The notes below the pieces were generated by a model. That model was not told the DNA's origin, did no database searches, and saw only the letters and a list, made by a program, of their open reading frames with translations. Position numbers and translations under genes: made by a program. From assembly GCA_030690265.1 (NCBI GenBank), contig JAUYHA010000049.1, positions 1-64,000 on the forward strand: a DNA stretch of 64,000 bases, written 5' to 3'. Position 1 is the first letter of the stretch. Each line of letters begins with the position of its first letter. The stretch is from Dehalococcoidales bacterium. GTDB lineage: Bacteria > Chloroflexota > Dehalococcoidia > Dehalococcoidales > UBA2162. Positions 1-64,000 of this stretch are shown here, piece after piece.

Positions 1-139
1 CCCAATTCCGGCCCCGTATCAGGTACGGGATAAACTCCAGCCGGAATCCAGGCGATACCGGATGAGCCTACACGTCTGGATACCGACTTTCGTCGGTATG
101 GTTAACCGAAAATAACGAAGCGTAAGATGCACTACACTA
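1..139 (-). repeat. MITE-like element, copy 1 (TAGTGTAGTG ends), cut by window edge
   Basis: The stretch matches, in reverse complement, the element at 51760-51912 over more than 100 bases. That includes the terminal CACTACACTA at 130-139 and the inner hairpin ACTTTCGTCGGT. Near the left edge this copy carries an extra palindromic segment (about 10-40) that copy 2 lacks; the same segment occurs at 63505-63545. The end at 137-139 supplies the TAG stop of the neighbouring decarboxylase-family gene. The left terminus lies outside the window. No ORF is evident, so it would have to move in trans if it is mobile. Confidence 0.75.
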
Positions 140-535
140 GCGCACGCCGGCATGCATTTGCTTTCTGGCGCCTTCCAGCATCTGGCTGGTCTCCCTCTGG
201 AATTTTTCAAAATCATACTGGGAGCCGTTCAGCCATGTGCTGAACAGGTTGGTCGCGCTGCCCATCAAGATGGCCTCTTTTATCTCCGCGTCGGTTGCAC
301 CGTTAGCTTTCGCAGCTTCTGTATGGAAATATGTGCAGTAGCGGCACCTCGTTGTTGCGGCAACGGCCAGCCCGATCAACTCTTTGTACTTGTTTGGGAT
401 TTCGGTTGTCCCTAGCTGCACTTTTTTCATGACTTGCCACAGGTCGCCCACCACTGATTCGGGGATGTCCTTTAGCCAGTCAGGAGCGTATCCAAAGGCA
501 CCCTCCACTTCCCTGAGCACATCTGTCCTGTTCAT
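137..535 (-). CDS. Carboxymuconolactone decarboxylase / AhpD-like family protein
   Basis: A 132-aa alpha-helical protein of the CMD/AhpD family, whose members are often peroxidase-like or act with alkylhydroperoxide systems. The family signature is visible as C64-x2-C67 followed by H71, in the context RCRYCTYFHTEAA, which would be the redox or proton-relay site. A strong ribosome site (AGGAGG, 6 bases upstream) supports the ATG at 535. The stop codon TAG lies inside the terminal repeat of the element at 1-139, so the original C-terminus may have been altered by that insertion. Substrate unknown. It is followed divergently by nothing within the window and precedes a VOC gene on the same strand. 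Confidence 0.85.
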   Translation of the reverse strand: MNRTDVLREVEGAFGYAPDWLKDIPESVVGDLWQVMKKVQLGTTEIPNKYKELIGLAVAATTRCRYCTYFHTEAAKANGATDAEIKEAILMGSATNLFSTWLNGSQYDFEKFQRETSQMLEGARKQMHAGVR

Positions 536-606
536 TTTGTAACCTCCTGAGTTTATTCACAGAATTTTAATGCGTCGACAATATCTGCTTCTTCAGTTTC
601 CGCTCG

Positions 607-1041
607 TCAAGCTCTTGCCCCGGCCATCTCTGCCATTAACTTTTCTTTGAGAGTCTTCGCCATCTCCTCAATGGCAAGGATATTACCCTCTGTGTCCTTG
701 AACCAGGCAACCCTTATTTCGCCACCGTTCATTGTCATCGTGGCAATGCCGTTTACGGTCTTCAAGCCGGGGAAATCGACATCTTCGAACTCTATACCCT
801 TGTTCCTCAGTTCCCTCATTTCGGCCTCGATGTCATCGACTTCGAATTCAGCCACTGTATGGTCGGCTTTTGTAGCTCCTCTTTGGTAGATGTAGAGCCT
901 GCAATCCCCTACCTTGAACATCAGGCCTGGAGACGGGTCTTCCAGAATCACTTTCAGACCAAGTTTCTCCTCGTAAAAATTCCGTGCTCTGTTGATATCG
1001 ACCGCAGGTAACGTAGGATGAACTAATTTAAAGTTTGCCAT
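607..1041 (-). CDS. VOC (glyoxalase/bleomycin-resistance) family protein
   Basis: A 144-aa protein with the paired beta-alpha-beta-beta-beta pattern of the vicinal oxygen chelate superfamily. It opens with a typical first strand and a His at residue 8, then the ARNFYEEKLGLKV helix, and ends in the second repeat with the strand DTEGNILAIEE that normally carries a metal-binding Glu. I chose the ATG at 1041 because GGAGGAG lies just upstream and homology-like sequence begins there. A longer frame to 1170 runs into repeat-derived sequence. Function cannot be assigned beyond family: it may be a lyase, dioxygenase or resistance protein. It is co-oriented with the CMD-family gene and may share a small stress or aromatic-metabolism unit with it. 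Confidence 0.8.
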   Translation of the reverse strand: MANFKLVHPTLPAVDINRARNFYEEKLGLKVILEDPSPGLMFKVGDCRLYIYQRGATKADHTVAEFEVDDIEAEMRELRNKGIEFEDVDFPGLKTVNGIATMTMNGGEIRVAWFKDTEGNILAIEEMAKTLKEKLMAEMAGARA

Positions 1042-1150
1042 TTTTCTCCTCCTCCATACTGAATAATCTAATGCTAGCGCCTCGATAGTTAAAAAGTCAT
1101 AAAATTGAAGAGGAAAAAGTTGCAAACTTATGACATTTAAGGAAAGTAAT

Positions 1151-1248
1151 AGCCAAATGCCAAAGCTCAAATGCCAAATATGGAGAATTAAATATTTTTG
1201 GCATTTGGATTTTGAAATTTGGATTTGTTTAGGATTTGGTGTTTGGTA
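1151..1248. repeat. TTTGG/CCAAA dispersed repeat, copy 1
   Basis: An intergenic stretch built from short CCAAA and TTTGG words, with the shared word CCAAAGCTCAAATG, folds back on itself as a long imperfect hairpin. Related copies lie at 12851-12950, 18103-18212, 42676-42750 and 51637-51735. It fills the gap between the divergent VOC and holA genes. Confidence 0.7.
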
Positions 1249-1300
1249 GTTTACCGGGGTGTGGTAAAATTGAAGGAGATTTTATAGAAGAAGGCGGAGC

Positions 1301-2326
1301 TTGTTATACATACTACACGGTCAGGATGATTTCTCACTGGCTCAGGCACTCGAGAAAATGAAGGGGGAGGTGGGCGGCCCGGCAACATTAGCCGTCAGCA
1401 CTATCAACCTTGAGGGGCAGGAGATTACCCCGGAACAGCTTAAAACGGTGGCTGAGACGGTGCCCTTTCTCACCGAAAAGCGCCTGGTCATCGTCAAAGG
1501 TCTGCTGGGGCGCTTCGAGCCTCAGGACAGGCGCCCCCGCCAGAAGGGCACCGTCAGGGCAGCCGACCGGCAAAACGAATACAAACCGTTCGGGGTCTGC
1601 CTCAGTACAATACCGGAGAGTACTATCCTGGTGCTGGTAGATGGTAAGATAAGCAACCGCAATCCTCTATTCAGGGAGCTTGCCGCTAAAGCCGTGGTAA
1701 AAAACTTCTCTCCACCGAGGAGGGACGAGCTTCAGAACTGGGTGCGAAAACGGGTGGCAGAGGAGGGGGGTAGCATCTCTCCCGGGGCGGTGAATCTACT
1801 GACCAGACTGGTGGGCAACAATCTGTGGACTATGGCAAGCGAGATTAACAAGCTGGTCTTATTCGTTTCTGACCGGCGTATCGAAGAAGACGATGTTAAA
1901 AAAGTGGTCAGTCACACTCAACAGTCCAGTGTCTTTGCCATGGTCGATGCCATCCTTGAATTCAAAGTCGAGGCAGGGGAAAGACTACTCCAGGAGCAAT
2001 TGCTGAGGGAACCTCCAGCCTACCTTCTCTTTATGCTCGCCCGGCAGGTTCAACTGGTAGTCAGAGCCAGGGAGCTAAGAAGCCAGGGAAAAACTAAAAC
2101 AGAGATTCAGAACCGGTTAGGTCTAGCCCCCTTTGCTTTAGACAGGACACTGGAGCAAGCCGGTAAATATTCTTTACCCCGGCTCAAAGAAGTGTACCGC
2201 CATCTTCTGGAGACTGACCTCCGGATAAAGACCGGTAAATATGATGGGGAGCTTGCTCTCAATATCCTGGTGGCGGAGCTGTGCAGCGGAGCAAAACGAA
2301 AACTTGCCCCGAATTTCACCGGCTGA
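1301..2326 (+). CDS. holA: DNA polymerase III subunit delta
   Basis: A 341-aa protein matching HolA, the clamp-loader delta subunit that opens the beta sliding clamp. It opens with the characteristic LYILHGQDDFSL, has the middle stretch ending TVAETVPFLTEKRLVIVKG, and has a C-terminal helical collar domain beginning near residue 210 (QQSSVFAMVDAIL). As in other delta subunits no Walker motif is expected. The start is a TTG with AAGGCGGAG close upstream; the frame is closed by a TGA at 1271, so no ATG alternative exists. The insertion RRPRQKGTVRAADRQNEYKP near residue 75 is a charged loop. It converges on ilvE with only 9 bases between stops and no terminator-like hairpin. Confidence 0.93.
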   Translation: MLYILHGQDDFSLAQALEKMKGEVGGPATLAVSTINLEGQEITPEQLKTVAETVPFLTEKRLVIVKGLLGRFEPQDRRPRQKGTVRAADRQNEYKPFGVCLSTIPESTILVLVDGKISNRNPLFRELAAKAVVKNFSPPRRDELQNWVRKRVAEEGGSISPGAVNLLTRLVGNNLWTMASEINKLVLFVSDRRIEEDDVKKVVSHTQQSSVFAMVDAILEFKVEAGERLLQEQLLREPPAYLLFMLARQVQLVVRARELRSQGKTKTEIQNRLGLAPFALDRTLEQAGKYSLPRLKEVYRHLLETDLRIKTGKYDGELALNILVAELCSGAKRKLAPNFTG

Positions 2327-2335
2327 TTTACCCGC

Positions 2336-3268
2336 CTATTTCTTGGCTGCCGGAGCCTTTGTATAGGCCGGGGTGCACCAGTCAATATATTTCGGGTTGT
2401 TGCCCCTTATTACATCAAAGTATATCTTCTGTAACTTCTCGGTTATCTCGCCAATTTCACCGTTGCCTATCTTAAGGTCGTCTATCTCGGCAACAGGGGT
2501 AATATGGGCGGCGGTGCCGGTAAGGAAGCACTCGCTGGCACTGTAAAGCTCGGCACGGTTGACATGCCTCTCCGTGGTCTTGATACCCAGTTCCGCTTTC
2601 GCCAGCTTGATGACTGTATTGCGGGTAATCCCCATCAGAATGCCGTCATAGCTGGCCGGAGTCACCAGCTCGCCATCGATGATCAGAAAGATGTTTTCTC
2701 CGCTTCCTTCGGCAACATAGCCGGACGGGTTGAGCATAATCGCCTCATCACAACCATTCTCCGTAGCTTCTGTCTTGGCAAGGGCATTGGTAACATACAG
2801 CCCGGTAAGCTTTGCCCGGGGCACTTCATTGGGAAACCGCCAGGAAGAAACGCAGCACTTGACTTTGTCGGGCAAATAGGGTCCCCAGGGAAAGGCAAAG
2901 ACCAGGAAATCGCACTCAAGGTCATGAAGGCGGACACCCAGGGCCTCAGAACTTTTATAAGCCAGAGGACGAATATAGATATCTTCCTGAAAGCCGCATT
3001 TCTCCACCAGTTCCACCGTTATCCGGCATAAATCATCGACGCTGTAGGGCAGGTCAATCCTTAATATCTGGCAGCCCTGATGCAATCTTTCATAGTGTTC
3101 TTTAAGACAAAAAAGGTAAAGCTCTCCCTTTTCGCTATTCCAGTTGCCCCGAATGCCCTCAAAAACGCCGGTGCCATAGTGGAAGAAGTTGGTCATAACT
3201 CCTATTCTGGCTTCAGATAAAGGGACGAACTCATTCTGAAAAAAAGCGTATGATTTCATTTTTGACAC
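2336..3268 (-). CDS. ilvE: Branched-chain amino acid aminotransferase
   Basis: A 310-aa fold-type IV PLP aminotransferase that transfers the amino group between glutamate and the 2-oxoacids of Leu, Ile and Val. The N-terminus (FVPLSEARIGVMTNFFHYGTGVFEGIRG), the IRPLAYKSSEALGV segment with the likely Schiff-base lysine, and AEGSGENIFLI for phosphate binding are all typical of IlvE. The start is uncertain: GTG at 3268 lies 3 bases after GAGGAG, and ATG at 3259 lies 12 bases after it. The enzyme length is normal. No other ilv gene is near. Confidence 0.92.
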   Translation of the reverse strand: MSKMKSYAFFQNEFVPLSEARIGVMTNFFHYGTGVFEGIRGNWNSEKGELYLFCLKEHYERLHQGCQILRIDLPYSVDDLCRITVELVEKCGFQEDIYIRPLAYKSSEALGVRLHDLECDFLVFAFPWGPYLPDKVKCCVSSWRFPNEVPRAKLTGLYVTNALAKTEATENGCDEAIMLNPSGYVAEGSGENIFLIIDGELVTPASYDGILMGITRNTVIKLAKAELGIKTTERHVNRAELYSASECFLTGTAAHITPVAEIDDLKIGNGEIGEITEKLQKIYFDVIRGNNPKYIDWCTPAYTKAPAAKK

Positions 3269-3346
3269 ACACTCCTCTTTTTGTTAGGTTCATTATAGTC
3301 ATTGCCGGGAGATAAAACAAGTTTAGCATATCCTTAGGAGGTTACC

Positions 3347-3455
3347 GAGGCTGTTTAATGTCATTCTCGGGCTTGACCCGAGAATCTAGCCCCCCACTCC
3401 TCTCCTGGATTCCAGCTTCCGCTGGAATGACACTTGACCACTGTTAAACACCCTC
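3347..3455. mobile_element. Non-autonomous element (GAGGCTGTTTA ends) with 7-bp flanking duplication
   Basis: The ends GAGGCTGTTTAATG and, inverted, GAGGGTGTTTAACAG flank a core of nested palindromes (TGTCATTC...GAATGACA). GGTTACC occurs immediately outside both ends (3340-3346 and 3456-3462), a perfect 7-base direct repeat as expected of a target-site duplication. There is no internal ORF. This is the best-preserved member of a family also seen at 5941-6012, 8185-8351, 11434-11611, 23212-23275, 53025-53141 and 61233-61365. Confidence 0.75.
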
Positions 3456-3467
3456 GGTTACCAGCCC

Positions 3468-3496
3468 TTGCTCACTGTGACCAACTGGTGTATAAT
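3468..3496 (+). promoter_or_regulatory. Candidate sigma70 promoter for the zinc-ribbon/comF group
   Basis: TTGCTC at 3468-3473 and a perfect TATAAT at 3491-3496 are separated by 17 bases. The -35 match is weak (3 of 6). It lies 35 bases before the GTG start at 3531. Confidence 0.5.
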
Positions 3497-3530
3497 GGCG
3501 GTAATTCAATTTGGTATGGAGGTGGATTTC

Positions 3531-3743
3531 GTGGAACAAACACAATTCCCCAAATGTCAGAAGTGCCAGACGGGAGACCTGGTGCCTCTATCCGATTTCG
3601 GCAGTCAAGGAGCTAGCATTCCTTATAAAGCCTGGGTTTGCACCAAACCTGATTGCGGTTTCAACCTGAAAATCAGGAATGGAGATGTCTATATTGATGA
3701 ACCCATTATGAGCGGGTCACTTCATAACGCTCGTGTCCGGTAA
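3531..3743 (+). CDS. Small zinc-ribbon protein
   Basis: A 70-aa cytoplasmic protein with two Cys pairs, CQKC near the N-terminus and CTKPDC around residue 40, spaced as in a zinc ribbon. The frame extends further upstream, but GTG at 3531 is preceded by GGAGGT at ideal distance and follows a TATAAT box, so I chose it. The family is not recognised. Its length and the single ribbon suggest a nucleic-acid- or protein-binding adaptor. It leads a tight co-directional run with comF, coaE and the MBL protein. Confidence 0.7.
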   Translation: MEQTQFPKCQKCQTGDLVPLSDFGSQGASIPYKAWVCTKPDCGFNLKIRNGDVYIDEPIMSGSLHNARVR

Positions 3744-3777
3744 AATATCTTCTCTCTCCAGAACATCAAATTAACGG

Positions 3778-4488
3778 ATGATAAGGATACTCCCTCAAGT
3801 AACCAAACTGGGGGGAAAAGCCCTTGATTTTTTGTTTCCGCAGTGGTGCCTGGGGTGTGGCAAAGAAGGCGTTCTGATTTGCTCTTCGTGTTGTATCTCG
3901 CTTCCTCGCCTCATACCTCCGCTTTGCCCCAGGTGTGGCCGGCCCCAGCCCAGCGGCATACTTTGCCCGGGCTGCGTCAGCTGGCAGGCAAAGATAGAAG
4001 GTATCCGTTCACCCTACCGTTTTGACGGCGTGATACGCCAGGCTATTTATCAACTGAAGTACCGCAACCTGAGGGTTGTGGCAGCACCTCTGGCCCGGTT
4101 GCTGGATAATTACCTGTCCTCAAACTCTGTGCCGGGAGAGGTTCTGGTGCCGGTTCCCCTGCACCGGAAACGGCTGAGAGAACGTGGCTACAATCAGTCG
4201 GCACTGCTGGCTAAGGAACTTAGCAAGCTGAGCAAGCTGCCGGTAGTGGATGATTGCCTTATCCGGGAGCGGCAGGCAACCCCTCAAGCCAGGACAAAAA
4301 GTGCGGCGGAAAGACAGGATAATGTTACCGGGGCTTTTGCCTGCCGCAGTTCACAGCTGCAGGACAGGCAGGTGCTGCTTATTGATGATGTGGCTACCTC
4401 CGGGGCTACCCTTGATGCCTGTGCTGAAGCGCTGAAAGAGGCCGGGGCAGCATCCGTATGGGGACTGGTTCTGGCCAGGGAGATTTAA
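3778..4488 (+). CDS. comF: ComF family phosphoribosyltransferase-like protein
   Basis: A 236-aa ComF-type protein. The N-terminal 70 residues hold eight or so cysteines in CxxC pairs (C24/C27, C35/C38, C50/C53, C63/C66) that form the double zinc finger. The C-terminal half is a type I phosphoribosyltransferase fold with the PRPP loop VLLIDDVATSGATL near residue 200. In competent bacteria ComF assists uptake or handling of single-stranded DNA; elsewhere its role is unclear. No com uptake genes are in view, so a competence role is not supported here. It begins 34 bases after the zinc-ribbon gene. Confidence 0.88.
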   Translation: MIRILPQVTKLGGKALDFLFPQWCLGCGKEGVLICSSCCISLPRLIPPLCPRCGRPQPSGILCPGCVSWQAKIEGIRSPYRFDGVIRQAIYQLKYRNLRVVAAPLARLLDNYLSSNSVPGEVLVPVPLHRKRLRERGYNQSALLAKELSKLSKLPVVDDCLIRERQATPQARTKSAAERQDNVTGAFACRSSQLQDRQVLLIDDVATSGATLDACAEALKEAGAASVWGLVLAREI

Positions 4489-4540
4489 AAATTTCTATCT
4501 ATTTAACAGAGTAGCCACTGATAGACTGGCAAGAGTGACG

Positions 4541-5137
4541 ATGACCCGAGTAATTGGACTTACCGGTGGTATCGGCAGCGGCAAAAGTACTGTATCAAGG
4601 TATCTGGCTGAGCTGGGTGCCATCGTCATAGATTCCGATAAGGTAGGGCATGAATTCTTCAAGCCTCATACCGGGGCATGGCGTGAGGTAGTGTCTGCCT
4701 TCGGCCAGCAGATTCTCACTTCGGAAGGTGAAATTGACCGCCAAAAACTGGGCAAGATAGTGTTTGACAATCAGGAGGCTTTGCTCAGGCTGAACCAGAT
4801 TATGCATCCCCGGATGAAGGAACTGGTCAAAACTCAACTCGACGAATACCGGCGGCAGGGGGTGGATGTGGTGGTGCTTGAAGCCGCCGTCCTGATTGAG
4901 GCTAACTGGCTTTCAAATGTGGACGAGGTCTGGGTTGTTGCAGCCTCTGAATCTACGGTGCTCAAGCGCCTGAAGGAACAGCGCGGGCTTAAGGAAGAGC
5001 AAATCCTGGCTCGTATCCGTTCCCAGCTGTCCAATGAGGAGCGGATAAAGTATGCCGACGCGGTAATCTATAATGATGGCGACCTTGATGCGGTGAGAGA
5101 AACGGTCAGGGAACTATGGCAAAATCTTCACCAATGA
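4541..5137 (+). CDS. coaE: Dephospho-CoA kinase
   Basis: A 198-aa P-loop kinase catalysing the last step of CoA synthesis, ATP-dependent 3'-phosphorylation of dephospho-CoA. The Walker A motif GGIGSGKST lies at residues 8-16, with DSDKVGHEF next (the substrate-binding DAD-type region). The CoaE-typical EAAVLIEANWLSNVDEVWVV segment is in the middle. ATG at 4541 is preferred over GTG at 4535 because AAGAG is then correctly spaced. Other CoA genes (coaX, coaC, coaB) lie 3 kb downstream in the same direction. Confidence 0.93.
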   Translation: MTRVIGLTGGIGSGKSTVSRYLAELGAIVIDSDKVGHEFFKPHTGAWREVVSAFGQQILTSEGEIDRQKLGKIVFDNQEALLRLNQIMHPRMKELVKTQLDEYRRQGVDVVVLEAAVLIEANWLSNVDEVWVVAASESTVLKRLKEQRGLKEEQILARIRSQLSNEERIKYADAVIYNDGDLDAVRETVRELWQNLHQ

Positions 5138-5144
5138 GTATCTG

Positions 5145-5915
5145 ATGAACATCAAGCTTTTAGGAGCCCACAACTGCGAATCAGAGCGAACCAGGCTCCC
5201 CAGCTTGTTAATTGGCGATACCCTGGCTCTGGATGCTGGTGGACTCACCTCTGGCTTATCCTTACCGGCTCAACAAAAATTGAAGGCAATCCTGCTCACT
5301 CATCAGCACTATGACCACATCAGGGATATCCCGGCTCTTGCCATGAATTTTTATCTTGCCGGAAATACCATCAATATCTATTCTATTTCGCCGGTATATG
5401 AGGCTCTTAGCAGCAACTTCTTTAATGGCAAGCTGTATCCTGATTTTCTGGAGCGCCCTCCGGAAAACCCGGCAGTTAAGTTTACCGAGATAAAGCCTTT
5501 ACAGGCGGAACAGATTGAGGGATACCGTATCCTGGCTGTCCCGGTAAATCACTCCGTTACCGCTGTTGGCTACCAGGTTACTTCTCCTGAAGACGGGGTC
5601 TTATTTTATACGGGGGATACCGGCCCGGGACTGGCCGAGTGCTGGGAGAAAGTATCACCTCAGCTGCTCATTATCGAAGTTACTGCCTCAAACAGGTTTA
5701 GCCAGTTCGGCAGGGAGTCAGGACATCTTACCCCTGACCTGCTCAGGCAGGAGCTAATCAGCTTTCGGGAGATAAAGGGTTACCTGCCGCGGGTGGTAAC
5801 CGTCCATATGAATCCCGGGCTGGAAGAGGAAATAACAACAGAAATAGCCGTCCTCGCCCTGGAGCTGAATAACTCGATCTCCCTGGGCTACGAAGGAATG
5901 GAACTTAATCTGTAA
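5145..5915 (+). CDS. Metallo-beta-lactamase fold hydrolase
   Basis: A 256-aa MBL-fold protein, probably a phosphodiesterase or RNase-Z-like hydrolase binding two metals. The metal site is visible as LTHQHYDHIRDI (HxHxDH), a second His in VPVNHSVTAVGY, the Asp in FYTGDTGPG, and a late His in VTVHMNPG. It starts 7 bases after the coaE stop, so translation is likely coupled. It lacks the lengths and extra domains of RNase J or RNase Z proper. Substrate unknown; cAMP phosphodiesterase-like or tRNase-like activity are both possible. Confidence 0.85.
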   Translation: MNIKLLGAHNCESERTRLPSLLIGDTLALDAGGLTSGLSLPAQQKLKAILLTHQHYDHIRDIPALAMNFYLAGNTINIYSISPVYEALSSNFFNGKLYPDFLERPPENPAVKFTEIKPLQAEQIEGYRILAVPVNHSVTAVGYQVTSPEDGVLFYTGDTGPGLAECWEKVSPQLLIIEVTASNRFSQFGRESGHLTPDLLRQELISFREIKGYLPRVVTVHMNPGLEEEITTEIAVLALELNNSISLGYEGMELNL

Positions 5916-5940
5916 AGAATATATCCCATTAGAAAGTTTA

Positions 5941-6012
5941 AGAGGGGGCATAGCCCCCTCTATAAAAATATTGAGGCTGTCCGAAAACTTGGGGTTGTCA
6001 TTCTGGCACTTT
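5941..6012 (+). repeat. Truncated GAGGCTGT element with leading hairpin
   Basis: A perfect 9-bp hairpin (5941-5949 / 5953-5961, loop ATA) is followed by TATAAAAATATTGAGGCTGTCCGAAAA and half of the TGTCATTCTGG core. The same hairpin-plus-end arrangement recurs at 11434-11500. The right half is missing here, and the Mut7-C gene starts directly after the break. No T-run follows the hairpin, so it is not a typical intrinsic terminator. Confidence 0.65.
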
Positions 6013-6028
6013 CGACACCATACAGGGG

Positions 6029-6526
6029 ATGGGGTTGAGAACAGAGTATAAATTCATCGTTGACCACAATGTGGGCAAGCTGGCTAAATGGCTGAGAATG
6101 ATGGGGTATGATACCCTGTTTTTCACCGGCGATGACGACTGGCAAATGGTAATCACCGCCCTGAACGAAGACAGGGTGATATTGACCAGAGATAGCCATA
6201 TTATGAATAGAGGGGTAATAACCAGGGGACGGCTCAAAGCCCTCCTTATTCAGAGTGAAAATCCTGATGAACAAAAGCGTCAGGTGATAGAGACTTTTAA
6301 CCTTGACACCAGAGCCAGATTATTCACCCTCTGCCTTGAGTGTAATCAACCCCTGGGAAAGAGGACCAAAGAGCAGGTGAAAGACCGCGTGCCCCCTTAT
6401 GTTTTTCAGACCCAGGACCAGTTTGTGGAGTGTCCTTCCTGCAATCGTATTTACTGGAAGGGGACGCACTGGCAGGAGATGACACGGAGACTGGAGAAAT
6501 TGGCAACCGAGTCAGCAGGAAAATAA
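6029..6526 (+). CDS. Mut7-C RNase-domain protein with zinc ribbon
   Basis: A 165-aa protein of the Mut7-C family (PIN-like predicted RNase). The N-terminal half has FIVDHNVGKLAKWLRMMGYDT, then DRVILTRDSHIM; the Asp residues would form the acidic active site. The C-terminal half has CLECNQPLG and CPSCNRIYW, a CxxC...CxxC zinc ribbon. The ATG at 6029 is very close to a GGGG tract; a TTG at 6035 is an equally plausible start. The gene begins immediately after a truncated repeat. RNase function is a family prediction, not demonstrated. Confidence 0.82.
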   Translation: MGLRTEYKFIVDHNVGKLAKWLRMMGYDTLFFTGDDDWQMVITALNEDRVILTRDSHIMNRGVITRGRLKALLIQSENPDEQKRQVIETFNLDTRARLFTLCLECNQPLGKRTKEQVKDRVPPYVFQTQDQFVECPSCNRIYWKGTHWQEMTRRLEKLATESAGK

Positions 6527-6589
6527 ATAGAGTTGACCGCAGTTCAGCCTGTTGCTACACTTCAAGTAAAATTCCCCTGAGGTTTTCTG

Positions 6590-8155
6590 GTGAAAATTGT
6601 AACTGCTGAGCAGATGCAACGGATAGACCGGGAGTGTGCCAGGATTGGCTTATCCACCAGCCTGCTTATGGAGAACGCCGGCAAAGCGGTGGCTGAAGAG
6701 GTGAGACGAATCCTCGGCACCATTGACCGGCAGGTCATCCTGATGCTGATTGGCCCCGGTAATAATGGCGGGGATGGCCTGGTGGCTGCCCGGCACCTTC
6801 AAGACTGGGGAGCACAGGTCAGCCTCTACCTTTTCGGCAAAAGACAGCCAGCAGACGACTCGAACCTTAAACTGGCCCGAGAGCGGCATATAACCTGTGT
6901 TGAGGTAGCTCAGGAGGCAGACCTTAATAATCTTGATGAAGGGCTGGTTTCAGCTACTGCCGTTGTTGACGCTTTATTCGGCACCGGTAAAAGTCGCCCC
7001 CTTGCTGGCATCTTTGCCTCAGTATTAGGAATGGTGAGTAGAGTTAAGGAGAAGCGACCGGGTCTCCATATCATCGCCCTGGACTTACCCTCGGGACTCA
7101 ATGCCGATAGCGGTGCGGTAGACCCCGCCTGTCTCTATGCCGATGATACTATTACCCTCGGTTTTCCCAAGCTGGGCTTGTTTAACCCTCCGGGACTGGA
7201 AAGAGCCGGTAAGATAACGATAGCTGATATCGGTATTCCCTCGTATCTGGCAGAGGATATACCTGCCGAGCTTATCACTGCGGATTGGGCAAGGTCACTC
7301 CTGCCCGGACGCCCCCTTGGAGCCAACAAAGGCACTTTTGGTAAAGTCCTGGTTGTCGCTGGCTCAATCAACTATATTGGCGCTGCCTATCTAGCCTGCA
7401 GCGGTGCCATGAGAGCCGGCGCTGGCCTGGTAACACTGGCTACCGCCGCCAGCCTGCAGCCGGTTATCGCCTCAAAGCTAACGGAGGCAACTTACCTGCC
7501 TTTGCCTGAATCCGGCCCAGGCATCATTTCGGCACCAGCAGCCAGACAGGTGCTCCAGGAACTTGCCGGTTATGATGTCCTGCTGCTGGGCTGCGGACTG
7601 GGACAAAGCCAGCCCACTATAGAATTCGTTAAGTCCCTGCTTCTCGGAGAAGAGGCAGCCCTGCCCTCTTTGGTTCTCGATGCCGATGCCCTTAATATCC
7701 TGGCTAAAATCCCCGCCTGGTGGCAAAAACTGACGGATAATGCTATACTCACTCCCCACCCCGGTGAAATGGCAAGACTGGTCGGGACTTCTCTGGAGGA
7801 TGTGCAGTCAGACCGGGCGGGCGTGGCTAAAAAGGCGGCTCTGGAGTGGCAGAAGACCGTGGTCTTGAAAGGAGCCTGTACCGTTATTGTTACCCCGGAC
7901 GGACAGCTTAGAATCAGTCCGGTAGCTAACCCCGGTCTGGCGTCAGCGGGGACCGGGGATGTCCTGGCTGGTGTCATTGCCGGACTGGCGGCGCAGGGCT
8001 TGGCACCCGGTGACGCCGCTGCCTGCGGTGTCTATCTCCACGGCAGAGCCGGAGAAATGGTCAGTAAGAAGCTGGGCGATGCCGGTATGTTGGCTTCTGA
8101 CCTGCTGCCGGTACTGCCCCGTGTTATCAAACAGCTGAAAGAGGAAAAGATATAA
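6590..8155 (+). CDS. nnr: Bifunctional NAD(P)HX epimerase / ADP-dependent dehydratase
   Basis: A 521-aa fusion that repairs hydrated NAD(P)H. The N-terminal YjeF_N domain (about 1-215) epimerises R- and S-NADHX and shows GPGNNGGDGLVAARHL. The C-terminal ribokinase-like domain (about 225-515) dehydrates S-NADHX using ADP and shows LTPHPGEMARL and the anion-hole motif GLASAGTGDVLAG. The start is a GTG after CCTGAGGTTTTCTG; a long first helix MQRIDRECARIGLSTSLLMENAG fits the family. Full length, both domains intact. Downstream lies a repeat and then coaX. Confidence 0.95.
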   Translation: MKIVTAEQMQRIDRECARIGLSTSLLMENAGKAVAEEVRRILGTIDRQVILMLIGPGNNGGDGLVAARHLQDWGAQVSLYLFGKRQPADDSNLKLARERHITCVEVAQEADLNNLDEGLVSATAVVDALFGTGKSRPLAGIFASVLGMVSRVKEKRPGLHIIALDLPSGLNADSGAVDPACLYADDTITLGFPKLGLFNPPGLERAGKITIADIGIPSYLAEDIPAELITADWARSLLPGRPLGANKGTFGKVLVVAGSINYIGAAYLACSGAMRAGAGLVTLATAASLQPVIASKLTEATYLPLPESGPGIISAPAARQVLQELAGYDVLLLGCGLGQSQPTIEFVKSLLLGEEAALPSLVLDADALNILAKIPAWWQKLTDNAILTPHPGEMARLVGTSLEDVQSDRAGVAKKAALEWQKTVVLKGACTVIVTPDGQLRISPVANPGLASAGTGDVLAGVIAGLAAQGLAPGDAAACGVYLHGRAGEMVSKKLGDAGMLASDLLPVLPRVIKQLKEEKI

Positions 8156-8184
8156 CGGGACTTAAAAAGACAGAAAGATAGATG

Positions 8185-8351
8185 GAGGCTGTTTAGCAAT
8201 TACCCTGTCATTGCGAGCCACGATGAAATCGGGGCGTGGCAATCTCAAAAATCTCAGAGATTGCTTCGTCCCCTTCGCTTCGCTCTGGGCTTTGGTTCAC
8301 AACGCTCCTCGCAATGACACAGGAGTCATCTTTTTCTGTTGCTAAACGCTC
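8185..8351. mobile_element. Non-autonomous element with TCATTGCGAG core
   Basis: The ends GAGGCTGTTTAGCAA and, inverted, GAGCGTTTAGCAAC enclose a core running from TGTCATTGCGAGC to CTCGCAATGACA with an inner hairpin (GGCGTGGCAATCTC...GAGATTGCTTCGTCC). Flanking 9-mers AGATAGATG and TAATAGATG agree at 7 of 9 positions, a possible worn target duplication. It lies between nnr and coaX. It shares its ends with the 3347-3455 element but has a different core. Confidence 0.7.
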
Positions 8352-8386
8352 TAATAGATGAAAAGAACGACTTATGGGAGAAGGCT

Positions 8387-9154
8387 ATGTTATTAGCTAT
8401 TGATATTGGCAATACCAACATTACATTTGGGGTCTTTGAGAATGAGCGGCTTCGGGCTAGCTGGCGATTGGCTCCCGAGGTCCATCACACGGCAGATGAG
8501 TATGCGGTGTTGCTGCTAAACCTGCTGCGCCATCAGGGTCTGGACATCTCAGACATTGAAGAGATAGCCCTGTGCAATGTTGTCCCTCCTTTGCTGCCTA
8601 CTTTTAACGAGCTATTTCAGCGTTACTTTCATGTCTCGCCGCTGGTAGTGGCACCCGGCATAAAAACTGGGGTGCGCATTCGTATGGACAACCCCAGAGA
8701 GGTCGGGGCTGACCGTATTGTGGATGCGGCGGCTGCCCATCATCTCTACGGCGGTTCAGTAATCATTGTTGACCTGGGGACAGCTACTACCTTTGATGTG
8801 GTATCTAAAGAAGGCGACTACATAGGAGGGGCGATAGCTCCGGGCATAGTTATTGCTGCCGAGGCTCTCTTTACCCAAACCGCCGCCTTGCCCCGTGTCG
8901 AGCTTACCCCTCCAAAGCAGACTATCGGCAGCAACACGATTTCAGCCATGCAATCCGGAATCGTCTTCGGCTATGCCGGCCTTATTGAAGGGATTATAAT
9001 TCGTATCCATAAAGAACTGGGAGAAAAAGCCCTGGTCGTGGCTACCGGAGGCTACGCCGAACTTATGGCTAAGGAAACAACCGTAATTGATAAAGTTAAC
9101 CCCGATTTAACGCTGATAGGACTGAGACTCATTTTTGAAATGAACAAGACCTAG
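8387..9154 (+). CDS. coaX: Type III pantothenate kinase
   Basis: A 255-aa ASKHA-fold kinase that phosphorylates pantothenate, the first committed step to CoA. Phosphate-binding DIGNTNITFG is at the N-terminus, GADRIVDAAAAHHLYGG and VDLGTATTFDVV in the middle, and GGAIAPG near residue 150. ATG at 8387 follows GGGAGAAGG and is preferred over an in-frame upstream start inside the repeat. It is followed at 17 bases by coaC and coaB, so three of the five CoA steps are coded here, with coaE upstream. Confidence 0.95.
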   Translation: MLLAIDIGNTNITFGVFENERLRASWRLAPEVHHTADEYAVLLLNLLRHQGLDISDIEEIALCNVVPPLLPTFNELFQRYFHVSPLVVAPGIKTGVRIRMDNPREVGADRIVDAAAAHHLYGGSVIIVDLGTATTFDVVSKEGDYIGGAIAPGIVIAAEALFTQTAALPRVELTPPKQTIGSNTISAMQSGIVFGYAGLIEGIIIRIHKELGEKALVVATGGYAELMAKETTVIDKVNPDLTLIGLRLIFEMNKT

Positions 9155-9171
9155 CCTTTGATAAGGAGAAA

Positions 9172-9723
9172 ATGATGTTAGACAACAAGACCATAGTTCT
9201 GGGTGTGACCGGGAGTATTGCCGCTTACAAGGCGGCCGACCTTGCCAGCAAACTGACCCAGGCCGGGGCTAAGGTTGAGGTGGTTATGACCAAATCGGCT
9301 GCCGAGTTTATTACTCCCCTCACTTTCCGCAGCCTGACCCATCAGCCGGTAACCACCGATATGTTCGAGCTTGCCTCCGAGTTCAGTATTGAGCACGTCG
9401 CCCTGGCTGAGACGGCGGATATCGTGGTTATTGCCCCGGCGACAGCCAATATCATCGCCAAACTGGCCGCCGGAATTGCCGATGATATGCTTACCTGCAC
9501 GGTGCTGGCTACCGAAGCGCCGGTGGTGCTGGCCCCGGCGATGAATGTCAATATGTTCCAGAACTCCGTCACCCAGGAAAACCTGGCTAAACTTAAAGCC
9601 AGGGGTTTTACCATTGTTGGCCCCGAGCACGGCCGCCTGGCTTCAGGCAAAATGGGGCTGGGACGCCTGGCTGAGCTTGAGAAAATCATAGATACTATTC
9701 AAAAGGTACTGGAGAAAGAGTGA
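9172..9723 (+). CDS. coaC: Phosphopantothenoylcysteine decarboxylase (separate CoaC)
   Basis: A 183-aa flavoprotein of the HFCD family that decarboxylates 4'-phosphopantothenoylcysteine to phosphopantetheine. The family marks are the flavin-binding GVTGSIAAYKAADLASKL, the active-site region HVALAETADIVVIAPATAN with the essential His, and the APAMNVNM motif. The protein ends where a CoaBC fusion would continue into CoaB; here a TGA stop intervenes and overlaps the next ATG. AAGGAG precedes the start by 5 bases. Confidence 0.92.
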   Translation: MMLDNKTIVLGVTGSIAAYKAADLASKLTQAGAKVEVVMTKSAAEFITPLTFRSLTHQPVTTDMFELASEFSIEHVALAETADIVVIAPATANIIAKLAAGIADDMLTCTVLATEAPVVLAPAMNVNMFQNSVTQENLAKLKARGFTIVGPEHGRLASGKMGLGRLAELEKIIDTIQKVLEKE

Positions 9724-10376
9724 TGGACGACCTCACCGGTAAACGCATTGTAGTTACCGCCGGCGGTACCCGGGAGGCGATTGACCCGGTGCGCTACATC
9801 AGCAACCGGTCTTCGGGTAAGATGGGTTATGCCCTGGCTGAGGCAGCCCGGGATAGAGGGGCAAAGGTTATCCTGGTGACTGCCCCCACCGCCCTCCCCG
9901 ACCCTTCCGGCATTGAGGTTGTGCATATCGTAAGTGCCGTCCAGATGAAAGAAGCGGTAATTAAGGCTACGGCTCAAGCTGATGCCCTGATTATGGCAGC
10001 GGCGGTGGCTGACTACCAGCCCAAAAGCGCCGTTAAAGAAAAGATTAAGAGGCAGACTGCCGGTGCCGAACTCATCCTGGAGCTGGTGAGGACACCGGAT
10101 ATCCTGGCTGAAGTAAAGGGTAACTTTATCAGGGTCGGCTTTGCTGCGGAGAGCGAGCACCTGCTGGAGAATGCCCGGGATAAGCTGAAGAGGAAAAACC
10201 TTGACCTTATCATTGCCAACGATATCACCGCTCCAGATAGCGGCTTTGATGTTGATACCAATAAAGTAACCCTGATTGACCGGGATGGCAAACTAGAAGA
10301 CCTGCCCCTGATGAGCAAAAGAGAAGTGGCTGATAAGATACTGGATAGGATGGTGGGGATGATAGGTAAAAGATAG
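9723..10376 (+). CDS. coaB: Phosphopantothenate-cysteine ligase (separate CoaB)
   Basis: A 217-aa protein equal to the CoaB half of the usual fused CoaBC; it joins cysteine to 4'-phosphopantothenate. VTAGGTREAIDPVRYISNRSSGKMG is the nucleotide-binding start, AAAVADYQPK the conserved dimerisation or active-site strand, and ANDITAPDSGF a late motif. The ATG overlaps the coaC TGA (TGATG), so translation is coupled. Which nucleotide (CTP or ATP) it uses cannot be read. A degraded copy of its last 15 codons seems to lie at 10755-10800. Confidence 0.92.
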   Translation: MDDLTGKRIVVTAGGTREAIDPVRYISNRSSGKMGYALAEAARDRGAKVILVTAPTALPDPSGIEVVHIVSAVQMKEAVIKATAQADALIMAAAVADYQPKSAVKEKIKRQTAGAELILELVRTPDILAEVKGNFIRVGFAAESEHLLENARDKLKRKNLDLIIANDITAPDSGFDVDTNKVTLIDRDGKLEDLPLMSKREVADKILDRMVGMIGKR

Positions 10377-10450
10377 GTCAGAATGAAAAAGTCTCAAAAC
10401 AACTATGCTTTTATTAAATCTTCAAACATGGAGTAAGGGGGTACATCAAG

Positions 10451-10639
10451 GTGCTAAGAGATTTCCTAACTGGTACGATTAGTAAGCTGTTACAGGTTCT
10501 ATTCCTACTCGGTGGATTAGCATTACTTTTGGGAGGTATCTTTGGTGGGTCTGGTGTAGGTATTGCTATTGGTGTTGTGTTTCTATGCATGAGTTTTGGA
10601 GTAAGATATGCCTTGGGGAACATTTTGAAGATGCGATAG
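10451..10639 (+). CDS. Small two-helix membrane protein, unknown
   Basis: A 62-aa hydrophobic protein with one membrane span around residues 13-32 and a glycine-rich second span around 35-52, ending in basic residues. The start is GTG with GGAGTAAGGGGG some 10 bases upstream. No family is recognised. It is AT-richer than coaB and sits in a patch that looks inserted, between coaB and a duplicated fragment of the coaB end. It could be a fortuitous frame. Confidence 0.5.
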   Translation: MLRDFLTGTISKLLQVLFLLGGLALLLGGIFGGSGVGIAIGVVFLCMSFGVRYALGNILKMR

Positions 10640-10754
10640 ATGAGTCTGAGACTGCCTTTGACATCCTACTTAGCGACCTACTGCTTGAGGTTATCAGATC
10701 TTTTGTATTGTGAAGTAAGATAGGTTGCCGTAAACACGGGATATTACTATTATT

Positions 10755-10800
10755 GGTAAGATAGTAGACAGAGTGGCAAGGATGATGGGAAAAATCTAGG
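10755..10800 (+). pseudogene. Degenerate duplicate of the coaB 3' end
   Basis: Read in frame this gives GKIVDRVARMMGKI followed by a stop, similar to the true CoaB tail DKILDRMVGMIGKR. By eye about 33 of 46 bases agree without gaps. It has no start. Together with the coaB end it brackets the AT-rich patch 10377-10754. Confidence 0.45.
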
Positions 10801-10822
10801 CAAAAATCCGTTCGGAGCAAAT

Positions 10823-11359
10823 ATGTTTCACAAAGAATATTGTCACAAGCATGGGATAGAATACCACTACTATTGCCCAGAATGTGCGAGGGATAGAAAG
10901 CAAGAAGAAAATGAGGGAGCTATAAGGAGAGAAGAGCAGAAACGTAAGTGGGATAAAATGTTCGAGAGAATAATTTGGCTACCAGAAGTTATCAACCCAA
11001 CGCTGCTAAATGTCAAGATGTTTCTGGCAGAGGAAATCCACAAGATAAATATGCCGTATGACCAAGACGAACGTAATTGCGCTCACTTCTCGAAAGAGAT
11101 ACAAGATGCTGCCAGTATACGGGGAATCAGATGTGGATATGTGGTAATCAGCTTTGAGCACAGTGACATAGGTCATGCGATTATTGCCTTTGAAACGGAC
11201 TACGGATTAAGATTTTTTGAACCCCAAAGCGGTAATGAAGAGGACGTAATAGTTGGACGCTGCTATTCGGCTCAAACTGAAGGGATAGCAGATGATAACA
11301 TCATTAGCAGGGTTGAGATAATGTGGAATGACGGGATAAAGGTAGTAATAGATAAATAG
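10823..11359 (+). CDS. Zn-finger protein with transglutaminase/papain-like C-H-E pattern, unknown
   Basis: A 178-aa protein. Residues 7-21 form a CxxH...CxxC finger (C7, H10, C18, C21) resembling a B-box or short zinc finger. A charged helix follows at 24-50. The C-terminal half has NCAHFS (C86), SDIGHAIIAFE (H118) and RFFEPQSG (E133), the order and spacing expected of a cysteine peptidase or transglutaminase-like fold. Catalysis is inferred from this pattern only. The gene is AT-rich against its neighbours and stands alone between coaB and the phosphoesterase, consistent with acquisition. No signal peptide is present. Confidence 0.6.
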   Translation: MFHKEYCHKHGIEYHYYCPECARDRKQEENEGAIRREEQKRKWDKMFERIIWLPEVINPTLLNVKMFLAEEIHKINMPYDQDERNCAHFSKEIQDAASIRGIRCGYVVISFEHSDIGHAIIAFETDYGLRFFEPQSGNEEDVIVGRCYSAQTEGIADDNIISRVEIMWNDGIKVVIDK

Positions 11360-11433
11360 TCCAATTTGGAACAAGTGTAAAGAACTTCTCCCTTTAAGAG
11401 AGGGAGAATGAGAGGGATTTGAGCAGGGTGTTT

Positions 11434-11611
11434 AAGAGAGGCAAAGCCTCTCTTCTAAAAATCTTTGAGGTTGTCCGAAAACGTCATTCTGGCGAAGCTT
11501 GTCCCGTACTTGATACGGGAGCCAGAATCCAGACTACCTTATCCCCACCTCTGGATTCCGTGTCAAGCACGGAATGACAAATAAGGGATTTCCCTGTTTC
11601 TGGACAGCCTC
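11434..11611. repeat. Hairpin plus GAGGTTGTCC element
   Basis: A perfect 9-bp hairpin (11434-11442 / 11446-11454) is followed by AAAAATCTTTGAGGTTGTCCGAAAAC. Then come a TGATACGGGAG...TCCCGTAC palindrome, a second palindrome (TGTCAAGCACGGAATGACA), and an inverted end CTGGACAGCCTC at 11600-11611. It shares its left part with 5941-6012. Another short stem, TTCTCCCT/AGGGAGAA, lies at 11386-11408. The following phosphoesterase takes its ribosome site from sequence just outside the right end. Confidence 0.65.
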
Positions 11612-11624
11612 CTGAGGGGATTGG

Positions 11625-12869
11625 TTGAAAATCATTCATTTTGCCGACCTTCATCTGGGGGTGGAGAGCTACGGGCATCTCAATCCCGAGACCGGCTTAT
11701 CGACCCGCTTTGAGGACTTTCTGTCTGCCCTCGACCGGCTGGTAGATTATGCCCTGGAGAATGAGGTAGACCTGGTTCTCTTCTGCGGTGACGCCTATAA
11801 AAGTCGTGAGCCGAGCCAGACCCACCAGCGGGAGTTTGCCCGGCGCCTCAACCGGCTGGCCAGCGGCGGTATTCCCACTTTCCTGCTGGTCGGCAACCAC
11901 GACCTGCCCAACGCACTGGGCAGAGCTACCACCACCGAAATCTTTGATACCCTGGCGGTGAAAAATGTCTATGTCTCCAGCCATCCCGCTCTTTACCTTA
12001 TTGAAACCAGGAGCGGCACGGTCCAGGTTGCCTCCCTGCCCTGGCTGAGGCGGAGCGCCCTGTTTACTAAGGAAGAAACCAAGAACATGACTTTTGAGCA
12101 AATCAAGCAGCTAATGGAACAAAAGTTGACAAACATCGTTGCTCTCCACGCCGCCAGGCTCGACCCCGGATTGCCCTCAATACTGGCGGCGCATGTTCTG
12201 GTTGGTGATGCGAAGGTAGGGCGCGGCTCGGAAAGATTGATGGCGATAGGACAGGAACCGGCTCTCTTACTGAGCAATGTTGCCCGCCCCGCCTTTGACT
12301 ATATCGCCCTGGGGCATATCCACAAGCACCAGGTGCTGCTGGAAAAGCCCCCGGTAGTCTATGCCGGAAGCCTGGAACGGGTGGATTTCGGTGAAGAAGA
12401 CGACGAAAAGGGCTTCTACCTGGTGGAAATTAAGCAAGACAACCAAACGGGGAAAAGGGAAACCTCCTTTGACTTTCATACGGTGGCGGGGCGACCCTTC
12501 AGGACCATCACTGTCAATATTGAGGCAGAGGATATCGACCCCACTTCCACGGTGCTCAAGGCAATTCCTTATGGCGGAGTCAGGGATGCCATAGTGAAGC
12601 TCCAGCTTAGCCTGCCTCCGGAACAGGAAGGGCTACTCAGGGATAACGAAATCAGAGACGCTCTGAAGGAAGCCCATTACTTTGCCATAGCCAAAGAGAT
12701 AAGACGGGAAGCCCGCATCAGATTAGGTAACACAACCGCCGAAGAAATAGCTCCTTTAGAAGCCCTGAAGAGATACCTGGAGACCAACTACCCTCCTGAA
12801 AGAGCCGAAGTGCTGCTCCAGTACGGAGAAAAGCTAATTAATGCAGAAACACTAAATCCTAATCTCTAA
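11625..12869 (+). CDS. SbcD/Mre11-like metallophosphoesterase
   Basis: A 414-aa calcineurin-like phosphoesterase of the SbcD group, probably a DNA nuclease acting at ends. Its metal motifs are FADLHLG at residues 6-12, DLVLFCGDAY near 50, LLVGNHDLP near 88, AAHVLVGDA near 186 and LGHIHKHQ near 225. The start is TTG with AGGGGA upstream; no ATG is available in frame. Its usual ATPase partner SbcC/Rad50 is not next to it: nuoN follows convergently after a repeat. The C-terminal 130 residues are the domain that normally packs on the ATPase. Confidence 0.85.
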   Translation: MKIIHFADLHLGVESYGHLNPETGLSTRFEDFLSALDRLVDYALENEVDLVLFCGDAYKSREPSQTHQREFARRLNRLASGGIPTFLLVGNHDLPNALGRATTTEIFDTLAVKNVYVSSHPALYLIETRSGTVQVASLPWLRRSALFTKEETKNMTFEQIKQLMEQKLTNIVALHAARLDPGLPSILAAHVLVGDAKVGRGSERLMAIGQEPALLLSNVARPAFDYIALGHIHKHQVLLEKPPVVYAGSLERVDFGEEDDEKGFYLVEIKQDNQTGKRETSFDFHTVAGRPFRTITVNIEAEDIDPTSTVLKAIPYGGVRDAIVKLQLSLPPEQEGLLRDNEIRDALKEAHYFAIAKEIRREARIRLGNTTAEEIAPLEALKRYLETNYPPERAEVLLQYGEKLINAETLNPNL

Positions 12870-12950
12870 ACTCTAAACAAATACCAAATACCAAATGCCA
12901 AAGCTCAAATGTCAAATGTTTAGATTTTGGATTTGGTGTTTGGTGTTTCC
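12851..12950. repeat. TTTGG/CCAAA dispersed repeat, copy 2
   Basis: CCAAATACCAAATGCC, CCAAAGCTCAAATGTC and TTTGGATTTGGTGTTTGG words sit between the convergent phosphoesterase and nuoN genes. The left edge overlaps the last codons of the phosphoesterase. Confidence 0.65.
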
Positions 12951-12980
12951 CTCGGGGGTGAGGCAGACAAATAATCCTGA

Positions 12981-14441
12981 CTAGGAGGTGAACATTCTGG
13001 CGGCGGCTTCAGCTATTCTTATAACGAAGCCGGGGACAATACCGATGAGTAAAACACCCAGGCTGGAGAGAGCCAGGGCAACTCTCAGCGCCCCCGAAGA
13101 GGGGACTTTCTCTTCAGAAGCCGGCTCACCGAGCCACATCACCTTGACCACTCGCAGGTAGTAATAGGCGGAGATGACGCTGTTCAGCACGGCAATGATG
13201 ACCAGCCATAAAAGACCGTGCTGCACGGCACCGCTGAAGATATAGAATTTAGCCATAAAACCGGCCGCCGGGGGTAGACCAATCAAAGAAAAAAGGCACA
13301 GGCTCAGGCTTAAAGCCAGCAGCGGTGCCCGTTTAATCATGCCGGAATAGTCGGCAATAAGGTCGCTGTCCAGCTTGTTTGAGATAGCGATGATAGCCGT
13401 GAAAGCGCCCAGGTTAGCCAGGGCATAGGCAGCCAGGAAAAAGAGGACTCCGCTCTGCCCCGGCCCTGAAACAAGTTCAGGGTCAGCCGCCGGGGAAAAT
13501 CCGACAGCCGCCAGCCCCACCAGCAGGTAGCCTGCCTGGGCAATGCTGGAGTAACCGAGCATCCGCTTGATATTGCTCTGGGGAAGGGCGGCCAGGTTGC
13601 CCCAGAACATTCCAATCGCCGCCAGCAGGGCGAAGATGGCACCCCAGTCCATACTCAGCCAGTCGGGGGAGCCGAGAGCGGAAGAAAAGACCCGCAGGAT
13701 AACGGCAAAGCCAGCCGCCTTACTGGCTGTAGAGAGATAGGCGACCACCGGTGTCGGTGCTCCTTCATAGACATCGGGCACCCACATCTGGAAGGGGACG
13801 GCGGCAATCTTAAAGCCGAAGCCGGCGGCTATTAAAATTACGCTCAGAATCAGGGCCAGGCTGGGAAAACCGGCACCACGGATTGCTTCAGCTATCTTAT
13901 CCAGTTGCGTCTCGCCGGTTAAGCCAAAAAGAAGAGCCATACCGTAAAGCAGAACCGCCGACGAGAGTGCTCCCAGCAGCAGGTACTTAAGAGAAGCCTC
14001 GCTCGACCGGGCGTCTTTCAGAAAGCCAGCCAGAACATAGAGGGGAATACTGGTCAGCTCCAGGGAAACATAGATAGAGACTAAATCACGGGTCGCCGCC
14101 ATCAACATCATCCCCAGTGCCGACAGCAGCAGCAAGGCATAGTATTCACCCTGAAAGCGGGCAAATTTGGAAACGTAATCGGTGGAGGCGAGAATAACCA
14201 GGGCGGCAATACCCAGGAAAAGCAGCTTGAAGAACAGGGCGAAACCATCGACCGTCAGCATATCATAAAAAGTGCTGGTAGCAGTGCCCCACATGGCTAG
14301 AGTAAAGCCGGCAGATACGGCCAGCCCGATAATACTGACACCTGCCAGCAAGCCCTTTCGCTGGATAACAAGGTCAAGCAGGATTACGGCTATGACAGTA
14401 GCCACCAGGCTTAGTTCCGGGCCAAACAGCGACAAATTCAA
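12981..14441 (-). CDS. nuoN: NADH-quinone oxidoreductase subunit N
   Basis: A 486-aa antiporter-like membrane subunit of complex I, with about 14 hydrophobic spans and charged residues in the proton channel (ELTSIPLYVLAG near 130, KIAAVPFQMWVPDVYEGAPTPV near 210, KRMLGYSSIAQAGY near 292). It starts with TTG, six bases after GAGGAG. It is the last gene of the nuo operon and pumps protons in the membrane arm. Confidence 0.95.
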   Translation of the reverse strand: MNLSLFGPELSLVATVIAVILLDLVIQRKGLLAGVSIIGLAVSAGFTLAMWGTATSTFYDMLTVDGFALFFKLLFLGIAALVILASTDYVSKFARFQGEYYALLLLSALGMMLMAATRDLVSIYVSLELTSIPLYVLAGFLKDARSSEASLKYLLLGALSSAVLLYGMALLFGLTGETQLDKIAEAIRGAGFPSLALILSVILIAAGFGFKIAAVPFQMWVPDVYEGAPTPVVAYLSTASKAAGFAVILRVFSSALGSPDWLSMDWGAIFALLAAIGMFWGNLAALPQSNIKRMLGYSSIAQAGYLLVGLAAVGFSPAADPELVSGPGQSGVLFFLAAYALANLGAFTAIIAISNKLDSDLIADYSGMIKRAPLLALSLSLCLFSLIGLPPAAGFMAKFYIFSGAVQHGLLWLVIIAVLNSVISAYYYLRVVKVMWLGEPASEEKVPSSGALRVALALSSLGVLLIGIVPGFVIRIAEAAARMFTS

Positions 14442-14457
14442 AGCCTACTCCTCATTT

Positions 14458-15948
14458 TTACCCGCCTATCAAGCCCACTATCGGGGCAATACCAGTTTTG
14501 ATAACATCGGTTAAGATTGCCGGATAAATGCCTACCAGCATGATTAAAGCCACGAAGGCGACCATATATACTTTTTCGAGGGCATCCGCATCTTTAACAC
14601 CATCGTACTTCTCCAGCACCGGTCCGTAGAACACCCTTTGCAGTGTCCATAGAATATAACCGGCAGCCAGGACCACGCCGAGAGCGGCCAGAAGCGTGAA
14701 AACCGGAGCTCCCCTGACTGCGCTGCTGGAGAAGCTGCCGGCAAAGGTGATGAACTCGGCGGCAAAGCCGCTCGTCGCCGGTAGTCCCAGAGAACCCAGC
14801 CCGGCTATTGAGAAAACAACAGCGATAAACGGCACCTGCCTTGCCAGACCGCCGAGCTTTCTCAGGTCCCGTTCGTGCACGTTATGCATTGTTAGACCAG
14901 CCACGGCAAACATGAGCCCGGTGAGGAGACCGTGGCTGACCATCTGCAGGGCGGCTCCGGTCAGGCTCACCTGTCCCAGAGCAAAGACACCGAGCAGCAC
15001 AAAACCCATATGACTGACGCTGCTGTAAGCAATCAGCCTCTTCATGTCGGTCTGCCTCAGGGTTAGAGCTGCTCCGTAAAGAACGCTAATTACCGCCAGG
15101 GTGAGCAACAATGGAGCATAATCCCGGGCAACCTGGGGGAAGATGCTGACGCTGACTCGAATGATGCCGTAGCCCCCCATCTTGATTAATGCTCCGGCCA
15201 GCATCACGCTGCCTGCCGTGGGAGCATCGGTATGGGCATCCGGCAGCCAGGTATGCAGCGGGACAACAGGAAGCTTGACGGCAAAGCCGATAGTCAGCAG
15301 AAGGAAGATAGCTGACGCCGGCATAATTGACTGGACCATAGCCAGCCCCTCCTCCGCCAGGTCTACTATGCTCAAACTGCCGGTAGTAAAGTAGAGGCTG
15401 AGGATACCGCTCAGCATTAAAGCACTGCCAAAAAGAGTATAAACAACATATTTGATTGCCGAGTATTCTTTCCTGCCTGAACCCCAGATAGAGATTAAGA
15501 AATACATCGGGATAACCTCAATCTCCCAGAAGACGAAGAAAAGCAGCAGGTCAAGGGAGGAAAAGACCCCCAGGATACTCGTCTCCAGGAGCAAAAGCCA
15601 GGCAAAATACTCCCGGGTGCGGAGTTCTTCCTTCCAGGAGAGGAGCACCACCACCAGGCCGAGGAAAGCGGTCAGCACCACCAGCGGCAGGCTCAGACCG
15701 TCAACACCAAGGTGGAAGTAAGCATTTAAGGCTGGAACCCAGGAGACCTTTTCCTGAAACTGGAATACGGCTGCCCCTGCCGAACGGTCAAAGCTGAAGA
15801 AAGCGCTAACAGCTAGAAGCAGCGGTACGGCAGTAAAAAGAGCCGCCAGATATTTAATATTCCGCCCTGAAAGTCCGGGAACAAAGGCAATCAAGACCGC
15901 TCCGACCAGCGGCAGGAAAAGTATCCAGAACAAGTAGCTAAATTCCAA
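14458..15948 (-). CDS. nuoM: NADH-quinone oxidoreductase subunit M
   Basis: A 496-aa antiporter-like subunit. The signature stretches are FFVFWEIEVIPMYFLI (near 130, with the channel Glu), AVKLPVVPLHTWLPDAHTDAPT (near 225) and MKRLIAYSSVSHMGFV (near 300). The start is a TTG preceded by AAGGAG at 9 bases; the ribosome site lies just beyond the nuoL stop. Length and spans are normal. Confidence 0.95.
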   Translation of the reverse strand: MEFSYLFWILFLPLVGAVLIAFVPGLSGRNIKYLAALFTAVPLLLAVSAFFSFDRSAGAAVFQFQEKVSWVPALNAYFHLGVDGLSLPLVVLTAFLGLVVVLLSWKEELRTREYFAWLLLLETSILGVFSSLDLLLFFVFWEIEVIPMYFLISIWGSGRKEYSAIKYVVYTLFGSALMLSGILSLYFTTGSLSIVDLAEEGLAMVQSIMPASAIFLLLTIGFAVKLPVVPLHTWLPDAHTDAPTAGSVMLAGALIKMGGYGIIRVSVSIFPQVARDYAPLLLTLAVISVLYGAALTLRQTDMKRLIAYSSVSHMGFVLLGVFALGQVSLTGAALQMVSHGLLTGLMFAVAGLTMHNVHERDLRKLGGLARQVPFIAVVFSIAGLGSLGLPATSGFAAEFITFAGSFSSSAVRGAPVFTLLAALGVVLAAGYILWTLQRVFYGPVLEKYDGVKDADALEKVYMVAFVALIMLVGIYPAILTDVIKTGIAPIVGLIGG

Positions 15949-15964
15949 CTATGCTGACTCCTTC

Positions 15965-17902
15965 TCAGCCAAAGATATACATCACCAGAATAATTGCTAT
16001 AATGCCGATGCCAATAGCCAGGCCGTAAAGCTGTAGCTGCCCTGTTTGCATCCTCCGGATAGCTCCGCCTTCAGCGTAGGCTCCTTCCGCCACCCCGTTC
16101 ACAGTTCCATCCACAACATAGGTATCGATTTTTTCAAGCCCGGCAAACAGCCCGCCAATCAGGCTTATTTTAACGATGATATTTTCATATAGCTCATCCA
16201 AAAAGTACTTGCGCAGGAAGAGCGTATAGAGCGGTTTGAAAGTGGTGCCGATTCTCTCGGCAGAAATCTTCTTCGAGCCGTACATTAAATAGGCGAGCAA
16301 AATACCCGCACCCGCTATTATTAACGAGAGCCAGGGTAATCCATGTGCCAGGATAGCAAAGAAGCCGGGAGCGTGAACCTCATGCCCCATAAAGGCGTTG
16401 AATCCCCCGGTGACATTCCAGAAACCGGAAACTACCGCCAGTACAGCCAGAACGACCATAGGCACTACCATTACCGGCGGTGACTCGTGGGGATGAGCAC
16501 CGTGAGCTTCAGGAGACCCTCCTCGGTACTCCCCGCCAAAGGTCAAAAAGAGCACCCGGAAGATATAGAAAGCAGTCATAAATACCGTTATCATTGCCAG
16601 AATACCCAGTATCGGCTGATGCTCCAGGGCTATAGCCAGAATTTCGTCCTTGCTCCAGAACCCGGAGAGCGGCCAGATACCGGAGAGACTCAAAGCGGCA
16701 GTAAGGAAAGTGGCGTAGGTCCAGGGCATTGTCTTACGCAAGCCGCCCATTAATCTCATATCAAAAGTGCCGGTAGCGTGATTGACGCTGCCCGCCCCGA
16801 GGAAGAGCAGTGCTTTGAAGAAGGCGTGATTAAAGAGGTGGAAGATGCCAATTGCCGCCGCCCCTTTGGCAGCTTCCAGAGTAGCATGTCCCTCACTGGC
16901 TATAGCCAGTCCGGCAGCCCCCAAACCCAGCATCATATAGCCGAGCTGGCTGATGGTGGAATAGGCAATGACCCGCTTTATATCCGTCATTACCAGCCCC
17001 ATTGAAGCGGCAAAAATAGCCGTAACACCACCGATGATGGCTACGGTAGTTACTGCCTCCACTGACTGGGCAAAGATAGGCAAAGTGCGGGCGACCAGAA
17101 AGACACCGGCCGCTACCATGGTGGCGGCATGGATTAAGGCACTGACCGGAGTCGGACCTTCCATAGCATCGGGCAGCCAGATATGGAGGGGAAACTGGGC
17201 TGATTTACCCATAGCGCCGGAGAAAATGCCAATCGCTGCCCAGGTAAGAACACTGCCGGCTAATGCCCCCGCTATGGCTAGCTTATGCAGTTCAGCAATA
17301 TCAAAGGTGCCGGTTTTGGCAAATAGAAGCAGGATAGCCGCCAGAAAACCGAAATCGCCAAAGCGGGTAACGATAAAAGCCTTTTTCGCCGCATTGGCTG
17401 CCGAGGGGCGATGGAACCAGAAGCCGATGAGCAGGTAAGAGCAGAGACCGACCAGCTCCCAGAAAACAAAGACCAGGAGCAGGCTGTCAGCCAGCACCAC
17501 CCCCAGCATTGACGCCGTAAATAGAGACATCCAGGCATAGTAACGGTGGTAACCCGGGTCTCCTTGCATATAGCCCTGGGAATAAATCTGCACCATCAGG
17601 CTGACCGTGGTAACCACCACCAGCATTACTGCTGTCAGCGAGTCCACCAGCAGTCCGACGCGTATATTGAGGTCTCCCACGTTGAGCCAGTTGATATCCG
17701 GCAAAACCAGCTCGTGCCCCGGCTGAGCCATTACCGAAATAAGAGTCAGCAGTGATAAAATCAAGCTCGTGCCGATGGCAGCAATGGTGATATAGCCGGC
17801 TATTCTCGACTCCGCCTTGACAAAAGGCTTGACGAAAAACGATATTATCAGGAAAGAGAAAACCGGCAGTAGAAAAATAAGCCAGATTAGTTGACTCGGC
17901 AT
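15965..17902 (-). CDS. nuoL: NADH-quinone oxidoreductase subunit L
   Basis: A 645-aa subunit with 16 or so spans and the long lateral C-terminal helix of NuoL. FVFWELVGLCSYLLIGFW (near 148), AQFPLHIWLPDAMEGPTPVSALIHAATMVAAG (near 235) and KRVIAYSTISQLGYM (near 310) are diagnostic. The ATG at 17902 overlaps the stop of the upstream small gene (TAATG), so the two are translationally coupled. Confidence 0.96.
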   Translation of the reverse strand: MPSQLIWLIFLLPVFSFLIISFFVKPFVKAESRIAGYITIAAIGTSLILSLLTLISVMAQPGHELVLPDINWLNVGDLNIRVGLLVDSLTAVMLVVVTTVSLMVQIYSQGYMQGDPGYHRYYAWMSLFTASMLGVVLADSLLLVFVFWELVGLCSYLLIGFWFHRPSAANAAKKAFIVTRFGDFGFLAAILLLFAKTGTFDIAELHKLAIAGALAGSVLTWAAIGIFSGAMGKSAQFPLHIWLPDAMEGPTPVSALIHAATMVAAGVFLVARTLPIFAQSVEAVTTVAIIGGVTAIFAASMGLVMTDIKRVIAYSTISQLGYMMLGLGAAGLAIASEGHATLEAAKGAAAIGIFHLFNHAFFKALLFLGAGSVNHATGTFDMRLMGGLRKTMPWTYATFLTAALSLSGIWPLSGFWSKDEILAIALEHQPILGILAMITVFMTAFYIFRVLFLTFGGEYRGGSPEAHGAHPHESPPVMVVPMVVLAVLAVVSGFWNVTGGFNAFMGHEVHAPGFFAILAHGLPWLSLIIAGAGILLAYLMYGSKKISAERIGTTFKPLYTLFLRKYFLDELYENIIVKISLIGGLFAGLEKIDTYVVDGTVNGVAEGAYAEGGAIRRMQTGQLQLYGLAIGIGIIAIILVMYIFG

Positions 17903-18096
17903 TACAGTTTTCTTAACACCTCTTCAATAACATGCTTTTTATCTTCAGGCACCAGCACCCGGTAGCCAGCCAATTCCTGCCCTATTGGCAAGCCGGAGAC
18001 CGGCATAAGGCGGGTGGGAATCCCCTCCCCCTCGAAGAGTTCCTTCCACATCTCCGCCATCATTAAGTTCGGCGCCTTTTTAATCTCTACCCACAC
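17902..18096 (-). CDS. Small DUF2007-like protein inside the nuo operon
   Basis: About 64 aa. The sequence has the short alpha-beta pattern of the DUF2007 (putative signal-transducing) family: WKELFEGEGIPTRLMP, then YRVLVPEDKKHVIEEVLRKL. I chose GTG at 18096 because codons further upstream fall in a repeat; the start is uncertain and no ribosome site is clear. Its stop overlaps the nuoL ATG, and a repeat separates it from nuoK. A role in complex I assembly or regulation is possible but only suggested by position. Confidence 0.6.
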   Translation of the reverse strand: MWVEIKKAPNLMMAEMWKELFEGEGIPTRLMPVSGLPIGQELAGYRVLVPEDKKHVIEEVLRKL

Positions 18097-18102
18097 AGTT
18101 AA

Positions 18103-18212
18103 AATCCCAAATTCTAATTTCCAAATTCCAAACTCCAAACAAATTCAAATTTCAAAATCCAAATACCAAAAATCATTTGGCCTTTGAGTTTTGTCATTTG
18201 AGCTTTATTTCT
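18103..18212. repeat. TTTGG/CCAAA dispersed repeat, copy 3
   Basis: AT-rich run of CCAAATTCC, CCAAACTCC, then CATTTGGCC and GTCATTTGAGCTTTA words, lying between nuoK and the DUF2007-like gene, thus inside the operon and transcribed with it. Confidence 0.65.
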
Positions 18213-18215
18213 TTA

Positions 18216-18527
18216 CTACCCCTTCATCAAATCAATATCGGTGCTTTCAATGGTCTCCCGGCTGCGGTAGATAGCTATTACTATCGCCATACCAACGGCT
18301 GCCTCGGCGGCGGCAACGACCATAACGAAAATAGCGAAAACCTGGCCGGTGAGTAGCTCTGGAACAATAAAGCGGGAGAAAGCCACCAGAGCGATATTTA
18401 CCGCATTGAGCATAATTTCAAGGCACATCAGGATAACCACGGCGTTGCGTTTGGTCAGAACCCCGTACAGCCCTATAGAAAAGAGAACGGCTGATAGTAT
18501 TAAATAATGCTCCAGACCTGTAGACAC
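18216..18527 (-). CDS. nuoK: NADH-quinone oxidoreductase subunit K
   Basis: A 103-aa three-span subunit. GVLTKRNAVVILMCLEIMLNAVNIALVAFSR carries the membrane Glu essential for proton transfer, and VVAAAEAAVGMAIVIAIYR the second. The start is GTG; GGGAGAAG lies upstream, within the nuoJ end. Confidence 0.95.
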   Translation of the reverse strand: MSTGLEHYLILSAVLFSIGLYGVLTKRNAVVILMCLEIMLNAVNIALVAFSRFIVPELLTGQVFAIFVMVVAAAEAAVGMAIVIAIYRSRETIESTDIDLMKG

Positions 18528-18530
18528 GGG

Positions 18531-19019
18531 TTACTTCTCCCTCACCAAAACAATAGCTCCTAAAATAGCGGCTAACAAAAGGGCCGCCGCAATCTCTACC
18601 GCCAGAATAAAACCGCCTTCCCCCAGCAGCTTTTCCGCCAGGGCAGAGGTGGTAGGTGTCAGTGGGGAGGCTGTAGATACCTGCCATGAGGCATTGAGCA
18701 AAGTAAAAATTGTTACCCCCAGGAAGACAGCCGCTACTATAAAAGCCGGAAGGCGCAATTTATTAGCCGGGCTCCCCTGCGATACTTCCCGGGTCAGCAT
18801 GATAGCCAGGATAATCAATACCGAGATACCGCCGACATAAATCAAAACCTGGGCCGCCGCCAGAAAGTCAGCGCTGAGGGTAATATAAATTCCGGCAACA
18901 GCCAGGAAACACAGAATCAGGGAAAGGGCTGCCCGGAATACATTCCGCAGCAAAACCACGCTGAGAGCGGCAGCGGTGCCGACCAGAGCCAAAAACCAGA
19001 AAGCGATGTCCAGTCCCAT
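18531..19019 (-). CDS. nuoJ: NADH-quinone oxidoreductase subunit J
   Basis: A 162-aa five-span subunit with the typical DFLAAAQVLIYVGGISVLIILAIMLT segment. Its ATG overlaps the nuoI stop (TAATG). Length is normal for the family. Confidence 0.94.
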   Translation of the reverse strand: MGLDIAFWFLALVGTAAALSVVLLRNVFRAALSLILCFLAVAGIYITLSADFLAAAQVLIYVGGISVLIILAIMLTREVSQGSPANKLRLPAFIVAAVFLGVTIFTLLNASWQVSTASPLTPTTSALAEKLLGEGGFILAVEIAAALLLAAILGAIVLVREK

Positions 19020-19531
19020 TACTTCTTCTCGGTAATCCTTTCTACAAGCAAGGTCTGCCGGGGCAATTCGGCGGCAATTTCAGGGTAGAAGTAGCCACTG
19101 GGCTGCTTTTCCCCTGATTCCAGCATCATATCTTCTTTATTCTGCACCACCTCATGGCGGCGGTACTTTGCCCGCTCGTAAGCGTAGCCCATAAACAGGG
19201 CTTCAAAGGGACAAGCCTCAACGCATAAGGCACACTGGATGCAATAACCGGTATCTACCTGATACTTCTCAACCTCGTATTTATTGTCCACCAGGTTAGG
19301 TGAGGTAACAATGTCAATGGCGCCCTGGGGGCAGGTTTTGGCACAGGTAGCACAGCCGGTGCACTTTTCCTGGCTCCAGACCAGCTCATTGCCCCGACTG
19401 CGGCGCGAGATATTCAGCCTTTGCTCCGGATACTGGGCTACTGTAGGGTGACGGAAAAGGTGCTTTATGGTTACCGTCAGACCTTTAGCAATACCCAGCC
19501 CGTACCGTTCAAACTTCAACTCTACCTCCAC
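19019..19531 (-). CDS. nuoI: NADH-quinone oxidoreductase subunit I
   Basis: A 170-aa peripheral subunit with two [4Fe-4S] clusters, from CTGCATCAKTCPQGAID and CIQCALCVEACPFEAL, that pass electrons toward NuoB. The N-terminal amphipathic helix (ERYGLGIAKGLTVTIKHLF) fits. GTG at 19531 overlaps nuoH by 23 bases; a TTG at 19519 right after GGAGGT is an alternative start. Confidence 0.94.
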   Translation of the reverse strand: MEVELKFERYGLGIAKGLTVTIKHLFRHPTVAQYPEQRLNISRRSRGNELVWSQEKCTGCATCAKTCPQGAIDIVTSPNLVDNKYEVEKYQVDTGYCIQCALCVEACPFEALFMGYAYERAKYRRHEVVQNKEDMMLESGEKQPSGYFYPEIAAELPRQTLLVERITEKK

Positions 19532-20609
19532 CTAATCTGGAGAATTTAGACCAGAGCAGGACCAGTCCTGCCGCTACAGCGAAATTAATCGGCACCATTA
19601 TCCAGAGTGCATTCACAGGCAAGGTTAATCTCTGTATTGCGGTGATAAGCAGGTTTAATAAAGCCAGGGGGAGAAGAAACTTCCAGGCAAGAGCCATTAG
19701 CTGGTCTATTCTGATGCGGGGTAAAGTGGTTCGTATCCAGACCATAACGAAGAATACAGCAATGACTTTAATGACAAACCACAGCCAACCCGGCAGCAGC
19801 GGCCCCCGCCAGCCACCAAGGAAGAGGGTGGTAACCAGAGACGAGATAGCAACAGCTTCAGCGTATTCCACCAGGTAAAACATGGCGAATTTCATGCCCG
19901 AGTATTCAGTGTGAAAGCCAGCGACAATCTCCGAATCAGCTTCCATCAGGTCAAAGGGGCTGCGATTAATTTCAGCACTTCCCGCTATGAAGAAGAGTAG
20001 AAAGCCCAGCGGCTGTAAGAGAATGAAGGGAATATCCTGAGCCTGGACAATCTGGTGCAAGGATAGCGAACCAGCGATAACTACCACGCCGGCAATGGCT
20101 AATACCAGCGGGATTTCGTAGCTCACCACGGCGGCAACCATCCGCATAGCACCGATAAGGGAATACTTGTTACGGGAGCCCCACCCAGCCATAAAAACCC
20201 CCACCGTGGAAACGGAGCTGATGGCGACCACATAGAGAATACCGATATCCAGGTCACCCACCAGTGACCAGCCATCCCCGAATGGCACTACGGCAAAAAT
20301 CATCAGTGCCGGCACAAAGGCGACAATCGGTGCCAGCCAGTGAACGAGCTTATCAGCATCGGCCGGGACAATGTCTTCTTTGAGCAATACCTTGATGGCA
20401 TCAGCCACCGGCTGCAACATGCCAAAGAGGCCGGTGCGGTTGGGGCCAAGGCGGGATTGCATCCGGGCCATCCCCCTCCGCTCGATATAGATGAACCCCA
20501 TCACCAGGACCAGAACACTTGCTATGATGACAGCAGTGAATAACAGCCAGTGCCACCAGAACCCCCCGGGCCAGTCGGAAGGCAGGGCTGGCAGGCTGGA
20601 CAGGGTCAA
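19509..20609 (-). CDS. nuoH: NADH-quinone oxidoreductase subunit H
   Basis: A 366-aa eight-span subunit at the quinone site. RRGMARMQSRLGPNRTGLFGMLQPVADAIKVLLKED and ADSEIVAGFHTEYSGMKFAMFYLVEY (the E-rich loop) are clear NuoH motifs. The start is TTG at 20609 with no good ribosome site, 17 bases after the nuoD stop, so the exact start is uncertain. Confidence 0.95.
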   Translation of the reverse strand: MTLSSLPALPSDWPGGFWWHWLLFTAVIIASVLVLVMGFIYIERRGMARMQSRLGPNRTGLFGMLQPVADAIKVLLKEDIVPADADKLVHWLAPIVAFVPALMIFAVVPFGDGWSLVGDLDIGILYVVAISSVSTVGVFMAGWGSRNKYSLIGAMRMVAAVVSYEIPLVLAIAGVVVIAGSLSLHQIVQAQDIPFILLQPLGFLLFFIAGSAEINRSPFDLMEADSEIVAGFHTEYSGMKFAMFYLVEYAEAVAISSLVTTLFLGGWRGPLLPGWLWFVIKVIAVFFVMVWIRTTLPRIRIDQLMALAWKFLLPLALLNLLITAIQRLTLPVNALWIMVPINFAVAAGLVLLWSKFSRLGGGRVEV

Positions 20610-20626
20610 GCCACTATTTGTGGTTA

Positions 20627-21730
20627 CTATCTATCCACCTCCCCCACAGTAATATCAATGCTGCCGAAAATAATGATGAGGTCGGCCAGCTTCCAGCCGA
20701 TGACCATATTACGCAGTGCCGTCAGGTTTATCAAGCTCGGCGGCCTGATGTGGCAGCGATAGGGAGCAATAGAATTATCCGATACCAGGTAAAAAGCGAG
20801 CTCCCCTTTGGGAGACTCAACCCGAGCGTAAGCTTCTCCCACCGGGGGACGAACCAGGTGAGGCACCGCGGCCCTTACCGGGCCGGCAGGCAAGCCTTTC
20901 GCAGCCTGTTCAATAATGCGCAGGCTCTGCCTCATCTCATTAACTCTGGCCCGGTAACGGTCGTAGCAATCACCAATACTGCCGGTGGGAATATCAAAGT
21001 CAAAGCGGTCATAGATAGAGTAAGGGTCTGCCTTACGGATATCCCATCTAACACCGCTGGCCCGGAGCACCGGGCCGGTAACGGAGCAGTTTATTGCCAG
21101 TTCATCGGGCAGAATGCCCACTCCTTTTGAACGTGCCAGCAGTATCTCGTTCTCCTTGAGCAGACGGTCATATTCATCGACATATCCGTGCATCTGCCCC
21201 AGAAATCGCCCTAGAGCCGGTAAGAATTCATCGGGAACATCCTGGCTGACTCCGCCAATCCGCATATAGTTGTAGGTAAGGCGCTGGCCGCTGACCATCT
21301 CAAAAAGGTCTAAAATTTTCTCTCTTTCCCGGAACATATAGAGGAAGGGGGTAAAGTAAGCGCCGCATTCATTCAAAAAGGCACCGACGGCAATAAGATA
21401 GGCGGCAATACGCTGTAGCTCCGCCATGATGACCCGCAGGTATTCAGCCCGCTCCGGCACCTTTATCCCGGCTAGCTTTTCCACGGCTAAAACATAAGCC
21501 AGGTTGTTATTCATTGCCGAGATATAGTCCAGGCGGTCAGTCAGAGGGATAATGCCACCATAAGTCCTTTCTTCGGCTAGCTTTTCAATGCCCCGGTGAA
21601 GGTAGCCAAAAACCGGTTCTATATCAACGACCACCTCCCCATCCAGGGTCACCCTCATCCGGAAGACACCGTGGCTGCTGGGATGTATTGGCCCGATATT
21701 AAGCAGAAAAGGTTCAGTTCTAAGTGCCAT
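20627..21730 (-). CDS. nuoD: NADH-quinone oxidoreductase subunit D
   Basis: A 367-aa 49-kDa-type subunit that lines the quinone pocket. [23 protein letters not shown] at the N-terminus has the conserved His residues; [16 protein letters not shown] and the closing [12 protein letters not shown] are also typical. ATG at 21730 overlaps the nuoC TGA (TGATG); a GTG three bases earlier also exists. Confidence 0.96.
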
Positions 21731-22170
21731 CACAAATAATCCTTGCGCAATGGATGCCCCTGAAAGCCTTCCCAGAGGAGAATGCGCTTTAAGTTGGGGT
21801 GGCCTTCAAAACGGATACCCATAAGGTCATAGACTTCGCGCTCCTGAAAATCAGCTCCTTTATATAAAGGCACCAGTGAGGCAACCGACGGCTCCTCACG
21901 GCTGTAACAGCGGGTCTTTATTACCAGACTATGGTTATGTTCCATAGAGGTCAGGTAGTAGACGACCTCAAAATAGTCAAAATAATCAACGGCGGTAATC
22001 GTATTGAGGAAATTGAAATCAAACCCGGGGGTGGTTTTAAGAAAAGAAACTATCTCCAGTAACGAATCACTCTTGACTAAAAGGCTGGTTTCGTCTGATT
22101 CAATAATACTTTCCGGAAATTGCTGCGCCAGCCTGGCAGCTACTTCTTTGCCGGAAAGAACTGCGGTCAT
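21730..22170 (-). CDS. nuoC: NADH-quinone oxidoreductase subunit C
   Basis: A 146-aa 30-kDa-type subunit with the family signature [23 protein letters not shown] and the closing GHPLRKDYL. It is separate from nuoD rather than fused. ATG at 22170 lies 7 bases past the nuoB stop. Confidence 0.95.
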
Positions 22171-22177
22171 TACCTGA

Positions 22178-22777
22178 TTAACCTTTCTGAAACGATGTTC
22201 TTTTGGCTATCTTTTTCTGCAGCATCTGAATGCCGTAAATCAGTGCCTCAGGCCGGGGAGGGCAACCGGGCACATAGACATCAACCGGGATGATATGATT
22301 GTAGCCGGGAACAACATTGTAAGAGGAACGGAAAATACCTCCGCTGATGCCGCAAGCCCCCATGGCAATTACCCATTTCGGCTCAGCCATCTGTTCATAT
22401 ATCCGCCTGACACTGGGTGCCATTTTCCAGGTCAATGTTCCGGCGGTAATTATCAGGTCTGCCTGACGGGGTGAAGCCCGCAGGATTTCCATGCCGAAGC
22501 GAGCCAGGTCAAAACGGGGACCGTTGGCGGCGATAAATTCAAAGGCGCAGCAGGCGGGGAAGCAAATCGCCGTCCAGAGGGAAGAGCGCCGTCCCCAGTT
22601 AATCACCTCGTCCAGGGTTGTGACCAGAATATTCCTCTCCAAATCCTCGTCCAACCATTGGTCAGGGTCAGGGATTACATCCCGGCTCCTGGCTTTTAAT
22701 TCCTCAATAATCTGGCCTTCACTGCGGTCAAGCTCCATACCGGCATAGCTATATTCCCCGGCTTTACTTATTTCCAT
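22178..22777 (-). CDS. nuoB: NADH-quinone oxidoreductase subunit B
   Basis: A 199-aa subunit that binds the terminal [4Fe-4S] cluster N2. Cys ligands are visible in [18 protein letters not shown] and [12 protein letters not shown] place the start at ATG 22777, which overlaps the nuoA end by 10 bases and follows AAGAAGG. A longer frame to 22888 only antisense-reads nuoA. The N-terminal 45 residues before the conserved core are longer than in many NuoB proteins. Confidence 0.95.
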
Positions 22778-23139
22778 TCCAAAACCTTCTTCCGCCAGGC
22801 ATAAAGATAGCCGACAAAAACAATGAAAAGCAAGCTGATTACTCCGATAAAGCCCGCCTGTCCCAGTTCTAACAGGCTCGCTGCCCACGGGTAGAGAAAG
22901 ACAACCAGAACATCGAGAGCCAGAAAGACCAGGGCATAAAAATAATAGTGAAAGTTAAATTGCACCCAGGTCTTGCCTACAGTCTCCACACCGCACTCAA
23001 AAGTATCAACTTTGGTAGGATTCGGGCTGGAGGGGACAATCTTGAAACGGCGTAGAATAATGGGGATGACAAGCATTTGAAGAGCAAAAAGAACGGCGAT
23101 AACCAGGTACAAACCGAGGTAACCGAAATCAGTTAGCAA
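22768..23139 (-). CDS. nuoA: NADH-quinone oxidoreductase subunit A
   Basis: A 123-aa three-span subunit with the diagnostic [40 protein letters not shown]. The start is best placed at TTG 23139, which follows GGAGGGACTTTATCA and lies about 25 bases after the predicted transcription start. It is the first gene of an operon that codes all membrane and quinone-module subunits but no NADH-oxidising NuoE, NuoF or NuoG. Confidence 0.93.
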
Positions 23140-23169
23140 TGATAAAGTCCCTCCAAAAAAGCCGTAGCT

Positions 23170-23198
23170 AGTATACCACCTCAATTCAAAAAAGACAA
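23170..23198 (-). promoter_or_regulatory. Promoter of the nuo operon
   Basis: On the minus strand TTGTCT (23193-23198) and TATACT (23170-23175) are exactly 17 bases apart, a good sigma70-type match placed about 30 bases before the nuoA start. Confidence 0.75.
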
Positions 23199-23211
23199 GT
23201 GGGTGTTTAAT

Positions 23212-23275
23212 GAGGTCGTTCAACAACAATATGTCATTGCGAGTCCTTCCTCGGAAGGACTCGCAATCTCTATAG
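23212..23275. repeat. Half copy of the TCATTGCGAG element between divergent promoters
   Basis: GAGGTCGTTCAACAACAATA leads into TGTCATTGCGAG, with an inner hairpin GAGTCCTTCC...GGAAGGACTC. The right end is missing. It separates the nuo promoter from the promoter of the haem operon. Confidence 0.6.
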
Positions 23276-23291
23276 ATTATTCATATAGCTC

Positions 23292-23321
23292 TTGACATTA
23301 TTCTGGAGAATCTGTTATATT
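23292..23321 (+). promoter_or_regulatory. Strong extended -10 promoter of the haem operon
   Basis: A perfect TTGACA (23292-23297) and TATATT (23316-23321) lie 18 bases apart, the latter preceded by TGT, an extended -10. It points to the regulator gene at 23398, which heads the operon. Confidence 0.8.
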
Positions 23322-23333
23322 AATGTAGATTTT

Positions 23334-23347
23334 TACAGATATTTGTA
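23334..23347 (+). promoter_or_regulatory. Candidate operator dyad
   Basis: TACAGATATTTGTA is an inverted repeat with one mismatched pair. It starts 13 bases downstream of the -10 box, in the initially transcribed region, where a bound protein would block transcription. The first gene codes a DNA-binding protein, so autoregulation is a reasonable guess. Confidence 0.4.
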
Positions 23348-23397
23348 GTTTTGGGTATTTTTAATAACAGTTCCTATTTATCCAGGTGAGGTGATTC

Positions 23398-24054
23398 TTG
23401 TCTCAAGAGCCTTTCCTCAGTATCAGTGAAGCCAGTCATCTGCTGGGTGTCAGCGAAGCCGCCCTGCGTCAGTGGACAGATGAAGGGAAAATAAAGGCAT
23501 TTATCACTCCGGGTGGCCACCGCCGCTATGCCAGGGCAGAGCTAAGAAAACTGATGAGTTCGCAGACCAAGATACTGGGCATAAAGGATTTAGCTGCCGG
23601 GCTGGAGGAAACCGCCGGACAGCACCGGGAAATTTCCCGGGCTTCCCTGAAGGACACTGCCTGGTTCAACAAGCTGAGTGAGGAATCACAAACACATCTT
23701 GCCGAGCTCGGCAGGCAGCTGCTCAACCTGATTATAAAATACATTACCGAGCCTTCCCATCGGGAAGAAACTATCCGGATGGTCCGGGAAATCGGCCGTA
23801 ATCACGGTGAAACATTAGCCAGGTCAGGACAACCCCTTACTGATTCTGTGGAGGCTTTCCTTTTACACCGGGAGCCGATTATGCAGGCGGTCGCTCACCT
23901 GATGAGAAAAAGAGAGGGCGTTACCGGCCGTATCGTTGAGGCAATACCGATGGTTGCCAGGGCTATGGATGAAGCCCTGACCGCTCTGGTGGCTGCTCAT
24001 CAGCAGCACCGCAACGGGGTTAAGACAGCTAGTACCGGAGGCAATTCTGTATGA
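23398..24054 (+). CDS. MerR/excisionase-type regulator with RsbRD-like helical sensor domain
   Basis: A 218-aa protein. Residues 6-50 form a MerR-type winged helix (LSISEASHLLGVSEAALRQWTDEGKI, then PGGHRRYARAELRKL). Residues 85-205 form an all-helical domain resembling the RsbRD N-terminal sensor fold, with VREIGRNHGETLARSGQPLTDSVEAFLLHREPIM. Conserved-looking histidines H136 and H157 sit in that domain. TTG at 23398 follows GAGGTG. The stop overlaps the ATG of ahbC (ATGA). As first gene of the haem operon it probably controls it; sensing haem, a porphyrin or a gas is inference. It could equally be a general stress sensor. Confidence 0.75.
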   Translation: MSQEPFLSISEASHLLGVSEAALRQWTDEGKIKAFITPGGHRRYARAELRKLMSSQTKILGIKDLAAGLEETAGQHREISRASLKDTAWFNKLSEESQTHLAELGRQLLNLIIKYITEPSHREETIRMVREIGRNHGETLARSGQPLTDSVEAFLLHREPIMQAVAHLMRKREGVTGRIVEAIPMVARAMDEALTALVAAHQQHRNGVKTASTGGNSV

Positions 24055-25202
24055 TATCAATCACCCGTTTACTCTGTGACAATGTTGGTCCCGGTGACCA
24101 TTTTCGCTATGAAAAAAAGGATGTACCCAGGCCGGTAGTGGTCTGGAACTGCACGCGGCAGTGTAATTTGAGCTGTATCCATTGCTACGCCAGTGCCGAT
24201 AACCGGAAATCTCCGCAGGAGATGAGTACCGCCGCCGGAAAAGCCTTTATTCATGACCTGGCTGATTTTGGTGTTCCGGTCATCTTGTTCTCCGGAGGCG
24301 AACCTTTACTCCGCAAAGACCTCTTTTCACTGGCAAATCTGGCTCAAGAACTGGGGGTAAGAATCGCCCTTTCCACGAACGGAACTCCGATTACCGGTGA
24401 GATAGCCGAACAAATCAAGGACACCGGTTTTGCCGAAGTTGGCATCAGTCTGGATGGCATCGGGGCTAACAACGACCGCTTTCGTGGCAAGAGTGGTGCT
24501 TTCGAGAATGCCCTGGCCGGTATCAGGAACTGTGTTGCTCTGGGCTTGAGGGTATCACTGCGGTTGACCATCACCGGCTTTAACTACCAGGAAATCCCGG
24601 CTATTTTCCGCCTGGTGGAGAAAGAAGGCATCGACCGTGTTTGTTTCTATCACCTGGCATATTCGGGGCGGGGCCGCAGCCTGCAGGCGAATGACATTGA
24701 CCACGCCCAGACCAGGTCAGTCGTGGACATGATTTGTCAGCACACGCTGGACCTTTACCAGCGCGGCCTGCGTAAAGAAATTCTTACCGTTAGCAATCAT
24801 GCCGATGGTGTCTATCTCTATCTCAAACTGAAAAAAGAAGACCCGCAGCGGGCTGAAAAAGTGCTGGAACTGCTGCGGATAAACGGCGGCAACAACTCCG
24901 GCATCAAAATCGGCGCCGTTGATGACCGGGGTAATGTCCATCCGGACCAGTTCTGGCAGCATTACTCCGTGGGTAATGTTCTGGAGCGAAAATTTGCTGA
25001 TATCTGGACGGATACTTCCGCACCACTGTTTGGCGGCTTAAAAGACCGCCGGAGCCTGCTCAAAGGTCGCTGTGGCCTCTGTAATTACCTGGATATCTGT
25101 AACGGCAACCTGCGGGTCCGGGCTGAGGCAGCCTTTGGCGATGTCTGGGCGGAAGACCCGGCCTGCTATTTAACTGATGAGGAGATTGGCATCAAATCAT
25201 GA
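24051..25202 (+). CDS. ahbC: Radical SAM 12,18-didecarboxysiroheme deacetylase (AhbC)
   Basis: A 383-aa radical SAM enzyme of the AhbC/NirJ group. AhbC removes two acetate side chains from didecarboxysiroheme to give iron-coproporphyrin III. The cluster motif is C38-x3-C42-x2-C45 (CNLSCIHC), with GGEPL near 85 and a SPASM-like C-terminal cysteine set (CGLCNYLDIC...C) for an auxiliary cluster. The ending FGDVWAEDPACYLTDEEIG is characteristic of the family. I call it AhbC rather than NirJ because an AhbD-like gene follows and no nirS or nirF is in view. It overlaps both its neighbours by 4 bases. Confidence 0.88.
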   Translation: MISITRLLCDNVGPGDHFRYEKKDVPRPVVVWNCTRQCNLSCIHCYASADNRKSPQEMSTAAGKAFIHDLADFGVPVILFSGGEPLLRKDLFSLANLAQELGVRIALSTNGTPITGEIAEQIKDTGFAEVGISLDGIGANNDRFRGKSGAFENALAGIRNCVALGLRVSLRLTITGFNYQEIPAIFRLVEKEGIDRVCFYHLAYSGRGRSLQANDIDHAQTRSVVDMICQHTLDLYQRGLRKEILTVSNHADGVYLYLKLKKEDPQRAEKVLELLRINGGNNSGIKIGAVDDRGNVHPDQFWQHYSVGNVLERKFADIWTDTSAPLFGGLKDRRSLLKGRCGLCNYLDICNGNLRVRAEAAFGDVWAEDPACYLTDEEIGIKS

Positions 25203-26329
25203 CCGGAGAGATAAACGGCAAACCAAGCCCGGCTGACCTGCTCACCCCCAGACTGCACCTGGTAGCCTGGGAACTCACCAAGAGTTGTAACCTGTTTTGT
25301 GCCCACTGCCGGGGTTCATCGGCGCCCGATACTTACTCTGACGAATTGACTGCCGATGAGTGCTTCCGGGTAATCGACCAGATACGGGAAGTGGGGCGCC
25401 CGATTCTTATCCTGAGCGGGGGGGAACCACTGGCTCGTCCTGATGTAATGGAAATAGCCCGCTATGCGGTGAGCAAAGAGCTGAGAGTGGTTATGGGCAC
25501 CAACGGCACTCTGATTACTGAAGAGGTTGCCTCACAGTTGAAGGAGGTGCCCGTATCCCGTCTCGGCATAAGCCTGGATTTCCCGGTGGCAGAGCTTCAG
25601 GATGACTTCCGTGGTCAGGCTGGTGCCTTTGCGGCAGCTATGAAAGGCATCACCAATGCCCGGCAGGCGGGAATTGAGCTCCAGATTAATAGCACCATCA
25701 CCAGGCTAAATGCGCCCTATCTGGACGAATTGCTGAGTACCGCCCTTGAAGTGGGAGCGGTCGGCTTCCATCCCTTTTTGCTGGTGCCGACGGGACGGGG
25801 TAAGGGGCTTGAATCGGTGGAGCTATCGCCCCGGGAATACGAGGCAACGCTGAACTGGATTTATGATAAGGTAAAGAGCCTGGGAGAAAGCATTTTCTTC
25901 AAACCCACCTGCGCCCCCCATTACCTGAGGGTTATGAAACAAAGACAGAGGCAGGAGCACTCACCGGAGGTAACTCCTGAGGCGAAAACTACCCCCGGCC
26001 ACCCGTCGGCAAATGCCATCACCCGCGGCTGTCTGGCGGGCACCGGCTTTGCCTTCATCTCGCATCGGGGCGATGTCCAGGGCTGTGGCTATCTCAGCCC
26101 CGTCGCCGGTAATGTCAGAGAGCAATCATTTGCTCAAATCTGGAACAACTCCCCTCTATTTAATAGCCTGCGGAACCTGGCTAATTATGAAGGGAAGTGC
26201 GGTTACTGCGAGTATAAGAGGCTCTGCGGTGGCTGCCGGGCTCGGGCTTACGAAGCCACCGGTGATTATCTTGAAGCCGAGCCTTACTGCGTTTATGAAC
26301 CAGCCGCAGTCTCAGGAAGGACGAAGTAA
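25199..26329 (+). CDS. ahbD: Radical SAM haem b synthase (AhbD)
   Basis: A 376-aa radical SAM protein that oxidatively decarboxylates the two propionates of iron-coproporphyrin III to the vinyl groups of haem b. The motif C30-x3-C34-x2-C37 (CNLFCAHC) binds the SAM cluster, LSGGEPLARPDV follows, and the C-terminal CGYCEYKRLCGGCRARAYEATGDYLEAEPYC supplies the auxiliary cluster. That ending is typical of AhbD. A loop around residues 240-270 (rich in Gln, Pro and Thr) is an insertion of unknown role. ATG overlaps the ahbC stop. Confidence 0.88.
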   Translation: MTGEINGKPSPADLLTPRLHLVAWELTKSCNLFCAHCRGSSAPDTYSDELTADECFRVIDQIREVGRPILILSGGEPLARPDVMEIARYAVSKELRVVMGTNGTLITEEVASQLKEVPVSRLGISLDFPVAELQDDFRGQAGAFAAAMKGITNARQAGIELQINSTITRLNAPYLDELLSTALEVGAVGFHPFLLVPTGRGKGLESVELSPREYEATLNWIYDKVKSLGESIFFKPTCAPHYLRVMKQRQRQEHSPEVTPEAKTTPGHPSANAITRGCLAGTGFAFISHRGDVQGCGYLSPVAGNVREQSFAQIWNNSPLFNSLRNLANYEGKCGYCEYKRLCGGCRARAYEATGDYLEAEPYCVYEPAAVSGRTK

Positions 26330-26337
26330 AGTATAGA

Positions 26338-27318
26338 ATGTCTCTTGACACTATTGACCGAAAACTATTCAGTCTGCTTCAAAAAGATTTTCCTTTAAAT
26401 AAAGAACCTTACGCCGCCCTCGGGCTGAAGCTGGGGATTGGCGGTGATGAGGTAATCCGGCGTATTGAACAACTAAAGTCTAAGGGAATGGTGCGGCAGA
26501 TAGCCCCGATTATCGATTCCAGACGGCTTGGCTATCAGCCTACCCTGGTGGCAATGAGAGTGGCAGAGGCTGAGTTAGAGAGGGTAGGGAGTCTTATCAG
26601 CGAGCACCCCGGAGTTAGTCACTGCTATGAACGAACTCACCGCTTTAATGTCTGGTTTACCCTGGCTCTGCCTGCCGAAGTTGATGTAGAAAATGAGCTA
26701 GAGCAGTTTAGGAATATCAATGGCGTTCAGGCTGCTTTTAGTCTGCCGGTAGTAAAGGAATTCAAGCTGAGTACCCATTTCAGCCTGGACGGCGAGAAAC
26801 CGGAAAAGGTAGCGGACAGGTCAAAGCCTGGTAAAATGACTCAAGAAGTTAAACTCTCACCGACAGATAGGCAGTTAATCAATGAGCTACAGCAGGACCT
26901 GCCGCTGACTGACACCCCGTTCTCCGCTATGGCGGAGCATCTTGGTATGAGCCAGGATGATTTTTTAGCCCGCTGCCAGTCACTTCAGCAATATGGCATT
27001 ATCCGCCGGTTTGCGGCAGAAGTTAACCACCGTCAAGCCGGTTTCATGGCTAATGCCATGACCTGCTGGATAGTCCCTCCGGAAAAGATAGAGATAATAG
27101 CACCAAGACTGGCGGAGCTATCTCAGGTAAGCCACCTCTATGAAAGAAAGACAAACCCGCTCTGGAGCTACAACCTCTTTGCCATGATTCACGGGAACAG
27201 TAAAGAGGTATGTCAGGAAACAGCTAACCAGGTGGCAACTGAGACCGGGCTTAGCGACTATGTTATGCTTTTTAGCACCAGAGAATTTAAGAAAACGAGA
27301 GTTAAATACCTGGTATGA
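26338..27318 (+). CDS. ahbAB: Fused siroheme decarboxylase AhbA-AhbB (Lrp/AsnC-like)
   Basis: A 326-aa protein with two AsnC/Lrp-like units in tandem, at about 1-160 and 175-326. Each has a winged helix (DTIDRKLFSLLQKDFPL and SPTDRQLINELQQDLPL) followed by a RAM-like ligand domain containing the paired SHCYERTHRFNVWF and SHLYERKTNPLWSYN. These are the hallmarks of AhbA and AhbB, which together remove two acetate carboxyls from siroheme. Usually the two are separate polypeptides that form a dimer; here a 15-residue Lys/Pro-rich linker joins them. Despite the helix-turn-helix it is an enzyme, not a regulator. It lies 8 bases after ahbD. Confidence 0.87.
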   Translation: MSLDTIDRKLFSLLQKDFPLNKEPYAALGLKLGIGGDEVIRRIEQLKSKGMVRQIAPIIDSRRLGYQPTLVAMRVAEAELERVGSLISEHPGVSHCYERTHRFNVWFTLALPAEVDVENELEQFRNINGVQAAFSLPVVKEFKLSTHFSLDGEKPEKVADRSKPGKMTQEVKLSPTDRQLINELQQDLPLTDTPFSAMAEHLGMSQDDFLARCQSLQQYGIIRRFAAEVNHRQAGFMANAMTCWIVPPEKIEIIAPRLAELSQVSHLYERKTNPLWSYNLFAMIHGNSKEVCQETANQVATETGLSDYVMLFSTREFKKTRVKYLV

Positions 27319-27971
27319 AGAAAGACCGGAAAACTAAATATTTCCCCCTTTTCCTGAATGTTGAGGGTAAAAAGTGCCTTGTGGTCGGCGGTGGCCAGGT
27401 GGCTCTGCGTAAGGTTAAGGTTCTGCTGGAGCACGGGGCTGATGTTGAAGTTATCAGTCCCGACCTCTGTGCGGAGTTGGTCAGGCTTGCCGATGGTGGA
27501 GCAATACGTGCTTTCTGCCATGAATACCGGGAGGGAGACCTGGCAAATACCCTGGTTACCATTGCCGCAACTGATAATGAGGACACTAACCGACGAGTAG
27601 CCGCTGAGGCTCGAAGGAGGGCAGTCCTGGTCAATGTGGTCGATGATGCCGAAAACTCTGATTTCATCTTTCCTTCCTATCTGCGCCGGGGAGATGTTAC
27701 TATCGCCGTCTCTACTGCCGGACGGAGTCCCGCTTTAGCCCGAAAGCTCCGAACCAGATTGGAGGAAACATTCGGAGACGAGTATGCTTCTCTGGCTCTG
27801 CTAATTGACGAAGTGCGGTCTGAAGTAAAGAAGCAGGGAATAAAAGTGGACGGTGATACCTGGCAGGAAGCCCTGGATACGGATTTGCTTCTCAGCCTGC
27901 TGAAGAAAGGGGAGAGGGAGAAAGCCAAAGCCAGTCTACTAAGTAATTTGAAAACAAAACATTTATCTTAG
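27315..27971 (+). CDS. sirC: Precorrin-2 dehydrogenase / sirohydrochlorin ferrochelatase
   Basis: A 218-aa Met8/SirC/CysG-N type protein. FPLFLNVEGKKCLVVGGGQVALRKV is the NAD-binding start, and VNVVDDAENSDFIFPSYLRRGDVTIAVSTAGRSPALARKLR is the family hallmark. It oxidises precorrin-2 to sirohydrochlorin with NAD and may also insert iron. No separate chelatase (SirB/CbiX) is seen in the window, so dual function is plausible. The ATG overlaps the ahbAB stop by 4 bases. Confidence 0.92.
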   Translation: MKKDRKTKYFPLFLNVEGKKCLVVGGGQVALRKVKVLLEHGADVEVISPDLCAELVRLADGGAIRAFCHEYREGDLANTLVTIAATDNEDTNRRVAAEARRRAVLVNVVDDAENSDFIFPSYLRRGDVTIAVSTAGRSPALARKLRTRLEETFGDEYASLALLIDEVRSEVKKQGIKVDGDTWQEALDTDLLLSLLKKGEREKAKASLLSNLKTKHLS

Positions 27972-27997
27972 TAACGGTAAGGTTAAGCGCGTAGACG

Positions 27998-29260
27998 ATG
28001 AACATTTGTCTGGTCGGGATAAATCAGCACACCGCCCCGGTGGCTATCCGGGAGAAGGCTGCCATCAGGTCTGAAGACCTCGGTGAGGCTCTTGAGCTGC
28101 TTCGCTCTCAGGCGTCCCACGGAGTGATTCTTTCCACCTGTAACCGCACCGAAGTCTATACTATCCCCGGTGACAACGGCTCCTTTGAGAGGGCGAGCTT
28201 TAATTTTCTGAAAACTCACCTGGATATTCCGGAGACCTCATTGCTCAAGCACGCTTATATCCTGGAAGGTGAGGAGGCAGTGGAGCACCTGTTCCGTACT
28301 GCCAGTGGTCTTGACTCAATGGTCATCGGTGAGTATGAAATTCTGGGACAGCTGCGACAGGCGCTGAAGACTGCGGAAAGCCTGGGGATGGTAAACCTGC
28401 CCTTGCGTCACATTTTTCAGAGCGCCATCCGTATTGGCAGACGGGTGCGGCAGGAAACCGGAATCAGCAAAAGCCCCTTCTCCGTCAGCTCGGTAGCGGT
28501 GGAGCTAGCGGTGAAGGTTTTGGGCAACCTTAAAAGTTGCCGCATGCTCATCATCGGTGCTGGCGAAGCGGGAAAACTGGTGGCTAAAGCGGCCAAAGAC
28601 AGAGGAGTCTCTCAGATAATTGTTGCCAGCCGGACTCAGGCAAGGGCTTCAAACCTGACCGAAATGCTGGGCGGTATCCCGACCAGCCTGGATAACCTGG
28701 AAGAGAAACTGGCTACCTGCAATATTGTCGTCGCCTGTGCTGATGCCCCCCGCTACCTGCTGGATGTTTCCCGGATGGAAAAGACAATGAGCCGAAGGCC
28801 CGAGCTTCCCCTGGTGATAATTGATATCGCTGTCCCCCGCAATGTAGAGCCAGCGGTGGCAGGACTAAAGAATGTTTTTCTTCACAACATTGACGACCTT
28901 TCCCAGATTTCCGAGCAGAACCGCCGGCAGCGGGAACTGGAAGTCAGAAAAGTTGAAAAAATCATATCAGCGGAACTGGCTAAGTTTGCCGCCTGGTGGC
29001 AGGGTTTTAAGGTCAGACCGCTGATTCGGGCTATGATGAGCCGGGCTGAGGAGATACGCCGTTCTCACCTGGAGCGCACTGTGAAAAAGTTACCCGAGCT
29101 ATCTGACGACGAACGGTTCCATCTGGAAATGATGACCAGAGCAATTGTCACCAAGATACTGAAGGAGCCAGTCCAGAATCTTAAAACCAAAAAGTCTGAT
29201 AATAATGATTACGCAGCAATGGCAAAAGAGCTTTTCCAGCTGGATGAAGAGAAGTATTGA
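27998..29260 (+). CDS. hemA: Glutamyl-tRNA reductase
   Basis: A 420-aa enzyme reducing glutamyl-tRNA(Glu) to glutamate-1-semialdehyde with NADPH. The catalytic Cys is C48 in ILSTCNRTEVY; DSMVIGEYEILGQ follows, then an NADPH domain starting IIGAGEAGKL near 182 and the C-terminal dimerisation helices from about 310. It opens the C5 route and is followed by hemC through TGATG coupling. Confidence 0.96.
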   Translation: MNICLVGINQHTAPVAIREKAAIRSEDLGEALELLRSQASHGVILSTCNRTEVYTIPGDNGSFERASFNFLKTHLDIPETSLLKHAYILEGEEAVEHLFRTASGLDSMVIGEYEILGQLRQALKTAESLGMVNLPLRHIFQSAIRIGRRVRQETGISKSPFSVSSVAVELAVKVLGNLKSCRMLIIGAGEAGKLVAKAAKDRGVSQIIVASRTQARASNLTEMLGGIPTSLDNLEEKLATCNIVVACADAPRYLLDVSRMEKTMSRRPELPLVIIDIAVPRNVEPAVAGLKNVFLHNIDDLSQISEQNRRQRELEVRKVEKIISAELAKFAAWWQGFKVRPLIRAMMSRAEEIRRSHLERTVKKLPELSDDERFHLEMMTRAIVTKILKEPVQNLKTKKSDNNDYAAMAKELFQLDEEKY

Positions 29261-30192
29261 TGAGCAGGAAAATCGTTGTCGGCTCAAGGGGCAGTAAGCT
29301 TGCCTTAATTCAAACAAACTCCGTAGTAGCCAGAATCAGAGAAACAAATCCAGGCATTGAAGTCAGCGTCTCTCAGATAGCCACCCGGGGTGACCGGGAG
29401 CGCCATATTCAGCTTGATGCTTTTGAAGGTAGCAACATTTTCGTTAAAGAGTTAGAGGAAGCCCTGCTTGATGGCAGAATCGACCTGGCGGTACACAGCC
29501 TCAAAGATATGCCGACTCAAATCCCCTCCGGACTCTACCTGGCAGCGGTAACCGAGCGAGTTGACCCGAGGGATGTGCTTATTTCCCGAGGAGAGAAGCT
29601 GGCTGAGCTTCCTCCTGGAGCCAGGCTCGCTACCGGCAGCCTGAGACGAGCCGTTCAGCTTGGTGCCTGCCGCCCTGACCTGGAGGTGTGCGGAGTTAGA
29701 GGTAATGTCGATACCCGGCTGGCTAAGGCGGCTGGTGGTGAGTTTGACGGAGTAATTCTGGCTGCGGCCGGGCTGGCACGGCTTGGCAGAAGTGACAGGG
29801 TAACGGAATACCTGTCCGTGGAGCACTTTTTGCCGGCAGTAGGACAGGGGGCGCTGGGCATAGAAGCCCGTCTGGATGATAAAGAGATTGCTGGAATCGT
29901 CCTTCCCCTGAACCATTTGCCTGCCTGGCAGAGTATCACTGCTGAACGTTCTTTTCTCACTGCCCTCGGCGGCGGCTGCCGGGCACCGATTGCGGCCCTG
30001 GGCACGGTTGATGGCACCAGGTTAAGACTCGATGGAATGGTGGCTGGCGTCCTCAGTAAGAAGATACTGCGCAGTTCAGAAGAGGGAAACGCTGAAGAAG
30101 CTGAAGAACTCGGGGTGAGGCTGGCTCAAAAGCTGGTCAAAATGGGAGCCGAAGAATTTCTCGCTGAAGCAAAAAGAGATGAAAGCCGGTAA
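29260..30192 (+). CDS. hemC: Hydroxymethylbilane synthase (porphobilinogen deaminase)
   Basis: A 310-aa enzyme that condenses four porphobilinogens. VGSRGSKLALIQTNSV opens the protein, D83 in LKDMPTQ is catalytic, and C240 in LGGGCRAPI carries the dipyrromethane cofactor. ATG at 29260 overlaps the hemA stop; a TTG one codon earlier is less likely. Its own end overlaps the cobA-hemD gene by 14 bases. Confidence 0.96.
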   Translation: MSRKIVVGSRGSKLALIQTNSVVARIRETNPGIEVSVSQIATRGDRERHIQLDAFEGSNIFVKELEEALLDGRIDLAVHSLKDMPTQIPSGLYLAAVTERVDPRDVLISRGEKLAELPPGARLATGSLRRAVQLGACRPDLEVCGVRGNVDTRLAKAAGGEFDGVILAAAGLARLGRSDRVTEYLSVEHFLPAVGQGALGIEARLDDKEIAGIVLPLNHLPAWQSITAERSFLTALGGGCRAPIAALGTVDGTRLRLDGMVAGVLSKKILRSSEEGNAEEAEELGVRLAQKLVKMGAEEFLAEAKRDESR

Positions 30193-31690
30193 GGTCTATT
30201 TAGTGGGCGCCGGGCCGGGCGACCCGGGACTGATTTCGGTGAAAGGCGTTAACTGCCTGAAGAAAGCTGAGGTCATTATCTATGACCGTCTGCTTGACCA
30301 GAGCCTCCTTGAGTTCGCTCCGCCGGGAGCGGAAAGGATATATCTGGGCAAGACAACCGGCGAGGCAGCCCGGCAGCAGGTTGAGATAAACAATCTACTG
30401 GTAACCAAGGCTAAGGAAGGTAAAACAGTGGTTCGGCTTAAAGGGGGCGACCCCTTTGTGCTGGGCAGGGGCGGGGAGGAAGCCGAGGTTCTAGCCCAGA
30501 ATGGCGTCCCTTTTGAAGTGGTGCCGGGAGTAACTTCGGCGGTAGCCGTGCCGGCTTACGCCGGTATCCCGGTGACGCACCGCGGGCTGGCATCATCTTT
30601 TGCCGTTATCACAGGTCACGAAGCCGCGGGGAAGTCCAGCATCGACTGGCAGAAGCTGGCTACCGGGATAGACACCCTAATCTTCCTGATGGGAATGGGA
30701 AATCTGCCGGAGATAGTGACCAAACTGGTGGAGAATGGCAGACCTCCGGATACCCCGGTAGCCGTTATCAGAGAGGGCACCCGTCCCGAGCAGGAAACAG
30801 TTGTCGCCAGTCTTGAGGATATCGTAGCCAGGGCTGAAGAATCCCATCTTGCCGCTCCGGCGATTATCGTCGTTGGCAATGTGGTCAGTCTCAGGGAAAA
30901 ACTCCGCTGGTTTGATAATCGTCCCCTCTTCGGCAAGCGCATCCTGGTAACCAGGGCCCGCCACCAGGCAAGTGCTCTGAGCCGACTTCTCTCCGAGCGG
31001 GGTGCTCAGCCAATCGAGTTGCCGGCGATTGATATTCAAGAAGTCACTAGCTACGAAGAGTTAGACGGGGCTATAGCTAACCTGAAGGAATACCACTGGA
31101 TAATTTTTACCAGCGTGAACGCCGTGGAGGCTTTCTGGCAGAGGCTCCATAGCTTGAAATTGGACAGCCGTGCCCTTGCTGAGTCGTGGATAGCCGCTAT
31201 CGGACCGGCTACCGGGCAGGCTCTGCAAAATAGAGGCGTTATTCCTGACTATATGCCTGAAGTTTATACCACAGAAAGCATCGTTGCCGGACTGAAGAAG
31301 TTTAATCTCGTCGGGCACCGTTTTCTTTTGCCCCGCGCTGACATAGCCGATGAGAAATTAGCCCGGGAAATCTATCAGCTGGGAGCTACAGTGGATGAGG
31401 TTACCGCTTACCGCACGGTGCCGGCAGTCGAAGCGATTGCTCAGGCGAAAGAGGTGATTGCTTCGGGTAAGATTGATGTTGTCACTTTTACCAGTTCTTC
31501 AACGGTAACCAATCTGGTGACAGCCTTTGGCAAAGAGCCAACGCTTAATAATGCCCGGGTTGCCTGCATCGGCCCCAAAACGGCTGACACCGCCACTAAA
31601 GCCGGGCTGAGTGTGGATATTATCGCCAGGGAACAGACCATACCCGGACTGGTAGCTGCGATAGAAGAATACTTCGGAAAGGAGGCTTAG
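30179..31690 (+). CDS. cobA-hemD: Fused uroporphyrinogen-III C-methyltransferase / uroporphyrinogen-III synthase
   Basis: A 503-aa two-domain enzyme. Residues 1-245 are the SAM-dependent SUMT ([57 protein letters not shown]), making precorrin-2. Residues 255-500 are HemD, which closes hydroxymethylbilane to uroporphyrinogen III ([20 protein letters not shown], then [11 protein letters not shown]). The fused order delivers the HemD product directly to methylation, which suits a pathway that sends all flux to siroheme. The ATG lies inside the hemC end. Confidence 0.94.
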
Positions 31691-31691
31691 C

Positions 31692-32672
31692 ATGGCAGGC
31701 TTTCCTCAGTTGCGTCTGCGCCGTCTGCGCCGCACCGGGGCGCTGAGAAAACTGGTCAGAGAAAACCGGGTTGAGGTTGGCGACCTCATTTATCCCCTTT
31801 TCATTATTGAGGGTAAGGGAATAAAAGAGGAGATATCCTCTATGCCGGGCGTCTTTCACTTTTCGCCGGACCGGCTCTCTGCGGAGATAGAGGACATAGC
31901 CAAGCTGGGAATTCCCGCCGTTCTCCTTTTCGGCATACCGGAAACGAAGGATGAAACCGGCTCCTCGGCTTATCATCCCCAAGGAGTTATCCAGCAGGCG
32001 ATACGGGTTATCAAGGAGTGTGTCCCTGAACTTGTGGTGATAACCGATGTCTGTCTCTGTGAATATACCAGCCACGGCCACTGCGGCATAATCACTGGCG
32101 GCGAGGTGGACAATGATAAGACCCTGCCCCTGCTGGCTAAAATGGCTTTATCCCATGTTGAAGCCGGGGCTGATATTGTTGCCCCTTCGGATATGATGGA
32201 TGGCAGAGTAAAGACGATACGGCAGGCACTGGATGAAAAAGGATTTCAGCAAACTGCCATCCTTTCTTATGCGGCAAAATACGCCTCCGCCTTCTATGGC
32301 CCCTTCCGAGAGGCAGCAGCATCAACGCCCCAGTTCGGCGACCGCCGTAGTTACCAGATGGACCCGCCCAATGTGCGGGAGGCATTGCGGGAAGTAGAGC
32401 AGGATATTAATGAGGGAGCGGATATCATCATGGTCAAACCAGCCCTGGCTTACCTGGATGTGATACGGCAGGTGCGTAATACCTTCAATTATCCCCTGGC
32501 GGCTTACAATGTCAGCGGTGAGTACTCTATGGTCAAAGCGGCTGTCCGGCAGGGCTGGCTCGATGAAAAACAGGTGGTTCAGGAAATTCTGACCGCCATC
32601 AAGAGAGCCGGGGCTGACATTATCCTTACCTATCATGCTAAAGACCTGGCACGGTGGCGGAAGGCTGAATAA
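31692..32672 (+). CDS. hemB: Delta-aminolevulinic acid dehydratase (porphobilinogen synthase)
   Basis: A 326-aa enzyme joining two ALA molecules. [18 protein letters not shown] opens the protein. The Cys-containing stretch [15 protein letters not shown] looks like the zinc-binding type; the catalytic lysines are in [16 protein letters not shown] and [22 protein letters not shown] lies 7 bases before the ATG, the best ribosome site in the operon. Confidence 0.96.
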
Positions 32673-32681
32673 GGAGCGTCA

Positions 32682-33971
32682 GTGAATCTGGAAAACTCCA
32701 GGAAACTCTTTCAAGAAGCTCAACGTTACCTTCCGGGCGGGGTTGATAGCCCGGTGCGTGCCTTTAAAGCCGTCGGCGGGACACCTCTTTTTATTACCCG
32801 GGGAGAGGGCTCGAGAATCTTTGATGTCGATGGCAACGAGTTCATTGACTATGTCTGTTCCTGGGGTCCCCTGATTCTGGGGCATTCCCATCCTCAGGTG
32901 GTTGAGGCGCTGAAGCATGCCGTTGAACAGGGGACTACTTTTGGCGCCCCTACCGAGCTAGAGCTAACATTGGCTAGGATGGTTTCTGCGGCGATGCCTT
33001 CTCTGGAGATGCTCCGTTTTGTCAATTCCGGCACCGAGGCTACCATGTCAGCACTACGCCTGGCAAGAGCCTTTACCGGCCGGGATAAAGTGGTCAAGTT
33101 TGCCGGTGGCTACCACGGTCATGCCGACGGCTTACTGGTCAAAGCCGGCTCCGGCTTGGCAACACTGAGCCTGCCCGATTCTCTCGGGGTGCCGGCAAGC
33201 TATGCCCGAAATACCCTGGTGGCACCCTACAACAATTCTGAAGCGGTAGCCCAGCTTTTTCAGCGCTATCCGAGCGAGATTGCCGCCGTCATCGTTGAGC
33301 CGGTGGCAGCCAATATGGGAGTGGTGCCGCCTCAGCCCGGCTTCCTGGATGACCTGCGCCGGTTGACCAGCGACTACGGCGCTCTACTCATCTTTGATGA
33401 GGTTATTACCGGCTTCCGGGCTGCCTACGGAGGTGCCCAAGGTGTTTTCGGGATTACTCCCGACCTGACCTGCCTGGGTAAAATCATCGGTGGCGGGCTG
33501 CCGGTAGGTGCTTACGGGGGAAAGCGGGAGATTATGGAAATGATAGCTCCCACCGGGCCGGTCTATCAGGCAGGCACTCTTTCCGGAAATCCGCTGGCAA
33601 TGACGGCGGGGATAGAGACACTCAAAGCCTTAAACCAGCCGGAGGTCTACCCTCGTTTAGAAAAGGCGGCAGTTCAACTTGAGAAGGGCATTGTTGAAAC
33701 AGCCTCGTCTTTGAATCTCAAAATAAATGTTTCCCGTTTTGCTTCACTGCTGACCATCTTTTTTACCGCCACTCCCCCTGTTGATTATGAATCAGCTTTC
33801 GGAGCAGACACGGCACTTTTCAGCAAATTCTTTCACGGATTGCTGGCTGAGGGAATATACTGGCCGCCCTCGCAATTTGAAGCCGCTTTTATCTCTCTGG
33901 CTCACACTGATGAGGATATCCGGTATACTATCGAGGCGATTGGCAGGGTACTTAAAGGCTTGCAAAATTGA
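32682..33971 (+). CDS. hemL: Glutamate-1-semialdehyde 2,1-aminomutase
   Basis: A 429-aa PLP enzyme converting glutamate-1-semialdehyde to ALA. LPGGVDSPVRAFKAVGGTP is the typical start, LRFVNSGTEATMSALRLAR the phosphate-binding stretch, and the PLP lysine is in LTCLGKIIGGGLPVGAYGG. GTG start with AAGGAG upstream. It is the last gene of the haem operon and converges on the HDAC-like gene with 11 bases between stops. Confidence 0.96.
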   Translation: MNLENSRKLFQEAQRYLPGGVDSPVRAFKAVGGTPLFITRGEGSRIFDVDGNEFIDYVCSWGPLILGHSHPQVVEALKHAVEQGTTFGAPTELELTLARMVSAAMPSLEMLRFVNSGTEATMSALRLARAFTGRDKVVKFAGGYHGHADGLLVKAGSGLATLSLPDSLGVPASYARNTLVAPYNNSEAVAQLFQRYPSEIAAVIVEPVAANMGVVPPQPGFLDDLRRLTSDYGALLIFDEVITGFRAAYGGAQGVFGITPDLTCLGKIIGGGLPVGAYGGKREIMEMIAPTGPVYQAGTLSGNPLAMTAGIETLKALNQPEVYPRLEKAAVQLEKGIVETASSLNLKINVSRFASLLTIFFTATPPVDYESAFGADTALFSKFFHGLLAEGIYWPPSQFEAAFISLAHTDEDIRYTIEAIGRVLKGLQN

Positions 33972-33982
33972 TTGCTCAGCGT

Positions 33983-34846
33983 CTAACCAGACAGCTCAGC
34001 CAGGCAGGCGATAATACGGGGTATGGTATATCTTGCCACTGCCCGGCCGGAACCACCGCACAGGATAGTGATTAACCTTCCCCAGCATACCTTATCAGCC
34101 ACCTCTTTAAATAAGAAGGCAAGCCTGGGGTGGCAATCCGGGGTCAAGCCCTTATCTCCGTACTCTCCCCGGGTAGCATCGTAACCGAACTCCCAGAAAA
34201 TATACTCCGGTGCAAAGGCTATTGTCCGGGAGATAAACGCCTCTTTAACCAGGTTGAGATACTCCTCATCCGAGGTGCGGTTGGGAATTCTAACATCTAC
34301 ATTGTTGTTACTATCAGAGTAGTTTTGATGGCAAAAGCAGATGTGAAGCACATCTTTATCATCCTGAAAGATGTCCCTGGTGCCGTCGCCGTGGTGGCAA
34401 TCGGTGTCAACTATAACGGCTCGCTTTACCCCCTCTTTCCTGAGAGCTTTTATAGCCAGGGCGGCTCCATTAAAATAGCACATTCCCCCGTAAAAATTTC
34501 TCCCGGCGTGGTGGTCGCCAAAGCTGGTAAAGATGAAAGCATTGTCAATTTTCCCCTGCCGGATTTCTTCCGCTGCCTGAACGGTGCCTCCGGCCGAGTA
34601 TAAAGCTGACTCATAGTCCCCGGTCATCTTTACCCTTCGCACCATAGCTTCGGAGTGTACCTCAAGCAACAGTTCTTCAGAGAGCGGCTCCAGGTAGTAA
34701 AGTCCGTTACGGGAGTCATAAACGGCATCATAGTAGAAGACATTTTCCCGCTCAAGAATGCCGGAAAGGGCTTGAGGGAAGTCTCTCAGCCTTTCTCCCT
34801 GAAAGTAGGTAAAGAAGATACCGGTTCTTTTCACTGAAACAATCAC
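33983..34846 (-). CDS. HDAC-like zinc hydrolase with altered active site
   Basis: A 287-aa protein of the histone deacetylase/acetylpolyamine amidohydrolase superfamily. Visible are the His pair H112-H113 (SFGDHHAGRNFYGGMCYFN), zinc ligands D149 and H151 (VDTDCHHGDGT), and probably D223 (FGYDATRGEYGD). The catalytic Tyr of the usual GGY motif is replaced: the segment reads LCGGSGRAVAR, Ser at 266. The first 40 residues also differ from classic HDACs. The deacetylated substrate is unknown, and activity may differ from true deacetylases. GTG at 34846 is the likely start, with no clear ribosome site. Confidence 0.82.
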   Translation of the reverse strand: MIVSVKRTGIFFTYFQGERLRDFPQALSGILERENVFYYDAVYDSRNGLYYLEPLSEELLLEVHSEAMVRRVKMTGDYESALYSAGGTVQAAEEIRQGKIDNAFIFTSFGDHHAGRNFYGGMCYFNGAALAIKALRKEGVKRAVIVDTDCHHGDGTRDIFQDDKDVLHICFCHQNYSDSNNNVDVRIPNRTSDEEYLNLVKEAFISRTIAFAPEYIFWEFGYDATRGEYGDKGLTPDCHPRLAFLFKEVADKVCWGRLITILCGGSGRAVARYTIPRIIACLAELSG

Positions 34847-34858
34847 TCGTTAGCCAAG

Positions 34859-35000
34859 GAGTTAACCTATATTGCGAGAGGGGTCATAAGCCCTCGTGGC
34901 AATATATATAGAATTATTCATGTAGATTGCTTCGTCGTCCTTCCTTTGGAAGGGCTCCTCGCAATGACAAATAGAGGACACTGGTTACTGAAATAACCTC
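34859..35000. repeat. TCATTGCGAG-core element, degenerate
   Basis: ATTGCGAGAGGGGTCATAAG and a later CTCCTCGCAATGACA form the outer arms; TGGCAATATA and AGATTGCTTCGTCGTCC lie inside. The ends GAGTTAACC and, inverted, GAGGTTATTT are worn forms of the family termini. It fills the gap between the HDAC-like and MFS genes. Confidence 0.55.
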
Positions 35001-35040
35001 AAGATAGCCTGCCAGGCTATCTTTTCAGTCTTTTATGCGG

Positions 35041-36285
35041 TTAGAGTCTTCTTAAAGAGGGTAGACTAAAAGCCACTAAGGTGACGATGGTAATAAAAAA
35101 GAGCCCGAATATTACTGTGGCGGTACCGATTCCCAGATACTCGCCTCCCACCCCCAGTAGGTAGGCGGCACCGATACCAAAAACCCCTCTCATTACTCCC
35201 CTCAGGCTCATCACCCGTCCCCGGAACTCATCGGAAATTATTGTCTGAAGGACAGCCTGGCTGACATTGTCGAGTGTGGTAGCAAAAAAACTGACCGCAG
35301 CCAGCAGGATAAGGGACAGGATTAGCCCTTGAGACAGACCAAAGCCGGAAAGGAAAAGCCCTATCAAGATACCTGCCGCCACAATAAGCCGACCTTTATA
35401 TTTGAAGTTGCCCAGGCTTGCTACAACCAGTAGAGCCAGCAAAGAGCCGATGGCTGAGGCTGAGTTGAGATAACCAAAACCAACGGCGCCGGCATGAAGA
35501 ACATCGGTGGCAAAAAAGGGTAAAAAGACGGAGAAGACCTGTTGTTCCAGCTGCCTCATCGCTAGTAAGACCAACAGCGTCAAAACGAGACCAGTAGCAG
35601 CGGCATACTTAAGCCCTCCCCACAGACTCTGCCACGGTGATTGCCTTCTGGCATCAGGGGGAGTGGCGGGCACCCTTACCATCACCAGCCAGCCGATTGC
35701 CAGCAGGGCTCCTACAGCTCTAATTGCAAAAAGAGCTACCGTGCCAAACTGAGCTATAAGATACCCACCTATCAGGGGAACAATAGGACCCGCCAGCCTC
35801 ACCGAGGCGGTATCTAAAGCAATAGCATTGGTCAATTCTTCCCTGGGGACTACATTGGGAACAATGGTAGCCCGGGCCGGGTGGTTGAAGCCCATCAGCA
35901 CGCTGGTCAGTGCTGCTGCCAGAAATAGATGCCAGGGCGCCACCAATTTGGTATAATCCAGAAAAACCAGCACGATGGAGATTAAAGCGTTACCCAGAAG
36001 GGCAACAATCAGTAAGTTACGCCGGTCAACACGGTCCGCCACCACACCACCCACCAGAGAAAACAAAATCGTAGCCGCTGACCGGGATACTGACATCAAT
36101 CCCAGGTAGAGAGGGCGTTCGGTGAGCCTCATCATTAACCAGCTTAAAGCCATCATCTCCAGACGCTCTCCGGCATGCTCGGTAACGGAACCGAGCCAGA
36201 GCAAACGGAAATTGCGATGCTTTAAGGAAGAAAAGGTGCGTCGCCAGAAGGACTTCCCATTAGTTTCAGAATCAGTCTGTGCCAT
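35041..36285 (-). CDS. MFS transporter (MFS_3 / EntS-like)
   Basis: A 414-aa protein with about 12 hydrophobic spans. The N-terminus LKHRNFRLLWLGSVTEHAGERLEMMALSWLM and the loop GGVVADRVDRRNLLIVALLG match the MFS_3 group of efflux carriers (siderophore or drug export). NHPARATIVPNVVPREELTNAIAL is another family mark. It stands alone with no regulator or biosynthetic partner, so the substrate is not predictable. Confidence 0.85.
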   Translation of the reverse strand: MAQTDSETNGKSFWRRTFSSLKHRNFRLLWLGSVTEHAGERLEMMALSWLMMRLTERPLYLGLMSVSRSAATILFSLVGGVVADRVDRRNLLIVALLGNALISIVLVFLDYTKLVAPWHLFLAAALTSVLMGFNHPARATIVPNVVPREELTNAIALDTASVRLAGPIVPLIGGYLIAQFGTVALFAIRAVGALLAIGWLVMVRVPATPPDARRQSPWQSLWGGLKYAAATGLVLTLLVLLAMRQLEQQVFSVFLPFFATDVLHAGAVGFGYLNSASAIGSLLALLVVASLGNFKYKGRLIVAAGILIGLFLSGFGLSQGLILSLILLAAVSFFATTLDNVSQAVLQTIISDEFRGRVMSLRGVMRGVFGIGAAYLLGVGGEYLGIGTATVIFGLFFITIVTLVAFSLPSLRRL

Positions 36286-36341
36286 CTTTATAAAAGCTCC
36301 ACCCGGCAGGTACAGGGTAGAAGAAGCTTAATTAGAGCTTT

Positions 36342-36815
36342 TTAACCTTTCCCTAACCAGCCATCAAAGATGCCGGGCATTTTCAGAGAAGCCTCCGTTG
36401 ACACCCCCTGTGAATTAAACCACTCTTCAAGCCCCTCCTGGCTCTTGATGAGCTTCTCTCTCAGTTTATCGGCATCTACAGCGGCCAGATAGCTGGTTGT
36501 TTTGTATTTTTTAGCTGCCGCTACCTGCTGATTAAAATCTTCCACCACGGTAAAAGCATCAGACAGGGTAGCCTGTAACGGCTGACTCAGAAAATCGAGC
36601 TTATCTTTATCTATCCGCCAGCCGGAGGCCATTAATTTGCTGGCTCGTTGAGTCTGGATGAATAATTCGGTAATTCTGAGATTGAGCCGCACTTCAGATA
36701 GCAGGCGCTGGGCAATTTCTAAAGGCCTCGTCTCAGCGCTACGTCCTCGTCTGAATAAAGAGAGCAACAAGATAAGCCCGATAGCTATCAAGATAACCGG
36801 CAGATTTTCCAACAT
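36342..36815 (-). CDS. Membrane-anchored helical protein, unknown
   Basis: A 157-aa protein with one N-terminal membrane span (LPVILIAIGLILLLSLF) followed by basic RRGR, so the rest faces the cytoplasm. The remainder is predicted to be long helices (residues 30-65 and 75-135) with no cysteines. No family recognised. It heads a short minus-strand group with the MFS gene downstream. Confidence 0.6.
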   Translation of the reverse strand: MLENLPVILIAIGLILLLSLFRRGRSAETRPLEIAQRLLSEVRLNLRITELFIQTQRASKLMASGWRIDKDKLDFLSQPLQATLSDAFTVVEDFNQQVAAAKKYKTTSYLAAVDADKLREKLIKSQEGLEEWFNSQGVSTEASLKMPGIFDGWLGKG

Positions 36816-36877
36816 AACTTACTTTCCCTTCGAAAGGGTTCAATTACCCATACGGCAATAAAGGCTATAAGCTTGCG

Positions 36878-37057
36878 CTACCCTGAAGCCAGTTTTCCGG
36901 CGGTAGCCCAGTTGTGTTTGGGGATGTCCTTAATAATCACTGTAACTGCCTCCGCCGGAATACCGAGCCTGGTCATTACTGAAGTTATCCCCTCAGCAAG
37001 CTGTTTCTTCTGTTCAACGCTGCGTCCTTCCCACATATCAACGGTGACTACGGGCAT
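36878..37057 (-). CDS. 4-oxalocrotonate tautomerase family protein
   Basis: A 59-aa protein beginning MPVVTVDMWEGRSVEQKKQL. The tautomerase family uses Pro2 as the catalytic base after Met removal, and Arg12 lies where substrate-binding arginines are found. The end IIKDIPKHNWATAGKLAS matches the family. GAGGAGG lies 5 bases before the ATG, so expression is well supported. These small enzymes ketonise enols in aromatic or dihydroxy-compound breakdown. It sits between a membrane protein and a permease gene on the same strand. Confidence 0.85.
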   Translation of the reverse strand: MPVVTVDMWEGRSVEQKKQLAEGITSVMTRLGIPAEAVTVIIKDIPKHNWATAGKLASG

Positions 37058-37093
37058 ACCAGCCTCCTCATTTAGATAGACTTTTTGGTCTTA

Positions 37094-37624
37094 TCAAGTA
37101 ATAGTTACACCAGCAAAAAATTTGTCGGCTATCAGGCCGGCAATGGGCGGGAAGAAAAAGGTGCTGGCAAGGCGAATCAGGGTAAATTTCCAGCCCATTA
37201 TACCTACTTCCATCGGCAAGCGTACGATTGCCCATAAAGACCAGGAAGTAAGGAGAGCCACCATTGTTCCCAAACCGGCTCCTACCCGCAACAGTCCAGC
37301 CGCCATTGGTAAACTGACGAAGGGGCCACCCGGCATAAGACTGCCGACTACGGTACCAATCATTATACCTTTGAAACCGGACTCAGCACCCACCCAGCGG
37401 GATATAATTTCTGTAGGGAGAATGAATTGAATCATACCCGCTATAATAAAGGCAAAAAGGAGCAGGGGGATAATTTGTAACAACAGAATGCCTGCCGATT
37501 TTAAACCCAGAATATGCTCCCCTCCCCCCTTAAAATAAGCGATAAGGGTGAGGGCAATAGCCAGCACCGCCATTATTATCGTCGGGATAAGCATCTGTCT
37601 AAACCCCCTCCATCGTTTATCCAT
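37094..37624 (-). CDS. Permease of the ArsP/DUF318 type, half length
   Basis: A 176-aa membrane protein with about five spans. LLQIIPLLLFAFIIAGMIQFILP and GTVVGSLMPGGPFVSLPMAAGLLRVGAGLG are typical of the ArsP_1 permease family, where full members have about 300 residues in two related halves. This one may be a half-size member that dimerises. Whether it exports organoarsenicals or another solute is unknown. It heads the minus-strand group with the tautomerase gene. Confidence 0.68.
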   Translation of the reverse strand: MDKRWRGFRQMLIPTIIMAVLAIALTLIAYFKGGGEHILGLKSAGILLLQIIPLLLFAFIIAGMIQFILPTEIISRWVGAESGFKGIMIGTVVGSLMPGGPFVSLPMAAGLLRVGAGLGTMVALLTSWSLWAIVRLPMEVGIMGWKFTLIRLASTFFFPPIAGLIADKFFAGVTIT

Positions 37625-37746
37625 ATATTGATCTGACTCACTGCCCGGTTATTCTGGTTTTTCCCGTTTAACTTGCTTTCTGCCATTTTAGTAAGGAAAG
37701 GTGACGGTGTCAATGTAAGAAAAAAATGATAAAAGTGGCATTATGG

Positions 37747-37755
37747 TGTTATAAT
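37747..37755 (+). promoter_or_regulatory. Extended -10 promoter for dnaE
   Basis: TGTTATAAT, an extended -10 with a perfect TATAAT at 37750-37755, lies 34 bases before the dnaE ATG. The -35 position (TGATAA) is poor, as is common with extended -10 promoters. Confidence 0.55.
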
Positions 37756-37789
37756 TGTTGACTGTTATGCCGGAGCAGAAAACAGGATA

Positions 37790-40700
37790 ATGTTTAATCA
37801 CCTCCATGTCCACACTGAATTCTCTTTGCTTGATGGTATGAGCCGTATCCCCCAGCTGGTGGCACGAGCTAAAGAGATGGGTATGAACAGCATGGCAATC
37901 ACTGACCACGGCGTTATGTATGGAGCTATCCAGTTCTACCTGGCAGCCAGAGACGCGGGCATAAAACCTATTATTGGCGAGGAGATTTATGTTACCCAGG
38001 ACAGCCGCTTCAGTCGTAATGCCGGGGGTAAGAAGAACTTTCACCTTGTTCTGTTAGCTAAAGACGAAACAGGGTACCGCAACTTAATCCAGCTTACCAC
38101 CAAAGCCTACCTCGAGGGCTATCATTACAAACCCCGGATGGACAAAGAGCTTCTTCGAGAGTATCATCAGGGTCTTATTGCCCTTTCCGCATGCATCGGT
38201 GGTGAGCTTCCAAATCTCATTCTGGAAGGGAGGCTGGGTGAAGCCAGGCAGACGGCTCAGTGGTATCAGCAGACCTTCGGCGATTTCTACCTGGAAATAC
38301 AGAGGCATCCCATTCCTGAGCTGGAGAAGATAAATCAAGAGCTTATCGCCCTGAGTAAAGAACTGAATATACCCCTGGTGGCAACCAACGATGTCCACTA
38401 CATCAATCGGGAAGATGCCTCAGCCCACGACCTGCTGCTCTGCATCGGCAGCAATACTTCCATCCACGATGAAAAGCGGATGAAAATGGCCGGCGATTTC
38501 TTTTATTTAAAAAGTCCCCAGGAGATGGCGGAGCTTTATCAGGATATTCCCCAGGCTCTAGAAAACACGGAACGCATCGCCGAAATGTGTAACCTCAAGC
38601 TTGACTTCGAGCGGCTTCATCTTCCGGAAATAGAGCTGACCGAAGGAAAAAGCGCTGACCAGTTTTTAGCCGACCTCTGCCATAAAAACCTGCCCCGGTA
38701 TTATCCTGACCTCTCCCCGGAGATAAGGGAACGGCTTGATTATGAGCTGGAAGTAATCAAAAAGACCGAGTTTGCCAATTACTTCCTGGTTGTCTGGGAT
38801 ATAATCTCCTTCGCCAAGAAGCGCCACATACTCTTTGGAGTCAGAGGCAGTGCCGCTGCCAGCATCGTCCTCTACTGCCTGGGTATCACTGCCGTCGACC
38901 CTGTTGAAAGTAGGCTGGTCTTTGAACGCTTTCTCAACCTGGAGCGCCGGGAGCTGCCGGACATAGACCTGGATTTTCAGGATGACCTCCGTGATGAAGT
39001 TATCTCCTATGTAGCTCAGAAATACGGGCAGGACCATGTTGCCCAGATTATTACCTTCGGTACACTGGGTGCCCGGGCAGCCACACGGGATGTCGGCCGG
39101 GCCCTGGGTATGCCCTATGGTGAAGTTGACCGTGTAGCCAGATTGGTGCCTTTCGCTCCGGGTATGACCCTGAACCGGGCTATGAGCGAGAACAGTGAAT
39201 TGAGAAATATCTACTCTGAAGATGCCACCATTCGCAACCTGATTGATTCAGCCAGGAGGGTGGAGGGTATCTCCCGCCACGCCAGCACCCACGCCGCCGG
39301 CGTGGTTATCTCCAAAGAGCCTCTTACCCGTTATGTCCCTTTACAGCGAGCCAGCCGCTCGGACGGTGAAAACAGCGTGATGACCGAGTTCGCTATGGAA
39401 GATATTGCCCGGATTGGCCTCTTGAAGATGGACTTTCTTGGTCTGATAAATCTTACCATCCTGGGCAAGGCGAAAGAGATTATCAAGCAGAACCGCGGTA
39501 TTGACATCGACCTGCAGCAAATCCCGATGGATGATGCCAGGACCTTTGCTCTGCTTTCTGCCGGAGAAACCACCGGAGTATTTCAGCTGGAAGGGGCGGG
39601 TATGCGCCGCTATATCAAGGAGCTTAAGCCAAAAAAATTCAGTGACATTGCGGCTATGGTAGCTCTGTATCGTCCCGGCCCTATGGAACACATCCCTACC
39701 TTCATTAAAGCTAAAGAAGACCCTGACTCTGTTCGTTATCCCCACCCTGCCCTGGCGGGAATCCTTGAAGAAACCTACGGGGTGGTTGTCTATCAGGACC
39801 AGGTGCTGTTAATTGTGCAAGCCCTGGCCGGCTACAGCCTGGGGGAGGCTGACATCTTTCGCAAGGCAATGGGCAAGAAAATTCCTGAAGTCATGCGGCA
39901 GGAAAGGCAAAACTTTATCGCCGGAGCTGAAAGGAAAGGATTTTCTGCCGAGGTGGCTGATAAAATTTTTGCCCTTATTGAGCCTTTTGCCGGCTATGCT
40001 TTCAACAAGGCCCACGCCTTCAGCTACGCCCTTATCGCCTATCAGACCGCCTATCTCAAGGCAAACTACCCGGCAGAATATATTACCGCTTTTCTCATTG
40101 CCAATGCCGGGCAATCGGAGAAGGTGGCAAATGCTGTTGCCGAATGCCACCGCCTGGATATCAGCGTGCTGCCGCCTGACATACAGTCCAGCCAGGAGAG
40201 GTTTTCCATAGAGCAGAGTGACAGCCGGCCTCCGGCCATTCGCTTCGGGCTGACGGATATTAAGAATGTCGGCTCCGGAGCTGTGGAGCCGATAATCCTG
40301 GAGCGAAACAAGAACGGCAGGTTCAAATCCATTGAAGACTTTTGCCGCCGCTGCGACCTGCACGGGGTGAACAGCCGGGCGATGGAGAGCCTGATAAAAG
40401 CGGGGACCTTTGACTCCCTTGGTGACAGGGGTACCCTGCTCCATAATATTAAAAGCATCCTATCTTTAGCCCAGCGGGAGCAGCAATTGCGGGAGACAGG
40501 CCAATCCACCATGTTCGACCTCTGGGGAGAGACAGCGGCGCTGCCCCTGCCCAGCCTCAAACTGGAGCCAGTGAGTGTTTCTGAGAGAGAGAAAGCTGAC
40601 TGGGAGAAGGAGCTGATGGCGGTGCCTTTTTCCCGGAGATTATTCGACCCCAGTAAAGTTAATTCAAAAGTGACCCTGTGCGGTGCTATTGATAACGAAA

Positions 40701-41299
40701 TGAACGGGGAAAACATTACCGTCATTGGCGAGGTAGCCGGTATTGTCGAGCTATTTACCCGCAAGGACAGCAAGCCTTTTGTTAAAGCTACGCTGGAAGA
40801 CATCAGCGGCGGTATCGAAGTTATGGTCTGGCCCAGGATATATGAGGATACCAGAGGACTCTGGCGGGAAGGAAACCTGCTCCAGCTTGAAGCGACGGTC
40901 AGACTTGATAGCAAGGAAGATACTGTCCAGCTAAATGTCAATCAAGTCCACCCTTACCAGCTGCCGGTAACCCCGGCTGAAGAAAGCTCAATGGTAACAC
41001 CTGATGAAGCACCTCGGACGGTTGAGGAAACTCCCCCCCAGCCCCCGACCCGCCACCGGCTGGTCATCAGCCTGACCCAGACTGATGATGAAGAAGGTGA
41101 TGTTGCCAGGCTGCGGAAACTGGTTGAGACTGTTAAAGAGTTCTACGGCGAGGATGAGGTTATCCTGCGTGTTGAAAACGGGGGAGAGGTTGAAAAACCT
41201 CTAAAGCTTGCCACCACCACTGGCTACTGTCCTGAGCTTCACCAGAAGCTGACCGAACAGGTGGGGGAAGAGGGGCTGAGGGTGGAGACCCTAAATTAG
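37790..41299 (+). CDS. dnaE: DNA polymerase III subunit alpha
   Basis: The 1169-aa replicative polymerase. The PHP domain is at about 1-210 (HVHTEFSLLDG, MAITDHGVMYG); the polymerase palm has PDIDLDFQDDLRDEVI near 395 with the catalytic aspartates; and ISRHASTHAAGVVI, LLKMDFLGL, YRPGPMEHIP and GYAFNKAHAFSYALIAYQTAYLKANYP are present. The tandem HhH region is near 800-860, and an OB fold near 970-1060 begins ITVIGEVAGIVELFTRKDSKP. The C-terminal 90 residues form an extra acidic domain. No intein or frameshift seen. Whether the PHP site still binds metal for proofreading is not tested. Confidence 0.97.
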   Translation: MFNHLHVHTEFSLLDGMSRIPQLVARAKEMGMNSMAITDHGVMYGAIQFYLAARDAGIKPIIGEEIYVTQDSRFSRNAGGKKNFHLVLLAKDETGYRNLIQLTTKAYLEGYHYKPRMDKELLREYHQGLIALSACIGGELPNLILEGRLGEARQTAQWYQQTFGDFYLEIQRHPIPELEKINQELIALSKELNIPLVATNDVHYINREDASAHDLLLCIGSNTSIHDEKRMKMAGDFFYLKSPQEMAELYQDIPQALENTERIAEMCNLKLDFERLHLPEIELTEGKSADQFLADLCHKNLPRYYPDLSPEIRERLDYELEVIKKTEFANYFLVVWDIISFAKKRHILFGVRGSAAASIVLYCLGITAVDPVESRLVFERFLNLERRELPDIDLDFQDDLRDEVISYVAQKYGQDHVAQIITFGTLGARAATRDVGRALGMPYGEVDRVARLVPFAPGMTLNRAMSENSELRNIYSEDATIRNLIDSARRVEGISRHASTHAAGVVISKEPLTRYVPLQRASRSDGENSVMTEFAMEDIARIGLLKMDFLGLINLTILGKAKEIIKQNRGIDIDLQQIPMDDARTFALLSAGETTGVFQLEGAGMRRYIKELKPKKFSDIAAMVALYRPGPMEHIPTFIKAKEDPDSVRYPHPALAGILEETYGVVVYQDQVLLIVQALAGYSLGEADIFRKAMGKKIPEVMRQERQNFIAGAERKGFSAEVADKIFALIEPFAGYAFNKAHAFSYALIAYQTAYLKANYPAEYITAFLIANAGQSEKVANAVAECHRLDISVLPPDIQSSQERFSIEQSDSRPPAIRFGLTDIKNVGSGAVEPIILERNKNGRFKSIEDFCRRCDLHGVNSRAMESLIKAGTFDSLGDRGTLLHNIKSILSLAQREQQLRETGQSTMFDLWGETAALPLPSLKLEPVSVSEREKADWEKELMAVPFSRRLFDPSKVNSKVTLCGAIDNEMNGENITVIGEVAGIVELFTRKDSKPFVKATLEDISGGIEVMVWPRIYEDTRGLWREGNLLQLEATVRLDSKEDTVQLNVNQVHPYQLPVTPAEESSMVTPDEAPRTVEETPPQPPTRHRLVISLTQTDDEEGDVARLRKLVETVKEFYGEDEVILRVENGGEVEKPLKLATTTGYCPELHQKLTEQVGEEGLRVETLN

Positions 41300-41358
41300 C
41301 TTCCGCTCCGCCTTTGGTAGAGCAAGTTGTATAGTAGATAGAACTGGAAGGGTAGCTA

Positions 41359-42453
41359 ATGAAAGGTGAGGAAAATTCGATACCACCGGAATTAGAAAAA
41401 CAGATACAAGATTACACACAGTACCTATTCAATACTGGTAAAGTTTGGCAAAGTGAAAATCTTGAAGAGGAAGTATTCAATTACTTAGACCGGGGACAAA
41501 GTGGGACTTATGTTGATAAGCTATCTACTCGGTTCGCACAAATATGGGCAATTTATTACCGCTTAGGTAGGTTTCTCGAAGCCGACAAATTCTGGGATTT
41601 TCCATTAAATTTATACGCCAAATGGGAAGCATCCAATAACAAAACCTTAGCTAGAGGAACTCCTTATTACTTTAAGGGGATGTCAGCGGTAGCCTATCGC
41701 AATATAGACCGTGGGTTCCTGTTCTTCCATCAGGCAGTAGAAGACGATTTCAACGAAGGATTCCGCCCCCACAAGAAAGGCGGTAGCCATAGCCCTGCCT
41801 GGCTATTCGTTACATTTGGCTACTTAGACCCTCGTCAAGCAGCAGGACAACTACTCAGACAACGCGTCAATTGGCTTAATCGAATTATATCCAAGTATCA
41901 GAATAGTGATCGTGGCGCTCTGTCATTAGAATCACTGAGCGAGAAGGTCGAAGTTGAAACACAACTTGTGGAAACTATATTCTCTTTTACATATAATGTT
42001 TTCAGAAGTGAAGATTTGTTGTCGTACCTGAAGGAACTCCGTCCTGGCAGGTTCAGGTTCGCTTCCCAGCTAGCGCTTGACATCCTATTTTCGCTATGTA
42101 GGATAGGAGAAGTCTGGCTCACAAAAAAACAAGGGAAGGACAAAGGTTTTTTAAACGCTCAACTAGAAGAATTTTTCAAAAATCATTATTCTCGTATAAT
42201 TGGAAATGACTTAGGAACATACAATAATTCATGTAAGAATGACTTTGAGGGATGCCTTAAAATGCTTCTGAACAATGAACAGGTTCTGTCTCCAAAGAAT
42301 ACCGAACCATGGGAATCTGACCTCATTCTTATCTACGTTTTGCGCAATGAGGCTGGTCATGCCGCAACATCATCAGATATACTAAATGCACGATTTGAAG
42401 AATTGCTGGAACGGGTATTCTTTGGTCTATTCAAAATTATTGAAGCTCTATAA
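41359..42453 (+). CDS. Unknown helical protein with HEPN-like R-x4-H motif
   Basis: A 364-aa all-helical protein with no recognised full-length family. Near the end it has RNEAGHAATSSDI, an R329-x4-H334 motif like the RX4-6H of HEPN RNases, followed by a long amphipathic helix (RFEELLERVFFGLFKIIEAL). The N-terminal two thirds have WAIYYRLGRFLEADKFWDFPL and aromatic-rich helices reminiscent of TPR arrays. The gene is clearly AT-richer than dnaE and uvrA on either side and ends at a strong terminator, consistent with acquired DNA. RNase or abortive-infection function is inference from one motif. Confidence 0.5.
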   Translation: MKGEENSIPPELEKQIQDYTQYLFNTGKVWQSENLEEEVFNYLDRGQSGTYVDKLSTRFAQIWAIYYRLGRFLEADKFWDFPLNLYAKWEASNNKTLARGTPYYFKGMSAVAYRNIDRGFLFFHQAVEDDFNEGFRPHKKGGSHSPAWLFVTFGYLDPRQAAGQLLRQRVNWLNRIISKYQNSDRGALSLESLSEKVEVETQLVETIFSFTYNVFRSEDLLSYLKELRPGRFRFASQLALDILFSLCRIGEVWLTKKQGKDKGFLNAQLEEFFKNHYSRIIGNDLGTYNNSCKNDFEGCLKMLLNNEQVLSPKNTEPWESDLILIYVLRNEAGHAATSSDILNARFEELLERVFFGLFKIIEAL

Positions 42454-42525
42454 AGCTATTCTACGTATTATGGATTGTCTTGTCTCAATCTTTTCGTGGC
42501 AAACCATTAGCAAAACTGGAAAAGC

Positions 42526-42569
42526 AAACTGCCTGTTTCAAGGCTGAGTAACTGAAACAGGCAGTTTTT
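42526..42569 (+). terminator. Intrinsic terminator
   Basis: A perfect 14-bp stem (AAACTGCCTGTTTC at 42526-42539 pairing with 42554-42567), 14-base loop and five Ts. It ends transcription of the HEPN-like gene. Confidence 0.85.
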
Positions 42570-42675
42570 GTCTCTGGTAGCGGGGGCTTGGATAGCTAAA
42601 CTCCCCGATAAGTATCTTCTCTCCTCAGCGCCACCTTTAAAATTGTAACCACCCCGGCACCATCGTCGATTGAGC

Positions 42676-42750
42676 TTCAGATGTTTAGGTTTTTGGATTT
42701 TGATATTGTTTGTTATTTGGGATTTGGTGTTTGGTGTTTGGTGTTTCTTC
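42676..42750. repeat. TTTGG/CCAAA dispersed repeat, copy 4
   Basis: TTGAGCTTCAGATGTTTAGG leads into TTTTTGGATTTTGATATTG, then TTATTTGGGATTTGGTG and three TTTGGTG units. It lies just upstream of uvrA and may contain its promoter region; no clear -10/-35 pair is seen. Confidence 0.6.
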
Positions 42751-42811
42751 CACGGGTGCTTGAGTGTGTTCGGCTCTGATGATACAATTAAACGGCAGGA
42801 TAGGGAGGAAG

Positions 42812-45667
42812 ATGTCCTTAGATTCGATAATCGTCAGGGGAGCCCGCGAGCATAACCTCAAGAATATAGATGTAGTTATCCCTCGTGACAAGCTGGTAGT
42901 TATTACCGGTGTCTCCGGCTCAGGAAAGAGTTCGCTCGCCTTCGATACCATTTATGCCGAAGGGCAGCGCCGCTATGTGGAATCTCTGTCTGCCTATGCC
43001 CGCCAGTTTTTGGGCAGGATGGAGAAGCCTGAAGTTGACTATATTGCCGGCTTAAGCCCGGCAATTTCCATTGACCAGAAGGGGGTAAGTAAAAATCCAC
43101 GCTCGACAATGGGCACAATGACCGAGACCTATGATTACCTGCGGCTGCTTTTTGCCCGGGTGGGTCATCCCCATTGCCCCCGGTGCGGACGGGAGATAGC
43201 CAGTCAAACAGTGGAGCAGATTGTTGATGCTATTCAGGGTATTCCTGAAGGTAGCCGCATTATGATTATGGCGCCGCTGATTAAAGACCGTAAGGGTGAG
43301 TATCAGGCAGTGTTTGAAGATTTGCGCAAGGCGGGCTATGCCCGGGTGCGGATTGATGGGAATATCCGTGAACTGTCTGAAGAGTTTCAACTGGATAAGA
43401 ATAAAAAACATTCCATCGAGGTGGTGGTAGACAGGCTGGTAGTTGGCCAGGGTGGCAGCCAGGGCCGTATTGCCGATTCCGTAGAAACGGCTCTTAAACT
43501 GGGGGCTGGGGTGGTGCTGGTGTCTGTTATTGATGGTGAAGAATTACTTTTCTCCGAGCACTTTGCCTGTGTCTATTGCGGGATTAGCCTGGGGGAGATT
43601 GCTCCCCGCACCTTTAGCTTTAATAGCCCTCACGGTGCCTGCCCTGCCTGCACCGGCCTGGGGGTTAAACTGGCGATAGACCCGGAGATAATCATTCCCA
43701 ATAAGGAGCTTTCCATAGCTGAGGGGGCAATCCATCCCGGCTGGTGGTTCTCCTGGCATGCTCATGAGCTGGAGCTTTTAGGCAAGCGCTACGGCTTCTC
43801 GGTGCGAACACCAGTCAGGGACTTAAGCGAACAGCACCTCAAGCTTATCCTCTATGGAGAAGAGGGAAAATGGGCAAAATATAGGAGCCGTTTTGGTCGG
43901 GTCAGGGAGCATTTCAGTGGCTATGAAGGAGTAATCCCTTACCTGGAGCGGCTGAGCCGTGATACGCAGTCTGAGCGCACCCGGGCTGAGATAGAGCGTT
44001 ATATGATGTCCACCCCCTGCCCCGTCTGCCAGGGCCAGAGACTGAAACCGGAGTCTCTGGCAGTTACTATTGATGGTAAGAACATAGTTGAAGTTAGCGC
44101 TATGTCGGTTGCTCAGGCGCTGGAGTGGGTGGCTGACCTTGGTGGTGATGGAAGGAGAGTTATTCTCAGTGAGCGTGAGCGGACAATAGCTCACCAGGTT
44201 CTCAAGGAGATTCAAGCCCGTCTGGGCTTTCTCAGGGATGTGGGGCTGAGTTACCTTACCCTTGACCGCCCCTCGGCTACTCTGGCCGGGGGTGAAGCCC
44301 AGCGAATTCGCCTGGCTACTCAGATTGGCAGCGGCCTGATGGGGGTGCTTTATATCTGCGATGAGCCAACGGTAGGTTTGCATCCCGCCGATGGCTCCCG
44401 CTTGATTGAAACCCTGAAGAGACTGAGGGACCTGGGTAATACCATGCTGATTGTGGAGCATGATGAAGCCATGATGCGTGCGGCCGACCACATTATTGAT
44501 ATGGGGCCCGGAGCCGGCGAGCGCGGGGGTAAGATTGTGGCTACGGGAACGATTACTGATATTATGAAGTCGAAGGACTCAATAACCGGTCAGTATCTTA
44601 GCGGGGTAAAGAAAATCGCCCTGCCGCAAAAGCGCCGCCCCGGCTCGGGGGAGGAGATAATAGTAAAGGGAGCCAGGCAGAACAATCTCAAGAACATAGA
44701 TGTCTCTATCCCCCTGGGCAAGTTTGTCTGTATTACCGGCGTCTCGGGCAGCGGTAAGAGCACTCTTATCAATGAAATCCTGTTTAAAAAACTGGCACAG
44801 ACCCTTTACCGGTCGCGGGAGAGGGCCGGTGACTGTGATGGCATCCTTGGTATTGAGCATATAGACAAAGTGGTCAATATTGACCAGTCTCCTATTGGTC
44901 GCACTCCCCGCAGTAACCCGGCAACCTATACGGGCACTTTTACTCCCATTCGTGAGCTTTTTGCTACTGTTCCTGAAGCCCGGATGAGGGGCTATGCCCC
45001 GGGGCGGTTCTCCTTTAATGTTAAGGGTGGACGTTGTGAAGCCTGCGGTGGTGAGGGTTTTATTCAGATTGAGATGCAGTTCCTGCCCGATGTAACCGTG
45101 CCCTGTGAAGTGTGCCAGGGTAAGCGTTATAACCGTGAAGCACTGGAGATTAAATTCAGGGATAAGAACATAGCTGAAGTACTTGATATGGCTGTGGAGC
45201 AAGCCGTATCTTTTTTTGAGCATTTCCCCCGGGTAAAAGCCAAGCTGGAGACATTAAGAGATGTCGGCCTGGGCTATATCAGGCTCGGTCAGCCCGCCCC
45301 CACCCTTTCCGGCGGTGAAGCCCAGCGGGTAAAGCTGGCTACCGAGTTATCAAAGCGGTCTACGGGCAGGACTTTATATATTCTTGATGAACCGACCACC
45401 GGACTTTCCTTTGAGGATGTAGCGGCGCTGCTGAGGGTATTGCAGCGTCTTGTTGATTCGGGCAACACGGTGGTCGTCATTGAGCATCATCTGGATGTGA
45501 TTAAGAATGCTGATTACATCATTGACCTTGGTCCGGGAGCCGGTGATGAGGGCGGCTCTATTGTAACCGTGGGCACCCCGGAAGAGGTAGCCCGGGGAAA
45601 ATCATCAGCTACAGGAGAGTATTTGAGACCGGTGTTAGCCAGAAATGCGGAATACGCTCTGACCTGA
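42812..45667 (+). CDS. uvrA: Excinuclease ABC subunit A
   Basis: A 951-aa DNA damage sensor with two ABC ATPase halves. Walker [11 protein letters not shown] is near residue 31 and [10 protein letters not shown] near 643; signature motifs are [12 protein letters not shown] and [12 protein letters not shown]; zinc fingers are CVYCG...CPACTGLG and CEACGGEG...[13 protein letters not shown] at 42812 is preceded by GGGAGG; upstream in-frame ATGs fall in the repeat-derived leader. No uvrB or uvrC is nearby. Confidence 0.97.
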
Positions 45668-45728
45668 TGAGTAAGATACGGGTTGAAGCCATCTGTTTTC
45701 TGTAAGCAGCGTCTGACTGGAGGCAAGT

Positions 45729-46985
45729 TTGTCCAAGCAAAAGAAACCTGAGTTTTTTTATGGCTATGTTGTGGTTGGGGCGGGTCTGGTTACCCAGGTA
45801 TTGATACTGGGCACATATTCTTCTTTCGGAGTCTTTTTTAAGCCACTGGCGATGGAGTTTGGCTGGATGAGGGCGACAACCTCGGCGGCGGTATCAATTG
45901 CGGCTCTGGTAATGGGTTTCTCCGCCCTTGTTACCGGCAGACTGACCGACAAATATGGGCCCAAAGTGGTCTTGATGGCAAGCGGCTTATTTGTAGGGGT
46001 GGGTTATTTACTGATGTCGCGGATTAACGTCCTCTGGCAGCTCTATTTAACTTACGGCTTGCTGGTTGGTATTGCTATGAGTGCGGCTGACCTGCCGATA
46101 ACAAGCACGGTAGCCAGGTGGTTTATCAAGAGGCGGGGGATGATGACCGGTGTTACCAAGGCTGGTGCCGGTATCGGCATTATGGTGGTACCTCTGGTAG
46201 CGAACCTGCTTATCACCAACTATGGCTGGCGTAATGCTTATATCATTATCGGCATTACTGCTTTAATCGGGATTATATTAGCCGCTCTATTTTTGAAGCG
46301 TGACCCGGCCCAGATAGGCAAACTGCCTGACGGCGCCACCGAATCAGAGGTAGTTGAGAGGAAGATTAACCCTGTTCAGTTCTCTTTGAGGGAAGCTATG
46401 GGGACCAGCCAATTGCGGCTGCTTCTGGTAATCTGGTTTAGCTTTATGTCCTGTGCCAATGTGATTATCCTGCATACCGTGCCCCATATTACTGACCTGG
46501 GATTTTCCCCGGCTTTAGCCGCCAGTGTCATCAGCGTAATCGGCGGTTTCAGTATCTTCGGCAGGCTGAGCCTGCCCAGCCTGAGCGACTCTTTAGGGAC
46601 TAAAAAGGCGTATCAGATTGCTTTTTCTCTTCTGGCTATTTCTCTAATCTGGTTACAGTTCGCCAGGGAAGCCTGGATGTTTTATCTCTTTGCCGCCGTT
46701 TATGGCACTGCCCACGGGGCCAGCTATACCCTGCTTGCTCCGATGGTGGCTGGTTTATTCGGGCTTCGGTCACTCGGCACCATCCTCGGGGTGGTTCTCC
46801 TTGCAGGCACCTTTGGCAGTTTTATCAATCCGATACTGGCCGGGCGAATATATGATACCCTGGGCAGTTACCAGCTGGCTTTCTTGATTTTGACCGTGCT
46901 CAGCCTTACTGCCTTAACCCTGGTCTCTCTAATAAAACCAACGAGCAATAGGGGTGATGGAAAAAGGCTGGGGAAGGTAATTTGA
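45729..46985 (+). CDS. MFS transporter (oxalate/formate antiporter-like)
   Basis: A 418-aa 12-span carrier. FFYGYVVVGAGLVTQVLILGTYSSFGVFFKPLAMEFGW and GRLTDKYGPKVVLMASGLFVGVGYLL match the OFA/MCT-like branch that moves monocarboxylates or oxalate. TTG start with GGAGG 6 bases upstream. A second carrier of the same branch lies at 55976-57274. No metabolic partner is adjacent. It is followed by a 9-bp hairpin without a T-run. Confidence 0.85.
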   Translation: MSKQKKPEFFYGYVVVGAGLVTQVLILGTYSSFGVFFKPLAMEFGWMRATTSAAVSIAALVMGFSALVTGRLTDKYGPKVVLMASGLFVGVGYLLMSRINVLWQLYLTYGLLVGIAMSAADLPITSTVARWFIKRRGMMTGVTKAGAGIGIMVVPLVANLLITNYGWRNAYIIIGITALIGIILAALFLKRDPAQIGKLPDGATESEVVERKINPVQFSLREAMGTSQLRLLLVIWFSFMSCANVIILHTVPHITDLGFSPALAASVISVIGGFSIFGRLSLPSLSDSLGTKKAYQIAFSLLAISLIWLQFAREAWMFYLFAAVYGTAHGASYTLLAPMVAGLFGLRSLGTILGVVLLAGTFGSFINPILAGRIYDTLGSYQLAFLILTVLSLTALTLVSLIKPTSNRGDGKRLGKVI

Positions 46986-46986
46986 T

Positions 46987-47007
46987 AAAAGGGGCGAAGC
47001 CCCTTTT
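46987..47007 (+). terminator. GC-rich hairpin after the MFS gene
   Basis: AAAAGGGGC, loop GAA, GCCCCTTTT: a perfect 9-bp stem ending in four Ts. The form (short loop, symmetrical A/T flanks) resembles the hairpins at 5941 and 11434. It can act as a terminator in both directions. Confidence 0.55.
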
Positions 47008-47089
47008 AAACTCATATTGTTATATAGTTTTCTAGATGAAATTGCGATTACTTTAGCGTGTTAGAATATAGCCGAGGAGGGGAATAGCT

Positions 47090-47635
47090 ATGGATATGAC
47101 TACGGCCAGTATTTTATTAAGTAAGTTACATTCTGGCGAACGCTTAGTAATATACACAAGTCCGAATGGTGTCCAAGTGATGGCCACATAAACAGGAAAA
47201 TTCTCGCCGCGTGATTTTGCGGTAGGTCTGGTAATACCTGGCAGACAAGAATTTTACCCTACCCATGTTCGTCTGTTGTTTGACTATTATCTGAAGAGAA
47301 TAAGTGAACCCCAAAAGGCGCGAAAGGTCTTCGAGGCTGTGGAAAGAATATATGAGGGAGATGCTCCTGAGGAGTTAGCTCAGGATATGAGTACACTTTT
47401 ATTCCCCATGCAGTTGGATGAAGCTATGGTAAATTTGGTTTATACCCAATTATTGATGATTGAACAAGATTTTAATTTTGGCCCGGGAGGAACTAAAGAA
47501 AGCAAGTACTACCCTCCTCGTGGATTTCTAATGAGTTTTATCCGGTGGGTAGCATCAGGAGAGGACGAGATTGACAAGATTATTACGAATGCAGTTAGGA
47601 ATTGGCCACCGCCAACACGTTTTAAAGACTCCTGA
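47090..47635 (+). pseudogene. Gene interrupted by one in-frame TAA, unknown
   Basis: From ATG 47090, which has an excellent GAGGAGGGG site, the frame runs 33 codons (MDMTTASILLSKLHSGERLV...) to TAA at 47189-47191. It then continues in the same frame without further stops to 47635 (FAVGLVIPGRQEFYPTHVRLLFDYY, later YYPPRGFLMSFIRWVASGE). Removing the stop gives about 181 residues. A CAA to TAA change would explain it. Either it is a pseudogene, a sequencing or assembly error, or two proteins are made with a TTG restart at 47276. The family is not recognised. It converges on the methyltransferase, with 14 bases between. Confidence 0.65.
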
Positions 47636-47649
47636 AAACAGAAACTATT

Positions 47650-48483
47650 TTACTGACTGGGCTTTATCGTAACTAACCGAAATCTGGGGTTTGTAAGCTC
47701 ATCTTCTAGGCGTTTTACAGTGAGGTTAAGATATTCATTAGATACCTCGATGCCAAGATATTTCCTGTTTAGTCTTACGGCAGCTACAGCGGTAGTGCCA
47801 CTTCCGTTAAAAGGGTCGAGAATAATATCATTCTCCCTAGTTGAAGCTAATAATATCCTCTCTAATAACTTTAAAGGTTTTTGAGTCGGGTGCTTACCAT
47901 GAACTTTCTCTTTCGGTTGTGGAGGCGAGATTTCCCAAAGATTCCGCATTTGCTTTCCATTGCTGAGTTGCTTCATTAATTCATAATTGAAAGTATGCTT
48001 GCTCTTTTGATTTTTAGCAGCCCAGATTACAGTTTCCGTTGAGTGAGTAAAATATCTGCAACTGAGGTTGGGAGAAGCGTTAGGTTTAAACCAGATAATG
48101 TCATTTAGAATCTTAAACCCGATCTGTTGCATGGCAAAACCCACAGAAAATATTACATGAGCTGTTCCTGATACCCAGATAACCCCGTTCTTAGTCAATA
48201 CCCTTTGACATTCGCTTAGCCAAGCTAGGTTAAATTTGTGGTTTTCCTCCGCCCCTTGTGATACATCCCATTTCCCTTTATTTACTGAGACCATTCTTCC
48301 GGCATGACAGGTTATGCCTCCGTTAGATAGGAAGTAGGGAGGGTCAGCAAAGATCATATCAATAGAGTTTTGCGGAAACTGCGGCAAAAGCTCTAAGCAA
48401 TCCTCACAAAAAAGCTTTATGGAGTGCTCTTTATCTTCATAATAAGATTTTATTTCAATGTCGAAAAAATTAGCTGTATTCAT
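47650..48483 (-). CDS. Adenine-N6 DNA methyltransferase, DpnA-like (GATC predicted)
   Basis: A 277-aa beta-class methyltransferase: the catalytic motif comes first (ADPPYFLSNGGITCH, D47-P-P-Y50) and the SAM-binding motif last (ILDPFNGSGTTAVAA near 235). The middle stretch NLSCRYFTHSTETVIWA and the run up to KHPTQKPLKLLERIL closely resemble what I recall of M.DpnA/MboC-type enzymes that methylate GATC; that specificity is from memory of the family, not tested. AT-richer than neighbours. No DpnII-like nuclease or second methylase is adjacent; the convergent broken gene at 47090-47635 is the only candidate partner. Confidence 0.85.
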   Translation of the reverse strand: MNTANFFDIEIKSYYEDKEHSIKLFCEDCLELLPQFPQNSIDMIFADPPYFLSNGGITCHAGRMVSVNKGKWDVSQGAEENHKFNLAWLSECQRVLTKNGVIWVSGTAHVIFSVGFAMQQIGFKILNDIIWFKPNASPNLSCRYFTHSTETVIWAAKNQKSKHTFNYELMKQLSNGKQMRNLWEISPPQPKEKVHGKHPTQKPLKLLERILLASTRENDIILDPFNGSGTTAVAAVRLNRKYLGIEVSNEYLNLTVKRLEDELTNPRFRLVTIKPSQ

Positions 48484-48501
48484 TTATTGTCTTTACTTAT
48501 A

Positions 48502-48530
48502 GTTATACACGCTTCCGTGTATTTTGTCAA
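48502..48530 (-). promoter_or_regulatory. Methyltransferase promoter with operator-like inverted repeat
   Basis: On the minus strand TTGACA (48525-48530), a 17-base spacer and TATAAC (48502-48507). ATACACG at 48505-48511 and CGTGTAT at 48516-48522 are perfect inverted repeats around a 4-base centre and fill the spacer, overlapping the -10 box. This is the geometry of a repressor operator. Confidence 0.7.
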
Positions 48531-48548
48531 GAGTTTTTATTGACTTTT

Positions 48549-50081
48549 TTATCCCTTATAAATCCGGACCCCTCTTTTGGGTTCTTTGCCGGAGCTTCTG
48601 GAGGAGAGTTCGTTTCTTTCGGCGATGAGGTGCTGGAGACGGCGGATATAGCTGCTCTGGGGGCTGAGCTCTACGGCTTCCTGTCCCCTTTTTACCTGGT
48701 TAACCGCTTCCTGGGCCTCTCTCAGGGCTACGGGAAGAGATTCTGGCTTGTCAGCGCTGGCTGTGGTAATGTCTCTGGAATGGATAGTGTTTAAGAACTG
48801 TTTGATTTGAGAGGGGGTATTGCTTCTGAGAACATAGATAGGTAAATCAGCCGTTTCGGCATCTTTCACTTTCTGGGGCTTACGGCGGTAGTAGCGTTTT
48901 GAGGTAACAAAGAGGTTGGCACTGTGGATATTATCGACTACATCCACATTTGCCTCCGTCTCTTTTGCCATCTGCTCGAATCTGCCCCGGTTGACGCCGA
49001 AGAGGTAGAGCTTCTGCAGCTTCCTCTCGGCAGGCGTCTGTTTGGCTCTGGCGGTTTCCCTGGGAGCTATAAACGGGGCTGATTTCTCTATTCTTACCTC
49101 TCCCTTTTCATCCAGCCAGCGGGATTCGGTGCCAGAGGGTCTGCCCCGGAGAACGTCATCAACCGCCTGACCGACATCAGGATGAATAACGACCCTGTCC
49201 CGGTCCTGAATTTCAACGACAATGTCAAAGGTGGGAGGGGCGGTGCGTTCCTGGATTGATTTCTGAGTGCCCCGCTTTTTTGCCTCCTCATCCCCCAGGG
49301 TTACGCTCTGGATACCACCAATCAGGTCAGCCAGGATGGGGTTTTTGATGAGGTTCTCAAGGGTATTGCCGTGAGCGGTGGCGATAAGCTGAACCCCGCG
49401 CTCGGCGATAGTCCGGGCTGCCAGAGCCTCAAGCTCGGTGCCCATCTCGTCAATAACGATAACCTCGGGCATGTGGTTTTCCACGGCTTCAATCATGACG
49501 GTATGCTGTTTGGTGGGGGTGATTACCTGCATCCTTCGGGCTTGCCCGATGGCCGGGTGGGGAATATCACCATCGCCGGCAATTTCATTTGAGGTATCAA
49601 CAATAACCACCCGCTTATTGAAGTCATCAGCCAGCACCCGTGCCACCTCACGGAGCATGGTGGTTTTGCCTACCCCGGGGCGACCCAAGAGCATAATGCT
49701 TTTCCCCGATTCAATCAGGTCTTCTATCACTTTTATGGTGCCAAAGACAGCTCTGCCGACCCGGCAGGTAAGCCCGACAATGCGACCCTGGCGGTTGCGG
49801 ATGGCTGAGATGCGGTGTAAAGTCCGCTCTATGCCCGCCCGGTTGTCATCGCCAAAGCTGCCGATGCGCGAGGTTACATACTCGATGTCCGGCTCGGCGA
49901 CTTCGCGAGGACTGAGGACAGCTTCTCGCTGGAAAAAGCGGGCTAAGGGTGGCCTGCCCAGGTCCATAATGACTTCCAGCAGTTCGTGAAGGTCCTCCTG
50001 TTGAGATAAAGGTTGTTGAATGTGGGCCGGGAAGATATCAAGTAAGGCATCCAGGTCATCGGTTATTATCTTTTGCAACAC
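48549..50081 (-). CDS. R3H-domain AAA ATPase (SpoIIIAA/YCF45-like)
   Basis: A 510-aa protein. Residues 100-280 are a P-loop ATPase with Walker [18 protein letters not shown] and Walker [14 protein letters not shown], as in SpoIIIAA and plastid Ycf45. A basic middle part (residues 330-430) and a C-terminal R3H domain near 475-505 ([21 protein letters not shown]) suggest single-stranded nucleic acid binding. GTG at 50081 follows GGGGGGAA. It is the third gene after pdxS and pdxT, 8 bases apart. Its role is unknown; a link to PLP synthesis is only positional. Confidence 0.85.
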
Positions 50082-50089
50082 TTCCCCCC

Positions 50090-50668
50090 TTAGCTGTTCC
50101 CAGCTACGATATCCAGGAAGTACTGATGGAACCTCGGGTCGTCAGTCAATTCAGGGTGAAAGGCGGAAACCAGCAGTTTTCCCTGTCTGGCAGCGACAAT
50201 GGTGCCATCGTCCAGCCTGGCAAGTACTTCTACATTGCCGTTTGATTGCTCGATTAGCGGCGCCCTGATGAATACCGCATGAAAAGGCTTTTCTCCCAGC
50301 ACCGGTATGGAAAGGTCGGTCTCAAAGCTTTCTCTCTGTCTGCCAAAGGCGTTGCGCTTCACTCTTAGCTTCATCAGTCCCAGGGGCTGTAGGGTGGAGC
50401 CTGGAATTTCGTTGGCGAGGAGTATCATACCGGCGCAGGTGCCAAAGATAGGGTTGCCATTTTCAGCCAGATTTTTTATCTCGCTTACCAGATTGTAGTC
50501 CCGCATCAGTTTGCTGATAGTGGTGCTTTCTCCGCCGGGAAGAATCAGTCCGTCCAGCCCGCAAAGCTCACGGGGCAGGCGGACGGGCAAAGCCTCCGCT
50601 CCCAGCTTACGCAGTACCGTTATATGTTCAATAAAGGCTCCCTGTGCCGCAAGGACACCTATTCTCAT
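50090..50668 (-). CDS. pdxT: Pyridoxal 5'-phosphate synthase glutaminase subunit
   Basis: A 192-aa class I glutamine amidotransferase that supplies ammonia to PdxS. The nucleophile Cys is in [28 protein letters not shown] precedes it, and the His-Glu pair is in [10 protein letters not shown]. It begins one base after the pdxS stop. Confidence 0.96.
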
Positions 50669-50669
50669 A

Positions 50670-51551
50670 CTACCATCCCCTGGGGGCTAACAGTTCCTCG
50701 GCAGGGATTTGTTTTATGTCTTTACCGGGCATTGCCTCGCCTAAATTCTTGGAGACCTCAGCGATAATCTCAGGGTCCTGATAGTGGGTGGTGGCTTTGA
50801 CGATGGCTTTTGCCATGACTTCAGGATTGCTGGATTTGAAAATACCCGAGCCGACGAAGACACCTTCAGCGCCTAACTGCATCATCAGGGCGGCATCGGC
50901 CGGAGTGGCTACTCCGCCGGCAGCAAAATTAACCACGGGCAGTTTCCCTGCTTTGTGCACCTCTTCTATCAGGGCAAAAGGAGCCCCCATTTCTTTGGCT
51001 ATCGCCATCAGCTCGTCCTGGGGTGTGTTTGCCAGCCTGCGGATGCTATCCATCACCGCCCGCATATGCCGGACGGCTTCAACGATATTGCCGGTGCCGG
51101 CTTCCCCTTTGGTTCTAATCATGGCGGCGCCTTCGCCGATGCGGCGCAGGGCTTCACCCAGGTCACGGCAGCCGCAAACAAAGGGGACCTTGAAATCATG
51201 CTTCCAGATGTGGTGGCTTTCATCCGCCGGGGTGAGCACCTCGGACTCATCAATATAGTCCACGCCGAGGGCTTGCAATGCCTGAGCCTCAACGAAATGA
51301 CCGATGCGGCACTTTGCCATTACAGGGACAGTAACCGCTTTCATAATGGCTTCAATAACCGTCGGGTCAGCCATACGAGCCACCCCGCCCGCCGCCCGGA
51401 TATCCGCCGGGACTCTTTCCAGCGCCATCACGGCGCAGGCACCGGCTTCTTCGGCAATCCTGGCATGCTCCGGAGTGACCACATCCATAATCACCCCGCC
51501 TTTGAGCATCTGGGCAAGCCCGGCTTTCACCTTAAAAGTTCCCGTTTCCAT
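50670..51551 (-). CDS. pdxS: Pyridoxal 5'-phosphate synthase lyase subunit
   Basis: A 293-aa (beta/alpha)8 enzyme building PLP from ribose-5-phosphate, glyceraldehyde-3-phosphate and ammonia. The catalytic lysines are in [14 protein letters not shown] and [15 protein letters not shown] at 51551 with AGAGGTG upstream. The pdxS-pdxT pair means the DXP-independent PLP route, which also feeds the PLP enzymes ilvE and hemL in this window. Confidence 0.97.
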
Positions 51552-51569
51552 GTTCACCTCTTTGCCCCC

Positions 51570-51575
51570 ATTATA
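51570..51575 (-). promoter_or_regulatory. -10 box of the pdxS operon
   Basis: A perfect TATAAT on the minus strand, 18 bases before the pdxS ATG; the -35 position is weak. Confidence 0.4.
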
Positions 51576-51636
51576 GTTACTCTTTACTAAATAAATTTTA
51601 CTACTCTCAATTATGTTTAGCAACCCGTCAGAATAA

Positions 51637-51735
51637 AACCCAAATTATCAAAATCCAAAATCTAAACATTTTGGCATTTGAGCTTTGTTATTTGGGTATT
51701 TGTTTACCTAGAGCTTAGGATTTAGTATTTTTCTT
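51637..51735. repeat. TTTGG/CCAAA dispersed repeat, copy 5
   Basis: CAAAATCCAAAATC, GGCATTTGAGCTTTGTTATTTGGG and GAGCTTAGGATTTAG words, the same kit as copies 1-4. It is followed by the TAGTGTAGTG element, so 51552-51957 holds no gene. Confidence 0.65.
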
Positions 51736-51759
51736 TGGAAAGGAAAAGAAAAGAGGGGT

Positions 51760-51912
51760 TAGTGTAGTGCATCTTACGCTTCGTTATTTTCGGTTAACCA
51801 TACCGACGAAAGTCGGTATCCAGACGTGTAGGCTCATCCGGTATCGCCTGGATTCCGGCTTTCGCCGGAATTGGGGGGCTGTAGCTAACGTTATTTTGAA
51901 GACACTACACTA
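51760..51912 (+). mobile_element. MITE-like element, copy 2 (TAGTGTAGTG ends)
   Basis: A 153-bp element with perfect 10-bp terminal inverted repeats (TAGTGTAGTG at 51760-51769 and CACTACACTA at 51903-51912). Inside are hairpins ACCGACGAAAGTCGGT and ATTCCGGCTTTCGCCGGAAT. AGAGGGG and its complement lie just outside both ends (51752-51758, 51916-51922), so the inverted repeat may be longer. No ORF. Copy 1 is the inverted sequence at 1-139. Confidence 0.8.
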
Positions 51913-51957
51913 GTGCCCCTCTCGGATACCGTAATTAGCCTTCCAGTTATACGGCGG

Positions 51958-52521
51958 TTATTTCTCCTCTAGGGTTATTTGTGTTATGACATCACCCTGC
52001 TTAATCTCTTTGAGAACATCCATTCCTTCTATCAACTGCCCGAACACCGAGTGCTTACCATTGAGGTGGGGTTGGGGAGCATAGGTGATGAAAAACTGGC
52101 TGCCATTGGTATTGGGGCCGGCATTAGCCATAGATAGGGCACCGGTGACATGGGTATGCTCGCTAAACTCGTCGGCAAAGGTATAGCCCGGTCCCCCGGT
52201 GCCGGTCCCCGTGGGGTCTCCGCCCTGAGCCATAAAGTCGGCAATAACCCGATGAAAGGTGACACCGTCATAAAATCCCTCACGGGCAAGGAAGACGAAG
52301 TTATTGACCGTTCGAGGGACGTCGCTGGCGAACAGCTCCAGCACCAGGTCTCCCTTTTTGGTCTCGATGGTAGCGGTATATTGCTTGCTGGTATCAATTG
52401 TCATCGGTGGCGGTGCCGAATAGGTTTTAGGCATTGGTGTCGTCCTCCCACATGAGACTAAAAGAAGTGCTGCCAGGACCAGGATAATGACAGCTACCCG
52501 CGGTAGACTCTCCACTATCAT
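51958..52521 (-). CDS. Cyclophilin-type peptidyl-prolyl isomerase lipoprotein
   Basis: A 187-aa secreted lipoprotein. Residues 5-23 are a hydrophobic signal with lipobox LVSC-G, Cys24 being the lipidation site. The mature domain from about 48 is a cyclophilin: [22 protein letters not shown], then [22 protein letters not shown]. It would assist folding of exported proteins at the outer face of the membrane. AAAGGAG lies 11 bases before the ATG. Stands alone. Confidence 0.93.
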
Positions 52522-52782
52522 TGGCAGGCTTGCTCCTTTCTTTTAAGTATAGTTTACCTTTTTTCGGGAGTTAGAGCAAGCCCTGAAGTTAATGAGTTTG
52601 TTTAGCAACCTCATCACCTGTATCCCCCTCTCTAACCTATATCCCCTTAATAAACAATCTCGAAGTTAACAGGTAAGGAGCAAGGATGCCTGTCTCGTCA
52701 GATTGAAGAATGCCGGCACAAAGAGTAAAATACTGGGAAAATAGTTTACCTGGCATAAATGGAACTAAAAGGAGCAAGGAAA

Positions 52783-53004
52783 ATGGAGAAACAACCTGAG
52801 GAACTGAAGAAGCTGGTTAATGTTGCTACCGATTTAGTGCTCCCCGTCAAAGTGCGGACTGATACTATTAAATATATTGCTAATATGGCTACCCGCGAGT
52901 CATTTCTTGCCTTACTGGAACTGGGGGCTAACGAGCAGTTGACCAAGACAGAAAGGGTACTTGCCCTTAAATTTGCCAGAGACATAGTAAAGTCAGGACA
53001 TTAA
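52783..53004 (+). CDS. Small helical protein, unknown
   Basis: A 73-aa protein, almost all helix, of HEAT-like character (LVLPVKVRTDTIKYIANMA, then FLALLELGANEQL). I chose ATG 52783 since it follows AAGGAGCAAGG; an ATG at 52759 is in frame but has no site. No cysteines or membrane span. Family not recognised. Confidence 0.55.
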   Translation: MEKQPEELKKLVNVATDLVLPVKVRTDTIKYIANMATRESFLALLELGANEQLTKTERVLALKFARDIVKSGH

Positions 53005-53024
53005 TAAATTCCCCTCTCTATTCA

Positions 53025-53141
53025 GAGGGTGTTTAATTGTCATTGCGGGGAATCCTTCTAGGGAAGGACGGCGTGGCAATCTCTAAAAATGTTATAGATT
53101 GCGAGTCCTTCTTAGAAGGGTTGAATTACTAAACAGCCTTC
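53025..53141. mobile_element. Non-autonomous element with TCATTGCGGG core
   Basis: GAGGGTGTTTAATT and the inverted GAAGGCTGTTTAGTAATT bound a core TGTCATTGCGG...GATTGCGAGTCC with inner CCTTCTAGGGAAGG and CCTTCTTAGAAGG hairpins. It fills the gap upstream of the YchF-type gene. No clear target duplication. Confidence 0.65.
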
Positions 53142-53164
53142 AAGAGAGTCGGTAGTTACAGCAG

Positions 53165-54265
53165 ATGAGCGTTGATATAGGTATTATAGGGCTACCCAAA
53201 AGCGGCCGAACAACCGTTTTCAGCACTTTAACCGGAGGTAAGGGCACCGGAGGATATGCCGGGGAAGATTCAGCCTCTTATATTGGAATGGCTCAGGTTC
53301 CGGAGCCCCGTCTCACTGTGCTGGCTGATATGTTCCACCCCAAGAAGATAACTCCTTTCTCAGTAACCTATATTGATATTGGGGCTTCAGTCAAAGACCT
53401 GGCGAAGGACAAGGGCATAGGTGGCCAACTGCTGGCTCAACTCAGCAAAGTAGATGCTCTAATCAATGTAGTCAGAGCCTTCAGCGATGAAAGCGTCCCC
53501 CATATTGAAGGCAGCCTGGACATCAGGCGGGACATTGCCAATATGAACCTTGAGCTTATTTTTTCTGACTTAGCCATACTGGAGAAAAGGCAGGAACGGA
53601 TAAAATTATCCTTAAAAGGAGCTAAGCCGGCCGAGCGCCCCGGCCTGCTCCGGGAGCAGGAGATAATCACCAGAGTTAAGACCGAATTAGAAAAAGATGT
53701 GCCCGTTCGGGAACTGACCCTGACTGCCGAGGAAGCTAAAGCCCTCTCCGGCTACCAGATGCTTTCTGCCAAACCGCTGCTGATACTGGTCAATATCGGA
53801 GAAGACCAGCTCTCTCAGGCAGAGTCTTTGACCGGGGAATTAACCTCTTTCTCTTCACAAAAGTGCCGGGTCGCTGCCATTTGTGGCAAGCTGGAAATGG
53901 AACTGGCTCAATTAGATGACAGAGCCGCTGAAGAGCTTCGCCTCGAATACGGGCTAAAAGAACGCGGCCGAGACTGCGTAATTAGACTTTCCTATGCCTT
54001 GCTGGGGTTAATCTCTTTCCTTACCGTGGGCTCAGACGAAGTTAAAGCCTGGTCTATCCAAAGTGGTACCGAGGCCGTTAAAGCCGCCGGGAAAGTTCAC
54101 TCGGATATTGAAAGAGGCTTCATCCGGGCGGAGGTAATCAGCTATGATGACCTGGTGAAATGCGGCAGCATGGCTGAAGCCAGGAAGAGAGGGCTACTGC
54201 GGCTGGATGGGAAAAACTACATCGTCCAGGATGGAGATATAATTAACTTTCTCTTTAATGTCTAG
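53165..54265 (+). CDS. YchF/OLA1-type NTPase with altered P-loop
   Basis: A 366-aa protein of the Obg-related YchF family: N-terminal G domain, a coiled helical insert (about 115-190), and a C-terminal TGS/DUF933 domain (AWSIQSGTEAVKAAGKVHSDIERGFIRAEVI, then KNYIVQDGDIINFLFNV). The P-loop reads GLPKSGRTT (residues 9-17) where YchF has GLPNVGKST: the Lys is Arg15. YchF normally hydrolyses ATP and binds the ribosome; this change predicts weak or altered nucleotide use. The G4-type segment reads LVNIGEDQ. No ribosome site is evident. tRNA-Ala follows 33 bases downstream. Confidence 0.85.
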   Translation: MSVDIGIIGLPKSGRTTVFSTLTGGKGTGGYAGEDSASYIGMAQVPEPRLTVLADMFHPKKITPFSVTYIDIGASVKDLAKDKGIGGQLLAQLSKVDALINVVRAFSDESVPHIEGSLDIRRDIANMNLELIFSDLAILEKRQERIKLSLKGAKPAERPGLLREQEIITRVKTELEKDVPVRELTLTAEEAKALSGYQMLSAKPLLILVNIGEDQLSQAESLTGELTSFSSQKCRVAAICGKLEMELAQLDDRAAEELRLEYGLKERGRDCVIRLSYALLGLISFLTVGSDEVKAWSIQSGTEAVKAAGKVHSDIERGFIRAEVISYDDLVKCGSMAEARKRGLLRLDGKNYIVQDGDIINFLFNV

Positions 54266-54298
54266 GATGAAGAAGGCTGTGGTGCTATAATTTCTTTG

Positions 54299-54371
54299 GG
54301 GGCTGTAGCTTAGCTGGGAGAGCGCCGCCTTTGCACGGCGGAGGTCAGGGGTTCGAATCCCCTCAGCTCCA
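54299..54371 (+). tRNA. tRNA-Ala (anticodon TGC)
   Basis: A 73-base cloverleaf: acceptor GGGGCTG/CAGCTCC, D-arm GCTT/GAGC, anticodon stem CCGCC/GGCGG with loop TTTGCAC (anticodon TGC at 54332-54334), variable AGGTC, and T-arm AGGGG-TTCGAAT-CCCCT with discriminator A. CCA is not encoded. Confidence 0.97.
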
Positions 54372-54592
54372 GTTTAGTTCTATTTTTGCTCTACAATGGT
54401 TAACATTTTGTGCCATCAATAGTAACTTTGCCTCTGCTAACGTAAGGAACTCAATTTTTTCAAGTAATATTGGCAAACTTACCTGGTTGATACAAAATTG
54501 TATCTCTAATAAACCTCGTTTATAATTATGTCTGGCACAAGCATTTTCTTAATAAGATTAAGAGAACCCATAGGGTATAGGAGCAACAGTTC

Positions 54593-55069
54593 ATGAGCAA
54601 GATAACAAGCACTCGAGTTCCGAACGACCTTATAGGCATCGCTGGAGTTCATTGGGTTGTATCAGAACTGAGTAGGCGCGGTTTAATAGCAATGCCAACA
54701 ATTCGTAATACGTCTGGAATAGATGTTCTTGTAACTACACCGGACGGAAGTGCCCAAGCTGTCCTACAAGTTAAAACAGCTGGAACGGTAAAGGATTATC
54801 AGGAAGATGGGAGGCAATGGTGGCCTATGCCAGCTCCAGATAAGTGTTTAAAAGGTACGAAAGCTTTCTATGTTTTTGTCCGCTGGCGTGAAGACCAAAA
54901 ATCATTTGAAGCATTTCTGGATAGTACTAAAACCGTTGCGAAACAGGTTCAAGATAATCTTGTCGAGGATAGAAAGTTAGGTCATAAAGATTTCCCTTGT
55001 TGGGGGATTCCAAAAGACCTCAAAGAGCAAAAACGACTAGCGAATAAATGGTTAAAATGGCACCCTTAA
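54593..55069 (+). CDS. PD-(D/E)XK-like nuclease-fold protein, unknown
   Basis: A 158-aa protein with the core of a restriction-endonuclease-like fold: a first helix with E25 (GVHWVVSELSRRGL), then D44 (SGIDVLVTT) and Q59-x-K61 (AVLQVKTAG), the usual D-(E/Q)xK active site. The C-terminal half is basic and aromatic. Predicted nuclease, though a role in DNA repair or binding is equally possible. AT-rich, placed downstream of tRNA-Ala, and followed after 13 bases by a small gene with a strong ribosome site. Start ATG 54593 after AGGAG. Confidence 0.6.
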   Translation: MSKITSTRVPNDLIGIAGVHWVVSELSRRGLIAMPTIRNTSGIDVLVTTPDGSAQAVLQVKTAGTVKDYQEDGRQWWPMPAPDKCLKGTKAFYVFVRWREDQKSFEAFLDSTKTVAKQVQDNLVEDRKLGHKDFPCWGIPKDLKEQKRLANKWLKWHP

Positions 55070-55082
55070 AAGGAGGTAGATA

Positions 55083-55301
55083 ATGACTACATATATCAAA
55101 ACTGTCGTATTCGGTCCAACGAGTGGGGGGAAATCGGTTACCCCCGACAAAGTTGACCCTTTGATTAACGGAATCTTAGAAAAAATCCAAAACGAAGGTG
55201 GGAAAATACTGGACGTAAAGATTGCTCTAGCCCAACTGACACCAGGTAACAATGTCTCAACTTATCTCGTTACTTATGATGCATCACAATCCGTCGTTTA
55301 A
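55083..55301 (+). CDS. Small alpha/beta protein, unknown
   Basis: A 72-aa protein with an alternating strand-helix-strand pattern (YIKTVVF, then DPLINGILEKIQNEGGKILDVKIALAQL, then STYLVTYDA). AAAAGGAGGTAG lies just before the ATG, one of the best ribosome sites in the window, so it is likely well expressed. It may form a two-gene unit with the nuclease-fold protein. Similar short proteins are sometimes partners or regulators; nothing more can be said. Confidence 0.6.
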   Translation: MTTYIKTVVFGPTSGGKSVTPDKVDPLINGILEKIQNEGGKILDVKIALAQLTPGNNVSTYLVTYDASQSVV

Positions 55302-55551
55302 CTATGAAAATATTACTTTGTATGTTCAGTTACTTCGATTCTTATTTTTTTACAAGATAAGGCTGAATACTAAATTAAAATCCCTGTTGGTACTACCTAT
55401 TGATACCCCGGCTCCGTGGTGGTATTAGACACCTCCTTCACGAGTTCTTTCAATATCATTTTACACTTGGTTAACCAGAGAAGGAATGTTTCCGGGGAAT
55501 GCGTTTGGTTAGTTAAACGTCGATGTTTTGGAACCAGGCAAAGGTGGGAAT

Positions 55552-55965
55552 CTATTTTGTTATAGTCAGGGTTAGCCGGTACTCATCCGGAGATATCTGT
55601 TCACCTTCTCGCGGGTAAGGATTGAGGCTGTATGTAAATATGTAGTCGATGAAAGTCTCCTCAGCCTGTTCTGTATGACCGGGTTGATTCAAAACGAGTG
55701 TATTGTTGATGCCTTTGTGGGTAATGGCAACACGGATGCTGGCTTCTCCTTCCCAGACACAAGTCACATTCTCTGGGCATCGGCTGTCACCGATGACCTC
55801 TTCGAATTTTACTGTCATATCTTCTCCCTTTATCAGGGCGCTTTGCCCAACCCCGATGGTAAATACCTCGCCAAGATTGGCGCTAACAGCAGCACCACCG
55901 GAGCATCCGGATAAGAATATGATGAGAATTAAAGAGGCTATTAATAACCATTTGACCTTAATCAT
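55552..55965 (-). CDS. Secreted lipoprotein, unknown
   Basis: A 137-aa lipoprotein with signal residues 3-20 and lipobox LSGC-S (Cys21). The mature part is a small beta-rich domain with the disulfide-type pair in DSRCPENVTCVWEGEA, a pattern shared by several small lipoprotein families of unknown role. Separated from the MFS gene upstream by 10 bases and co-oriented. Function unknown. Confidence 0.75.
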   Translation of the reverse strand: MIKVKWLLIASLILIIFLSGCSGGAAVSANLGEVFTIGVGQSALIKGEDMTVKFEEVIGDSRCPENVTCVWEGEASIRVAITHKGINNTLVLNQPGHTEQAEETFIDYIFTYSLNPYPREGEQISPDEYRLTLTITK

Positions 55966-55975
55966 CTTAAACCTC

Positions 55976-57274
55976 TCAATCCCGGCCCGTTTGGGTGGGA
56001 TGTTTGGGGGGAGCTGATAAAAAGGTGAGGACGGCTCCAGCCAGAGTCAGGAAGAACATTACCGTAAATGCCGAAGTGTAATTCCCCTGGACATCCGCCA
56101 TATAGCCGGCTAGCACCGGACCAGATGCCGCAAAGGGGATGGTTACCAATTGTAACCAGCCGCTGATTACTCCCAGAGACTTCCGTCCAAAATACTCGCC
56201 CTGTATGGCGTTGTCCACCGGAGTTCGGACCCCCCAGCCGATACCATAGATTACCGCGAAGACAACCGCCGTCTGAAAAGAAGTAGTCTGGCCCAGGACT
56301 AACTGGGATGCCGCTACCAAAAAAATAGCTCCCCCAAGGATAATACGCTTGGGAAAGCGGTCGCCGAAGAAGCCGCCGACAAGTCTCATAGGTATATTCG
56401 CCATGCTGGCAATGCTCCAGACAAAAGCGGCCGTCGTCCGTGCCAGCCCGACCTGGTCCAGGTGAAGGAAAATATGGGTTGTTACTACCGTCGCCCCCAT
56501 CATACCCAGAGCCCGGCCGGCAGCCAGGAACCAGAAAGACCGGGTGCGCAGTGCTTGGCGGGGGGTGAAATCATACTCCTCGGTGGCATTGCGGTCTCCT
56601 GTTCTGGTGGTGGATGTCGTGTCACCGAGAATGTCACCATCCTGGAGCAAGCCGTACATCTCCGGCGTGCGGCGAAAGAACAAAAAGTTGGGGATAGCTA
56701 CTCCCATGGTCAGAAATCCAAGCATAAGAGCCGAAACTTGCCAGCCCAGAGCATTCTGCACAAGGACCAGCGCCGGGACACCAACCACACCTGCCATAGA
56801 CCAGCCCAGGCCCATCAGAGAAAAGGCAGTAGCCCGCTTGCGCCGGAACCAGCTGTTAATAGCTACCGCCAGTATCAGCATCCCTTGCAGGCTCGTTCCG
56901 ATGGCAATGACAACGTAGGACAGGTAGTACATCCAGAGCGAGTTGGTGAAGCTGAACATAATAAGGCCAAGGCCGGCGATGAGGGCCCCCAGGCTCGCTA
57001 TGATACGAGGCCCGAACCTGTCTACCAACCAGCCTTCCAGGGGACCGAGAAGTGAGCTCTGCATTTGCATCAGTGAGCGGGGTCCCGCCAGGACTGCCCG
57101 GCTCCAGCCGAACTGTTGTTGCAGAAGAGGCAGGTAGGTGCCAAAGCCCTGGTTGAATACGCCTTGAATGAACTGGATGACGGCGCTCAGGAGAACGATT
57201 ACCCAGCCGTAAAAGGGCCTCTTGCCTATCCAGGGTATCTGCGGAAGTTTCTCTGAGGTAGTTTTCTCAGGCAT
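55976..57274 (-). CDS. MFS transporter (OFA/MCT-like)
   Basis: A 432-aa 12-span carrier. PFYGWVIVLLSAVIQFIQGVFNQGFGTYLPLLQQQFGWSRA and GWLVDRFGPRIIASLGALIAGLG match the same monocarboxylate/oxalate branch as 45729-46985. ATG at 57274 with no clear ribosome site. It precedes the lipoprotein gene by 10 bases and could be cotranscribed. Substrate unknown. Confidence 0.85.
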   Translation of the reverse strand: MPEKTTSEKLPQIPWIGKRPFYGWVIVLLSAVIQFIQGVFNQGFGTYLPLLQQQFGWSRAVLAGPRSLMQMQSSLLGPLEGWLVDRFGPRIIASLGALIAGLGLIMFSFTNSLWMYYLSYVVIAIGTSLQGMLILAVAINSWFRRKRATAFSLMGLGWSMAGVVGVPALVLVQNALGWQVSALMLGFLTMGVAIPNFLFFRRTPEMYGLLQDGDILGDTTSTTRTGDRNATEEYDFTPRQALRTRSFWFLAAGRALGMMGATVVTTHIFLHLDQVGLARTTAAFVWSIASMANIPMRLVGGFFGDRFPKRIILGGAIFLVAASQLVLGQTTSFQTAVVFAVIYGIGWGVRTPVDNAIQGEYFGRKSLGVISGWLQLVTIPFAASGPVLAGYMADVQGNYTSAFTVMFFLTLAGAVLTFLSAPPKHPTQTGRD

Positions 57275-57380
57275 CAAATGTTTTCGTTTCTATTACAGGT
57301 TCTGACCGGCTGTTTGGCTGCTGACCTCACTAATTATAGTTTATTTCTGGCATTTTGGTAATACGTAAGTAAAAGAATGT

Positions 57381-57587
57381 TTAGCCAAGCTCATTGAGTT
57401 CTTTGACTATCTCATCCGGGTCCTTACCGTGCATAGTGGCGCCGAAGGTAATGGACTCCATATTGATGCCCGGGCAGGTAAAACAGCCGTTACCGAAATA
57501 TTTTTCTATTATCTTTTCAGCTTCAGGATGGGCTTTAATAACATCACCAATCTTCATTTCTTTATCAAACTTCGCTGAGTTTGTCAT
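57381..57587 (-). CDS. DUF1858 domain protein
   Basis: A 68-aa protein of the DUF1858 type: MKIGDVIKAHPEAEKIIEKYFGNGCFTCPGIN with a CxxC (GCFTCPG), then ITFGATMHGKDPDEIVKELN. The family often sits next to redox or Fe-S enzymes and may bind metal or a regulatory ligand. ATG at 57587 with GGAGGTT upstream. It is the third gene of a small operon after the oxidase-like membrane protein. Confidence 0.82.
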   Translation of the reverse strand: MTNSAKFDKEMKIGDVIKAHPEAEKIIEKYFGNGCFTCPGINMESITFGATMHGKDPDEIVKELNELG

Positions 57588-57621
57588 TATTTTAACCTCC
57601 ATATTAAAGTTTATGAACAGC

Positions 57622-58038
57622 TCAACTCTTCGCCCCCCGCTGTTTTCCAAGCAGTGTCAAAAACATGTTATATATAAATAGATACATTGATATTGCCAGG
57701 ATAACACCGAATACAGCCTGAGCAACCCTGACACTTTCCGAGTCCTGGTAGGCTCCAATACCCATAAAAACAACCAGCCCCAGCAAGCCTATATTTGAAA
57801 ACCAGAACTGCCACCATGCCAGCGGTTCACTATAGAGGGGATTACCACGGAAACGAGGCAGGATATGATAGCCGATACCGAAGATACTGAATATTACAAA
57901 ACCCACCAGGTTAACATGGGTATGCACCGGCTTTAAAGGCCTTGTTTCAGGAATAATAAAGAATAGTACTCCCAGAGTAATACCGATAGCCAGATAGCCT
58001 AAACCGGTAAAAAGAAAACCCATTGTAGTTTTGCTCAA
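57622..58038 (-). CDS. Short haem-copper oxidase subunit I-like membrane protein
   Basis: A 138-aa, four-span protein. HTHVNLVGFVIFSIFGIGYHILPRF and the following FSNIGLLGLVVFMGIG match short proteins related to cbb3-type oxidase subunit I, with possible haem-ligand histidines, but it is a quarter of the full length, so it is not a working oxidase. TTG at 58038 after GGAGG (spacing 8) is preferred over ATG at 58023. Position between a Zn-ribbon and a DUF1858 gene suggests a dedicated redox or signalling unit. Confidence 0.75.
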   Translation of the reverse strand: MSKTTMGFLFTGLGYLAIGITLGVLFFIIPETRPLKPVHTHVNLVGFVIFSIFGIGYHILPRFRGNPLYSEPLAWWQFWFSNIGLLGLVVFMGIGAYQDSESVRVAQAVFGVILAISMYLFIYNMFLTLLGKQRGAKS

Positions 58039-58062
58039 TCTAATTCCCTCCTTATGGTCAGT

Positions 58063-58218
58063 TTAATGTCCGCCGTGGATTAACGCCGGCAGGCAGTGAA
58101 CACATACCCATACAGGTTTGCCGTTTTGTTCAGCGGCAAGCAGAACTCTTTCATCACTCTTAGTCCCACAAATGGCGCAACAATGCTCTCCATCGGAAGG
58201 TTTGGTATTTTCAGCCAA
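58063..58218 (-). CDS. 51-aa zinc-ribbon protein
   Basis: A short protein beginning at TTG 58218, eight bases after AAGGAG. CCAIC near residue 15 and CVHC near residue 42 form a CxxC...CxxC zinc ribbon; a His-rich tail (LIHGGH) follows. The frame is closed and precedes the oxidase-like gene by 24 bases. It was found by reading the strand; its function is unknown. Confidence 0.7.
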   Translation of the reverse strand: MAENTKPSDGEHCCAICGTKSDERVLLAAEQNGKPVWVCVHCLPALIHGGH

Positions 58219-58253
58219 TTTCTAACTCCTTTTATTTTTAATTTAGCATTATT

Positions 58254-58276
58254 CCCCGTATCTGTATACGATACAA
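58254..58276 (-). promoter_or_regulatory. Candidate promoter/operator of the 58218 operon
   Basis: On the minus strand TTGTATCGTATACAGATACG contains an inverted pair GTATC/GATAC around TGTATAC. A possible -35 TTGTAT and AATAAT at 17 bases fit a promoter. The position is 40 bases before the first gene. Confidence 0.35.
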
Positions 58277-58428
58277 GTCGCCTAGCAGGAGTTATGGATA
58301 AATTTAGAATGAAGAACTTGTATGACTACCAGGTGAGCGGGAAGCAATCAAATCGAGAGATGGGCCAGTCCTTAAGTAAGCCGCATAACCTGGAATTAAA
58401 CACTTAAGGCCGTGGGGTCAATGCAAAC

Positions 58429-58755
58429 TTATCCCCCGGGGATAACCCAGACAAACGTCAGAGTATCCCCATCGGAAAGCCTGGTCTCCAGCCCGTCCAG
58501 TAATTCCAGGTCGCAGCCATTAAAGAAAATGTTTACCTTGCCGGAAAGTTTCTGGGTATCAATATCAAAAAGATAATCAAAGTGCTTGTAAGAATTACCA
58601 AGCCGGTTGAGCAGGTCTCTAACCGTTATAACACCCCCGGTTTCCTCGGAAATAGCCATTTCGCTTGTTTCCGGCATACCCAGGGTTTCGGCGAGCAGAG
58701 GCAAAACCTGCAGGTATACTTTACCCTTTAGTCGCTGTTGTAATTTTCTTTTCAT
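58429..58755 (-). CDS. MoaD/ThiS-family ubiquitin-like protein
   Basis: A 108-aa beta-grasp protein ending in the diagnostic Gly-Gly (VWVIPGG). It has a longer N-terminal and middle helix than plain MoaD (LLNRLGNSYKHFDYLFDIDTQ), as in the MoaD-like proteins coded beside tungsten aldehyde oxidoreductases. A role in sulfur delivery to the tungstopterin cofactor is inferred. ATG at 58755 (TTG at 58761 is possible). It follows AOR by 10 bases. Confidence 0.8.
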   Translation of the reverse strand: MKRKLQQRLKGKVYLQVLPLLAETLGMPETSEMAISEETGGVITVRDLLNRLGNSYKHFDYLFDIDTQKLSGKVNIFFNGCDLELLDGLETRLSDGDTLTFVWVIPGG

Positions 58756-58765
58756 CGCCAAAGTG

Positions 58766-60559
58766 CTAACCTATCGCATCCATTGGTTCCAATACCGGAA
58801 TCACGAAATCAAGCCCGAGGCGCTTCAGGCCTTCTCTGGGGGGTAGTCCGGCTTCAGTCAACTCCAGTTTCTTTACGTAGTGCATCTTCTTTTCTTCCTC
58901 AAATTCAGCCCTGTCCCACACCCAGGTGGTGCCATATTTATCGGTGATAGGTTCATCAAAAGCTCTCGGTGGCAGGAAATCATCTTTCGATGGATGATAC
59001 CCTTCTCTGAGACTGACACATCTATTGAAGTAGTAGTTCCTTAGAGCTATGTCTTTAATATCATCCATAGTCAGGTTCCACCCGCAAACAGCATTTAGAA
59101 AGACTCTGATGGCTTCCTCTCCAGAGTCCCATATTTCGCTAAAAGGCGGGAAGGCAAAATTGCAGACTGTGGCGGCTTCCCGTAATGCTGAATCAATGCC
59201 CCAACCCATACGGGCTCCGGTATGACTGGTACCAGCAGTAAGACCCATGCCGCGATGCTTGTTTCTCACATCATATGTCGGAGCCGCACAGCCGTGAACT
59301 TCAAAGGCGTACCATTTGGACTCCTCTCCGAACACTTGATAAGCCCGCCGGAATCCTTCGCCTAAAGCTGCTGGTGCCCGACCTTCACGGTAAGCGATTT
59401 TTTTCAGCAACTGGCAAACAGCCTCCGTATCTCCCCATCGCAGGTCGATACCACCGAGGTCTTCTCTGGTAATGATACCATGCTCATAGAGGTCCATAGC
59501 CCAGGCGACCAGCCCACCGAGTTCCTCACCGTCCATACCCAGCTCATCTTCCAGAGCAGAAATCTCAGCCATTTCTTCGAAACCGAGCATCACGTTAGCA
59601 TTGAAGCCACCTACATTGTCATGCCGGAACTCACCGCCAAAGGCACCCTGCCTACTATTCTTAAAGAAGGGGACAAAGCAAGCTGCGGCGCACCCCGGGC
59701 AGCCGTCTGTCCAGGCGTAATACTTCAGGTGGTGTTCCAGTACATTGCTTTTATCAACAATTTCATGATAGCTGAGGTGATTATTCTTAATTCCTTCGGC
59801 GGCATAACGGAGCAGAGGCTGGGGAGACCGGGCATGCCCCCAGCGGCTCTCACTGAGCTTGCGCAGTGCCGTCTTAGAGCTGGTAGCATAGGTCTTGAAA
59901 AGCTGCCAGACTTGCTGGTGGTCGGCGTACAAAGGCGTTTTAGTTCCCTTCACGGCAATAGCTTTAAGATTTTTTGACCCCATCACGGCTCCACACCCCC
60001 ACTTGGAGGCAGAATGGACAAACTCGGTGGTGGCGTTAGCATATCTCACCACGTTCTCACCGGCCGGTCCGATGCAGAGCACGCCAAACACCTGTCCGGT
60101 CTCTCCATTTAACCGCTCTCTCAAGGTTACCTCGGTCTCCTGCTTCCACTTACCCCACAAATCCGAGGCATCCCGAATTCTTACCTCGTCATTATAGACA
60201 TATAGATATACCGGTCTCTTCGCTTTGCCCTTGATAAGTATGCCTGCGTTAAAATGAGTTCTTACTATCTCCTCGCCGATATAACCGGAAACGGCGCTCC
60301 TGCCCGCCCAGTTGGTAAGCGGTGACTTGAAGCTCAAGATTGTCTTGTCTCCCATTATGCCGGTTAATGGGCCAACGCCGATGTGCAGGATATTATCCGT
60401 GCCGAGAGGGTCGGCCCCTTGCGGCACCAGGTCCCAGATAAGTTTGTTCGCCAGACCTCTTGCTCCAAGGTATTTTTTGACCTCTTCGGTAACATCTATA
60501 ACCCGGCTCGTCTCGCTGGTTAAGTCTACTTCCAAAAGATTAAATTTGATTTCAGACAT
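58766..60559 (-). CDS. aor: Tungsten aldehyde:ferredoxin oxidoreductase
   Basis: A 597-aa AOR-family enzyme. The N-terminal domain (FNLLEVDLTSETSRVIDVTEEVKKYLGARGLANKLI) and GPLTGIMGDKTILSFKSPLTNWAGRS bind the bis-pterin; a [4Fe-4S] site lies in TDGCPGCAAACFVPFF; LGMDGEELGGLVAWAMDLYEHG is another family landmark. It oxidises aldehydes to acids, passing electrons to ferredoxin. ATG at 60559 after GGGTGG. It starts one base after the ferredoxin gene and precedes MoaD-like by 10 bases. Confidence 0.92.
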   Translation of the reverse strand: MSEIKFNLLEVDLTSETSRVIDVTEEVKKYLGARGLANKLIWDLVPQGADPLGTDNILHIGVGPLTGIMGDKTILSFKSPLTNWAGRSAVSGYIGEEIVRTHFNAGILIKGKAKRPVYLYVYNDEVRIRDASDLWGKWKQETEVTLRERLNGETGQVFGVLCIGPAGENVVRYANATTEFVHSASKWGCGAVMGSKNLKAIAVKGTKTPLYADHQQVWQLFKTYATSSKTALRKLSESRWGHARSPQPLLRYAAEGIKNNHLSYHEIVDKSNVLEHHLKYYAWTDGCPGCAAACFVPFFKNSRQGAFGGEFRHDNVGGFNANVMLGFEEMAEISALEDELGMDGEELGGLVAWAMDLYEHGIITREDLGGIDLRWGDTEAVCQLLKKIAYREGRAPAALGEGFRRAYQVFGEESKWYAFEVHGCAAPTYDVRNKHRGMGLTAGTSHTGARMGWGIDSALREAATVCNFAFPPFSEIWDSGEEAIRVFLNAVCGWNLTMDDIKDIALRNYYFNRCVSLREGYHPSKDDFLPPRAFDEPITDKYGTTWVWDRAEFEEEKKMHYVKKLELTEAGLPPREGLKRLGLDFVIPVLEPMDAIG

Positions 60560-60560
60560 T

Positions 60561-61211
60561 TTATTTCCACCCGGGGTAACCCATACTTTTTTTATCAAGA
60601 GGATATAGCCTCCTGGCAATTAGCTCCGCCTTTTCGTCGGCGTGCTTGCGCATGATATCGTGTATCAAATCGCCGAAACGCGGCTCGCAGCTTTGGAAAT
60701 AAAGGGCGCCATAGGGGCAAATATCGACACACTGGGGCTTTCTGTTACCCGTGTTTTCAGTATCACACAAATCACAGACGAATGGTTTGGGAGATACCGA
60801 GGGGTATATCCTTATTGCATCAGCTGAACAGGCGCGTTTACATATCAGGCATTTCTCCCCCAGGCATCTCTCCTCATCTACCACCATATGCAGCGAATCC
60901 TTATCTAAATAAATGGCTGGTGGATTCAGCGGGCAGGCTTTTTCGCACTCTCTTTCCTGGGGTGGGCACTGAACGCAGGTTGTTTGTATTGCCTTGGGTA
61001 GAGGTAAAAGATACTTCCTGACCTGTATCCTGGCCAGGTCTTTGTTAATCACGCCAAAATGATGCATAGAGCAGGCCATCTGGCAGATGCCACAGCCAAC
61101 ACATTTCAGTTCATCGCACTCAATAAAAGCAATCCCTTCAGGATAGGGGTAATTCTCCTTGCCCCAGACTTCTGCCTGCGGTTCCACGGCTCTTTCATTC
61201 TTCATCACCAT
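60561..61211 (-). CDS. Polyferredoxin-like 4Fe-4S subunit (AOR partner)
   Basis: A 216-aa protein with four cysteine groups: CVGCGICQMACSMHH, CVQCPPQERECEKACP, CLGEKCLICKRACSADAI and CDLCDTENTGNRKPQCVDICP, enough for four [4Fe-4S] clusters. This is the architecture of the electron-carrying subunit found with AOR-like enzymes. ATG 61211 follows GGGGAG. Cytoplasmic, with no signal peptide. It probably takes electrons from AOR. Confidence 0.88.
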   Translation of the reverse strand: MVMKNERAVEPQAEVWGKENYPYPEGIAFIECDELKCVGCGICQMACSMHHFGVINKDLARIQVRKYLLPLPKAIQTTCVQCPPQERECEKACPLNPPAIYLDKDSLHMVVDEERCLGEKCLICKRACSADAIRIYPSVSPKPFVCDLCDTENTGNRKPQCVDICPYGALYFQSCEPRFGDLIHDIMRKHADEKAELIARRLYPLDKKSMGYPGWK

Positions 61212-61232
61212 AAGTTCTCCCCTTTATTTTCA

Positions 61233-61365
61233 GAGGCCATTTGATTTGTCATTGCGAGGAGTCCTTCCTTGGAAGGGCGACGTGGCAATCTATATAAATT
61301 TTAAGATTGCTACGTCCTTCTGCGAAGGACTCGCAATGACAGGTTGAATTACAAACAGCCTTTTT
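61233..61365. mobile_element. Non-autonomous element with TCATTGCGAGG core
   Basis: GAGGCCATTTGATTTGTC and the inverted AAAGGCTGTTTGTAATTC bound a core TCATTGCGAGGAGTCC...GGACTCGCAATGACA with two inner hairpins. It splits the TPP-enzyme gene from the ferredoxin gene, and no gene is present in it. Confidence 0.65.
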
Positions 61366-61383
61366 CACAAATGCTAAGTACCT

Positions 61384-63129
61384 CTATCTGCTTGGTTCGG
61401 TAACAACATCAACCAGAGCCAGCTGTTTTTTATCCTTGACCACTCTTATTGCTTCTGCTAAAGCCGGGCGCAGGTCGTCAGGCTTGTCGATCGGACCTAC
61501 CCCGTGGAGACCGAAGGAGCGGGCTAAGGCGGCATAGTCCACCGGCGGGCCCTCAATACGGGTACCAATGCCTCTATTCTCAACCGGTCGTCCCCTTGTC
61601 TCAGCTACTATTCCCTGGTGCCGTTCACTGTTATAGTATGTGCGGTTGTTGTTCATAATAACCAGCAGCGGTATCTGGTGGTGTGCCGCCGTCCAGAGCG
61701 CCGCTGGCGTAAACAAAAAATCACCGTCTGGCTGAAAGTCGATACACAGTCGTCCTTCCGGCTGGTAAGCCAGTGCCGCTCCTAAAGAAACTCCCGGGCC
61801 ACTCCCCAGACCAATCCCGCCGATGGTGGGATAAGGCTTTTCGCTGTCCCATAGGCGGTCGGACCAGCCCCTAAAGTTGCCTACCAGAGCAAAGTTTTCC
61901 CCCTTTATCTCTTCCCACACCTGTTTTGCCAGCCAGGGGATAGCTATGGGGCTCTTATTCCGTTCATTCTCAGCCATTGTCTGCCATTGCTTGCGGAGTG
62001 CCTCATGCCTGGCCTTGAGGTTGTCAAACCTTTTGCGGAGCTCAGCATGCCTTTTCTCCGTCAGCAACCCGGAGCAAGCCGTGGTGAGCAGGGGCAGGGC
62101 AAGAGCAATATCAGCGGTAATCGGCAGGTCTACCGCTACCAGCTTTCCATAGGCGTGAGACCAGCTCCTGGTAGCCAGATGTTGCGGTGTGAAGTGTACT
62201 ACCTGACACCCCTCGGGGATTATACTTGTACTCTGTCTTGTGTCATAAGCCACAGAGGTCAGGATTGGATTCAAATCGTTAACGTCTAATGCCAGGACCA
62301 CGTCGGCTTCTTTCAGCAACTCTTCCTCGGCACCGCAGAGGTTAAGCGGGTGGATGTTAGGAAAGTTCCCGCCGCGAACAATAACCGGTAATGCCAGCAG
62401 TTCAGCCAGAGCTGCTAATGATGCCACTACCCCCGGTCTTCCGGCAAGGCGGTCGGTGATAACTACCGGGTTTGCCGCTTCCACCAGAAGCCTGGCCACC
62501 CGCTCGATAGTTGCCCCATCTGCCTGCGGGGATAACGGGTTAGGGTAGCGTTTCATAGAAGGCAGCTCTATTTCATCATTGAGCAGCCCTTCCTGTAACC
62601 CGGCATCGAGACAGATATATACCGGTCCTTGCGGGTCGGTGGTTGCTATCTGGTAGGCTCTGATGAAAGAATCTATGACACCGGCAATGCTGCTTGGCTG
62701 GTCATCCCATTTTACGTAATCACGCACCACGTTCCCCTGAACCAGGGCGGTGTGTATCCAGTCTATCCCCGAGCGTCTCTTTTCGATGTCCATGGGCCCC
62801 GTGCCGCCAATAACCAGCATCGGGACCTTTGCCAGCCAGGCATTGTAGATATCATTAGCCGCGTTCAGTAACCCTACCACATTATGCACCATGGCTGCCA
62901 TAGGCTTACCGGTAACCATTGCGTACCCGGCAGCCACATCAATGGCGATTCCTTCGTGAGCACAGAGAATCATTTCAGGTTTGTTATTACCCAGGTAATT
63001 TACTACAGAGTCATGGAGTCCACGAAAGGTTGACCCCGGCAGCATGGCGGCATAGTCAATATCCAGCAGGCGAAGCATATCAGCCATTATATCGGAGCCA
63101 TATCGGGCTTGAGATTTATCGCTACTCAT
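61384..63129 (-). CDS. Thiamine diphosphate-dependent 2-oxoacid decarboxylase-like enzyme
   Basis: A 581-aa protein of the acetolactate synthase/benzoylformate decarboxylase superfamily. The catalytic Glu is in ILCAHEGIAIDVAAGYA near 64; NVVGLLNAANDIYNAW follows; the central domain is at 205-350; the TPP-binding domain has DFQPDGDFLFTPAALWTAAHHQIPLLVIMNNN (GD...NN motif). Either a 2-oxoacid decarboxylase or a carboligase. ATG 63129 with AGGAGGG upstream. Codirectional with the AOR group, so it may supply the aldehyde. Confidence 0.85.
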   Translation of the reverse strand: MSSDKSQARYGSDIMADMLRLLDIDYAAMLPGSTFRGLHDSVVNYLGNNKPEMILCAHEGIAIDVAAGYAMVTGKPMAAMVHNVVGLLNAANDIYNAWLAKVPMLVIGGTGPMDIEKRRSGIDWIHTALVQGNVVRDYVKWDDQPSSIAGVIDSFIRAYQIATTDPQGPVYICLDAGLQEGLLNDEIELPSMKRYPNPLSPQADGATIERVARLLVEAANPVVITDRLAGRPGVVASLAALAELLALPVIVRGGNFPNIHPLNLCGAEEELLKEADVVLALDVNDLNPILTSVAYDTRQSTSIIPEGCQVVHFTPQHLATRSWSHAYGKLVAVDLPITADIALALPLLTTACSGLLTEKRHAELRKRFDNLKARHEALRKQWQTMAENERNKSPIAIPWLAKQVWEEIKGENFALVGNFRGWSDRLWDSEKPYPTIGGIGLGSGPGVSLGAALAYQPEGRLCIDFQPDGDFLFTPAALWTAAHHQIPLLVIMNNNRTYYNSERHQGIVAETRGRPVENRGIGTRIEGPPVDYAALARSFGLHGVGPIDKPDDLRPALAEAIRVVKDKKQLALVDVVTEPSR

Positions 63130-63432
63130 ATCACCCTCCTTGCTGTTCTAACCTGGTTTCCCCTTAATTACTTCGAATCACTACTTTATTCCAGTGAAAG
63201 CACTGTAGCGCAAAGTATAACACAAAGTGGCCTTCCAGCATAAACAGTTAATCCGGGGTCGTTTATCCGCAATGACAGTGAAAAAACCGGCAAGCTTTTT
63301 TGTAATAAGTGAGTGCCGGCAGATGTGCTTTCATTACAGGAAAGGAAAGGACTAAGGAGATAGGAGAAAAAGAAAAAAGAAATGATTTGGCAGGCATCCG
63401 CCACAAAGCATGGAAACATGATTTCATAACCG

Positions 63433-63551
63433 TGTCATTCCGTGCCCTGGCCTGTCGCCAGGACAGGCTTGATACGGAATCCAGGTGGGGTGGGCTGGCT
63501 GGATTCCGGCTTGAGTTTATCCCGTACCTGATACGGGGCCGGAATGACATT
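63433..63551. repeat. TCATTCCG-core dispersed repeat
   Basis: TGTCATTCCGTGCCC...AAGCTTG-like palindrome, GGATTCCGGCTTGAG, then CCGTACCTGATACGGGGCC and GGAATGACAT. The second half matches the extra segment near the left edge of the window. It lies between the TPP and ribbon-helix-helix genes; 63130-63571 holds nothing else recognisable. Confidence 0.6.
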
Positions 63552-63571
63552 TTTCGGAGCAACTCTATGCA

Positions 63572-63784
63572 TTATGCCTGTGATGTATTGATGTTTGCAG
63601 AACCTTCGGTTCTGCTGGTGCCCCTTCGTATCCAGTACTGACTGTTGTTCTTATCCCAGAACTCTATTAGCATTTGAAGAAGACCGTCATAAGTATCCCC
63701 GTCTTTCTTCATTGATTTCAGGGTCTCTTTGGTGTATACGGAAACGCTTATGGTGGTCTTTTCGTAATACTTGGAATAGTCCAT
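63572..63784 (-). CDS. Ribbon-helix-helix DNA-binding-like small protein
   Basis: A 70-aa protein. YEKTTISVSVYTKETLKSMK (strand then helix) and DTYDGLLQMLIEFWDKN (second helix) fit the RHH fold of VapB/CopG-type antitoxins and repressors. I start at ATG 63784, where the fold begins; a longer frame reaches 63832. The C-terminal 20 residues are Ser/Thr-rich. No toxin ORF is adjacent, so a lone repressor is possible. Confidence 0.55.
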   Translation of the reverse strand: MDYSKYYEKTTISVSVYTKETLKSMKKDGDTYDGLLQMLIEFWDKNNSQYWIRRGTSRTEGSANINTSQA

Positions 63785-63928
63785 ATCTGTCTGCCCGGGC
63801 TGCCACGAATGTAGTTGCGGAGTAGGCACCACTTAAGAAGATATTGACATCCCGGCAATAGAGTTTCAATAACTAAAAGTGTCAAAGACGGTAGTAAAAA
63901 GGTTCTTTTTTGAGTTAGTAACCAATGA

Positions 63929-63952
63929 AAAAGGGCCCCGAAGGGCCCTTTT
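63929..63952. terminator. Bidirectional intrinsic terminator
   Basis: A perfect stem AAAAGGGCCC/GGGCCCTTTT with a 4-base loop that reads TTCG on the minus strand. T-tracts follow on both strands. It lies just beyond the gene that ends at 63979 and serves it. Confidence 0.85.
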
Positions 63953-63978
63953 CTTTTGAGTTATAACCTGCTGAGAGT

Positions 63979-64000
63979 TTATTGCTTCTTACCGTAGATT
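63979..64000 (-). CDS. C-terminus of a gene entering from the right, product unknown
   Basis: Read on the minus strand, the last seven codons are I-Y-G-K-K-Q-stop, with the TAA at 63979-63981. A strong terminator lies 27 bases further. The short tail is too small to identify the product, and the coding call rests only on the frame and the terminator. Confidence 0.3.

Follow-up and report, generated by a model that had tools for sequence, protein, structure and literature searches.

We analysed a window comprising the whole 64,000-nucleotide stretch of contig JAUYHA010000049.1 from a Dehalococcoidales metagenome-assembled genome (Chloroflexota), in which a complete ahb/hem operon begins with a gene for a putative transcriptional regulator. 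The gene order is regulator, ahbC, ahbD, an ahbA-ahbB fusion, sirC, hemA, hemC, a cobA-hemD fusion, hemB, and hemL (Table 1). As the preliminary description of this locus had stated, the regulator open reading frame lies ahead of ahbC and overlaps its start, with the stop and start codons sharing the ATGA at 24051-24054. Because the radical SAM proteins scored below the NCBIfam equivalog cut-offs (518 against 650 bits for AhbC and 459 against 500 bits for AhbD), we named both by their best family and context.

Table 1. Features of the regulator gene, its upstream region, and the haem operon in the window.
Feature	Position	Strand	Remarks
Sigma-70-type promoter	23292-23321	+	TTGACA (23292-23297), 18 bp, TGT + TATATT (-10, 23316-23321)
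Candidate operator	23324-23353	+	Three tandem 10-bp direct repeats, TGTAGATTTT / TACAGATATT / TGTAGTTTTG
Earlier "dyad" TACAGATATTTGTA	23334-23347	.	Repeat unit 2 and start of unit 3; 6/7 pairs
Regulator gene	23398-24054	+	218 aa, TTG start, AGGTGA ahead; homologous family found across Chloroflexota
BldC/MerR-type winged helix	23413-23565	+	Residues 6-56; invariant H41-R42-R43 wing
Globin-like sensor domain	23566-24051	+	Residues 57-218; AlphaFold and Foldseek (predicted)
ahbC, didecarboxysirohaem deacetylase type radical SAM	24051-25202	+	Best NCBIfam NirJ1/AhbC; context
ahbD, haem b synthase type radical SAM	25199-26329	+	TIGR04545, E 8.7e-138
ahbA-ahbB fusion, sirohaem decarboxylase	26338-27318	+	NF040708 and NF040707, both above cut-off
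sirC-like precorrin-2 dehydrogenase	27315-27971	+	TIGR01470
hemA, glutamyl-tRNA reductase	27998-29260	+	Pfam GlutR_N, Shikimate_DH, GlutR_dimer
hemC	29257-30192	+	TIGR00212
cobA-hemD fusion	30179-31690	+	TIGR01469 and uroporphyrinogen-III synthase model
hemB	31692-32672	+	NF006762
hemL	32682-33971	+	TIGR00713

Other observations concern the surroundings of the operon. The fusion of AhbA and AhbB into one protein recurs in relatives (for example, at locus L120). Elsewhere in this genome bin, contig C125 (233-1213) encodes another AhbAB-type protein, with 56% identity, and contig C109 (599-1561) one resembling AhbD; these are either second copies or contamination, the bin having 7.3% contamination. 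The end of the hem operon faces a convergent gene (33983-34846, minus strand) whose protein looked histone-deacetylase-like by eye and had no NCBIfam match at E 1e-40.

The near-perfect promoter reported earlier was confirmed, with 11 of 12 consensus positions matched, the best of nine matches within 12 kb. Beginning 2 bp past its -10 hexamer, we found a row of three direct repeats, TGTAGATTTT-TACAGATATT-TGTAGTTTTG, that scored 20.4 bits in comparison with at most 6.8 bits in 60 shuffles. The dyad TACAGATATTTGTA previously placed right after the start point is present but was misread, as it straddles two of the 10-bp units. It was not preserved upstream of orthologous ahb operons: upstream regions of orthologues retained a mean of only 3.0 of the 7 palindrome pairs (n = 41) versus 7.3 of 10 direct-repeat matches, and the dyad was rejected as the operator. 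The leader had no Rfam match for an RNA element. Searching the same genome for the operator 20-mer with up to three mismatches returned the window site and one other match, with two mismatches, which lies inside an apparently coding stretch and looks like chance; a wider regulon was not found in this genome.

The repeat motif was first spotted by eye in upstream regions and then searched for across loci that were mostly metagenome-assembled. Its consensus unit is the 10-bp TRTAGATTTT, present in two to four copies per site (two in 23 loci, three in 18, and four in 7). We built a 20-bp weight matrix spanning two units from 28 ahbC-linked loci of the order and applied it to a held-out set of 14 ahbC-linked loci belonging to other orders. 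Operators scoring at least 10 bits were detected at 28/28 training loci (median of 20.3 bits and lowest of 6.0 bits upon leave-one-out) and 13/14 held-out loci, or 41/42 altogether. The core AG[AGT][AT]TT recurred at spacings of 10 bp (49 pairs), 20 bp (28 pairs), or 30 bp (9 pairs) in 86 of 93 pairs, with other spacings accounting for 7 of 93. With -10 elements assigned by consensus matches only, the gap between the -10 and the first unit had a clear mode of 2 bp (15/48 loci), and in some loci the repeat was placed elsewhere relative to the best promoter. Sites with no or one mismatch in 16 relatives lay mostly upstream of the regulator gene, and control-pattern counts in the genomes were low. 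The site was absent in four ahbD-linked loci and in 7 of 11 loci of other contexts. This comparison shows the regulator and the candidate repeats to be paired, with the repeats situated mostly just downstream of the -10 and over the predicted transcription start.

We also followed the regulator and its putative operator through genomes in which the gene is missing or displaced. A true AhbC was found in 37 genomes of the order, four of them with the gene at a contig edge. An intact regulator gene lies directly upstream of ahbC in 25 of the remaining 33, a decayed remnant does so in two (G110 and G152; remnants at L074:200-457 and L075:6566-6715), and in one (G032) the regulator is encoded elsewhere. 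Six genomes retain ahbC without an intact orthologue alongside: in G122, G033, G034, and G134 no match to the regulator was detected at all, in G152 the decayed remnant is what is left, and in G112 the sole match is a paralogue, distant at 32% identity. The operator does not occur ahead of ahbC in any of the six (0/6), with best scores per genome from -4.1 to 2.4. In G032, the regulator gene precedes ahbD at 1.30 Mb and has a two-unit site, and an unlinked ahbC at 1.70 Mb, 0.39 Mb from the regulator-ahbD pair, has a four-unit site with a score of 14.9. Co-occurrence of regulator and operator gave a Fisher p of 5e-7 over all loci and 1.3e-4 over held-out loci only, values that overstate certainty since related genomes are not independent. 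These patterns argue that operator and regulator go together and, since G032 has repeats at an ahbC far from its regulator gene, that the candidate operator works in trans.

Of 156 genomes in the order, 42 encode a member of the regulator family, and wider sampling gave 188 of 393 genomes for the class and 168 of 350 for the phylum. The expectation that the gene would be conserved beside ahb genes in relatives was borne out: among 61 nonredundant high-scoring loci, ahbC directly follows the regulator gene at 42 and ahbD at 8, which leaves 11 where a different gene follows. In a phylogenetic tree, the 60 rows of the Ahb-linked clade were set apart from all other sequences (support of 100/96). 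Outside this clade, the regulator gene precedes sirC, hemA, or ahbAB in 15 of 20 divergent Dehalococcoidia loci. Among 20 loci from other classes, it is followed, for example, by hemA-hemQ-hemE (L165, L178, and L171), sirC-hemA (L169, L174, and L175), or hemC-hemD-hemB (L179 and L180). At L166, in a probable phototrophic Chloroflexia genome (G618), it precedes a gene for a PucC-like bacteriochlorophyll transporter, and a TATACT there is directly followed by three 10-bp repeats. The operator matrix recognized 8 of the 20 other-class loci at p < 0.01 (combined p of 8e-9) and 6 of the 20 divergent Dehalococcoidia loci at p < 0.01 (combined p of 1e-12). This test is the better support for repeats in the divergent groups because lag-10 self-similarity is in only small excess there, at 6.65 and 7.0 matches versus 8.25 in the main set.

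Some family members have other neighbors. Three of the 11 high-scoring loci with neither ahbC nor ahbD next to the regulator gene (L019:4007-7483, L149:1700-5400, and L151) have an operator above 10 bits and, downstream of the regulator gene, Peripla_BP_2/FecCD/ABC transporter genes of the haem, B12, or siderophore type. In several genomes, three of the g28/f10 lineage plus f4, genes for a fused TRAP permease and a TAXI receptor come after the regulator gene and ahbD, as at L062:6050-12203, L061, and L069; the g28/f10 loci also have a divergent CbiX-like gene. AhbC was not found in most of the genomes with TRAP/TAXI loci and is encoded elsewhere in G032; the transporter may import a tetrapyrrole precursor for AhbD. 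Members from family f31 (L058, L059, L065, L072, and L073) lie away from tetrapyrrole genes and are without the operator, and these regulators were probably repurposed. Considered over the phylum, the predicted regulator-operator pair is also seen at further tetrapyrrole operons of Chloroflexota and at some ABC transporters of the haem/B12/siderophore type.

Because gene linkage and site are both conserved, because regulator and site are lost together, and because a site is found in trans, there is strong support for the prediction that the protein serves the Ahb/haem operon as its dedicated regulator and has an operator of its own. The earlier proposal of a dedicated Ahb regulator is upheld to this extent by linkage, site, and co-loss, but the family is not peculiar to Ahb, as it precedes tetrapyrrole genes across Chloroflexota.

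The N terminus of the regulator matched HTH_17/MerR in Pfam (E 1.5e-11), and its winged helix matched BldC of Streptomyces (PDB 6ama and 6amk) in both sequence (phmmer E 7.5e-6 against 6amk) and structure (Foldseek target TM of 0.82-0.89), making BldC the closest among solved structures. A GGHRRY wing of the BldC type is present, with H41, R42, and R43 conserved in the family; invariant H41 is the counterpart of BldC His46, which enters a narrowed minor groove (PMC5859096). BldC binds direct repeats (PMC5859096) and, like the candidate operator, its sites are tandem, about one helical turn apart, and variable in copy number. In contrast, BldC is a stand-alone HTH of 68 aa with 9-bp AATTXXXX(C) repeats and a global role, whereas the regulator has an extra globin-like domain of 160 residues, 10-bp TRTAGATTTT repeats, and a local role.

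For the remainder of the protein, AlphaFold predicted an all-helical fold, both in the whole protein (44 sequences; pLDDT of 85.8) and in the C-terminal domain alone (81 sequences; pLDDT of 85.8 and pTM of 0.82). The best 18 Foldseek matches to the C-terminal domain model were all globins. These included the haem sensor globins BpeGReg, DosC, and AfGcHK at a TM of about 0.6 and, among nonheme globin sensors, 3pmd and 3pmc (target TMs of 0.66 and 0.74), with weak E-values throughout (no match below 0.001). The predicted domain thus resembles a globin, a fold assignment by which we do not claim homology. The combination of winged helix and all-helical sensor described previously is therefore retained, with a globin-like assignment in place of the RsbRD label. 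RsbRD_N (PF14361) matched the window protein at 15.1 bits (E 0.038; Pfam cut-off of 24.3 bits) and the best family member at E 0.0011, and membership was rejected on these weak matches below the curated cut-off, which included a search of 41 related genomes. Pfam gave no match of the window protein to a B12-binding domain family.

H136 and H157 had been suggested as ligand residues of the sensor, and neither is a family trait. H136 is part of a GxxH motif that we take to resemble the one ahead of HisF8 in sensor globins; it is histidine in only 11 of 61 high-scoring loci, and we rejected it as a haem ligand because it is not conserved. H157 is histidine in 57 of 61 Ahb-clade proteins, but the divergent Dehalococcoidia have F or L at this position (20/20) and the other-class proteins F or Y (20/20), so that by alignment H157 is a lineage-specific feature of the Ahb clade and not the haem ligand of the family. 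The neighboring R158 is nearly invariant in the family. With H136 variable and H157 confined to the Ahb clade, ordinary haem ligation does not appear to be a family trait.

These findings lead us to consider it likely that the regulator is an autorepressor of the tetrapyrrole/haem operon that acts on tandem repeats and is tuned by its globin-like domain. Several protomers would line up head to tail along one face of the DNA, each taking one helical turn, and would block RNA polymerase to repress the operon, including the regulator gene itself. Cooperative head-to-tail binding and repression are suggested by operator position and by the precedents of BldC and of CarH, which also uses direct repeats (PMC9304148). 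Based on gene context and fold, the globin-fold domain may sense a tetrapyrrole-related signal, such as haem, an Ahb intermediate, or an associated redox or gas cue, and the signal would alter oligomerization or DNA affinity to exert feedback control over haem synthesis.

A substantial possibility, if on balance improbable, is that the same protein and operator respond through the globin-like domain to a non-tetrapyrrole signal (a fatty acid, stress, redox, or another small molecule), with the operon being one output. The nonheme sensors 3pmd and 3pmc gave the best target TM values, MabR and RsbR offer precedents, the family is without a conserved haem ligand, and the f31 loci lie away from tetrapyrrole genes. 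Against this reading, the regulator pairs recurrently with tetrapyrrole operons of three kinds, with a pucC gene, and with transporters of the haem/B12/siderophore type, and members in other contexts are mostly without the operator too. Only tentatively do we extend the autorepressor model to a phylum-wide tetrapyrrole sensor-repressor, in which the globin domain would bind haem, sirohaem, or Fe-coproporphyrin and govern assembly of the BldC-type HTH on the 10-bp repeats. Its pocket would have been rewired (Y136/F157 to F or H136/H157) as the Ahb-operon lineage arose, matching a changed metabolite.

Activation, in which bound repeats would distort the DNA so that polymerase starts better, as with classical MerR activators, is unlikely. 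In its favor are the MerR-type HTH, the pleiotropic action and DNA bending of BldC (PMC5859096), and the 18-bp spacing of the window promoter. Against it, most loci with an evident promoter have the operator past the -10 instead of between the -35 and the -10, and the promoter in the window departs little from consensus as it stands. We give very little weight to the idea that the repeats are an RNA element, or an AT-rich part of the promoter or leader, kept with the operon for another reason. They are AT-rich and adjoin the promoter, but dinucleotide shuffles failed to reproduce them and control-pattern counts and the Rfam search were unsupportive; furthermore, repeats are gone where the intact regulator is gone though the ahb operon is kept, and are found at an unlinked ahbC where the regulator is kept. 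A classical symmetric MerR dimer on TACAGATATTTGTA is hardly credible, as the palindrome exists in the window but is refuted as a family trait by the orthologue counts above.

The autorepressor reading has known relatives. CarH/LitR proteins likewise have an N-terminal MerR HTH and a C-terminal sensor and repress from tandem direct repeats overlapping the promoter, but their repeats are 11-bp nnnnTnnACAn and their sensor binds cobalamin, whereas the regulator has a predicted globin fold. Classical MerR proteins form coiled-coil dimers on a palindromic operator in a 19- to 20-bp spacer; the regulator instead has direct repeats downstream of the -10, an 18-bp spacer, and no conserved palindrome. 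BpeGReg, DosC, RsbR, pXO1-118, and the MabR N-domain share a globin-fold sensory domain with the regulator (TM of about 0.6-0.7, predicted model), which differs in carrying this domain behind a BldC-type HTH and without a conserved HisF8. We know of no globin-coupled or nonheme globin sensor that controls tetrapyrrole genes in such a manner. Local similarity to RsbRD_N is weak, and the regulator is without a STAS domain.

The DNA-recognition mode and binding architecture are thus already known from BldC, and what appears to be new is the pairing with this sensor, the pathway targeted, and the linkage to tetrapyrrole genes throughout the phylum. In the literature searched, we found no transcriptional regulator described for the Ahb pathway, with this domain pair (in agreement with the preliminary description) or otherwise, and no MerR-globin haem regulator. 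As a candidate regulator of the sirohaem-dependent (Ahb) route to haem, the protein comes with a defined operator and with residues that can be tested, and it links tandem one-turn direct repeats, an unusual operator architecture, to a putative globin-fold sensor. Chloroflexota mix protoporphyrin, coproporphyrin, and sirohaem routes (2024 review, PMC10991733), and the repeat motif provides a handle for finding haem regulons across this phylum, where three haem pathways mix.
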